Virus record (IMG/VR): IMGVR_UViG_3300036978_000217
Location: 1-32,941 of that record
DNA: 32,941 bases
Source of the DNA: a virus
Direction: 5' to 3' (one strand)
Shown: positions 1 to 32,941 of the stretch, piece by piece
Layout: the number at the start of each line of letters is the position of its first letter
How positions within the stretch are numbered: the stretch's first letter is position 1
Made by a program: the position numbers and the translations under genes
Notes under the pieces: model-generated
Seen by the model: the letters and a program-made list of their open reading frames with translations, nothing else
Databases searched by the model: none
What the model was told of the DNA's origin: nothing

Positions 1-20
1 GTGGCGCGTCATAGGCCCTT

Positions 21-40
21 AAAAAATGGGGTGCCACCCC
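21..40 (-). terminator. Rho-independent terminator after the zinc-array HNH gene
   Basis: Read leftward, the hairpin GGGGT-GGC-ACCCC is followed at once by A and six T residues. It sits 37 bases downstream of the HNH stop codon at 77. The stem has only 5 pairs but is GC-rich with a full T tract, so it fits an intrinsic terminator for leftward transcription. Confidence 0.6.
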
Positions 41-76
41 CCTATGTGTCGCATGAATGTGCTATTGCATCAATGC

Positions 77-949
77 TTAACCAATGAGCATGAGCTGATC
101 GCCCCCAAGGACGTTGCTCTTTGCACTGTTGCAACCGAAGCAAGCGGTCGCCAAGTTTTCAACCACGTGATCGCCACCAAGCGACATAGGAATCAGATGA
201 TCAATGGTCGGGTCTAATGGGTGGTTACTCCACGCCTTGCCGATGCGGCACATCTTCTTGCATATGTGGCACCTGTAAGAATCACGCTCAAATATGTAGG
301 TTCGCTTAATACCTGGCTGGTACTTAACGCCATAGCGCCTTGCACGCTTTCTATGTTCGCCTCGGTGTCGTCGCATTACACAGCGATTACAATCAGTTTT
401 AGTTTCTGATTTTGTCTCAAAAGTTTTACCACATTTACAAACTTTTGTTTGCAATTCTTTTTGTGGATATTTGCGCCTAGAACAATTTTCAGAACAAAAC
501 AATCTCTTTTTATACACATACCAAGAAGGGCACATTGGGCATTGTTTAAGTATTAAATCTGATCGCCAAGGCGTAGATGTTTGGATGCCAGCAAAGGTTG
601 TACGTTCACGGCACTCTTTAGAACAATACTTATTTCCCTTGTTGTTTTGATTCATAACCCACATTGATGTGCATTGGCTACCCAGACAACGCTGAATGCG
701 CTTGACTATTCGATATTTAACACTGCACTCATGTGAGCAACATAGTTGCTTACCCTTTTTTCGAAACATATTAAAACATTGAGGACACTGCCTTGGCTTT
801 ATTTCAACCTTGACCCTGTTGCTTTGTATCCCCGTTGGGCTGGGCTGAATCCTTCGGCAGGGCTGGCATCGATACTGACCCTTAGGCAGGTTACCTTTTC
901 CCTGGTATTTCAACTCACCACAAAGATTGCATTGTTGCTTGCTTGGCAT
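77..949 (-). CDS. HNH endonuclease with an array of zinc-binding CxxC units
   Basis: The 290-residue protein ends in an HNH nuclease domain: CHIC, then a DH pair in the PTIDHLIP stretch, an N in VVENLA, and CFGCNSAKSN. Upstream are about five paired Cys units (CNLC/CQPC, CPQC/CSHEC, an LGSQC/CSKEC pair, CPMC/CSENC, CKCG/CNRC), probably treble-clef or ribbon DNA-binding fingers. HNH proteins of this layout are usually free-standing homing or nicking enzymes. I chose ATG 949 because AGGGAG lies 5 bases upstream; a GTG at 955 overlaps that site. The gene is AT-rich (40 G/C in the 120 bases at 421-540), unlike its neighbours, which suggests transfer. It has its own terminator on each side. Confidence 0.85.
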   Translation of the reverse strand: MPSKQQCNLCGELKYQGKGNLPKGQYRCQPCRRIQPSPTGIQSNRVKVEIKPRQCPQCFNMFRKKGKQLCCSHECSVKYRIVKRIQRCLGSQCTSMWVMNQNNKGNKYCSKECRERTTFAGIQTSTPWRSDLILKQCPMCPSWYVYKKRLFCSENCSRRKYPQKELQTKVCKCGKTFETKSETKTDCNRCVMRRHRGEHRKRARRYGVKYQPGIKRTYIFERDSYRCHICKKMCRIGKAWSNHPLDPTIDHLIPMSLGGDHVVENLATACFGCNSAKSNVLGGDQLMLIG

Positions 950-952
950 TAT

Positions 953-1000
953 CACTCCCTAGTTATGCGAAAGACCCGCACCTAGGGAGTGCGGGCCTTT
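953..1000 (-). promoter_or_regulatory. Candidate loop-Shine-Dalgarno pseudoknot controlling the HNH gene
   Basis: In the leftward transcript a 12-bp hairpin has the 7-base loop UCCCUAG (988-982). Seven bases after the hairpin comes CUAGGGAGUG (962-953), which holds the AGGGAG ribosome-binding site for ATG 949. The loop is a perfect complement of CUAGGGA, and the complementarity extends to 10 bp if three stem pairs open. The arrangement could hide the ribosome site or switch between two folds. Pairing is read directly; regulation is inferred. Confidence 0.5.
970..1000 (-). terminator. Terminator-like hairpin between the two HNH genes
   Basis: The leftward RNA AAAGGCCCGCAC pairs with GUGCGGGUCUUU (12 bp, one G-U) around a 7-base loop. 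It lies 37 bases after the stop of the small HNH gene and just before the zinc-array HNH gene. The T-rich end (TCTTTC) is short, so termination may be partial. Confidence 0.6.
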
Positions 1001-1037
1001 CTGATCCCGTGATCAAGCGGGACTTCTTATTGGTGGT

Positions 1038-1307
1038 TCACCACATGCGTGATGTGCGTGGCTTCTTCAAGCCGCGGCCTTCACGCTTACTGCTGTTGCA
1101 GCCAAAGTGCGCGGCCCTCAGATTCTCTCGAGCGAGCATGTCGCCACCTTTACTCAGTGGCACAACGTGATCAACGCTTGGTGAGTAACGTGTTCGAGCT
1201 GGTGCATCAAAGTCAATTGGGTGCCCGCATAGGTGGCAGATTGTTTCCTCAGCAAGTACCTGGGCAGCGACCCGCTTCCATGCCGCGGACCTGTACGTGA
1301 TGCTCAC
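1038..1307 (-). CDS. Small HNH endonuclease
   Basis: This is an 89-residue single-domain HNH nuclease. It shows CHLC at residues 24-27, VDHVVPLSKGG with the catalytic DH at 46-47, N62, and FGCNSSK near 70. HNH proteins of this size often lie beside phage terminase genes and can assist DNA packaging cleavage. Here it follows a neck-type protein and shares a GTGA start/stop overlap with it, so translation is probably coupled. The start is GTG at 1307. A terminator-like hairpin follows. The HNH call is sure; the role is not. Confidence 0.88.
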   Translation of the reverse strand: MSITYRSAAWKRVAAQVLAEETICHLCGHPIDFDAPARTRYSPSVDHVVPLSKGGDMLARENLRAAHFGCNSSKREGRGLKKPRTSRMW

Positions 1308-1873
1308 TTAATCTTGCGTGCGATCTCGTTAGTGAAGTCCACGACCACAGAGTTCACAGCTGAACGAACCTTAGGCATTTGTTTCTGGCCAGTCTTATCA
1401 AACCAGCCTTTACCGTTAACTGTCTTTGTCATGTACCAGTAGTCTTTGTTACCAAACAGAGGGTGACGTACTTGACCCTTGCTGTTAATGGCACGAGCAA
1501 TACGGTTGACTTCAGTCTTAGGATTATTCTCAAGTATTCGCACACCAGCAGATGACGCGCTCTTAGATACCTTGGTCTTGATACCAAAGTCCATCTCAGC
1601 GCGTAGGCTTCTGGCTTGTTTCCATTTACCAGACTTGAGCTTGCGACTGCCACGATTAGCGCGTGAACCGCCTTTACGTGCAGTGCTCTTGAACTCAATG
1701 TCACGAGCTGCTTTCTTCAAGTCAGTCTCAATAGGCTTAGCAGCCACCCTGATTTTAGCGTTAAGACGCTTAGTCAACTCTTTAGAGTTAGCAGTCTTAG
1801 CAATCATTTGCTGTGCGTGCTGGAGTTGTTTCAATCCCTTTTCGTCAATGTAGACCAGGTTCTTTGCAGCCAT
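1304..1873 (-). CDS. HK97-gp10-like neck or tail-completion protein
   Basis: The 189-residue protein is basic at its N-terminal half and ends with RHPLFGN, a GWF motif and a helical tail, the layout seen in HK97 gp10-like proteins of actinophages. Those proteins join head to tail. Relatives usually lie between the connector and the tail terminator, but that slot (around 23086) is empty here and this gene sits at the far end of the map beside a fibre gene. ATG 1873 has AGGGG six bases upstream, overlapping the stop of the preceding gene; a GTG at 1876 is less likely. Confidence 0.65.
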   Translation of the reverse strand: MAAKNLVYIDEKGLKQLQHAQQMIAKTANSKELTKRLNAKIRVAAKPIETDLKKAARDIEFKSTARKGGSRANRGSRKLKSGKWKQARSLRAEMDFGIKTKVSKSASSAGVRILENNPKTEVNRIARAINSKGQVRHPLFGNKDYWYMTKTVNGKGWFDKTGQKQMPKVRSAVNSVVVDFTNEIARKIK

Positions 1874-1882
1874 CACGCACCC

Positions 1883-3430
1883 CTAAGCAGCTGTGCCGAT
1901 AAGAGTTGTGGGCCAAGTGTTGTCCGTTATGTAGTCCGCCACTATTGCAAAATAGACGCCTACCCACTTAGAAGTCGTCGCTGGGGATATAGGTGGTTCT
2001 GAGGACACAAGGGACAAAGTGGTCAAAAGACTAGTGCTCACAAGTGTCGCTGATTGGCCTGCTTTACCACTACCAAGCGAGGCGTACTCTATGGAACGCC
2101 ACCCAACCGGTAGATCGACTGCCATTTCCGCAACAGCATTGAGGCCAACAAGCGCACCACCTGTTGCATCACCACGGAAACGAAACGTGACTTCCATCCC
2201 AACACGCCGCATCTGCAACGCATTCACGGTAGGAAAATTCGCCGCAAGGCTTGCGCCAGCGTAAGCACTACCCACAAGGTTCCGCCACCCAGTGTCGCCG
2301 TACTCAACCCGCCAACCAGTGTTACCGGAGCCGGTGGCTTTGATCCAACGAATCGCACCATTAGTGGCAGCAGTGTCGGTGTACATACTCCCGACAGGGG
2401 CGGTGACAACGCCTTCGGGGAAACCCGTTCCGGTGATGATGCCAACGTTGCCTGCGGAACGACCAAGGCGTAGGTGCGCGGTTCCTGCGGTTGTTTCACC
2501 AATCTGCACCTCGCCCGTGCTTCGGGGAATAGCGATGGGGGTGCCCAAGAAATCACCGGCGTCGTCATAGCGGATGATAGCAAAGCCGCTTCCCGAATTA
2601 CTGCCCGACTCTGCGGCTTGATCCTTAGCAACAACCCACCGATTCACACCGCGCCGCTGGAACAGCGAGCCCGCTGTGCGTTCAGCGCCAGTGTCGGAAG
2701 CGTCCGAAATGAAGTAAGGGTTCCCTGAAGCACTGTTCACGGCGGCACCACCAGACGTGAAAGTGGCTTGGCTCGTGAACGTTTTGGCGCCAGTAATAGT
2801 CTCGGTGCCAGCCTTGTGAACAACCGCGCTATCTATCGGGTCGGCAAGCCAACCAGTGTTGCCGGAGCCAGTGAACTTTGTCCAACGAATAACGCCACCA
2901 GTGGCGGCGGTGTCCGCATATGTTGAGCCAACAACCGCCGTGACAACACCGTTGGGTGAGCCGGTGCCTTGATAGAAACGATCAGCGTTGGATTCCCAGC
3001 CCGCGTCATAGTTATCAACACCAGTCTTGACCATGAACTGTCCAACAGTGCCACCAACAGGCATACCAGCCCACACCACAGTCCCAGCATTAGCGGAAGA
3101 CTCCGGCGAAATGTCAGCCAAATCAACAGGTGACGCGGCGGCAGGTAACGAGATCGGGTAAGACCGTCCACCCGCAAAGTTGTCAAACTGTTCCGTGACA
3201 GTGTAGGTAAACCCAACAGGGTTACCGTCGGTGTCATCGGTTGCCGCTAAGTCCACACTTAGGCGACCACCTGGCTCCAACGGAACCACAATGGGCCGTG
3301 GCATGTAAACCAGGTCAGCACCAGCGTCGTTAACGGCTGAAGGTGTTGGGGTGAAAGTGATTTGCCCCGTCATTGCTCGACCAGCGAAATCAACAAAAGT
3401 ACCCGTTAGCGTCACCTGGGCGATAGCCAC
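1883..3430 (-). CDS. Tail-fibre-like protein with a duplicated module
   Basis: The 515-residue protein begins with a beta-rich domain (TGTFVDFAGRAMTGQITF) typical of actinophage fibre or minor tail proteins. It carries two copies of a ~40-residue module at about residues 153-193 and 332-372, each with GVVTA, VGS, DTAAT, a G-[VA]-IRW motif and TGSGNTGW. The rest is Gly/Ser/Thr-rich. It probably belongs to the distal tail or host-recognition apparatus. The GTG start at 3430 has GGAGG six bases upstream. It lies far from the main tail operon, next to the displaced neck protein. Confidence 0.7.
   Translation of the reverse strand: MAIAQVTLTGTFVDFAGRAMTGQITFTPTPSAVNDAGADLVYMPRPIVVPLEPGGRLSVDLAATDDTDGNPVGFTYTVTEQFDNFAGGRSYPISLPAAASPVDLADISPESSANAGTVVWAGMPVGGTVGQFMVKTGVDNYDAGWESNADRFYQGTGSPNGVVTAVVGSTYADTAATGGVIRWTKFTGSGNTGWLADPIDSAVVHKAGTETITGAKTFTSQATFTSGGAAVNSASGNPYFISDASDTGAERTAGSLFQRRGVNRWVVAKDQAAESGSNSGSGFAIIRYDDAGDFLGTPIAIPRSTGEVQIGETTAGTAHLRLGRSAGNVGIITGTGFPEGVVTAPVGSMYTDTAATNGAIRWIKATGSGNTGWRVEYGDTGWRNLVGSAYAGASLAANFPTVNALQMRRVGMEVTFRFRGDATGGALVGLNAVAEMAVDLPVGWRSIEYASLGSGKAGQSATLVSTSLLTTLSLVSSEPPISPATTSKWVGVYFAIVADYITDNTWPTTLIGTAA
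2314..2434 (-). repeat. Fibre-gene internal repeat, copy 2
   Basis: DNA copy encoding residues about 332-372 of the fibre-like protein. It matches 2851-2970 closely, starting with AACCAGTGTT on the plus strand. Confidence 0.7.
2851..2970 (-). repeat. Fibre-gene internal repeat, copy 1
   Basis: DNA copy encoding residues about 153-193 of the fibre-like protein. Direct repeat of 2314-2434 with scattered, mostly synonymous or conservative changes. Confidence 0.7.
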
Positions 3431-3431
3431 G

Positions 3432-3494
3432 TCACACCTCCAAGGTAAATACAGCAGCAGGGAAAGTAATCAAATCAAAACGGGGAGCGAACAT
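3432..3494 (-). CDS. Tiny 20-residue ORF between genes
   Basis: The ATG at 3494 shares one base with the stop of the preceding gene (TGATG). It has AGGGG six bases upstream, runs 20 codons (starts MFAPRFDLITF), and its TGA is separated by one base from the GTG of the fibre gene. It fills the gap exactly. Its ribosome site is a 16-base duplicate of the one before the neck gene at 1871. The peptide is hydrophobic with no known family. It could be a real microprotein or a relay that couples translation to the fibre gene. Confidence 0.45.
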   Translation of the reverse strand: MFAPRFDLITFPAAVFTLEV

Positions 3495-3655
3495 CACGCA
3501 CCCCTAACTGTTTCAAGGTATTCATCCATCAACGAGTCGAGGTATGACCGTGTGCCGTCTATGGGAAGTCCATCGGATTTGCGCTGGCTGTATGAAGACG
3601 CGGCAGCAAGCCACGCTTCAACAAGCTCTGAGCGGTTTTGTTCAATCGGCGACAC
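3494..3655 (-). CDS. Small helical protein, unknown function
   Basis: This 53-residue protein starts MSPIEQNRSEL and contains AAASSYSQRKSDGLP, then an acidic helix ending LETVRGA. I chose GTG 3655 because GAGGAGG lies 8 bases upstream, an ideal site. The longer frame (ATG 3679 or GTG 3691) has no ribosome site and runs into the terminator at 3684-3717. It is the first gene after that terminator, followed by the 20-codon ORF and the fibre gene, so a tail-related role is possible. I do not recognise the family. Confidence 0.6.
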   Translation of the reverse strand: MSPIEQNRSELVEAWLAAASSYSQRKSDGLPIDGTRSYLDSLMDEYLETVRGA

Positions 3656-3683
3656 GATCACCACCTCCTCGGTGGGCATACGA

Positions 3684-3717
3684 AAACCCACTAACTCGGG
3701 GGAGGGTTAGTGGGCTT
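3684..3717 (-). terminator. Rho-independent terminator closing the RusA/HTH transcription unit
   Basis: The leftward RNA AAGCCCACUAAC pairs with GUUAGUGGGUUU (12 bp, one G-U), followed by TTTTCG. The loop is CCTCCCCCGA. It lies 56 bases downstream of the HTH gene stop. The loop contains the anti-Shine-Dalgarno CCTCC, complementary to the GAGGAGG site 13 bases beyond the hairpin. Confidence 0.8.
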
Positions 3718-3772
3718 CGTTAACTATTAGACACAATGGTCCCGTAGTCAATCGCTAGTGTCTCATACCATG

Positions 3773-4603
3773 TCAAGCAGTGTCAACGTGGGTGGCCTTA
3801 GCCTCAAGGTGAGCCACAACCGATGACCACAAATAGGACGTGCCTTTACGCTTCACGTGACCTTGACGTGCCCACGACGACAACGTGCTCGGTGGGACAC
3901 CGAGGTGTTCACTGATCACACCAGCAGGTTGCCAAGTATCTGTGCCGGCAGACTTCGCGACCATCAGTAAGCGTGCCTGGTCCCACGTCGTGCCACAACG
4001 GGGGCACTCGATGTCGCCCTTGGTCAACCGTAACTCGGCCTTACAAATCCCCTGCCCAAAGTCCGCGGGGCACTCAATGATGCTGACCTGCTCACTTGGT
4101 TCACGAGCCGCGGCCTTTATCTTGCGATGAATGTGGTGCAGCTCCTGAGCGAACACATCAATGGCAGGGTGCACATTGCACGCCGAGTCTAAGTGTTTGA
4201 GCAGGAACCTTGTCACCCCGACAAGGCTGGTGCCCATCAGGTCACGTGTATCAGCCCGATTCCATTCACCGGCTTTGCGTGAGCGTTGTGACCTCAGTGA
4301 GTGCTGGTCGTTGCCAAACACGTCTAAGGTTTCGCGCCAGTCGCGCTCCCATTCCTCAAGGGCACTGATCGCGTTCCGCGGTGATCGAGCATCAAGTGCC
4401 TCAACACGAAGACCCAGGGAGCGTTCATTGCTTCCACCACCACCGTTGCTCACACCTTGTGACCAGTACTCACCACTGGACAGCGCATAGTATTCAGGTA
4501 TTTCGTTGAGCTGCCGGTGCATGGTCACGAAGCACTCCACGCACGCTAGGCGCTTAGAGTCCTTGCCACATACCAGGCACTTGCTTGATGGCTCATCAAT
4601 CAT
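3773..4603 (-). CDS. Zinc-finger and helix-turn-helix DNA-binding protein
   Basis: This 276-residue protein has an N-terminal zinc site (C9, C12, C21, C24), a central helical region, a second zinc ribbon (an ECPADFGQGIC stretch paired with ECPRCGTTW) and a C-terminal MerR/excisionase-like helix-turn-helix (VISEHLGVPPSTLSSWARQG). Similar three-part proteins occur in many actinophages, usually annotated only as HTH DNA-binding. ATG 4603 has AGGGAG seven bases upstream; longer frames lack a site. It is the last gene of a unit that starts near 5932 and ends at the 3684-3717 terminator. Probably a regulator; targets unknown. Confidence 0.75.
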   Translation of the reverse strand: MIDEPSSKCLVCGKDSKRLACVECFVTMHRQLNEIPEYYALSSGEYWSQGVSNGGGGSNERSLGLRVEALDARSPRNAISALEEWERDWRETLDVFGNDQHSLRSQRSRKAGEWNRADTRDLMGTSLVGVTRFLLKHLDSACNVHPAIDVFAQELHHIHRKIKAAAREPSEQVSIIECPADFGQGICKAELRLTKGDIECPRCGTTWDQARLLMVAKSAGTDTWQPAGVISEHLGVPPSTLSSWARQGHVKRKGTSYLWSSVVAHLEAKATHVDTA

Positions 4604-4614
4604 GGATGTGCTCC

Positions 4615-5160
4615 CTAGTACCAGTTGTGAGACTGCCAATGTGCCCACGCTTTGCACGCGGTGCCGTACCTGTTATCGATGTACCCAATGCCCCACTTGA
4701 TTTGGGTGGCAGGGTTAGTGCGCCAATCACTGCCGGCCGATTTCATCTTTGACCCTGGCAGGGCTTGAGGTATTCCCCACGCTGTGCCCGAGCTGTTGCT
4801 ACTGCGCGTTGACCAGCCTGATTCCTTTTGCCACAGGTTGTTCAAGCAATCCCATTGCACACCAGTCCAGCCATGTGCCGCGGCCATCTTCCTGCCGATG
4901 CTCCGGTTTGAGCCAGTGCTGGGTGCAGTGAATCCGTATGCACGTGATCGGCTTGCACGCTTTTGTTTCTTAACTTTCGCTGGTGCCTTAGCCTTAACTT
5001 TCGCTAGTGCTTTTGCTTTCACTGGTGCTTTCGCTGATGCTGTGATTGGTGATACCGGCACCACACTGGTACCGCGGTCACGGTACTCAACAGCCCATAT
5101 CGCTGTGATCAACACTGCTGCCATGACGATTAGTGCAATGGTTAGTTTCTTTTCAGACAA
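4615..5160 (-). CDS. Membrane-anchored lytic transglycosylase-like protein
   Basis: The sequence starts with a short charged stretch and one membrane helix (IALIVMAAVLITAIW). A linker of repeated Ala/Lys/Val units follows, then a C-terminal ~100-residue domain with WDCLNNLWQKESGW, SGTAWGIPQ and NPATQIKWGIGYI, the hallmark of transglycosylase domains in actinobacterial secreted proteins. The E in QKESGW is the likely catalytic acid. The Lys-rich linker probably crosses or binds the negatively charged wall. I favour TTG 5160, which overlaps the RusA stop by 8 bases; ATG 5208 adds 16 residues but has no ribosome site. It is far from the endolysin, inside a recombination operon. Confidence 0.75.
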   Translation of the reverse strand: MSEKKLTIALIVMAAVLITAIWAVEYRDRGTSVVPVSPITASAKAPVKAKALAKVKAKAPAKVKKQKRASRSRAYGFTAPSTGSNRSIGRKMAAAHGWTGVQWDCLNNLWQKESGWSTRSSNSSGTAWGIPQALPGSKMKSAGSDWRTNPATQIKWGIGYIDNRYGTACKAWAHWQSHNWY

Positions 5161-5578
5161 GACTGCCCACTTCAACAGGGCCAATATCAACCACCACACC
5201 AGGGACATTCAGGATGTCACTGGTCCCGACGTAACGTTTTGTTGCTGTCAGGTGGATGAGCTGTGCGTCATCGCCCCATGCACCACATTGGGTGAGGGCA
5301 TCGCACAGGGCGCGAACGAGTTTGTCCAAATCTGGCTTTACTTCTGGCCAGATTCTCCGCTTAGGTGCGGACTTGGGACGAGGTAGAACGAAGGTGACCG
5401 ACATTGTGAGTGCCCCCATGAGTGGGAGTTCATCGATGCCGGTCTTGTTTACTGCGTTTGCCACCTGGTCCCGAAACACGTTGATGGCCATTGGTTTGCT
5501 GTGACGCATTCCGTATGAGGTGCGCACCATTGACCCTTGTGACACTGGTGTGCCTTGCAGGGTGAATGCGAGTCTCAT
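5153..5578 (-). CDS. rusA: RusA-like Holliday junction resolvase
   Basis: The 141-residue protein has the RusA pattern: an N-terminal PVSQGSM turn, LPRPKS, KPDLDKLVRALCDAL with acidic D83, D85 and D93, then WGDDAQL (D103, D104) and a basic TATKRY. RusA enzymes cut four-way DNA junctions as dimers, here probably resolving replication or recombination intermediates before packaging. ATG 5578 lies two bases after the TGA of the 35-residue zinc-ribbon gene, so translation is likely coupled. A longer frame exists but overlaps that gene completely. Confidence 0.88.
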   Translation of the reverse strand: MRLAFTLQGTPVSQGSMVRTSYGMRHSKPMAINVFRDQVANAVNKTGIDELPLMGALTMSVTFVLPRPKSAPKRRIWPEVKPDLDKLVRALCDALTQCGAWGDDAQLIHLTATKRYVGTSDILNVPGVVVDIGPVEVGSLV

Positions 5579-5580
5579 GC

Positions 5581-5688
5581 TCACATTGTCGCACAGGTGA
5601 TGCACAAGGTCACAATCTCGCCAGTGGGGAGGGTGGCATCGACTTGTCCCCATTCCAGTCCACAGGCTGTGCATGGTTGGTCACTCAT
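5581..5688 (-). CDS. 35-residue zinc-ribbon microprotein
   Basis: The sequence begins MSDQPCTACGLEW and ends TLCITCATM, giving CxxC and CxxC about 20 residues apart, a minimal zinc ribbon. The ATG at 5688 overlaps the upstream stop by 8 bases (ATGAGTGA), and its own TGA lies two bases before the RusA start. This tight packing and the intact zinc ligands support a real gene despite its size. It may bind nucleic acid or protein; function unknown. Confidence 0.7.
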   Translation of the reverse strand: MSDQPCTACGLEWGQVDATLPTGEIVTLCITCATM

Positions 5689-5878
5689 CGTTGTCCTCAA
5701 TTTCGGTGAATGCTTCTTTGAGTGCGTTGATGGTTTGGCATGGCCATGATTGAAAGCATTCTTTGCAGCATCCCAGGTCGTTGTCGGGGATGTGCATCGC
5801 TGTGATTTCGCTGATCGCGTAGAGGAGGTTGACGCTGAGGTCTATGAGCTTGTCGATGACTTGTTGGAGGCTATCCAT
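5681..5878 (-). CDS. Small acidic protein with a Cys cluster
   Basis: The 65-residue protein starts MDSLQQVIDKLIDL, forms a probable helix, then has CCKECFQSWPC and an acidic tail. The Cys cluster may bind a metal. ATG 5878 is preceded by GGAG six bases upstream; an in-frame ATG at 5890 has no site. It is the first gene of a leftward unit driven by the promoter at 5939-5968. Family not recognised. Confidence 0.65.
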   Translation of the reverse strand: MDSLQQVIDKLIDLSVNLLYAISEITAMHIPDNDLGCCKECFQSWPCQTINALKEAFTEIEDNDE

Positions 5879-5923
5879 TAGGCGCTCCATGTCCGCGGGC
5901 TTTAACCCTCGCTCCGGCTGGGA

Positions 5924-5938
5924 CGGCCGTTAAGGCCG
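5924..5938 (-). promoter_or_regulatory. Palindrome at the predicted transcription start
   Basis: CGGCC-GTTAA-GGCCG (5-bp arms, 5-base loop) lies directly downstream of the -10 box at 5939-5944 and covers the expected start site. It could be an operator or a 5' hairpin in the mRNA. Confidence 0.4.
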
Positions 5939-5968
5939 ATCCTAGCAGTCGCGGCAAGCGACCGTCAA
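5939..5968 (-). promoter_or_regulatory. Leftward promoter for the zinc ribbon/RusA/HTH unit
   Basis: TTGACG (5968-5963), an 18-base spacer and TAGGAT (5944-5939) give a good -35 and an actinobacterial TANNNT -10. The spacer holds a GTCGC-TTGCC-GCGAC inverted repeat. The gap to the first start codon is about 60 bases, and the unit ends at the 3684-3717 terminator. Confidence 0.6.
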
Positions 5969-6007
5969 ATCGGGGTATGTGTGTGTGGTGTTTTGTCATG
6001 GTTTGAC

Positions 6008-7543
6008 CTATGGCTTGAAGTTGTTGAGTTCTTCGTCGAGCTGACGGTAATCGCGTTCGTGGTGGTAGATCGTTTTGCCGGCGACCTGGCTGGTGCGAAC
6101 GAATCCTTCTTGCACTAGGACGATGATAGCTTGGTCCATGGTGGCTTGTTTGACGGCAATTTCTTTGTTGATGGTTGTTTTGTGCATTCCGTCGGTGCCG
6201 GCGAGTAGGCGACTGATGCGTTCCATTGTGTTTGTTGGTCGTAGTGGGCTGCCAATGGTGTTGGCGATGAGGGTGTTGATGTGGCCGTCGCTGGCGCTGG
6301 AGTCAATGATGAAGTTGCCTAGTGAGCCTGCTGGTGCGTGTTCGCGGATTCCTCCTGGTCGATCTTTTGTGACCATGATGCGGACTTTGCCGACGGTGCC
6401 AGGGGCGGGGATGGTGATTGCTTCGGCGTGGTAGTAGGCACCGTTGATGATGCGTTTCTTGGCGATGCCACCGATGGCGTAGCCGTGATCTGATTTGCCT
6501 GCCTTGGCTAGGTGGTCAATGGTTAGGACCGCGGTGTGTTCTTGCGCTAATGGTGTGAGCATGGCGCGGTATCCGCGTGAAATGTCGTCGTTGCTGTTGC
6601 TGTCTAATCCAAGCATGGGGATGAGTTCACCGATGCTGTCCAGGATGCACAGTGTTGGGTGTTGCTCGATGATGTCGTCGCGGGTGGCTAGGAGTTCGGC
6701 TGGTGTTTCTGGGATGTAGTAGCGAAAGTGTGCAGGGTCGCCGATGAGCTGATCGCTGACACCTAGTTTGCGTAGGCGGTCCACTGTGTCGTTTTCACCG
6801 TTGTGATCAATGTCGATCAGGGCGACTGTGCCACCGGCGCTGAGTACCTGCTGTGCGAGGTGTAGGGCGAACCATGTCTTTGCGGTTTCAGGGTCGCCAT
6901 AGATGCCATTGATCTTGCCTGCATACAGGATGTGTGCACCGTCGTTGCGTTCACCGATGCTGGGTAGGGTGGGTGGTCGCACTTCCCCATTGGCTGCCCA
7001 GGTGAGATCGGCGTAGGGCAGGGCAGGTTCATCAGCCTCGTCAGGCTCAATAGCCTCTAGAGGCTCTGTGTGCCCTTCTAACGCCTGTTCACCCTGTTCT
7101 GTGGTGATTGGGCTAGGTGGGGGTGTTGTGTCCGCGTAGTCGCGTAGGAACGCGTCTAGGACATCAGCCATGTTTGGGACTTCTCGTGGGTTCTCAAGAC
7201 CAAACTCGAACCCTGAGCGTGTCGTGGCCACAGCCTCAGACTCAGGCAGACCGTTGCTGATTGCAGCATTGATAAGTGGTCTGATCACCTCAAGCTGTGT
7301 CAGCCCACCGGCTGCAACCAAGGACCCTAGTTTGAGGGCCGAATCGTTGAGGGTGCTATTGCGTGTGCCTTCTGGGGCATTGGCAACGATGTGGAGTTCA
7401 TCGGTTAGGGCTTTGACTGAGTACGCGCGGATGTCTTGGTTCTTGTTGATGTTCACCACATTGGTGAACACTGCCTCTGGTGTTTGTTGTGGCTTGTCAC
7501 CAAAGAGTTTGCGTTCCCATTCCTCTAACCCATCATCACTCAC
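6008..7543 (-). CDS. RepA/RecA-like replicative helicase with a primase-associated N-domain
   Basis: The 511-residue protein has a helical N-terminal domain (about residues 25-125) resembling the region that follows prim-pol domains. A Pro/Glu-rich linker (140-180) leads to a RecA-fold ATPase with Walker A GDPETAKTW (from 216), Walker B LCILDS (298-303) and a TIDHLAK motif (341-347). A winged-helix-like end follows (about 440-510). RepA-type hexameric helicases unwind DNA for replication. The GTG start overlaps the primase stop by 8 bases (GTGAGTGA). Primase and helicase are commonly fused in phages; here they are separate, coupled genes. Confidence 0.85.
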   Translation of the reverse strand: MSDDGLEEWERKLFGDKPQQTPEAVFTNVVNINKNQDIRAYSVKALTDELHIVANAPEGTRNSTLNDSALKLGSLVAAGGLTQLEVIRPLINAAISNGLPESEAVATTRSGFEFGLENPREVPNMADVLDAFLRDYADTTPPPSPITTEQGEQALEGHTEPLEAIEPDEADEPALPYADLTWAANGEVRPPTLPSIGERNDGAHILYAGKINGIYGDPETAKTWFALHLAQQVLSAGGTVALIDIDHNGENDTVDRLRKLGVSDQLIGDPAHFRYYIPETPAELLATRDDIIEQHPTLCILDSIGELIPMLGLDSNSNDDISRGYRAMLTPLAQEHTAVLTIDHLAKAGKSDHGYAIGGIAKKRIINGAYYHAEAITIPAPGTVGKVRIMVTKDRPGGIREHAPAGSLGNFIIDSSASDGHINTLIANTIGSPLRPTNTMERISRLLAGTDGMHKTTINKEIAVKQATMDQAIIVLVQEGFVRTSQVAGKTIYHHERDYRQLDEELNNFKP

Positions 7544-8135
7544 AATGCTTGACCAAGTTCTCTGGTGTGATCAGCCAGGTGTAAATCTTGCCCTCGGCGT
7601 TGATCGATGGTGGCGCGACAACGTATCCACCGCTGGCCCTGAAGTCCACACCAAGTTTAAGGTTCGTGCCGTTCTTGCGTTCAGGCTTTGCTTTGACGTA
7701 GATGTGTCGCCCGCGTGGGGTGATCACCGATGCAAGCACATTGGCTATCGGCTTGAGGTGCGACAAGGACTCGAAACCGTCTGGTCCGTCCACATCAATG
7801 ACATCAAACTGGAACCCTGTGACCACACCAATGTTCGCGTTAGGCATTTGTGTCCACCAGGACGTGACCTGTTCAACGTTGGTGGTTGCGTCCTTGCACC
7901 CACTTGATCCACGCATGGGGACCTTGCTTCGTGGCTGAAGTGGGAACACTGCGATGCCTTGCTCGGCGTACCACTTCGCGGACTCGGCGAGGGCTTGTGG
8001 TCGTCGCAGGAATGCGTGCTTATCCGCATCAACCTGGTCAAGTAGTTCAAGGAACCTGATGCGTGCTGGCTCATCGGCCACCACATTGTCGTAAGCATCG
8101 ATGAGCTGCTGATCGTTCATTGAAGCAATGTTCAT
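7536..8135 (-). CDS. Bifunctional primase-polymerase (prim-pol) domain protein
   Basis: The 199-residue protein shows the prim-pol core: AVFPLQPRSKVP, the metal-binding DVIDVD (D111, D114, D116), PRGRHIYV (H144) and DFRASGGYVVAPPS (164-177). Such enzymes make primers and can extend them. No family A or B polymerase is visible in the window, so replication probably uses this enzyme plus the host polymerase. ATG 8135 has AAGGAG six bases upstream. It is followed by the helicase through an 8-base overlap and preceded by a structured 181-base leader. Confidence 0.88.
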   Translation of the reverse strand: MNIASMNDQQLIDAYDNVVADEPARIRFLELLDQVDADKHAFLRRPQALAESAKWYAEQGIAVFPLQPRSKVPMRGSSGCKDATTNVEQVTSWWTQMPNANIGVVTGFQFDVIDVDGPDGFESLSHLKPIANVLASVITPRGRHIYVKAKPERKNGTNLKLGVDFRASGGYVVAPPSINAEGKIYTWLITPENLVKHCE

Positions 8136-8172
8136 GTGTGACTCCTTGATCGTGGGCTGCTATGTCACTGTG

Positions 8173-8210
8173 GCACCGGCCTCTCGGCTTCCCCACTTTG
8201 AGGCCGGTGC
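8173..8210 (-). promoter_or_regulatory. Long hairpin in the prim-pol leader
   Basis: GCACCGGCCTC and GAGGCCGGTGC form a perfect 11-bp stem around a 16-base loop, 38 bases before the prim-pol start. There is no T tract, so it is more likely an mRNA-stabilising or regulatory hairpin, or a protein-binding site, than a terminator. Confidence 0.5.
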
Positions 8211-8249
8211 TGTTCAGTTGTGTGGGCTGACCATCTAGGAGGATGGGGT

Positions 8250-8282
8250 GCCCCCCTGCTCCGGAGAATAGAGCAGGGAGGC
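8250..8282 (-). promoter_or_regulatory. Inverted repeat around a candidate -10 box
   Basis: GCCCCCCTGCTC and GAGCAGGGAGGC pair over 12 positions with one mismatch around a 9-base loop. On the minus strand the loop starts with TATTCT, the candidate -10 of the promoter at 8265-8291. It may be a repressor site. Confidence 0.45.
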
Positions 8283-8291
8283 GTTTGTCAA
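8265..8291 (-). promoter_or_regulatory. Possible leftward promoter for prim-pol/helicase
   Basis: TTGACA (8291-8286) and TATTCT (8270-8265) are good boxes but the spacer is only 15 bases. It lies in the 181-base gap upstream of prim-pol, where a promoter is expected. Confidence 0.35.
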
Positions 8292-8316
8292 CGCAGCCCA
8301 GCGCGACAAGTCTTAT

Positions 8317-8640
8317 TTAGAAGGGTGCTGTGTTGGAGTCCACCTTAATGGCAAACACCTTCTTCATACCCTTCTCAGCCTTCTCGTCCCGATCGTAAGT
8401 AATCGTAATGGCATCGCCGACACTTGGGCGAAGCTGCACGATCTGCGACTTCAGGTTCGCTTGACCAGCGGTCACGGTTCGTGAACCGTTGCCTGTGTCA
8501 AGGTCGAGCACTGGGCATGGGTTGCCATTGAAGTCCTGGCCGATGCGGATGTTTGTGATTTTGCCGGCAACCGTGTCACCGACTGCACTGAACTTGACGA
8601 ACTCACTTGCACCGAACTCGTCCCATTGGATGTCACTCAT
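8317..8640 (-). CDS. Possible OB-fold ssDNA-binding protein
   Basis: The 107-residue protein (starts MSDIQWDEFGASEF) is predicted all-beta: FSAVGDTVAGKITNIR, DFNGNPCPVLDLDTG, TVTAGQANLKSQI and VGDAITITY. The pattern recurs in actinophage replication modules beside Cas4-like nucleases and is compatible with an OB fold, but I cannot identify nucleic-acid-binding residues. ATG 8640 overlaps the upstream stop by 8 bases (ATGAGTGA) and has AGGGA nine bases before it. Real gene, tentative function. Confidence 0.6.
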   Translation of the reverse strand: MSDIQWDEFGASEFVKFSAVGDTVAGKITNIRIGQDFNGNPCPVLDLDTGNGSRTVTAGQANLKSQIVQLRPSVGDAITITYDRDEKAEKGMKKVFAIKVDSNTAPF

Positions 8641-8950
8641 TTGTTGATCCCTGCTTTCTCGTTGTTGTTGTTGTGTGTGTTTGTTCGCACCATTTGCAGC
8701 GTGCGGGTGGTGCGCAGTGGTGTGTGACGTGGATGGGGTCCATGCCTGGTCGCACTGCTTTGGTTTCCAACCAGTAACCATCACCGCAATGCTCAAACAT
8801 CAAGCCCACGGCTGGTCCGCTGACTGGTTCAATGTCCACTGGTACACGCAGGATTGGTCCTGGTGTCTCGGTGTGGACAATGAAGACTGGTTCGTGGCAC
8901 CGTTTGCAGCTGGTGATTGTGTCGGTGCCTTTCACATCCCACGCGGTCAT
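8633..8950 (-). CDS. Small zinc-binding protein
   Basis: The 105-residue protein has CKRC at 15-18 and a C-terminal HHCAPPARCKWC, which together form a likely split zinc site around a beta-rich core (ILRVPVDIEPV). It shares an ATGA overlap with the upstream nuclease gene and an 8-base overlap with the downstream gene. Its place between a Cas4-like nuclease and a possible ssDNA-binding protein suggests a role in DNA metabolism. Family not recognised. Confidence 0.65.
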   Translation of the reverse strand: MTAWDVKGTDTITSCKRCHEPVFIVHTETPGPILRVPVDIEPVSGPAVGLMFEHCGDGYWLETKAVRPGMDPIHVTHHCAPPARCKWCEQTHTTTTTRKQGSTNE

Positions 8951-9885
8951 GCCTTGAGCAACGCTTTACGTTCGGCAGCAGCAGCGGTGTGCTCGTTCTT
9001 CCACTCACCGATGTGTAGTTCATACACACCTTCGAGGGCATCAATGGTGTCGCACGCGTTGATCAACGCAATCACGTTATCGATGACCACTGGGCGTGCT
9101 GGTTCGGGGACAATGGTGCGTGCCACGTAAGGCTTACTCAGGCCCTTGCGCGTGCGCCATTCGCGGACTTCTTTGGCGAGCTGCACTGCTTCCCAGCCGG
9201 CCACAAGGTCAACCTCAACGAGTTCGCATTTGCCACTGCCCGCGGGTAGGTGCGCGATGATGCCAATGGTTTTGTCAGCGTTGTGTGGTGTGCGCTCAAA
9301 GGTGTCCACGTTGTAGATCGCGGAGTGCGCATAGACCGCGAGTTGCATTGCAATCTTGCCGATACCGAAGTCAAGGCTGCCGGTCTTCAGGTCGAAGATG
9401 ACGCGCTGACCTGTGGGCAGGGTGCTGATGCGGTCTGGTGTGCCGGCAATCTTGTGTGAGTCCAGCACAGTGAGTTGTTCAATCCAGGTGTGCATGATGT
9501 CTTTGGTCGCGTCCAGGTACGCCTCAATGTCCGCTCGATGATCAGCGGGGATGGAGTCAACGCTGGCCCCTGCGTCCACGAGTTCGGTCATGCCGTGGAT
9601 AGCGGTGCCAAGGTTGGCCGCACCCGATGAGTTCGATGCCTCCAGTGCGTCCTTTACAATGCGATTCATTTCCTTCTTGTCGTCGCCTTGTGAGTGCACT
9701 AGGGCGAGGAGGTCTGATCGCGCGGCAAGGCCGAGGGCAACCTGCCGGCACTTCCATTGTTCAAGGTTGTACGTGTCCTCGAGCGCGGAAACGAACGTAG
9801 TTGTACGGGTATAACCAACTGGCTTGCCACCGCCGAGGGGGGTGATTAGTGGGCGACCGTAGTGGTCGCGTGCGATGTCGCTCAT
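8947..9885 (-). CDS. Cas4/RecB-like PD-(D/E)XK exonuclease
   Basis: The 312-residue protein has the ordered motifs of this fold: H97 in AIHGMTEL, D151 in AGTPDRI, D165 and K167 in IFDLKTG, then QLAVYAHS (181-188). These enzymes process DNA ends during phage recombination or replication. I see no four-cysteine iron-sulfur cluster as in true Cas4, and there is no CRISPR array, so this is a phage recombination nuclease rather than an adaptation protein. The ATG overlaps the upstream stop (ATGA). Confidence 0.85.
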   Translation of the reverse strand: MSDIARDHYGRPLITPLGGGKPVGYTRTTTFVSALEDTYNLEQWKCRQVALGLAARSDLLALVHSQGDDKKEMNRIVKDALEASNSSGAANLGTAIHGMTELVDAGASVDSIPADHRADIEAYLDATKDIMHTWIEQLTVLDSHKIAGTPDRISTLPTGQRVIFDLKTGSLDFGIGKIAMQLAVYAHSAIYNVDTFERTPHNADKTIGIIAHLPAGSGKCELVEVDLVAGWEAVQLAKEVREWRTRKGLSKPYVARTIVPEPARPVVIDNVIALINACDTIDALEGVYELHIGEWKNEHTAAAAERKALLKA

Positions 9886-10073
9886 TCGTATTGCCTTCCG
9901 TTGTTGTTGTCATTGTTGATGAAGTACCAGGCCTCTTTGGCCATTGGCATGAAGTGCCACACTGGTGACTCTGTTGCGATGCGGTTGCGTAGGTAAACGG
10001 CGAGCAGCTCAACTTTCCAACCGTCCTCGAAGTCCGCGTTGTAGTGCTCACCTTCGGGCCATTGCGCGGTCAT
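9882..10073 (-). CDS. Small protein, unknown
   Basis: The 63-residue protein starts MTAQWPEGEHYNADF, is rich in aromatic residues (Trp, Tyr, Phe) and ends with an Asn run (NNDNNN). ATG 10073 overlaps the WhiB stop as ATGA, matching its neighbours. A GTG at 10112 would add 13 residues but overlap WhiB much more. It sits between WhiB and the Cas4-like nuclease. Family not recognised. Confidence 0.6.
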   Translation of the reverse strand: MTAQWPEGEHYNADFEDGWKVELLAVYLRNRIATESPVWHFMPMAKEAWYFINNDNNNGRQYE

Positions 10074-10483
10074 GCGCTGGCCCGCTCGAAGTTTGTGCCC
10101 ATTTGTGTCCACGGAATTGCAATGCCTGCTCGCATGATTGCGCGTTCAACGCTGGCGACCTTGACGTTCATTGCTTGCGCAATGTGCTCAGGTCCGAGTC
10201 CACCTTTCCACAACCACATTGCTTCCTCGCCTGCTCGAGGCAGTATGGGTCGCTGGTGTTTCTTACCTGGCACGCGGGCGATGGGCACTGTGCCTCCTCG
10301 TACTGTGTAGAAGTCCCGTTCACGTATGGCCTCACTTAAGCACTGGTCACTGACAGGGCACCCAGCGCAGATCGCACGAGCTGTGATCGTTTCGCGCAAC
10401 TGCTGACGCTCACTCGTTGTGTGTGGAACGAATGCGTCGGGGTCTTCGTAGCCTGCGCACGCTGCCTGATTTTGCCACGTCAT
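10070..10483 (-). CDS. WhiB-like iron-sulfur transcription factor with a C-terminal HTH-like extension
   Basis: The 137-residue protein has the four WhiB cysteines C9, C39, C42 and C48 (CAGCPVSDQC), which hold a 4Fe-4S cluster. The usual G[VI]WGG turn reads TVRGG, so the Trp that packs against the cluster and sigma factor is missing. After the WhiB core is a helical segment (GPEHIAQAMNVKVASVERAIMRAG) that looks like a second DNA-binding helix-turn-helix. WhiB proteins are confined to actinobacteria and their phages and tune host sigma-A transcription. It has ATGA overlaps at both ends. Confidence 0.9.
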   Translation of the reverse strand: MTWQNQAACAGYEDPDAFVPHTTSERQQLRETITARAICAGCPVSDQCLSEAIRERDFYTVRGGTVPIARVPGKKHQRPILPRAGEEAMWLWKGGLGPEHIAQAMNVKVASVERAIMRAGIAIPWTQMGTNFERASA

Positions 10484-10605
10484 GAGCGGTTCGCTTTCTT
10501 GCGTGCCTGCTCATCCTGCAATGCCGATACGTAACCAGCGAAGTAGGACATCCCACAGGATGCGAAGATCATTGCGACAATGCTTAGTGCCTCAAATGTG
10601 TTCAT
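10480..10605 (-). CDS. 41-residue single-pass membrane protein
   Basis: This short frame starts MNTFEALSIVAMIF, has one membrane helix of about 22 residues and a charged cytoplasmic tail (DEQARKKANRS). The ATG at 10605 overlaps the upstream stop (ATGA) and its TGA overlaps the WhiB ATG (ATGA), so it links two accepted genes with no gap. Function unknown. Confidence 0.65.
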   Translation of the reverse strand: MNTFEALSIVAMIFASCGMSYFAGYVSALQDEQARKKANRS

Positions 10606-10859
10606 GAGTAGTCTCCAAATACGTTGGCTTGAATGGTGCGTACTGCTTCGGCGGTGACGTCCATTAGTGCTGCCTGGACTGCGAGGTTGCGAATGCGTTG
10701 CAACTGGTAGTAAAGGTCGCTGGCTTGCTCATCGTTGAGGTGCACGATGTAGGGGTCGTTGGTGCGGTGATCGATCATGACGATGGCTTGGTTGATGCCG
10801 TCACCTTCGTCCAGGAGCTGCGAGACCGCAATGTTCCGCGGGTGAATGATGTAACTCAT
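10602..10859 (-). CDS. Small protein, first gene of the WhiB operon
   Basis: The 85-residue protein starts MSYIIHPRN and contains a beta-rich half (AIVMIDHRTNDPYIVHL) and a helical half (ASDLYYQLQRIRNLAVQAA). ATG 10859 has GGAGG five bases upstream, the best site in the operon. It lies about 30 bases after the predicted start of the 10895-10924 promoter. Family not recognised; being first in an early operon suggests an early role. Confidence 0.65.
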   Translation of the reverse strand: MSYIIHPRNIAVSQLLDEGDGINQAIVMIDHRTNDPYIVHLNDEQASDLYYQLQRIRNLAVQAALMDVTAEAVRTIQANVFGDYS

Positions 10860-10894
10860 TGTTTCCTCCGATGTGTGCTGGGCTGACGTGACTG

Positions 10895-10924
10895 ACCTTA
10901 GACTCACCCTGTGACCGTGTGCAA
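10895..10924 (-). promoter_or_regulatory. Leftward promoter of the WhiB/nuclease operon
   Basis: TTGCAC (10924-10919), an 18-base spacer and TAAGGT (10900-10895) match a -35 and TANNNT -10. The start would fall near 10888, just before the GGAGG site at 10864-10868. The 320-base gap 10860-11179 also holds a divergent rightward promoter, so this is the main regulatory hub. Confidence 0.55.
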
Positions 10925-11018
10925 GGCCAATGGCTGATCTGTGCCTAGGAGTCGGCGTGTCGTGGGTTCGTGGCTCAGATCGCCTCCTGTGCCCTGTGAT
11001 GGGGTGTTCTGTGCCTGA

Positions 11019-11040
11019 CTAGGCGTGGGCTAGGCGTGGG
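11019..11040. repeat. Tandem 11-base repeat in the divergent promoter region
   Basis: CTAGGCGTGGG occurs twice head to tail. It abuts the first palindrome at 11039. A looser version (TGTGCCTAGGAGTCGGCGTG) lies near 10950. Possible binding site for a regulator. Confidence 0.6.
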
Positions 11041-11053
11041 TGTGCGACACTCC
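11039..11053. promoter_or_regulatory. Candidate operator 1
   Basis: GGTGTGCGACACTCC has GTGT/ACAC arms around GCG. It matches operator 2 at 11085-11099 at 13 of 15 positions and lies 25 bases upstream of the -35 box. Confidence 0.5.
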
Positions 11054-11078
11054 CGAGAATGTTTATTTGCCCAAAGTG

Positions 11079-11108
11079 TTGACAGGTGTGGGACACCCCG
11101 ACTAGGTT
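11079..11108 (+). promoter_or_regulatory. Rightward promoter of the zinc-ribbon/RHH islet
   Basis: A perfect TTGACA (11079-11084), an 18-base spacer and TAGGTT (11103-11108) form a strong actinobacterial-type promoter. The spacer contains candidate operator 2. It is the only promoter I find that drives rightward genes. Confidence 0.65.
11085..11099. promoter_or_regulatory. Candidate operator 2, inside the promoter spacer
   Basis: GGTGTGGGACACCCC contains the perfect palindrome GGTGT-GGG-ACACC. It fills the space between the -35 and -10 boxes, the classic place for a repressor to block polymerase. Confidence 0.55.
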
Positions 11109-11135
11109 TATCCCAACAGCCCAGACACAACAATG

Positions 11136-11160
11136 GCCCCTCACCACGTCGGTGAGGGGC
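11136..11160 (+). promoter_or_regulatory. Perfect leader hairpin
   Basis: GCCCCTCACC-ACGTC-GGTGAGGGGC is a 10-bp perfect stem in the leader of the rightward operon, 11 bases before its AGGGG ribosome site. There is no T tract on the plus strand. On the minus strand CATTGTTGTG follows, so it could weakly stop leftward readthrough. Confidence 0.5.
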
Positions 11161-11179
11161 ACTAAATTAGGGGAACATC

Positions 11180-11407
11180 ATGCAGCTTGATTTGTACCAA
11201 ACACCATCAATGCTCACTGGTCATGCCAGGCTCGTAGTCTGCCCGAACTGTGGAACCATTGTTTACGCACCATCAGGATTTAGGAAGTCACGCAAGCCAC
11301 TAGGTGACTGCCCTATGTGTGGGAAGAATAAGTGGAAGCAATGCGATACACCGAATGGACCGTTCCACCACGTTGACGAATGGGATGACAATGCCAGTGA
11401 CCTATGA
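11180..11407 (+). CDS. Zinc-ribbon protein, first gene of the rightward islet
   Basis: The 75-residue protein has CPNC near residue 21 and CPMC about 20 residues later, a zinc ribbon, with a basic loop (SGFRKSRKPLG) and an acidic tail. The ATG has AGGGG six bases upstream. It is one of three zinc-ribbon genes in a row that run against the rest of the genome. The islet is probably an early or regulatory operon. Function not known. Confidence 0.75.
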   Translation: MQLDLYQTPSMLTGHARLVVCPNCGTIVYAPSGFRKSRKPLGDCPMCGKNKWKQCDTPNGPFHHVDEWDDNASDL

Positions 11408-11564
11408 GTATCGATGTGGGTGCGAACACACCACCATTTTGCGCGTACCAGTTGAGCAACGTGACGAACAACGATCGTGCTACACGTGTAAGGAATCATT
11501 GATACGTATTTACTCGGCGCCTGGTGTGTCATTCAAGGGTGAAGGGTGGGGAGGCAAGCCATGA
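11391..11564 (+). CDS. FmdB-like zinc-ribbon protein
   Basis: The 57-residue protein starts MPVTYEYRCGCEH and ends with SAPGVSFKGEGWGGKP, with a second Cys pair in SCYTC. This matches the FmdB family pattern (a PxYEYRC start, two Cys pairs, and a closing FKGxGW). The family's role is uncertain but it is often called a regulator. I chose ATG 11391 by homology; ATG 11385 is also possible. It overlaps the first gene by 17 bases and the next by ATGA. Confidence 0.75.
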   Translation: MPVTYEYRCGCEHTTILRVPVEQRDEQRSCYTCKESLIRIYSAPGVSFKGEGWGGKP

Positions 11565-11728
11565 AGTTTACAATCAGGACACCATGCGGTGAGTGTGATC
11601 GGCCACGGCGGTTCGAGCTGATCAGCAACGGTTACTACACGTGGTATGCGTGCCCGAAGTGTGGTGAGTCGTTTGGTCTTGAGATGTCAAAGACTCCACC
11701 CGTTAAGCGTGCAGGTAGGATTGCCTGA
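11561..11728 (+). CDS. Zinc-ribbon protein
   Basis: The 55-residue protein starts MKFTIRTPCGECDRP and carries CPKCGESFG about 20 residues later. The spacing fits a zinc ribbon with aromatic linker residues (GYYTWYACP). ATG 11561 overlaps the upstream stop (ATGA) with a GGGGAGG site. Its TGA shares one base with the next ATG. Family not recognised. Confidence 0.72.
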   Translation: MKFTIRTPCGECDRPRRFELISNGYYTWYACPKCGESFGLEMSKTPPVKRAGRIA

Positions 11729-11877
11729 TGGCGAATCAACCCAAAACCCCGCACCGTAGTGTGCGCCTCAACGACGACATTTGGGATGCGCTGCGTGAGA
11801 TCGGTGAACAAACAGGACTCAGCGTCAGTGAACTGATCAGGCTTGCTTTAACAGACTTTATTATGAAGTCGCGCTAG
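11728..11877 (+). CDS. Ribbon-helix-helix (Arc/CopG-type) DNA-binding protein
   Basis: The 49-residue protein has a short N-terminal arm, the strand HRSVRLNDD, helix IWDALREIGEQTG and helix SVSELIRLALTDFI. This is the full ribbon-helix-helix pattern, in which a dimer places the strand in the major groove. The ATG shares a base with the upstream stop, and AGGTAGGA lies seven bases before it. It is the last gene of the rightward islet and the best candidate to bind the paired palindromes at 11039 and 11085, which would make the islet self-regulated (inference). Its TAG is shared with the convergent gene. Confidence 0.8.
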   Translation: MANQPKTPHRSVRLNDDIWDALREIGEQTGLSVSELIRLALTDFIMKSR

Positions 11878-12287
11878 TCCATCATCGAGTTTTCGTCTTC
11901 GCTCTCATCGTGTGTTTCACCTAGTGCAACCTCAAGGTCTGCGCTGGGTGAAACAGCTTTGATCCCCATTGATTCGTAAAGGGCACGCACATCAGGGTCA
12001 TTGTCAATGGCCAGCACAACATCAGTCAGTGAGTCCACGTTTTCTTTCTTAGACTGCAAACCATCTTCACGTGTCGGCCCAACTTTGTTCATGAGCAAAC
12101 GGTCATAGTCGATGTCAGCGTTAGACAGTGCCAGCGTTGTGCTCATACGCCTATCCTCTTGACGAGCCGTGACAATGGCAATGGTGTATTCGTCGGAATG
12201 CTCATCAAGGAACTCGCTGGTGTTACTAATGACGTTGCCACCTGGTGCAATCAACGTGCCGTCAATGTCGCAAACAATCGTAGCCAT
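11874..12287 (-). CDS. HAD-superfamily phosphatase
   Basis: The 137-residue protein starts with the HAD motif I CDIDGTL (D7, D9). It has IVTAR as motif II and AIDNDPDV as the acidic motif IV, with an acidic tail. Short phage HADs of this type are often nucleotide or polynucleotide 3'-phosphatases, but the substrate cannot be read from sequence. It converges with the RHH gene, and both use the same palindromic CTAG as stop codons. It follows a 46-residue gene by 5 bases. Confidence 0.8.
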   Translation of the reverse strand: MATIVCDIDGTLIAPGGNVISNTSEFLDEHSDEYTIAIVTARQEDRRMSTTLALSNADIDYDRLLMNKVGPTREDGLQSKKENVDSLTDVVLAIDNDPDVRALYESMGIKAVSPSADLEVALGETHDESEDENSMMD

Positions 12288-12292
12288 TTTAT

Positions 12293-12433
12293 TTACTCAC
12301 TTTCGTCAGTGTTCAGGGCCGCCCTAAGTACCAAAATGGCAAGGGCCTGGGGGTCAATTGGGAGGCTGTAATTGAACTCGCGCCACAAAGCTAAGGCCGC
12401 AGCCCTAATCTGTGCATCGCTTGGCTCAATCAT
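12293..12433 (-). CDS. 46-residue helical protein, unknown
   Basis: The sequence starts MIEPSDAQIRAAALALW and continues DPQALAILVLRAAL, two amphipathic helices. ATG 12433 overlaps the methyltransferase stop by 8 bases (ATGATTGA). The longer upstream frame is a shadow of the methyltransferase. Possibly a small helical partner protein; family not recognised. Confidence 0.6.
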   Translation of the reverse strand: MIEPSDAQIRAAALALWREFNYSLPIDPQALAILVLRAALNTDESE

Positions 12434-13556
12434 CGATACCGAGCTGGACGGCCTGCTCACCAGCCCACTGGATACGGGCGCGGGCGATGTCAAGGTAGTC
12501 AGCGTCCTGTTCAATGCCGACGAAGTTGAAGCCCTCAATGATTGCGCCTTTGCCGGTTGACCCTGAACCCATGAACGGGTCAAGGACCACGCCTTCGGGT
12601 GGTGTAATCAGTTTGACGAGGTAGCGCATCAGGTCAACGGGCTTAACCGTGGGGTGGTGGTTGGCGCGTGTCGGATTGATGAAGGTGCGATCGGGACACT
12701 GGCAACCGTCCAGCACTGACGCGCCACACGTTGCGCACGTTCGAGCCAGACCGTTGCCTTTCGCCCCGACCTGTTTGCCGGTGAACCCATCTAGCCCTTC
12801 GTTGCGGTCACGCTTGTTGGCTTTCGCGCAATAAAAGAAACGGGCCGCGCTCCCGTTGTCGGGGAACCCATCCACGACTTCGTCACTGCCGTCGTGGATT
12901 ACGTTCGCAGGCCAACGTCCGTCTGCTTTATACATTTGGACGTAGTGTTTATTTGGCACCTGATTGTCATTGGCATTGTTGGAAGCGTCCCCGTTATTAC
13001 TGACAAAATCAGTTCCAACGCGATTGTCAGACTCATCTCCAAACGTAACCCGTGACCCGTCAATGTTGAGCGCACCCGTCCCGTGTTGCAGGACATTGTT
13101 CGCCACGGTTCCAATGAAGGGTTTGCGTGCCAGCACAATAGGCTCGTGCGCTGGCTTCAACGCGGTGCCCCAACCTTCCCACTGTTGCGCGGCGGGAGTT
13201 GCACCCGCCGCCTTGTCAATGCCTTTGCTGACGTTGTGAGACTTCGGGAATCCTGAGCCATACAGCCACATAATCTGGTCGCGGATTTCAAACCCTGCGT
13301 CCTCAATGGCGCAAGCCATCCGGTGATAGGTGCGTGAACCGCTGAAGGCGAGCAGGTGCCCGCCAGGTTTGAGCACGCGCAAGGCTTGTGTCCACAGCTC
13401 GACGCTGTAAGCGATGCCGGTGGAATCCCACGATTTACCCATGAAGCCGAGTTCGTAGGGCGGGTCAGTGACAATGGAATCCACGCAGTTGTCGGGCATG
13501 GTGCGCATAACTTCAATGCAATCACCGTGGTGCAATGTTATTTGGTCCGGTCCCAT
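12426..13556 (-). CDS. DNA methyltransferase, beta-type order (N6-adenine or N4-cytosine)
   Basis: The 376-residue protein has catalytic motif IV DPPY at 31-34 and the SAM-binding motif DPFMGSGST at 326-334. That order, with the target-recognition region between them, marks the beta class. A small Cys cluster (CATC 274-277, CQC 285-287) lies just before the NHHPTVKPV motif and may bind zinc. No restriction gene is near, so it is an orphan, probably masking phage DNA from host nucleases or tuning expression. The site specificity cannot be predicted here. Confidence 0.9.
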   Translation of the reverse strand: MGPDQITLHHGDCIEVMRTMPDNCVDSIVTDPPYELGFMGKSWDSTGIAYSVELWTQALRVLKPGGHLLAFSGSRTYHRMACAIEDAGFEIRDQIMWLYGSGFPKSHNVSKGIDKAAGATPAAQQWEGWGTALKPAHEPIVLARKPFIGTVANNVLQHGTGALNIDGSRVTFGDESDNRVGTDFVSNNGDASNNANDNQVPNKHYVQMYKADGRWPANVIHDGSDEVVDGFPDNGSAARFFYCAKANKRDRNEGLDGFTGKQVGAKGNGLARTCATCGASVLDGCQCPDRTFINPTRANHHPTVKPVDLMRYLVKLITPPEGVVLDPFMGSGSTGKGAIIEGFNFVGIEQDADYLDIARARIQWAGEQAVQLGIDD

Positions 13557-13562
13557 AACTGT

Positions 13563-13874
13563 TTATTCACTCTCGTTAATGATCTGGCGATAAACCTCGA
13601 CGTAGCCGGCGAGGTCGTGAATGGAATCAGCGTGGTCAGGGGACTGGATTAGGCGTGCCACTTTCACCAGGGCCATCATCATGGCTGCCTGTTCGGGCTT
13701 AATCTCAGTGCGCAGGTACGCACTCCAGAGGTCGGCGATGCGCTGATGATTGACCAGGGGTGAACCGTAGGCACTTCCTCGCACAGCTAGTAGCCCAGCA
13801 ATGTCAGCCTCGGGGACGAGCACTTCTGCTGGCCGGCCAATGATGGGGCCACCGTCACCGATGTAGTCACTCAT
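13563..13874 (-). CDS. DUF6378-like protein
   Basis: The 103-residue protein starts MSDYIGDGG and has the conserved core RGSAYGSPLVNHQRIADLW, an MMALVKVARL helix, then DSIHDLAGY. This is the layout of the phage DUF6378 family, whose function is unknown. ATG 13874 overlaps the upstream stop by 8 bases (ATGAGTGA). A longer frame exists but overlaps the preceding gene heavily. Confidence 0.7.
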   Translation of the reverse strand: MSDYIGDGGPIIGRPAEVLVPEADIAGLLAVRGSAYGSPLVNHQRIADLWSAYLRTEIKPEQAAMMMALVKVARLIQSPDHADSIHDLAGYVEVYRQIINESE

Positions 13875-14076
13875 TGTCATCGGCCAATGTTGGGGCGTGA
13901 TACCTGGACCCACAAGCAATGCACTCAATGTCGAGGAAGTATTGGGCGATTTCGTTGTCCACAAATGAGCAGATCACCCTGAACAGTGGCGAGCCGCACA
14001 CACATTCGTGAACGATCATGGGTCGATAGTCCACGGCCTGAGTCAGGTCAGGCACACAGTCAATAATGTTTTTCAT
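13867..14076 (-). CDS. Small zinc-ribbon protein
   Basis: The 69-residue protein has CVCG near residue 25 and CIACG near 53, a zinc ribbon around a beta-rich middle (FRVICSFVDNEIAQYF). ATG 14076 has GAGGG five bases upstream and overlaps the preceding stop (ATGA). It ends with an 8-base overlap into the DUF6378-like gene. One of many small zinc proteins in this genome; function unknown. Confidence 0.68.
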   Translation of the reverse strand: MKNIIDCVPDLTQAVDYRPMIVHECVCGSPLFRVICSFVDNEIAQYFLDIECIACGSRYHAPTLADDNE

Positions 14077-14279
14077 TTAGTCCCTCGCAAGTTGTTGGCG
14101 TAAACGGCTGCGTAGAACGCGCACAACACGGCCAATGCTGGTTGACCAATGGCGAGCGCGTAGATCACCCATGGTACTTCCATGATCAGACACCAACCCC
14201 AACCAATGCGCGGGTTACGCTTAACCAGGTACAGGCCAGCGACACTGCCCGCGGCCAACAAGAATGACACCCAGATCAT
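14073..14279 (-). CDS. Small multi-pass membrane protein
   Basis: The 68-residue protein is almost all membrane: helix 1 at residues 2-18, a short loop (KRNPRIGWG), a second hydrophobic segment, and helix 3 at about 46-62 ending NLRGTK. It has ATGA overlaps on both sides. It could have a holin-like or superinfection role, but it lies outside the lysis block and I would not call it a holin. Confidence 0.65.
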   Translation of the reverse strand: MIWVSFLLAAGSVAGLYLVKRNPRIGWGWCLIMEVPWVIYALAIGQPALAVLCAFYAAVYANNLRGTK

Positions 14280-14602
14280 GCGTCGTCCATCAGGTAGTCC
14301 ACGACTTCGGGATTGTCCCTGAGCATGGATAGCAGTGGTCCGGTCATCGCTGCCACCACGGTTTCCTCATGCTCGTCATCGAGCGTGGGGTCAGAGCTGC
14401 GAATGCAGGCGTGCAAGATTTCGTGCAGGAGTGTGGCCCGCGCATAATCCTCGTGCCTGCCAGGGTCCACAGCAATGGTCATGGACTCCATATCGCACGC
14501 ACCACACGCTTCACCGTTGGGGTGATGTTTGAGAACCTCGTGCCTGGACCACTTGATTGACCAGGTGTAGGGGCTGATCTTGACTAGGCGTGGGCGGGTC
14601 AT
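14276..14602 (-). CDS. HExxH zinc metallopeptidase-like protein
   Basis: The 108-residue protein has HEILH at 60-64, the zinc-binding and catalytic signature of gluzincin-type peptidases, with acidic residues at 76-80 that could supply the third ligand. A Cys pair lies earlier (CGAC). It resembles small phage SprT- or ImmA-type proteins, which cut regulators or DNA-bound proteins. ATG 14602 overlaps the exonuclease stop (ATGA). Substrate unknown. Confidence 0.7.
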   Translation of the reverse strand: MTRPRLVKISPYTWSIKWSRHEVLKHHPNGEACGACDMESMTIAVDPGRHEDYARATLLHEILHACIRSSDPTLDDEHEETVVAAMTGPLLSMLRDNPEVVDYLMDDA

Positions 14603-15375
14603 CGCACACCACGCATAACCACACCATGTTTGCGGGTGCTGGCCCGCGACTGTGCACCGCACGCATCACAAGTAAACGATGCGAACGCTGTGGACGCGGA
14701 TCGGGTCACACCATTAGCGGTCAGGGATGTGCCCCCGCAGCGGAAGCAGGAGCGTGCCTGGTGGGTGAACAACCCCATGTGTGGGTGGGACTTAATCCAC
14801 GCACCCATGCGGTCATACAGGGCCTCAGTCAGGATTACGTCTTGTTTGTTGTATCGGCGCATTCGTGCCCACGCCTTGTCATCCCCTGCTAGGCACGCAG
14901 TCCACAGGGCTTGACCTTCGTGGGCTAACTTGCTTCCTAGTCCGAGGGCTTGTGCCACGAAGTCGAGCTTGTTGCTGGGGAACTTGAACTGACCACGTGC
15001 GACCTTGAGCAGATCAACGTTGTCAAACTTGCTGGGCGGGTTCATCCCAGCCAGCACGAACTCACGTTGCAGGTGCTTCACATCGAACGAGGGTCCGTTG
15101 TAGGTGACGAGGATGTCGCACTCATCGAGCATGGTCCACGCGGCCTTGACCATTTCCTCATGTGTGTTGTGGTGCTCACTGAAGAAGTGGACTTTCTTCT
15201 CGTCGTACCATTTGCCGGCGAAGCATAGGACTCTGCCTGGGTCAACGATTTGGTTGATGCTGTGGTTTTGATTCCACAGTCCCCAGGAGTGCACCAGCAT
15301 GGGTGCTGTTTCAATGTCGAGGGTGAGGATGCGGGCACTCTTACTGGCCTGAGCCAACACTTTCGCGAGACTCAT
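14599..15375 (-). CDS. DnaQ-like 3'-5' exonuclease with a C-terminal zinc ribbon
   Basis: The 258-residue protein has ExoI DIET (D20, E22), ExoII NGPSFDVKH (D98) and ExoIII YNKQD (Y175, D179), the DEDDy arrangement of RNase H-fold exonucleases. A zinc ribbon (C210, C213, C236, C239) and a basic tail follow, an unusual add-on that probably helps bind DNA. It may proofread or trim primers for the prim-pol system. ATG 15375 overlaps the upstream stop (ATGA); five extra residues are possible. Confidence 0.85.
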   Translation of the reverse strand: MSLAKVLAQASKSARILTLDIETAPMLVHSWGLWNQNHSINQIVDPGRVLCFAGKWYDEKKVHFFSEHHNTHEEMVKAAWTMLDECDILVTYNGPSFDVKHLQREFVLAGMNPPSKFDNVDLLKVARGQFKFPSNKLDFVAQALGLGSKLAHEGQALWTACLAGDDKAWARMRRYNKQDVILTEALYDRMGAWIKSHPHMGLFTHQARSCFRCGGTSLTANGVTRSASTAFASFTCDACGAQSRASTRKHGVVMRGVR

Positions 15376-15632
15376 CGTGGGCACTGGCACGCGCCACGGC
15401 GATGCCTACGCACCGACTCCCCACTAATGGACAGGTTCAAGTGATCACGCACAGCCAGCGCAATCTTGTCCCCGCTCAACGTCCCCTCAATGGCGGACTC
15501 AAGGGCAATCTTGTCTGGGCCTTGCGCAAGGCTTAATGCCCAGCGCACTCCACACATTTGCCACGGCGGTTTGTTTGTATCGTCTCGCAGATCATCACGT
15601 AAAGACATACCAGTCCCACTCTCATCGAGCAT
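15372..15632 (-). CDS. Probable helix-turn-helix protein
   Basis: The 86-residue protein has WQMCGVRWALSL, a helix (DKIALESAIEG) and a C-terminal segment IALAVRDHLNLSISGESVRRH followed by RRGACQC. The end reads like a helix-turn-helix with a basic recognition helix and a CxC tail. ATG 15632 uses AGTAGGA, which overlaps the endolysin stop. Similar proteins occur in actinophages without a known role. Confidence 0.6.
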   Translation of the reverse strand: MLDESGTGMSLRDDLRDDTNKPPWQMCGVRWALSLAQGPDKIALESAIEGTLSGDKIALAVRDHLNLSISGESVRRHRRGACQCPR

Positions 15633-15638
15633 TAGGTC

Positions 15639-16331
15639 CTACTTGTAAATGAGCTTGTTTGCCTTAGTTGATGCCAATGCTTTGTATGTCTTTGGTCCGA
15701 CGACACCATCAGCGGGCCACAGGGTTGGGCGCAGACGCTGGAACCTTTTAACCTTGTTCTTATCCGCGGCACTCATGACACCAGTGACCTTGTTACCCAC
15801 ACCACGTTGAACAACCTTGATGTGCGAACCCTTATCCCCCACCTGGAACTCACGCGCACCTGGGTAAGCCGGCAACGATGGTCGAGCCGCACCCAACTTG
15901 TATGCCTCCCATGAGGTGACAGGGATACGCAGGAAAGCGTGCGGGTCTTTCTTCCCATTGGCTAAACCGTTCTTGCCATTGCGTAAAGCAGTGACCTGCC
16001 TCTTCGCCACCGCTGTGGAATCAGGGCAACCCACGGCGATTCCGTGCACGTGATCACTCCACGGCCCCTCACCAGCGCGACGATGCCAAGCAGCGAAACC
16101 AACAGTGCGCATTGATGACACAATTTTCAGTATCTCAAACGCACTCAACCCACTAAGGCTCAAATCAATAGCGCCACCACCATCATGCGTCCCAGCACTG
16201 GCACCAACACTCTTGTTGTACGAACCCTGCGTCGGGTCAATCTTGATGTCCTTGCACAACTTCACAACCTCGTCCATCATTTTTGATGTGCGCAGATCAA
16301 GGGTGACTCCACGCCACTGCACGCGGCTCAT
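15639..16331 (-). CDS. Endolysin: M15-type peptidase plus peptidoglycan-binding domain
   Basis: The 230-residue protein has an N-terminal M15 (VanY/endopeptidase) domain with the zinc ligands H49 and D56 in GTHDGGGAID and H94/H96 in DHVHG. A C-terminal peptidoglycan-binding type 1 domain spans about 160-228 (FQVGDKG, VVQRGVG, DGVVGPKTYKAL). It should cut peptide stems in the host wall at lysis. No signal peptide is visible, so export depends on the holin. It shares an ATGA overlap with the upstream holin-like gene. Confidence 0.9.
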   Translation of the reverse strand: MSRVQWRGVTLDLRTSKMMDEVVKLCKDIKIDPTQGSYNKSVGASAGTHDGGGAIDLSLSGLSAFEILKIVSSMRTVGFAAWHRRAGEGPWSDHVHGIAVGCPDSTAVAKRQVTALRNGKNGLANGKKDPHAFLRIPVTSWEAYKLGAARPSLPAYPGAREFQVGDKGSHIKVVQRGVGNKVTGVMSAADKNKVKRFQRLRPTLWPADGVVGPKTYKALASTKANKLIYK

Positions 16332-16552
16332 TCGTCAAAACCTTCATCGCTGATGGTTGGCTCAGACCCGATGCCGTAGGAGGTATTGCCTGGGTCGATG
16401 GCTGCGACAATGGTGCGCAACGTGGCCAGGACCGCCGCGGTGACAGCAGCAGTGATCCACGTGGTGTCACCACCCACGAGTGCGCTCACTGGTACCAAGC
16501 CAATGAACGTGACAACGAATGTGGTGAGTGCTGAACGAACCCATGCAGGCAT
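16328..16552 (-). CDS. Holin-like protein
   Basis: The 74-residue protein has two membrane helices (about 8-25 and 32-50) and then an acidic tail with DPGNTSYGIG, a motif typical of actinophage holins. ATG 16552 has AAGGGA six bases upstream; the longer frame to 16657 overlaps a structured intergenic region. Direct coupling to the endolysin supports a pore-forming lysis role. Confidence 0.8.
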   Translation of the reverse strand: MPAWVRSALTTFVVTFIGLVPVSALVGGDTTWITAAVTAAVLATLRTIVAAIDPGNTSYGIGSEPTISDEGFDE

Positions 16553-16596
16553 GAGTGATCCCTTCATTGATGTGATTGATTGGTCGTGCAAAATGA

Positions 16597-16668
16597 GGCA
16601 GGCCAGGACACAGTGAAGTGTCAAAGGGGGACCAGCCTTAACTGGCCTGCCGGTCAATGAGGCTGGTC
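16597..16668 (-). promoter_or_regulatory. H-type pseudoknot candidate between the two holin-like genes
   Basis: In the leftward RNA, GACCAGCCU (16668-16660) pairs with AGGCUGGUC (16638-16630), 9 bp. GGCAGGCCAG (16651-16642), in the loop of that stem, pairs with CUGGCCUGCC (16606-16597), 10 bp. A small GACAC-UUCACU-GUGUC hairpin sits directly before the last arm, and UCAUUUU follows it. All pairs are perfect. The element starts in the last codons of the upstream gene and ends 44 bases before the holin ATG. Confidence 0.6.
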
Positions 16669-16959
16669 AAGCCTTTTCTGAATCTGTATTTGCCTGGCCT
16701 CGATACGGTCCATGCGGTTCACAAGGTCAACAAGCAACTCGTCACGGCGGACACTGGCCTCAACGTTCGTCTTCAACTTGGCATACAACTTTCCCACACC
16801 AGTACCGATACTGATCAGCCCAACGATCAAAGCAACAACGAACGTGGTCACGCCAGCCACATTGTCACTGGTCAAAATGACACCAGTGACCACAGGCATA
16901 CCCGCGCCCAATGCCCCCAACACGCTCATCATGATCGTTGCTTCCCCTCTATCAGTCAT
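16654..16959 (-). CDS. Membrane protein with coiled coil, second lysis-block gene
   Basis: The 101-residue protein has two membrane helices (about 12-30 and 36-56) followed by a charged coiled coil (KLKTNVEASVRRDELL, then RMDRIEARQIQIQKRL). This is the shape of some holins or lysis regulators. It lies between the minor tail protein and the holin. ATG 16959 has no clear ribosome site; ATG 16932 or 16929, inside the frame, is an alternative. Either this or the 16328-16552 product is the pore; the other may be an antiholin. Confidence 0.7.
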   Translation of the reverse strand: MTDRGEATIMMSVLGALGAGMPVVTGVILTSDNVAGVTTFVVALIVGLISIGTGVGKLYAKLKTNVEASVRRDELLVDLVNRMDRIEARQIQIQKRLDQPH

Positions 16960-16961
16960 GA

Positions 16962-18797
16962 TCAGATCACTGGGCTCAAGTCAAGGGTGCACGTGTAAGA
17001 GTTATCGCTTATGGATAGTTCCCAGCCTTCAACAAAACCATCAAAGGTTGATGCAGGCGCTTGGCTGGGAAGTGAACTGACCCTCACCCTGTCCAGTGGA
17101 ACAAGTTGCACAGTGGTTGCAGCAATAGAGTTAGGTGTCGTCAACAAATCAATAACAACTTTTGATAAACGCATGCTGCTGTAAAGCCGATCGTTAAGAC
17201 GATTAGTTGCAGCACTACCCAAGATGGTTTCAGTAGAAGCCAGACAATCGAACTGGTCAACTAGTGGACCATTATCGGTTACAGAACTTGTATTCAACTT
17301 TGTTACAGAACCAGCAGGGCCACTGGCCACAACAGTGTTTGCGTACAAAGAATCGTCAAGGGTAAAAGTTAAATCACCTGTCAAATCCTGTGACGCATTA
17401 ACCGTCAATGTCACAGAAGAACCAGATGAGCGAGCAGCTGACCCACGAAACTTTGGTGTGCCAAGCCTGTCAATGTAAAAGATTCCACGCTCAGAATCAG
17501 CAATCTCTTGCATTGCTTCAAGATAGGTTTTATCCGCTGTGTCTTGTCCAGCCAAATACAAGGTTGGTGATGTGCCAAGGTTTGCTGTTGTCACAGCCGT
17601 AGCATCAACGTAGCCAGCCAAGTTGCTAGACCGTGAAGCAATAGTGTCACCATCAAAGGCTGTTAGGTAGCCGCTTTGTGTGATGCCAAGTGTGCCAGCG
17701 TAGTAATCATCTGGTCCAAGACTCACGTAAGCTGAAGCAAACTTGTAAAGACCGATTAACGCCATTGACCCATTGATGCAATACGAGTTGTCTGTCCAGG
17801 CGTTGTTGCGGAAACCACCAAAAACAATGCGCCTATTTGTCGCACTGATTGAACACAAGTTGGTGGCCGAGCCACTGGCCTGTGCAACTCCGTCAACGTC
17901 AACCGTGACAAAAGTTTTGGAAGCAACCTGGTAAATACCAATGGACAAAAGGTGCCAAGTGTTGTCCCAAAGATTGCCTCTGCCAGTGGTGAGTGCTAGA
18001 GCACCAGCAGAGTCACCATAACATTCTACTTCAATGTTTCCACCTGAACCGATTTTTGCAGTGAAGTAACCAACGCCACCAGAAGTGCGAAACATGTGTA
18101 TGAGGTACTGATCAGATCGCAACTCAGTCTTAAACCACAAACCAACAGTTGTATTTTCGGTGCCAGGATTGAACGATGTTGGATGTTCCAGCACAGGTCC
18201 GTTCTGGTTCCCACCAGAATCTATCTTAATTGCTGACTTAACAAACGCTGGACCATCATCAGTAAACTCATGGGAGCCACCACTGCTTGCGCCATAAATC
18301 CTGATCGGACTAGCAGCCGTATCCTTGAACGCCTGCCAGAAAGAACCAACACCATTTTTAGGAGCTTGCAAAGCATACGTTGCACCAGAGGTAGCGTTGA
18401 GACTTCCATTGTAATGAAACTGCTCAATGCCATAACTTGACAAAGATGCCTTAGCGTAATGCTTAAACTTATCGGTGCACGCTATCTGGATTGTTTGGTC
18501 ATAACCTTCAACAACCGTGTAACTGAACGAGTCAATGTATCCGGTCCACACCTGGTACGAGTTGATCGTCACGCGCACCTGCGTGTTGATGTTATATTGA
18601 AGCGCAGCGACACCAGGTGTGTATTCGTTGTTGTTGTTGTTAAGGATAAACGTGCACGTGCCAGGACTACTACGGTCAAATTGTGAGGAACGACCGCGCT
18701 TGATTGAGATACCGGATTTCATGACGACATCGCCAGAGACGTTAAACCAGTAACCGAAAGGTGAATACAACTCAACAATTGGTGCAGGCATTGTCAT
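16962..18797 (-). CDS. Minor tail (hub-like) protein with an inserted LamG/lectin domain
   Basis: The 611-residue protein starts with the tail-hub pattern ISIKRGRSSQFD and CTFILNNNNNEYTPG, and ends with a hub-like half (about 380-611). Between them (about 145-370) is a concanavalin/LamG-type domain marked by TVGLWFKTELRSDQYLIHM, WHLLSIGIY, VDVDGV and a GGFRN turn. The lectin probably binds surface sugars during adsorption. It overlaps the tape measure stop (ATGA), its usual neighbour in siphovirus tail operons. Confidence 0.78.
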   Translation of the reverse strand: MTMPAPIVELYSPFGYWFNVSGDVVMKSGISIKRGRSSQFDRSSPGTCTFILNNNNNEYTPGVAALQYNINTQVRVTINSYQVWTGYIDSFSYTVVEGYDQTIQIACTDKFKHYAKASLSSYGIEQFHYNGSLNATSGATYALQAPKNGVGSFWQAFKDTAASPIRIYGASSGGSHEFTDDGPAFVKSAIKIDSGGNQNGPVLEHPTSFNPGTENTTVGLWFKTELRSDQYLIHMFRTSGGVGYFTAKIGSGGNIEVECYGDSAGALALTTGRGNLWDNTWHLLSIGIYQVASKTFVTVDVDGVAQASGSATNLCSISATNRRIVFGGFRNNAWTDNSYCINGSMALIGLYKFASAYVSLGPDDYYAGTLGITQSGYLTAFDGDTIASRSSNLAGYVDATAVTTANLGTSPTLYLAGQDTADKTYLEAMQEIADSERGIFYIDRLGTPKFRGSAARSSGSSVTLTVNASQDLTGDLTFTLDDSLYANTVVASGPAGSVTKLNTSSVTDNGPLVDQFDCLASTETILGSAATNRLNDRLYSSMRLSKVVIDLLTTPNSIAATTVQLVPLDRVRVSSLPSQAPASTFDGFVEGWELSISDNSYTCTLDLSPVI

Positions 18798-20893
18798 GAC
18801 ATAACCAAGCCACGTGACTTACCTTCACGAATGATCTCACTCATCCAACGTGCAGTGTCCTGCTTAGACGCACCAATGAACGTGCCACCCTGAATGATGA
18901 TTGAGCTGCCACCAGCAAAGCCGCGTCCAGCAGCACCGCTCAATGGCACGACCGCTTCAGGGCCAGCCTCACCAATCAACGCAAGTGTTGGGCGAGTGAC
19001 AATGCCACCCTTAGCCAACGCTGGGATGTCCGGAATCAGGGGAATGTTAGGCAGTGGACCATTGTTGTTGTTAAAGAACTCAATGGGCTTATTGAACAAC
19101 CCAATCAAACCGTTGAGGCTGTTGCGCAGGAACCCAATCACCGATGTCAGGCCAGTCTTCAAACCTTCCCACAGGTTCGAGCCAATGCCAGTGATCTTAG
19201 TTTTCAGGTCAGTGATGAAACCCCACACAGTGCCAAGGGCGTTACTGATCGTGGTCTTAATCCCATTGAACGTGCCAACAACTTTGGTCTTGAAGAAGTT
19301 GAACCCAGCGGACCACACAGTCTTGATCACGCTGATCGCGCCACTAATGATCGCCTTGTAAATGCCAAGGTAGAAAGTAAACACTGTTTTCAAAGCGTTG
19401 AATACGAACATTACAGTGGCTTTGATTGCGTTGAACGTGGTCACAACAACAGCCTTGATCACACGGAAAGCGACAGTGAACACAGTCTTGTAAATGTTAA
19501 AGTAAATAGTGAACACAGTCTTAAGCGCACTGAACGCTGTAGTGATAAATGGTTTAAGGAAGTTAACCACACTCATGACAACATTCTTGATCGCGCGGAA
19601 CGCACCATCAACCACGTTGCGGAAAGTTTCACTACGCTTGTACGCAATGACAAACGCGGCAACCAAACCAATGACCGCCAAAATGATCAACCCAAGAGGG
19701 TTAGCACTCATCACAACATTGAACGCCGCCTGGACCGCAGCCCAAGCCTTAGTCACAGCCGCAACAATGCGCACATAGATCGCATAAATCTTAAAAGCAG
19801 CAACGATGGCAAGGATTCCACCAGCGATAGGAATTAACCAGCCCTGGTACTTCACCAGCCATCCGCCGAAGTCGGCGATCGCTGGCAGCACATCTTTCTT
19901 GATGAACTTGCCTAGATCTTGGATCTTGCCAACGAAGTTCTCGATGTCCTTCTGATGGTCTTTGATGAACTTCGCTACCTTGTCCTTGATTATGATCGCA
20001 ACGTCAAAGAGCGCCTTGCCGAAGTCCTGAAAGGTCTTCTTGTTATCTTGGAACCACTTCACGACTTTGCCGATCACAGGGATCAGATGCTCGGTCATCC
20101 ACGTCACGAACTTCTGAATAATGGGTAACAGATTCTTACCAATAGCAATATGTAATCCCTTGACAGCTTCGCCCATTTTGCGCTTGTTCAGCGTTGCTAA
20201 CTTGACAGCCTCAAGGTCTTTACCTGAAAGAGTTGTACCAAGTTTATCTGATTCCTGCATCAGGTCTTTAATGCCGGCAGCGCCCTTGTTTAAGAAGGGC
20301 ATCATCGCCATGCCGCTCCTGCCAAACAGTTTCAGCGCGAGCGCAGTTTTCTCGGGTCCATCTTTCATGTTCTTAAACTGCTCGGCAACATCAGGCAACA
20401 GTGTCGCCATGTTCGCAAGTTCGCCCTTAGGCCCACGAATATTTACGCCCAATGTGGCGAAAGCGGCGGCGTTACCCTTTAACGTTCCGTTGAAAGGTTT
20501 ACCACTAGCCAACGCGGCGGCCTGCTTAGACTCAAACTCTGTTAAAGATTCGCCCGCGTTAGTTGAGTTCTTGGAGAAGATACCCAACGCGCGCGTAGCC
20601 ATATCAGTATCGATACCAGTCATTGCGAAAGCGTGACCAAGACGAGAGGCATCCTCAGCTGTGCCACCCATGTAACGCTTCAACTTCAACGTAGCTTTAC
20701 CAGTATCCTCAAAAGCCTTGATAGAATCACCAGCAAACTTACCTACAGCTGCTACCGACAATGCACCACCAAGGGCAGCACCAAGGGCACCTGCTTTTTT
20801 ACCCAAGCCACCCATTGAGCCACCGATTTTGCCTAGCGTCCCAGAGGCCTGATCAACGGCCAAGATTTTCAGCATCAGGTTAGAGGTTGCCAC
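18794..20893 (-). CDS. Tape measure protein
   Basis: The 699-residue protein has an N-terminal Gly/Ala helical region, a central hydrophobic span (about 350-430, including GGILAIVAAFKIYA), long amphipathic repeats rich in Phe, Lys and Val, and the classic C-terminal motif ALIGEAGPEAVVPL. It sets tail length and carries membrane-active segments for DNA entry. At about 1.5 angstrom per residue it would fit a tail near 100 nm. The GTG start has GGAAGGA upstream and follows the chaperone frameshift product. Confidence 0.92.
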   Translation of the reverse strand: MATSNLMLKILAVDQASGTLGKIGGSMGGLGKKAGALGAALGGALSVAAVGKFAGDSIKAFEDTGKATLKLKRYMGGTAEDASRLGHAFAMTGIDTDMATRALGIFSKNSTNAGESLTEFESKQAAALASGKPFNGTLKGNAAAFATLGVNIRGPKGELANMATLLPDVAEQFKNMKDGPEKTALALKLFGRSGMAMMPFLNKGAAGIKDLMQESDKLGTTLSGKDLEAVKLATLNKRKMGEAVKGLHIAIGKNLLPIIQKFVTWMTEHLIPVIGKVVKWFQDNKKTFQDFGKALFDVAIIIKDKVAKFIKDHQKDIENFVGKIQDLGKFIKKDVLPAIADFGGWLVKYQGWLIPIAGGILAIVAAFKIYAIYVRIVAAVTKAWAAVQAAFNVVMSANPLGLIILAVIGLVAAFVIAYKRSETFRNVVDGAFRAIKNVVMSVVNFLKPFITTAFSALKTVFTIYFNIYKTVFTVAFRVIKAVVVTTFNAIKATVMFVFNALKTVFTFYLGIYKAIISGAISVIKTVWSAGFNFFKTKVVGTFNGIKTTISNALGTVWGFITDLKTKITGIGSNLWEGLKTGLTSVIGFLRNSLNGLIGLFNKPIEFFNNNNGPLPNIPLIPDIPALAKGGIVTRPTLALIGEAGPEAVVPLSGAAGRGFAGGSSIIIQGGTFIGASKQDTARWMSEIIREGKSRGLVMS

Positions 20894-20896
20894 TGG

Positions 20897-21318
20897 TTAT
20901 CCTTCCTGACTTTTGCGCCACGAATCGGCGAACGACTTGTATGCCTCAAACTGGCCAACCGTTAAACGGTCCACATCCCAAGGATGCAAACCAAACAAGT
21001 GGCCGAACAATGGTTCGTACTGAGCCCTCAGTCGGTCGTATCCGATGAGGGCACGATGGGGTTTACCTCATCCACCTCGTCCTCATCGATCTCAACCGAA
21101 CCAATTGCAAAGTCAACCTCACTGAAACGCAGCTCAGGGTTCTCGCGCTTTTGCACAATCCACACCAAAGCCGCCAAGGCCTCCATTGAGCCGGCCTGCA
21201 ACCGTTCACTCCATTCCTGGAATGTGCAACCGCAAACCTTCTCAATGGAGCGAGCCTCAGAGAGCATCAACTTTTCAGAATCGAACTCGTACTTCACACC
21301 AGCAATGGTGATATTCAT
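20897..21318 (-). CDS. Tail assembly chaperone fusion made by -1 frameshift (gpG-T type)
   Basis: Ribosomes that slip -1 at 21058-21064 leave the 96-residue frame after residue 87 and add 53 residues, including LFGLHPWDVDRLTVGQFEAY, ending at the TAA at 20897. The product is 140 residues: translate 21318-21058, then 21058-20897. The slippery heptamer A-AAC-CCC fits the X-XXY-YYZ rule. Such fusions guide tape measure assembly in most siphoviruses. The added frame has no start of its own. Confidence 0.8.
21028..21318 (-). CDS. Tail assembly chaperone, short form (gpG type)
   Basis: The 96-residue acidic protein (starts MNITIAGVKYEF, ends SSDTTD) lies between the tail tube and tape measure genes, the standard position of the gpG chaperone. 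Its ATG has GGGACCA just upstream. It is the non-shifted product of the programmed frameshift described at 21058. Confidence 0.82.
   Translation of the reverse strand: MNITIAGVKYEFDSEKLMLSEARSIEKVCGCTFQEWSERLQAGSMEALAALVWIVQKRENPELRFSEVDFAIGSVEIDEDEVDEVNPIVPSSDTTD
21058..21064 (-). other. Programmed -1 frameshift slippery site
   Basis: AAACCCC, read A-AAC-CCC in the chaperone frame, allows both tRNAs to re-pair one base back (AAA, CCC). It is followed by an open -1 frame of 53 codons whose product is typical of tail chaperone extensions. Confidence 0.8.
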
Positions 21319-21336
21319 TTGGTCCCAGCCTTCTAG

Positions 21337-22371
21337 TTACAGTGCAGCGTCAGTGTTGACAGTGCGGATTTGGAACGGTGCATTCGTGCCGTCATACAAA
21401 GCAGTGAACGTGACCTTCTGTGCAAGCACATCAGGGCCCTCAGCGTTGACTTCAGCGTTCGTGATCTTTGCCGCAGGGATGATCACTTCCAGCGTGGGGT
21501 TATTGCTACCAGTTAGTGAGGTGGCAGTGGCCCACGTCAACTTCAGGGCAGTGGTGGTGTTAGCTGCGTACAGGTCGTACAGCACAGCCTGGCTGATGAA
21601 GTCAACTTCCATCTCAACCTCATACGTGCGGTAGCCGTTGATCAACTGTTCAGCCTTGATGCCTGAAGCGTTAGCGTAGTAGCGGTCAGTGGCCATAGGG
21701 TTTTCACCCTTAACCGTGACTGACTTCACACCCGAGAGCGCAGTCGTGCCAGTAACACCAACAACACCAGTGGTCGTTGAAGCAGTGCCACCAATGGCAA
21801 CGGTTAGTTGTGCACCAGTGAACTGTTCCTGCGTCGTGGAATACGAAGCGGTGGCAAGGCTCGTGGCGGTGGTTTGTGTCCAGCCGTCAATGTCGAACTT
21901 CACGTTCAGTGGGTCAGTGACACCACCACCAAACTCAAAACCGCTGATCTTTACACCATTCCACGTGAATGGCTTTACGGTGCCATCGGTTTGTGGGCGG
22001 CCAACTTGCAGGGTCAACGAGGACCCAGCGGACTTCTGGTCACCTGGCTGGAACACTGACTGAAACACACCAGTGGTCAACGTGCTCGGAGTCGTGGTTG
22101 ATCCAAGAGCTGCACGCCACAAGGTGCCAAGGCTCTTATCAGTCAACTCAACCTCAAAGTCACCAGACACAGACTTCGTGGTCAGGACGTGGCGCGACAA
22201 CAAAGCGACACCATTGGTGGACCCATACAGGCCTTCACCTTGTGCGCGGTTCACCTCAAACTTGACACCCTCACTGATGTGAGGCTGGAACTTGCTAACG
22301 GTGACAGCGGTACCGGCAGTGCTCTCCACTGCCCAGCCAAGCTGCGACACCAAACCTGATGCGAAACCCAT
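21337..22371 (-). CDS. Major tail tube protein
   Basis: The 344-residue protein is beta-rich with a Ser/Thr-rich middle. It contains LGWAVESTAGTAVTVSKF near the start, SVSGDFEVELTDKSLG, and a repeated TGTT/TTTG region. Its size, its position directly before the chaperones and its single copy make the tail tube assignment likely. ATG 22371 has GAGG eight bases upstream. Structural, probably the most abundant tail protein. Confidence 0.78.
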   Translation of the reverse strand: MGFASGLVSQLGWAVESTAGTAVTVSKFQPHISEGVKFEVNRAQGEGLYGSTNGVALLSRHVLTTKSVSGDFEVELTDKSLGTLWRAALGSTTTPSTLTTGVFQSVFQPGDQKSAGSSLTLQVGRPQTDGTVKPFTWNGVKISGFEFGGGVTDPLNVKFDIDGWTQTTATSLATASYSTTQEQFTGAQLTVAIGGTASTTTGVVGVTGTTALSGVKSVTVKGENPMATDRYYANASGIKAEQLINGYRTYEVEMEVDFISQAVLYDLYAANTTTALKLTWATATSLTGSNNPTLEVIIPAAKITNAEVNAEGPDVLAQKVTFTALYDGTNAPFQIRTVNTDAAL

Positions 22372-22374
22372 GAT

Positions 22375-22542
22375 CTATTCCTCTACTTTCGTGATGTCGG
22401 TTAGTACCTCAAACGTGTCTTCAGGCCACGCGCGTTCAGCAAACAACTTGTCATCCACCTCAAACGCTTCATCAACTTCGATGAGGCGTTGAATCAGTGG
22501 GATGAACCGTGGCTCATTAGCGATCAAACGCACTCGCGCCAT
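22375..22542 (-). CDS. Small protein between tail terminator and tail tube
   Basis: The 55-residue protein starts MARVRLIANEPRFIPL, then has an acidic helix (RLIEVDEAFEVDDKLFAER). ATG 22542 has AAGGAG five bases upstream. Small genes in this place are common in actinophage tail operons; the function is unknown. Confidence 0.65.
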   Translation of the reverse strand: MARVRLIANEPRFIPLIQRLIEVDEAFEVDDKLFAERAWPEDTFEVLTDITKVEE

Positions 22543-22596
22543 TGACACTCCTTGGTACTGTTTGGCCACTGGGCAGCGGCACACTTGAATTGGTCC

Positions 22597-23085
22597 TTAC
22601 ACACGGAACGTGGCATCAACGTCAAACGTCATCATCACCTGAATACCAAGGTCTGTTGCTGTTTGCGTCATGCGCAGGTTTGTCATAATGATCTGATCGA
22701 TGTTGCTTAACCCATCCCATGTGGCCTTGGTCATGAGTACGTCTGAGACGGCGTTGAAGGCGGTCTCAGCGACTCCGCGCGTTGTGCTCCAGTCCTGACT
22801 ACCACTCCACGAAACGACCACACACGGCACGCTCACGGTCTCTGAACGGTGCCCCGCACCAATGGGCAACGAAGCCCACTGCGCGTCCACAGTGATCTCA
22901 GGAACCTCATCCTCATCGGCGAAGCCATAAGCCCCGACAATGACGTAAACAGGCGGGTCATACTGCGTGCTCGCAGGACCGTCATACACAGGGATCGTCA
23001 GCCCACCAGGGGCACACAATCCAGTGCCGGCCTGCAAGCTTGTGACGATGTAATCAATGAGATCGAATGCTCGTGTCCCAGCCAT
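22597..23085 (-). CDS. Tail terminator-like protein
   Basis: The 162-residue alpha/beta protein starts MAGTRAFDLIDYIV and contains PVYDGPAS, YVIVGAYG, VSVPCVVVSWSGS and ends IQVMMTFDVDATFRV. This is the pattern of tail terminator or neck proteins that cap the tube and join it to the head. It directly follows the connector gene with AGGTGA upstream. The gp10-like gene that usually separates the two is missing here. Confidence 0.68.
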   Translation of the reverse strand: MAGTRAFDLIDYIVTSLQAGTGLCAPGGLTIPVYDGPASTQYDPPVYVIVGAYGFADEDEVPEITVDAQWASLPIGAGHRSETVSVPCVVVSWSGSQDWSTTRGVAETAFNAVSDVLMTKATWDGLSNIDQIIMTNLRMTQTATDLGIQVMMTFDVDATFRV

Positions 23086-23086
23086 G

Positions 23087-23920
23087 TTAATTCACCTGCT
23101 GGTAGCGGTTCAACATTTCACGCACACGGTTAGGCATTGAGAAGCCTGCACCTGGTACGTAGTCATCGGTGCCTGATCGACGAATGGAGCCACGTTGCGT
23201 GGTCCACAGGTGACGCACCAGCTCAAGAACAGCGTGCGCAAGATCGGCGGGAATAACGCTGCGACCAGCAACATAAGTCACGCTGATGTTGTTGAAGTTG
23301 GAATAGTCAACATCGCCACCCCACGTGTAAACCGTGTAGCCACTGGTGCGCGTCAACACACCAGACTCATTGTCAACAGAGTAAGACGTGGCTGGCAATG
23401 CCGTCCCATTTTCAAGGCACGACGTGATTGAGATGACAGGGGCCTGCTTCAACAACACAGTGGTGCGACCACCGTTGTGTGTTTCCGCGGTGATTGGCCG
23501 GCGAGATAGTGGCCCGACCACGCCCTCAATCAGACCAGTGGCCGCCAAGATGAAAGCACGCAACTCGTCATCGTCAACCACTGATGATTCAACAATGTTG
23601 AGGTGAGACTTGACCTGCGACAACGGCAGGGGTGGTGAGATCGTCAAGTCATCGACGTTGAACGATTCCTCAAGGGTACCGGCATTCGTACCAGTGGCCA
23701 CCCAATACACACCATAGTGACCCACCTGTGCAGGGGTGTAATCAAAGTGATACAACCCAGCCGAATCATTGACCACACCTGGGACGTAGGTGGTGCCATC
23801 GGGCAGGGTCACATTGGCAACAACACCAGTTGCGTTTTGTAGTGTCCCCGCGGTGTTGTAAATGCTCAACGTTAAACGGATGTATCCGGTCACACCTGAG
23901 GCACCCGCGTAAACCGGCAT
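23087..23920 (-). CDS. Head-tail connector with an N-terminal Ig-like domain
   Basis: The 277-residue protein has a beta-sandwich first part (residues 1-90, including VVANVTLPDGTTY and GLYHFDYTPAQVGHY). A gp6-like connector follows: a helical KSHLNIVESSVVDDDELRAF start, a central beta region with a TYVAGR motif, and a C-terminal LAHAVLELVRHLW helix. Connectors form a ring under the portal. The added Ig-like domain probably faces outward. ATG 23920 has GAGGAG six bases upstream. Confidence 0.75.
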   Translation of the reverse strand: MPVYAGASGVTGYIRLTLSIYNTAGTLQNATGVVANVTLPDGTTYVPGVVNDSAGLYHFDYTPAQVGHYGVYWVATGTNAGTLEESFNVDDLTISPPLPLSQVKSHLNIVESSVVDDDELRAFILAATGLIEGVVGPLSRRPITAETHNGGRTTVLLKQAPVISITSCLENGTALPATSYSVDNESGVLTRTSGYTVYTWGGDVDYSNFNNISVTYVAGRSVIPADLAHAVLELVRHLWTTQRGSIRRSGTDDYVPGAGFSMPNRVREMLNRYQQVN

Positions 23921-23922
23921 CG

Positions 23923-25245
23923 TCAGCTCCTCGTTGTCAAAGTTGGTTTAGTGCTCGAACCGTAAAGACCAGCAACCTTTTCCGCGTTGCCGTAAAGGGT
24001 GCCTGGTGTGGTGATCAGGGCGAGCGCGGTCGCGGTCGCGGTCACAGTCGCCGAAGCAGTGATGGGGGTGATCGAGATTAGGCCAGCAGTCGCACTCGCG
24101 TTTGCGGTCGCGGTCGCCGCCAAAGTCTGTTGCTTACTCGCAGTCGTGGCACCAGTAGCAGTGACAGTGCCCACACCATCAACAGTGACAAGCGGGCGGA
24201 TACTTGCATCAGCGGTACCAGTGGCAGTGACAGTTGCACTACCCGCGAACACTTGCGTGCTCGACGCACCAGCCGTTGCACTAGCCGTACCAGTGCCGGC
24301 ACCATCAATGGTGATTAAGGCGGTGATCGCACCAGCAGCCGAACCACTAGCAGTACCAGTACCCGAAGCACCAATGACCTGCGTGCGCGACATCCCAGCC
24401 GTGGCACTAGCAGTGACCGATGCACTACCAGTTACAGACTGACCACGCGAAGCCGCACCAGTACCAGTTGCGGTACCTGTACCAGTGCCAGCACCCACCC
24501 TGGCATTGCGCATCGATGCCGTACCAGTCGCTGTCCCTGTCGCTGTTGCTGCTGCAGTGTGAGCGATACCGCGCGTTGGGTAAGCATTGTCATCAAACTT
24601 AGTGTCGTCAACATAAAGAATCGCTGGACTACCGCCAGTGTTGTCAACAGCAAACGCCTGAAACTCAAACGGACCACCAGTACTGAACGGGGATTGTGTA
24701 CTAAAGTTTTTTGACGCGGTAACGTCTGGTGTTGTTCCATTGATGTTGGAACCCTTGAACAGGTTGTATTCGCGTACCCCGTGAGAGTTAACCCTGTATT
24801 GAAGACGAAACCATGCAGAAGTTGGAAGATCAGATGCCGTACTTGTTGTCCAGTTAACAATACCATTAATATCGTCGTAAGACGAAATTGAAATACTGCC
24901 ATTGGTGTTGATCTGCACCCAGGTGTACAAAACGTCCGTGTCATCGCCGGTTATAACAAACGCCAAAACGTCCGCCGCTGGGTAGCCAGTCAGATAAAAG
25001 TACGAGTCAACGTAATAATTTCCACCAGTAAGTTGAACACTAGCGGAAGAATAAAAACGCCCAAGCGGAAAGTTACTCAGGCCCGAAGCGTAGTAACCTG
25101 CACCCTCATAAGGTGTTGGCGAAGTTGTTCGCCGCGTGTAAGTACCACCGGATACGTTTCTCAGTTTGTAGGACGAACCAACAGCAGTAAAATAGGCGTT
25201 GTTCGCAACACTGGTATCGTTCAACAACCACTGTTCAGAAGCCAT
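23923..25245 (-). CDS. Lectin-like fibre or decoration protein with 21-residue repeats
   Basis: The 440-residue protein has an N-terminal lectin-like beta domain (about 1-225; motifs YVDSYFYLTGYPA, YTWVQINTNGSIS, WFRLQYRVNSHGV and LYVDDTKFDD). Residues 228-412 are about nine imperfect 21-residue repeats of Ala, Thr, Gly and Ser. It lies among head and connector genes, so it may be a head fibre or a neck appendage. The start has AGGAG seven bases upstream. No named family. Confidence 0.65.
   Translation of the reverse strand: MASEQWLLNDTSVANNAYFTAVGSSYKLRNVSGGTYTRRTTSPTPYEGAGYYASGLSNFPLGRFYSSASVQLTGGNYYVDSYFYLTGYPAADVLAFVITGDDTDVLYTWVQINTNGSISISSYDDINGIVNWTTSTASDLPTSAWFRLQYRVNSHGVREYNLFKGSNINGTTPDVTASKNFSTQSPFSTGGPFEFQAFAVDNTGGSPAILYVDDTKFDDNAYPTRGIAHTAAATATGTATGTASMRNARVGAGTGTGTATGTGAASRGQSVTGSASVTASATAGMSRTQVIGASGTGTASGSAAGAITALITIDGAGTGTASATAGASSTQVFAGSATVTATGTADASIRPLVTVDGVGTVTATGATTASKQQTLAATATANASATAGLISITPITASATVTATATALALITTPGTLYGNAEKVAGLYGSSTKPTLTTRS
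24010..24564 (-). repeat. 63-bp tandem repeat region of the fibre gene
   Basis: Nine imperfect 63-bp units encode 21-residue repeats such as DGAGTGTASATAGASSTQ and VFAGSATVTATGTADA. Length is regular but sequence varies, so this is an old duplication under protein selection rather than a recent expansion. Confidence 0.7.
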
Positions 25246-25255
25246 CAGAAAACTC

Positions 25256-25540
25256 CTAAGCGGTTAAAGTATTAGCGATCTCGGTCAACACCTCTGGTGC
25301 GCTCAACGAAGTATCAGCGTAAGTGACAGCGGCCTCGTTAAGGATTGTGGCGTAATCTAAACCCCACGACGCACGAGCACGCTGAGCAATCGTTGCTGTA
25401 TCAACAGGAACAAACGCGGGCGGTGGCTCAATGTGAGCAACAGCCAACTCCAAAGCAGCCAGGCGAATCACACGCAGATCACTCACACCAGCATCAGCCA
25501 AAGCCGTTTGCAACAACGCAAGAACCTGGGCCTCATCCAT
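25256..25540 (-). CDS. Small helical protein in the head region
   Basis: The 94-residue protein starts MDEAQVLALLQTALADAG and continues with Ala-rich helices ending LTEIANTLTA. A Pro-rich turn (EPPPAFVPVD) sits in the middle. It follows a beta-rich structural gene with a 2-base gap. Probably a minor virion or assembly protein; family not recognised. Confidence 0.6.
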   Translation of the reverse strand: MDEAQVLALLQTALADAGVSDLRVIRLAALELAVAHIEPPPAFVPVDTATIAQRARASWGLDYATILNEAAVTYADTSLSAPEVLTEIANTLTA

Positions 25541-25542
25541 GA

Positions 25543-25932
25543 CTAAGCCGCGATAGGTGAGAACGCCAAGGTGAGCGAAGTCAACGACAACGTGTCACCA
25601 CTGACCACAGACTTACTCGCAGTCAACGCAACAGACCACAAAAAGTTACCAGAAGTGGCAGCGTCCCAAAGGCTGATGTGGCTGATCGTCTCAGTGGCAG
25701 TCATCGACCACGTGCCACCCATGGAAGTCAAAGCCATAGACCCAGCAGACGACGCACTGAACGTCACAGCGTAACGAGTAGTCACAGCTGAAGCAGCAGT
25801 GGCAGCAGTCGCACCAGGGTCACCAGTGTGCAACTTCACATACAGTGAACCAGCCGTGAACGTGGTACCGCTTCGGCCAATCGTGTTAAGCAACTTGTCA
25901 GCCGTGTTCACGGCAGAAAGACCAACGGTCAT
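25543..25932 (-). CDS. Beta-rich structural protein, possible decoration protein
   Basis: The 129-residue protein contains GRSGTTFTAGSLYVKLHTG, VTFSASSAGSMALTS and ISHISLWDAATSGNFLWSV, a pattern I recognise from many actinophage and environmental phage structural genes of unassigned role. It appears as a single beta-sandwich. Located three genes after the capsid, it may decorate the head. ATG 25932 overlaps a 33-residue ORF (ATGA). Confidence 0.65.
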   Translation of the reverse strand: MTVGLSAVNTADKLLNTIGRSGTTFTAGSLYVKLHTGDPGATAATAASAVTTRYAVTFSASSAGSMALTSMGGTWSMTATETISHISLWDAATSGNFLWSVALTASKSVVSGDTLSLTSLTLAFSPIAA

Positions 25933-26030
25933 TTTGTTTCCTCATTCTCGGTAGATTCAGCAGGTGTAACTTCCATCGTTGCCGTAGCAACTAACTGTGC
26001 AATGACAGTGAACTCATTCGGGTCAGACAC
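25929..26030 (-). CDS. 33-residue ORF linking two structural genes
   Basis: The frame starts MSDPNEFTVIAQ and ends with an acidic TENEETK. Its GTG overlaps the glycosyltransferase stop by 8 bases (GTGTCTGA), with AAGGGA upstream, and its TGA overlaps the next ATG (ATGA). The packing suggests a translated small gene. Function unknown. Confidence 0.5.
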   Translation of the reverse strand: MSDPNEFTVIAQLVATATMEVTPAESTENEETK

Positions 26031-26766
26031 CCTCAGTCCCTTCATCAGCCTTCACCAACGCGCGTTGCTCACGGTGCAGGTCAGCGGTCAACAGTTGTGA
26101 TTTGTGGTGCCCAACCTCGACACCAGTGTGAACAAACGTCTTAAACCCTGACTCCAATGCACGCAAACAGAACGTGATGTCCTCGCCCACTGGCCGGCCA
26201 CCCATCTCAGTTTCTTGAAACCAAGTGAAAGTCTTGTTGTAGGCCCTGGTGCGAATAGCCTCAAGTGCGCTGCGGTGAATCAACAAAAACGCCGCACCAG
26301 TGGCAGCCACGGGGATCACAGTGTTCGGCTCAAAGTCATGCATCCGGACCGTGGTAATCCCACCCTCAAACTCAGCGAGCTGATAGATCGTGGGAAACAA
26401 CTCACCATTACTGGCACCAAAACACAGGCCACCAACAATGGGTGCATTCACAGGGTCAGCGACCTCAAGCAACTGCTCAAGCGCGGTGTGCTCCCACTGC
26501 ATATCAGAGTCAATCCACCACAACCACTCCGCGGTGTAATCATCGAGGAAACGTTGCGTCACAGTGTTGCGTGAGGCTGAGACGTTAGCCGATGACCAGT
26601 CCTGCTCAATCCCCACAATGCGCCGATTCAATCCCTGATCATGCATCAAAGACATAATCAGCGAGTGCGTGAAGAACGCTGAGACTTGACCTGGGTGAAT
26701 GTAACCAATGACCACGTTATCGAGGCTGGTCAGTTTTGGCTTATTCGTTTTCGCTTTACTAGGCAT
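26023..26766 (-). CDS. Family 2-like glycosyltransferase in the head operon
   Basis: The 247-residue protein has a GT-A fold pattern: VVIGYIHPG start, ASRNTV (64-69), and the metal/nucleotide-sugar DxD as DSDM (86-89). AATGAAFLLIHR follows, then a C-terminal GEDITFCLRA and VGHHKSQLL. It probably transfers a sugar to capsid or tail proteins, as shown for some mycobacteriophages with glycosyltransferases near structural genes. The ribosome site and start codon are duplicated (26764-26795). Confidence 0.78.
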   Translation of the reverse strand: MPSKAKTNKPKLTSLDNVVIGYIHPGQVSAFFTHSLIMSLMHDQGLNRRIVGIEQDWSSANVSASRNTVTQRFLDDYTAEWLWWIDSDMQWEHTALEQLLEVADPVNAPIVGGLCFGASNGELFPTIYQLAEFEGGITTVRMHDFEPNTVIPVAATGAAFLLIHRSALEAIRTRAYNKTFTWFQETEMGGRPVGEDITFCLRALESGFKTFVHTGVEVGHHKSQLLTADLHREQRALVKADEGTEGV

Positions 26767-26795
26767 TTGTTTGGTCCCTACATTTGTTTGGTCCC
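26764..26795 (-). repeat. Duplicated ribosome site and start codon
   Basis: GGGACCAAACAAATG occurs twice, separated by TA. The upstream copy reads AUG-UAG, a start followed at once by a stop. The downstream copy starts the glycosyltransferase. A shorter version (GGGACCAAATG) starts the tail chaperone at 21318. Confidence 0.75.
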
Positions 26796-26798
26796 AGA

Positions 26799-26843
26799 AC
26801 TCGCACCAAAGTCAGAGGCTCGTGGCTTAACTTCGGTGCGAGT
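26799..26843 (-). terminator. Hairpin after the capsid gene
   Basis: ACTCGCACCGAAG pairs with CTTTGGTGCGAGT (13 bp, one G-U) around a 19-base loop, 13 bases after the capsid stop. The T tract is poor (TTCTGG), so it may be an attenuator or an mRNA-end stabiliser that lets capsid mRNA outnumber downstream genes. Confidence 0.5.
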
Positions 26844-26855
26844 CCTAGATTATGA

Positions 26856-28235
26856 CTAGGCCTTCAAGAAGTGGAAAGCATTCAAGTCGGTAACGTTCGA
26901 ACCAACGCGCTTGTAAGCAACCAAGCCACGCTGTCCAAGAGGCAGACCAGAACCATCGACAACGTTGGAAACAAACTCCACCGTCGTACCGAGGCGGTCG
27001 TAAATCACGAACTGGCTGAAGTCACCCAGGATGGCCATGACGGTACCTGAGGTGGTAGCCGAGCTCATGTCCGAGCTGTTGATCAGTGGCGAGCCCAGCA
27101 GTTCGTTAGAACCAACAGGGAGCAACTGGCCAGCAGCGGATGGGTTAGCAATCTGGCGAACAGTGTTGAACCACGCCTTGTTAGCAACCCACGTAGAGTT
27201 GTCTTCGTAGCGAGGATTCGCAGCGTTGACCACGGCGAACACGTCAGCAACAGAAGCTGAGGTGAACGAACCACGAGTCGTCGCAGTAACAGTTGCGGCA
27301 GCAGTCGCAGAGATCGCGGTGACGATTCCCTTAGGTGCACCCGAACCGGAACCACTGATGAACGCGGTGCCTTCAGCGAAATCAAACGCTTCAGCAATCA
27401 GACCTGGCAATTGTGCTTGCAGGTTTGAGTCCTCAAAGATTTCAAATGAACCAGTCAGGTAAGCGGTCAGCTTCGCAGCCGTAATCTGTGGGTTAGTGAA
27501 CGCAGGAGTACCGTCAGTGAGAGCGGTTCCTTCAGCAACCCAGTAGGTCGTGACACCATTGACAGTGACCAGGTTGAGCACGTTTTGCGTACCCTGAACA
27601 ACGCGGGCCACCGAACGAATCGGGTTACGTGTTGCCGTACCAGTCTTGATCAACGTGGGGTCAAGCAGTGTTGGCAAAGTAAATCCACCATTGGCACCAG
27701 TCAACGTCATCGACGCACGAAGCGCGTCAACTTCTTCAGCATTGAAGAACGAGTTCTGGCCCTGAGACTTCATCCAAGAACCGAAAGCGGAACGGTAAGC
27801 AGGTGAACCGTGAACCAGTGCGTGAACAGCTGCACCAGGAATGTTCTCAATCTTGTCAATAACCACTGCACGCTCAGCGTCAGAAACGCCACGGCCAGAG
27901 GTCTCAAACGCGGTGATGGCGCGAGCAACAACATCGTTGCTACGGTCATCGGCACGAAGATCAGACACATTCTCAAACGGGTCGTTACGCACGATCACGT
28001 TAGGAACAGAGAAACCGGCTTCACGCTTAAACGATGGCTCGGCTTGGATTTCTGCAAACTTAGCGGCACGAGCAACTTCGTCGTCCTTTGCAGACTTCTT
28101 GCTATCCCACAAAGAAATGCACTCAGCGTAACGAGCTGCTTGCTCTTCTGTTGGGTTTTCTAGGGCATCAAGCTCAGTGATCTCGGCACGCAAAGCGTCC
28201 AACTCTGAGGCAAGCCCTTCAATTCGGGTGCTCAT
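26856..28235 (-). CDS. Major capsid protein, HK97 fold
   Basis: The 459-residue protein has an N-terminal coiled-coil delta/scaffold region (residues 1-70: GLASELDALRAEITELDAL) and then the HK97 capsid core (VVQGTQNVLNLVTVNGVTTYW, FEIFEDSNLQAQL and a GSGSGAPKGIV loop, LGDFSQFVIYDRLG near the end). The scaffold would be removed by the protease encoded just upstream. ATG 28235 directly follows the protease stop, with AGGGGG upstream. Confidence 0.92.
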   Translation of the reverse strand: MSTRIEGLASELDALRAEITELDALENPTEEQAARYAECISLWDSKKSAKDDEVARAAKFAEIQAEPSFKREAGFSVPNVIVRNDPFENVSDLRADDRSNDVVARAITAFETSGRGVSDAERAVVIDKIENIPGAAVHALVHGSPAYRSAFGSWMKSQGQNSFFNAEEVDALRASMTLTGANGGFTLPTLLDPTLIKTGTATRNPIRSVARVVQGTQNVLNLVTVNGVTTYWVAEGTALTDGTPAFTNPQITAAKLTAYLTGSFEIFEDSNLQAQLPGLIAEAFDFAEGTAFISGSGSGAPKGIVTAISATAAATVTATTRGSFTSASVADVFAVVNAANPRYEDNSTWVANKAWFNTVRQIANPSAAGQLLPVGSNELLGSPLINSSDMSSATTSGTVMAILGDFSQFVIYDRLGTTVEFVSNVVDGSGLPLGQRGLVAYKRVGSNVTDLNAFHFLKA

Positions 28236-29009
28236 TTAGAGGACCCCCTTCTCCCTAGCCTGACGGCGCAAGGATTGGAATGAATGGTTTGTCCGCGCAG
28301 AGTGGTCATCAATGACCGGCTCCTCGGCAGCGGCCTCAGGTGAGGTGCTGGAATCCGTATCAACAACTTCGTCAAGTCGCATCACGGGAATCTGTAGCAG
28401 GCCAGCAATCTCGGCACGCTGGTCAGCGTCCAAGTTGGCTAGTACCTGGGCGATGTCCTCGGCACGCACACCGAGAATCGCAGCGGTCTCATAAGCAGGG
28501 AACGGAGTAGGTCCGTATTCGCGCATCGCAATCTCCGTTCGAGTAACAGTTCTTAGGGACCCATCCGCGGCAGGCTTAAAGCCACCGCGGGGAGTAGGAA
28601 TGTCTGAGCGCACAAACGCACCAGAGAACGATTGAGCAGTGATCGCACCAGTGCGGATACCCTCAAGAACCTGGTCAGCCACCGGAGTGTTGTTGTATCG
28701 AGTAATCGTCAACAGCCCGCGCTCGTCAGCAACAATGCTTTCGGGCGTACCGATGGGCATTGAGTAAGCGTCAGATGGTGTGCCCCAAATGGTGCGACCG
28801 TGGTTGTAAAACACACCAAAGCGCGTGCCCTTATCAGCCAGTGTCTTATTGAACGCGGCACGATCAATGACCTCAAGGTACTGGCCACTGCCGTCAACAA
28901 TGCGCTGCGGAGTGTTGAACACCGCGGCATACGCCTCAACAGTGCGACCATCGCCACCACTACGAATAGTGATGTCCTCCAGTGGGTAAGCGCGAGTAAA
29001 ATCAATCAT
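28236..29009 (-). CDS. Prohead protease, HK97 (S78) family
   Basis: The 257-residue protein has catalytic H70 in VFYNHGRT and the Ser motif AQSFSGAF (S127 likely), with a later EIAMREYGPTPFPAY helix typical of the family. The Glu/Asp-rich C-terminal part is probably a self-removed tail. It cleaves scaffold from the capsid protein during maturation. ATG 29009 overlaps the portal stop (ATGA). Confidence 0.88.
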   Translation of the reverse strand: MIDFTRAYPLEDITIRSGGDGRTVEAYAAVFNTPQRIVDGSGQYLEVIDRAAFNKTLADKGTRFGVFYNHGRTIWGTPSDAYSMPIGTPESIVADERGLLTITRYNNTPVADQVLEGIRTGAITAQSFSGAFVRSDIPTPRGGFKPAADGSLRTVTRTEIAMREYGPTPFPAYETAAILGVRAEDIAQVLANLDADQRAEIAGLLQIPVMRLDEVVDTDSSTSPEAAAEEPVIDDHSARTNHSFQSLRRQAREKGVL

Positions 29010-30232
29010 GCGGGGACCTGACCATTCGGATAAAGCGCGGTAGGAATCGCGCCAGTGTGGGACAACAAAGAGAAGTCATCAGCGTTCACAGCATTCGTCA
29101 CTGAGTCCGGCGTGTAACCCGCACGAATCAACTCACCCATCGCGGTCGCCCTTGTGCGGTTAGCCTCAGCACGCTGAGACTCACCTTCCTGCAACGCAGC
29201 AATATCAGTCACGTCATACCAAAGACGAGCACCATCAGGAACATTGACAAGTGGCTCAAGAGCTGCACACGCGGAGCGCCAATGTGAGCGCATAAAGTTA
29301 TCGCCGAAAGCCTTCAACGCCTGGCCATAGTTGGAGTACGTGGCGGCGTCAAGGCCGGCCTGCAAACCAGCCACAATCGGGGGCACCGAAGCGGCCATAG
29401 CGATACGAGCCTCGCCAGCCTTTTGCACATCAGTGAAAGCCATCTGCTCAAAACTATTACCAACAATGGTCATGTCAGCACCCTCGTCGAGCACCATTGT
29501 CTTCTCACCAGTGGCACCAGAATAACGCGCGTTGAAGCGATCACGAAGGCGGTCAATCGTTTCCTTCGTCAGCTTCGTGTTGTACTTAATGACAAGGTTC
29601 GGGGTGGCAGCGTTATCAAAGAACGTTTGCTTGTGCACGGTCATCGCGTGATCAGCGTTAATCTCACGCACCACAGGGGTCAGGCAACTCATGCCACGGT
29701 ACTCAGCCAGCGGGTCAGGCAACGGTGCCCAGTGTGCTACTTCCTCAACGGGATAGAACTCCTCGCCAATGCCATCACGGCGATACACATAACCAACGAC
29801 CTCAACCACACCAGTTACATTGTCAAAGACCGTGGCAATCTCAACGCGGTCAGGACGCAAACGCTCCAGGCGCGTACCAGCGTCGCGAATGAAGGCGTTG
29901 CCAGACAGGAAGACGTCCTGCTCCATGCGGGCCAGCAGGTCGCCAGTGGTGCCGTTAGGCCACGGCTTCTCAAGCTTGAGCAGGTCAGGATTGCCATACA
30001 GTTTCTTGTCCGACAAGTTGCGAAACTTGAACTCAGCCTCAGTGAACAGGTTGAGCCGAGCGTTCATCACAGCAGCGACAATCGGATTGCCACCGACACC
30101 ATCAGTGGCCCACGAAATAAAGTTATCGCCTACGCGCTCACGGGCCACAGACTTGTAAGTTTCAGACAGCACCATTGCCGACTGGACAGCGCGTTCGGGT
30201 TCACGCCCCAGGATGGAATCGATTAGCCTCAT
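29006..30232 (-). CDS. Portal protein, HK97 family
   Basis: The 408-residue protein has the family pattern: NPIVAAVMNARLNLFTEAEF, LLARMEQDVFLSGNAFI, PVEEVAHWAPLPDP, YRGMSCLTPVVREI and a C-terminal DITDIAALQEG-like helix (here DVTDIAALQEGESQ). It forms the dodecameric DNA channel. It overlaps a small membrane protein upstream (ATGA) and the protease downstream. Confidence 0.9.
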   Translation of the reverse strand: MRLIDSILGREPERAVQSAMVLSETYKSVARERVGDNFISWATDGVGGNPIVAAVMNARLNLFTEAEFKFRNLSDKKLYGNPDLLKLEKPWPNGTTGDLLARMEQDVFLSGNAFIRDAGTRLERLRPDRVEIATVFDNVTGVVEVVGYVYRRDGIGEEFYPVEEVAHWAPLPDPLAEYRGMSCLTPVVREINADHAMTVHKQTFFDNAATPNLVIKYNTKLTKETIDRLRDRFNARYSGATGEKTMVLDEGADMTIVGNSFEQMAFTDVQKAGEARIAMAASVPPIVAGLQAGLDAATYSNYGQALKAFGDNFMRSHWRSACAALEPLVNVPDGARLWYDVTDIAALQEGESQRAEANRTRATAMGELIRAGYTPDSVTNAVNADDFSLLSHTGAIPTALYPNGQVPA

Positions 30233-30369
30233 TGACCATCCTCACGAGTAAGAGCAAAGAACCCCACGCACACACCCGCGGCGATAAGACCAAGGGCGGG
30301 CAGAATCCATGCAAGACCAGCGACGATTAACGCGCCAGCAAGAACAAGCAGGACGATCGACTTAAACAC
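30229..30369 (-). CDS. 46-residue two-helix membrane protein
   Basis: This frame starts MFKSIVLLVLAGALIV and has two hydrophobic helices around LPALGL, with a short polar tail (TREDGQ). The GTG at 30369 has GGAGGG five bases upstream, and the TGA overlaps the portal start (ATGA). The strong ribosome site and tight packing support a real gene. Function unknown; it sits beside a larger membrane protein. Confidence 0.68.
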   Translation of the reverse strand: MFKSIVLLVLAGALIVAGLAWILPALGLIAAGVCVGFFALTREDGQ

Positions 30370-30384
30370 AACGACCCTCCACGA

Positions 30385-31185
30385 CTAGACACCATCCCCA
30401 CGGAACGGGTTAAACACAACGGACAAAACAAGCAACAACAACCACGGGGCAGGCACACACGCAACCGCATACACAATCACCAACGGTGCACACCACTGAT
30501 ACAAGCGAACCGTGTCAGTGGCCATCAACAGCTGGCCGTAAGCAACAACCACGCACAACGCAAGACGCACATCGATGACGGTCAACGCGATCAGCAGGCC
30601 ACCCCACGGGGCGATCAAATACGCATCACGCTTGAGCACCATCTGACGGTGGAAACGCACACCAGTGCGGAACGGATGGAGCAACGTGTCCTCAATGCCA
30701 GGCCCAACTACAACATCCGCACCAGGCTTAACCATCACTATGCGCACCAACGCTGGGATCAAAGCAAGCAACAGCCACGGCGTAAAAGCGAACAGCGCCG
30801 CAAACACAGGCGCCGATTCCTTCACCATCCCAGCCACACAAGCCACCAGCACAGCAGCCACGATCAGGTCATTGACAAACAACGCAGCCGACACAGTGGC
30901 CAAACCAAGACTCAACGAATCAGTAAGCACAGGGTTCCGCAGATTGAACTCAGTCATCGGCAACGCAACAAAGACAACGACACCAGCCAAGGCCTGCCAC
31001 CACGAACCGCACAACGACGCAATGCCAATGCAGGTCAGCAGCACACCAAGCACACTGGCTACACGCCAACGCACCAACGACGCACCACACAAAGCCGGCA
31101 ACAACCAGCGATAGCAGAACGGTCGAGGTGCACCACGGCCCTCAGCCATTGACACATAACGCCTGGAATCAGGGACAAGAATCAT
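30385..31185 (-). CDS. Multi-pass membrane protein between terminase and portal, possibly GT-C-like
   Basis: The 266-residue protein has about seven membrane helices. The N-terminal APRPFCYRWLLPAL resembles the RPF-YR-LLP motif seen in many GT-C type membrane glycosyltransferases and related integral membrane proteins, but I see no sure catalytic acid pattern. A gene like this between terminase and portal is unusual. ATG 31185 has AAGGA upstream. It may modify host or virion glycans, or alter the cell surface against superinfection. Confidence 0.55.
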   Translation of the reverse strand: MILVPDSRRYVSMAEGRGAPRPFCYRWLLPALCGASLVRWRVASVLGVLLTCIGIASLCGSWWQALAGVVVFVALPMTEFNLRNPVLTDSLSLGLATVSAALFVNDLIVAAVLVACVAGMVKESAPVFAALFAFTPWLLLALIPALVRIVMVKPGADVVVGPGIEDTLLHPFRTGVRFHRQMVLKRDAYLIAPWGGLLIALTVIDVRLALCVVVAYGQLLMATDTVRLYQWCAPLVIVYAVACVPAPWLLLLVLSVVFNPFRGDGV

Positions 31186-31193
31186 CTGGGTCC

Positions 31194-32636
31194 TTAGATG
31201 AAATAAACCTCGGGCTCACCAGAGGCAACAGCCTGCGACTGCACGCCATAAAGCGCGTTAGTCGCAGCGATCAATGGTGAGATGTTGCTAGTGGCAGAGC
31301 GGCGGTTCCACGCCTGCTGATCACCCAGGTCACGCAACGCCGCACCATTAACAGCCTCATTCAAAGCAGGCTGGTCAAGGTGGTGCAACACAGAATCAGT
31401 AACAGCGTCACGGAACGAACCACAAGCCCGAGCAACATCGCGCGTTGACATTAAAAACAAGTCCACACCCGCGGCCTCAAGATCAGGAATCAAAGACCCA
31501 GCAGACGACCCAGCATCAATCACAAGCTGGCCACCCCACTTGTCCTGCAATTCCTTCGCACGCTTAACAACCCACTTTGCACCATTGCGTTGGTCAACAA
31601 CCTCAACGTGATACGAGCCATCATCGCGCAAACCAGCGCAAGCGATTACTGCTTCACTACGGTCCCGCGGAATGTCCAAACCAAACACCATCTCGCCACT
31701 AATCTGCGAGGCAGTATCAGCAAGGTCTTCCCACACGTTCGCACCAAACACAGGCTCAGCGGCACCAGTGACCCACTGATTCAGGCCAGCGCGTCGCCAC
31801 TCATTGATGTCGGTGTAAGTCTCAAACTCCGCGCGAATCGCGGTCTCATCCACGGTGTGCCCCATGCTGGGGATACAAGACCACCACGTGGCAGGGTCAG
31901 TGGGGTCATCATCGATGTCCGCGGACCACTCAAAGTAGGCAGTTCCGCTAAGTGAATTATCTGTAACCGATTGGCGACCAGCATCAACTTTGCCACGCAA
32001 ATACGTTGACCCAGCATTCCCAGCAGTCGAAACAATCCACAGCTGAGGCCCAGGCAGAAACCTACGACGCGCACGCATAGCAGGCAACAACGCCTGCTCA
32101 AGCCTGGCATCAGTGTAAGCAAACGCCTCATCGATGACAGGGAAATCAAGTGACCCACCGTGGCCGGCCTTCTCAGTGGCCGCGGTGATCGTCAACCGTG
32201 AACCAGTCTTCGCCATGAAAGCCTCATGCCCGCTGGTCTTACGCACAGTGAACAACTCACCCAAAGCCGAAGCCTGCAACACAGGCCAATACTCATCCAA
32301 CAACTTGTCACGCGCAGCCACACCAGACTGCGCAGCATAGGTAATGTGCTGACGCTCAACACACCCCAACGCACGCCACGTCATCAAAGCCAAAATCAAC
32401 GTTGTCTTACCAGCCTGGCGAGGAACCGTGAGCACTACCTGGTCATAAACAAACCGGCCAGCGTCATCAACCTCAAGGGCGACATCAACCACGTGCTGCT
32501 GCCACGGCATCAACGGCGTACCAAGGGCAGCAGCAATCTCACCAACATTGCCACCAAACGTGGCGCGATCAGTCCGCGGCGTGCTGAAGCGGGGCAGACA
32601 TACGAGTGATGAGTCGGTCGAGAGCGTCGTTGTCAC
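31194..32636 (-). CDS. Terminase large subunit
   Basis: The 480-residue protein has Walker A VPRQAGKTT (71-79), Walker B FPVIDEA (D169, E170) and a nuclease half with FGLDIPRDRSEAVIA and QLVIDAGSSAG. It packages DNA through the portal. I chose GTG 32636 because AAGGAG lies seven bases upstream; the longer TTG 32654 frame has no site. It overlaps the small subunit by 68 bases. Confidence 0.92.
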   Translation of the reverse strand: MTTTLSTDSSLVCLPRFSTPRTDRATFGGNVGEIAAALGTPLMPWQQHVVDVALEVDDAGRFVYDQVVLTVPRQAGKTTLILALMTWRALGCVERQHITYAAQSGVAARDKLLDEYWPVLQASALGELFTVRKTSGHEAFMAKTGSRLTITAATEKAGHGGSLDFPVIDEAFAYTDARLEQALLPAMRARRRFLPGPQLWIVSTAGNAGSTYLRGKVDAGRQSVTDNSLSGTAYFEWSADIDDDPTDPATWWSCIPSMGHTVDETAIRAEFETYTDINEWRRAGLNQWVTGAAEPVFGANVWEDLADTASQISGEMVFGLDIPRDRSEAVIACAGLRDDGSYHVEVVDQRNGAKWVVKRAKELQDKWGGQLVIDAGSSAGSLIPDLEAAGVDLFLMSTRDVARACGSFRDAVTDSVLHHLDQPALNEAVNGAALRDLGDQQAWNRRSATSNISPLIAATNALYGVQSQAVASGEPEVYFI

Positions 32637-32904
32637 CCACAGGCTCCTTAACAATCAAAGCCTCAAGCGTGGCACGCAACTCACGCGCAACAGCTGCCGT
32701 CGCAATCCCAGCATCACCATCAAGCGTGCGAGCCAACCTCAAAGCAGTGGCACGAAGCCCAGCGGTCCCAGGTTCGTTATGCACAGATAAGTCCTCAAGC
32801 ACAGCGCTCTCTATCGGCCCAGTTTCAATCGCGACAACAGGAGGCACCGCGGGATGACGTGAACGTCCTGACGCGCGTCCTACGGACTCTGACGATGCAC
32901 TCAC
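32569..32904 (-). CDS. Terminase small subunit, probable
   Basis: The 111-residue protein has a flexible N-terminus (GRASGRSRHPAVPP), then helices (GLRATALRLARTLDG, ARELRATLEALI). Its size, position and overlap with the large subunit support the assignment, though the DNA-binding motif is weak. The GTG start has GGAGG six bases upstream and overlaps the stop of a truncated upstream gene (GTGA). Confidence 0.7.
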   Translation of the reverse strand: MSASSESVGRASGRSRHPAVPPVVAIETGPIESAVLEDLSVHNEPGTAGLRATALRLARTLDGDAGIATAAVARELRATLEALIVKEPVGDNDALDRLITRMSAPLQHAAD

Positions 32905-32941
32905 TGGTCCCCTCCAAACTGCTCGCGGGCAAAAAGTCGGT
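32901..32941 (-). CDS. 3' end of an upstream gene cut by the window edge
   Basis: The frame RLFAREQFGGDQ ends at the TGA at 32901, overlapping the terminase start (GTGA). Only 12 codons are visible. It may be the tail of an HNH endonuclease, which often precedes terminase in phages, but that is a guess. Confidence 0.4.
   Translation of the reverse strand, partial: RLFAREQFGGDQ

Follow-up and report, generated by a model that had tools for sequence, protein, structure and literature searches.

The window, by which the whole stretch of DNA analysed here is meant, is a viral record 32,941 bases long whose late genes lie on the minus strand. The genes for terminase, portal and capsid occupy the right end and are followed by tail genes, and two HNH genes (-) lie at the left end, one small and the other encoding an endonuclease with a zinc-finger array. 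Between them stands a segment composed of two hairpins, P1 and P2, a short linker and the Shine-Dalgarno (SD) strand of the zinc-finger HNH gene (Table 1). The stop codon of the small HNH gene is 15 nt ahead of P1, and an in-frame GTG of the zinc-finger HNH gene, at 955, sits within the SD strand. The left end of the window (...GACGCGCCAC) coincides with the point where several contigs of relatives end, and in the relative L005 this common end sequence runs on into TerS and TerL; the left end is therefore very probably cos. A strong terminator-like hairpin (GGGGTGGCACCCC-ATTTTTT, window 28-40 (-)) is present between the zinc-finger HNH gene and cos.

Table 1. Positions of the leader, its parts and the adjoining genes in the window
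Feature	Positions	Strand	Basis
Small HNH gene, upstream of the leader	1038..1307	(-)	Pfam HNH 6.4e-07
P1 hairpin UCCCG / CGGGA, loop CUUGAUCA	1005..1022	(-)	R1/R2 alignments; family covariation
P2 hairpin, 13-bp stem, 7-nt apical loop UCCCUAG	969..1001	(-)	Folding; family covariation
Apical loop UCCCUAG, 5' side of the loop-SD helix (S2)	982..988	(-)	7 bp with 962-956; covariation
Linker GCAUAA, 6 nt, from P2 to the SD strand	963..968	(-)	Linker of 3-8 nt in all members, mostly GCAUU
CUAGGGAGUG, SD and 3' side of the loop-SD helix	953..962	(-)	Complementarity; kept in relatives
Zinc-finger-array HNH endonuclease gene	77..949	(-)	ATG 949-947; Pfam HNH 6.4e-08, HNH_5 2e-07; PHROG HNH
Cassette of leader and zinc-finger HNH gene	approx. 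70..1037	(-)	Empty-site comparison with L003-L010

The P1 loop of the window contains the palindrome UGAUCA, and the P2 stem extends from G1001-C969 to C989-G981, including one G.U pair. The apical loop (988-982) is perfectly complementary over 7 bp to 962-956 (CUAGGGA), and its match with CUAGGGAGUG reaches 10 bp through CAC 991-989 on 955-953, the same CAC forming the top of the P2 stem. Direct pairing thus bears out the complementarity to the SD of the zinc-finger HNH gene, with its 10-bp extension, that had been proposed in the initial annotation; the hairpin described there is likewise present, with a stem of 13 bp by count in place of the 12 bp given. The fold z-score of the window leader is -3.8. 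Perfect 10-nt inverted repeats with a gap of 5-40 nt number 6 in the window against 1.65 (maximum 6) in 60 dinucleotide shuffles, so the 10-nt repeat alone is weak evidence, whereas a loop match of at least 10 nt is rare, arising 2 times when the SD region was shuffled 20,000 times. On its own, the match in the window is just modestly beyond chance; it is covariation across the family that lifts it far above this level.

The leader and the zinc-finger HNH gene form one cassette. Six relatives carry a small HNH protein that is 94-99% identical, and both the leader and the zinc-finger HNH gene are absent from all six, although one of these contigs (L010) ends 25 nt past the small HNH gene and says little on absence. 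In four of the six, the common end sequence lies within about 80-95 nt after the small HNH gene, and the cassette-free L005 reads small HNH gene, cos, TerS and TerL. Leader and gene therefore come and go together. Four Arthrobacter phages (L163, L164, L335 and L336) have the leader and the first protein residues (MRTCTQDNCQRPHRARGLCA) in common and differ downstream, as if HNH modules had been swapped behind a fixed leader. In Mycobacterium phage Aubs (L166, 1150-1340), P1 is intact, and a deletion has apparently taken away P2 and the SD along with the N-terminal portion of the HNH gene.

A leader family in actinophages

Twenty-two aligned loci share the leader shape, comprising P1, P2, a linker of 3-8 nt and an SD strand that matches the P2 loop. 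They come from cluster F mycobacteriophages, from Arthrobacter and environmental phages, and from seven actinobacterial genomes. The environmental and Arthrobacter phage members were added by pattern and BLAST searches, and the seven genome loci (L351-L357) were obtained with a covariance model (CM) from four overlapping draws of 392-399 genomes; the same type of search detected the leader in none of 274 gammaproteobacterial genomes. Three other loci scored by the CM (L358, L359 and L360) were rejected as plain hairpins. The R2 model, from which the window had been left out, gives one strong site in it, 947-1025, with a score of 45.7 bits (E 7e-10), the next best reaching 11 bits. The apparent "2 places per record" in cluster F reflect the palindromic P2 on the other strand and not a second copy. 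An exact hairpin pattern search of viral contigs gave no match, and a single-protein search with the zinc-finger HNH protein gave one distant match, which was without the leader.

The geometry is constrained across the members, with a P2 stem of 12-17 bp (the longer values including pairs counted up to the loop) and a distance of 4-9 nt from the end of the SD strand to the start codon. The loop types include UCUCCAGG, UCUCCUGG, UCUCCCGG, UCCCUAG(G), UCCAGAG, UCCAUAG, UCCUCUAG, CUCCCAGG and UUCCAAGG, and every one of them is matched by an SD strand of its own. Loops with UCUCCNGG, which many members have, are over-represented, the seed set having been found largely with them; this does not apply to the window, the Arthrobacter phages and L351-L357, which were reached by other routes. 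Between gp98 and gp99 of Mycobacterium phage Mahavrat, UCUCCAGG lies opposite CCUGGAGA. The distant relative L029 (TerL 66%) has a zinc-finger HNH gene at the same place, with 37% identity over the aligned protein, and its leader includes P1, P2 and the loop UCUCCUGG opposite the SD strand CCAGGAGA.

Nearly all leaders precede zinc-finger HNH genes, and many adjoin terminase genes or cos. Pfam HNH models match most of the downstream genes tested; L074 has no match at 0.01, and HNH_3 in L095 falls just under the cut-off. TerL-like ORFs follow the HNH gene in L029, where the call is a search match, and in L055, L074, L095 and L171, where it was made by eye. No further gene separates the HNH gene from the end of the record in Mahavrat, Shauna1, Whatsapiecost, Phanphagia and the Arthrobacter phages. 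In most members with a placeable upstream gene, the stop of that gene is located 10-19 nt before P1. Three loci depart from the HNH context: L048 (136-265) has a leader with a perfect 8-bp loop-SD match, followed by a 13-codon ORF and a TerS-like gene, with no HNH gene; the leader of L357 precedes another, non-HNH gene; and L367, outside the alignment, precedes a glycosyltransferase-like gene. Any control by the leader is therefore not specific to HNH genes. Conversely, the zinc-finger HNH genes of GAL1, Aminay and Leroy gave no R1 match at E<=1, and the family is thus neither universal for nor exclusive to genes of this kind.

A palindrome occupies the same place in the P1 loop of the window (1017-1010 (-)) and of all members. 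It reads GAUC in most of them, a count inflated by several members having been found with a pattern that fixes TGATC, AGCU or UAGCUA in L048, L352, L062 and L367, and AAUU or UAAUUA in the group of the Arthrobacter phage Hestia. These palindromes could possibly form a kissing dimer or a U-turn loop. A role of the UGA, UAG or UAA triplet in this loop as a translated stop was rejected, the frames being inconsistent and a start codon mostly missing.

Covariation of the loop and the Shine-Dalgarno strand

A loop-SD duplex of 7-9 bp, differing in sequence, is present in 20 of the 22 members; the exceptions are L357, with 6 bp, and L353, with 6 of 7 pairs and an A.G mismatch. Relatives that keep the SD and lose the loop complement, which according to the initial annotation would have spoken against the pairing, are therefore not the pattern observed, and the covariation of loop and SD that it had suggested looking for in relatives is present, with compensatory changes. 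In S2, 97.6% of cells are paired and 6 of 7 pairs have changed on both sides; the covariation score is 0.80 against 0.31 after shuffling (0/500), and slid registers give 0.03-0.19. The pair counts are written in a chosen register, so the unbiased test is one in which partners are swapped. In this register-free comparison, the duplex of a loop with its own SD averages 7.8, against 5.3-5.5 with swapped SDs (0/100,000 permutations), with the same outcome for all 22 members and for one member per distinct loop; the swap also corrects for the trivial pairing that is possible between CUCC and GGAG, although UCUCCNGG is common to many members. A natural double change is seen between near-identical leaders of Arthrobacter phages, in which UCCAGAG/CUCUGGA of Hestia corresponds to UCCAUAG/CUAUGGA of Phrank15 and Persistence, loop G to U being accompanied by C to A in the SD strand.

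The hairpins themselves also covary. All five P1 pairs and 9 of the 11 modelled P2 pairs have changed on both sides, and for P1 and P2 together (14/16 pairs) covariation is 0.63 against 0.21 (0/500). The S2 duplex has energies of about -8 to -18 kcal/mol, except in L353 (-3.7), where the A.G mismatch splits the helix. On the coding strand, 15 G.U pairs are counted against 1 A.C, an excess that places the structure in mRNA. Sequence comparison across the members thus shows P1, P2 and the loop-SD helix as comparative features of the coding RNA.

Searches that left the loop and SD free gave a similar picture. One such pattern retrieved 168 distinct hairpins, eight of which have a loop match of 7-9 nt at +10 to +12, all eight being leaders of zinc-finger HNH genes; matches in the others are at most 6, except for one of 7 at +39. 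A second pattern of this kind recovered known members and the weaker L367 (6 nt). S2 measures 8-9 bp in five of the seven genome members found by the CM, even though a CM cannot model S2. Where a hairpin of this stem and linker stands ahead of a lysin gene, a tail gene or another gene, the loop match is 0-6 nt.

Proposed control of HNH translation and competing readings

On this basis, the segment 1022-947 (-) is probably a cis-acting leader of the zinc-finger HNH gene, one of an actinophage family, in which a loop-SD pseudoknot restrains HNH translation; that it is a real and apparently undescribed RNA switch is very likely. P2 would fold as soon as it is transcribed, and the SD strand, emerging a few nucleotides later, would pair with the whole apical loop to give an H-type, kissing-like pseudoknot. 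Pairing of an entire 7-nt loop without bridging nucleotides is known from kissing loops and is unusual for a pseudoknot. With the SD occupied, 30S subunits would initiate the HNH gene poorly until the pseudoknot is opened; from SD occlusion alone we infer that the pairing lowers HNH translation. Candidate openers include ribosomes that terminate on the upstream gene, a protein of the phage, which might be the HNH protein, and RNA cleavage, or the leader may simply set a constant low rate of HNH translation. With stops 10-19 nt before P1, and judging by the ribosome footprint, terminating upstream ribosomes would touch P1 and not P2. A scan for sigma-70-type promoters found no site near 950-1100 (-).

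In phage HK97, the HNH protein gp74, encoded beside cos, promotes cos cleavage and acts in packaging (PMC9410871), and by this precedent control of such a gene would bear on the timing of DNA cutting and packaging. A broader proposal, that these leaders are a new family of phage riboregulators by cos and terminase in which the loop-SD lock of an HNH gene is opened by a phage signal so as to time a DNA-cutting protein to packaging, is rather doubtful; the signal could be supplied by the phage's own zinc-finger protein or by a protein of the packaging machinery, or could consist in dimerisation via the palindromic P1 loops. If the proposed function is correct, actinophages possess a widespread and apparently unlisted leader RNA, a compact loop-SD lock whose letters are free to change while they match. 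The family includes mycobacteriophages and Arthrobacter phages that can be propagated on laboratory strains, and the mechanism is therefore directly testable.

Several other readings of the locus were weighed. A pseudoknot that is real and helpful, holding the SD for ribosomes arriving from the upstream gene or protecting the downstream message, would fit the short distance from the upstream stop to P1 in most placeable members, and pseudoknots required for translation do exist in timP (PMC11228461) and tisB (PMC7708055); in these two, however, the reported pseudoknots use elements upstream of the ribosome site, whereas in the actinophage leader the SD bases themselves are paired, over the whole loop and 7-9 bp, and this reading is improbable. 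Slightly less probable again is a nested switch, in which pairing of CACUCCCUAGGUGCGG with UCGCAUAACUAGGGAGUG into a long hairpin would be the off state, with P2 as the on state. The long hairpin is the MFE structure of some longer segments of the window, and at -33.1 against -34.4 for the P2 fold it comes within 1.3 kcal/mol. P2 nevertheless folds better throughout the 22 members, with a margin of about 6-20 kcal/mol in the 21 besides the window, and both P2 and S2 covary, as a pseudoknot requires. The alternative long hairpin of the initial annotation is thus nearly equal to P2 in the window only and does not hold as a conserved state.

The label of terminator hairpin given there fared no better. 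An ordinary intrinsic terminator between two HNH genes, beside the SD by chance and with a coincidental loop match, would explain the GC-rich stem with its AAAG/CUUU base and the terminator-like score on the plus strand, and similar stems with a CGCAU tail and no loop-SD match do precede other late genes of actinophages. No member has a U-tract, however, the 8 nt that follow the stem containing 1-3 U (22/22); the loop-SD match covaries and is missing from pattern-matched terminators; and P2 and the loop-SD helix are conserved side by side, not as competing states. A chance terminator is accordingly very improbable. Equally so is an action of the inverted repeats in DNA, as a protein or nuclease site, a cruciform or a cos-related signal. 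The closeness of many members to terminase genes or cos and the GATC, AGCT or AATT palindromes of the P1 loop would suit it, but complementarity is conserved and sequence is not, G.U pairs exceed A.C on the coding strand, CM scores on the reverse strand are much lower, and the S2 match falls exactly on the SD.

Relation to known elements and other intergenic hairpins

In SAM-II and preQ1-II translational riboswitches, a hairpin loop pairs with the SD in an H-type pseudoknot that occludes it. The actinophage leader differs in that no conserved ligand-pocket sequence is seen and the letters of loop and SD vary freely while matching. Hairpins that sequester the ribosome-binding site (RBS) are known for T4-type homing endonucleases, namely I-TevI, I-TevII, I-TevIII, segB and Aeh1 mobE (PMC2988022, PMC3014915). 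Common to these and the leader are a phage endonuclease gene (HNH in mobE) and leader RNA structure over the ribosome site. In the T4-type systems, the SD lies inside a nested stem, which is bypassed by late transcripts starting within it (PMC2988022, PMC3014915), whereas in the actinophage leader it pairs with the apical loop of an intact hairpin as a pseudoknot kept by covariation across actinophages; an SD in a stable nested stem is not found there, the nested fold being about 6-20 kcal/mol worse in 21 of 22 members and nearly equal in the window. As described, Aeromonas phage 25 seg43(25) resembles the leader in having a very stable hairpin directly upstream of the endonuclease RBS, without the RBS inside (PMC2988022); that review reports no sequestering of the RBS by this hairpin (PMC2988022).

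The gene 32 leader of T4, T2 and RB69 is likewise a phage leader pseudoknot with translational control, upstream of a zinc-binding nucleic-acid protein (PMC3014915), but its pseudoknot lies in a region 67 nt upstream, nucleates protein binding and does not include the SD (PMC3014915). The SAS/ESAS elements of mycobacteriophage cluster K (PMC3203893) and Microbacterium phage cluster EF (PMC7302621), an SD-like repeat with an inverted repeat upstream, are likewise located where translation starts in actinophages. The SAS repeat has 13 bp of fixed sequence and occurs many times, and its authors saw little evidence that the ESAS repeats pair in RNA, whereas the actinophage leader is nearly single-copy and its RNA pairing covaries; the SAS repeat GGGATAGGAGCCC is not matched by the SD strand of the window, which reads CTAGGGAGTG. 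Rfam 15 gave no cis-regulatory match above gathering for window 1-1400 and six member loci, Thr_leader matches being rejected as below gathering and on both strands, and nothing in the open-access literature was recognised as a loop-SD leader element.

Other hairpins of related appearance occur in these phages. Matches before lysin genes in Corynebacterium and Curtobacterium, which have the stem and lack P1 and a loop-SD match, were rejected as members. The same stem with a CGCAU linker, again without P1 or a loop-SD match, is seen in L337 (770-870), L364, L368, L371, L374 and others, where it stands ahead of late genes, those for lysin and tail among them, in phages of Corynebacterium and further actinophages; such hairpins constitute a wider intergenic class located at the starts of genes. 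Within the window, another stable intergenic hairpin at 3684-3717 (-) (AAGCCCACTAAC..GTTAGTGGGTTT) has a C-rich loop and a CGTATG linker and lies shortly before a GAGGAGG SD-like site, where pairing is possible for CCUCC/GGAGG only. A long hairpin with 17-bp arms (88%) is found at 26755-26846 (-), between the capsid gene and the next gene, and is followed by the near-exact repeat GGGACCAAACAAATG ahead of the start.
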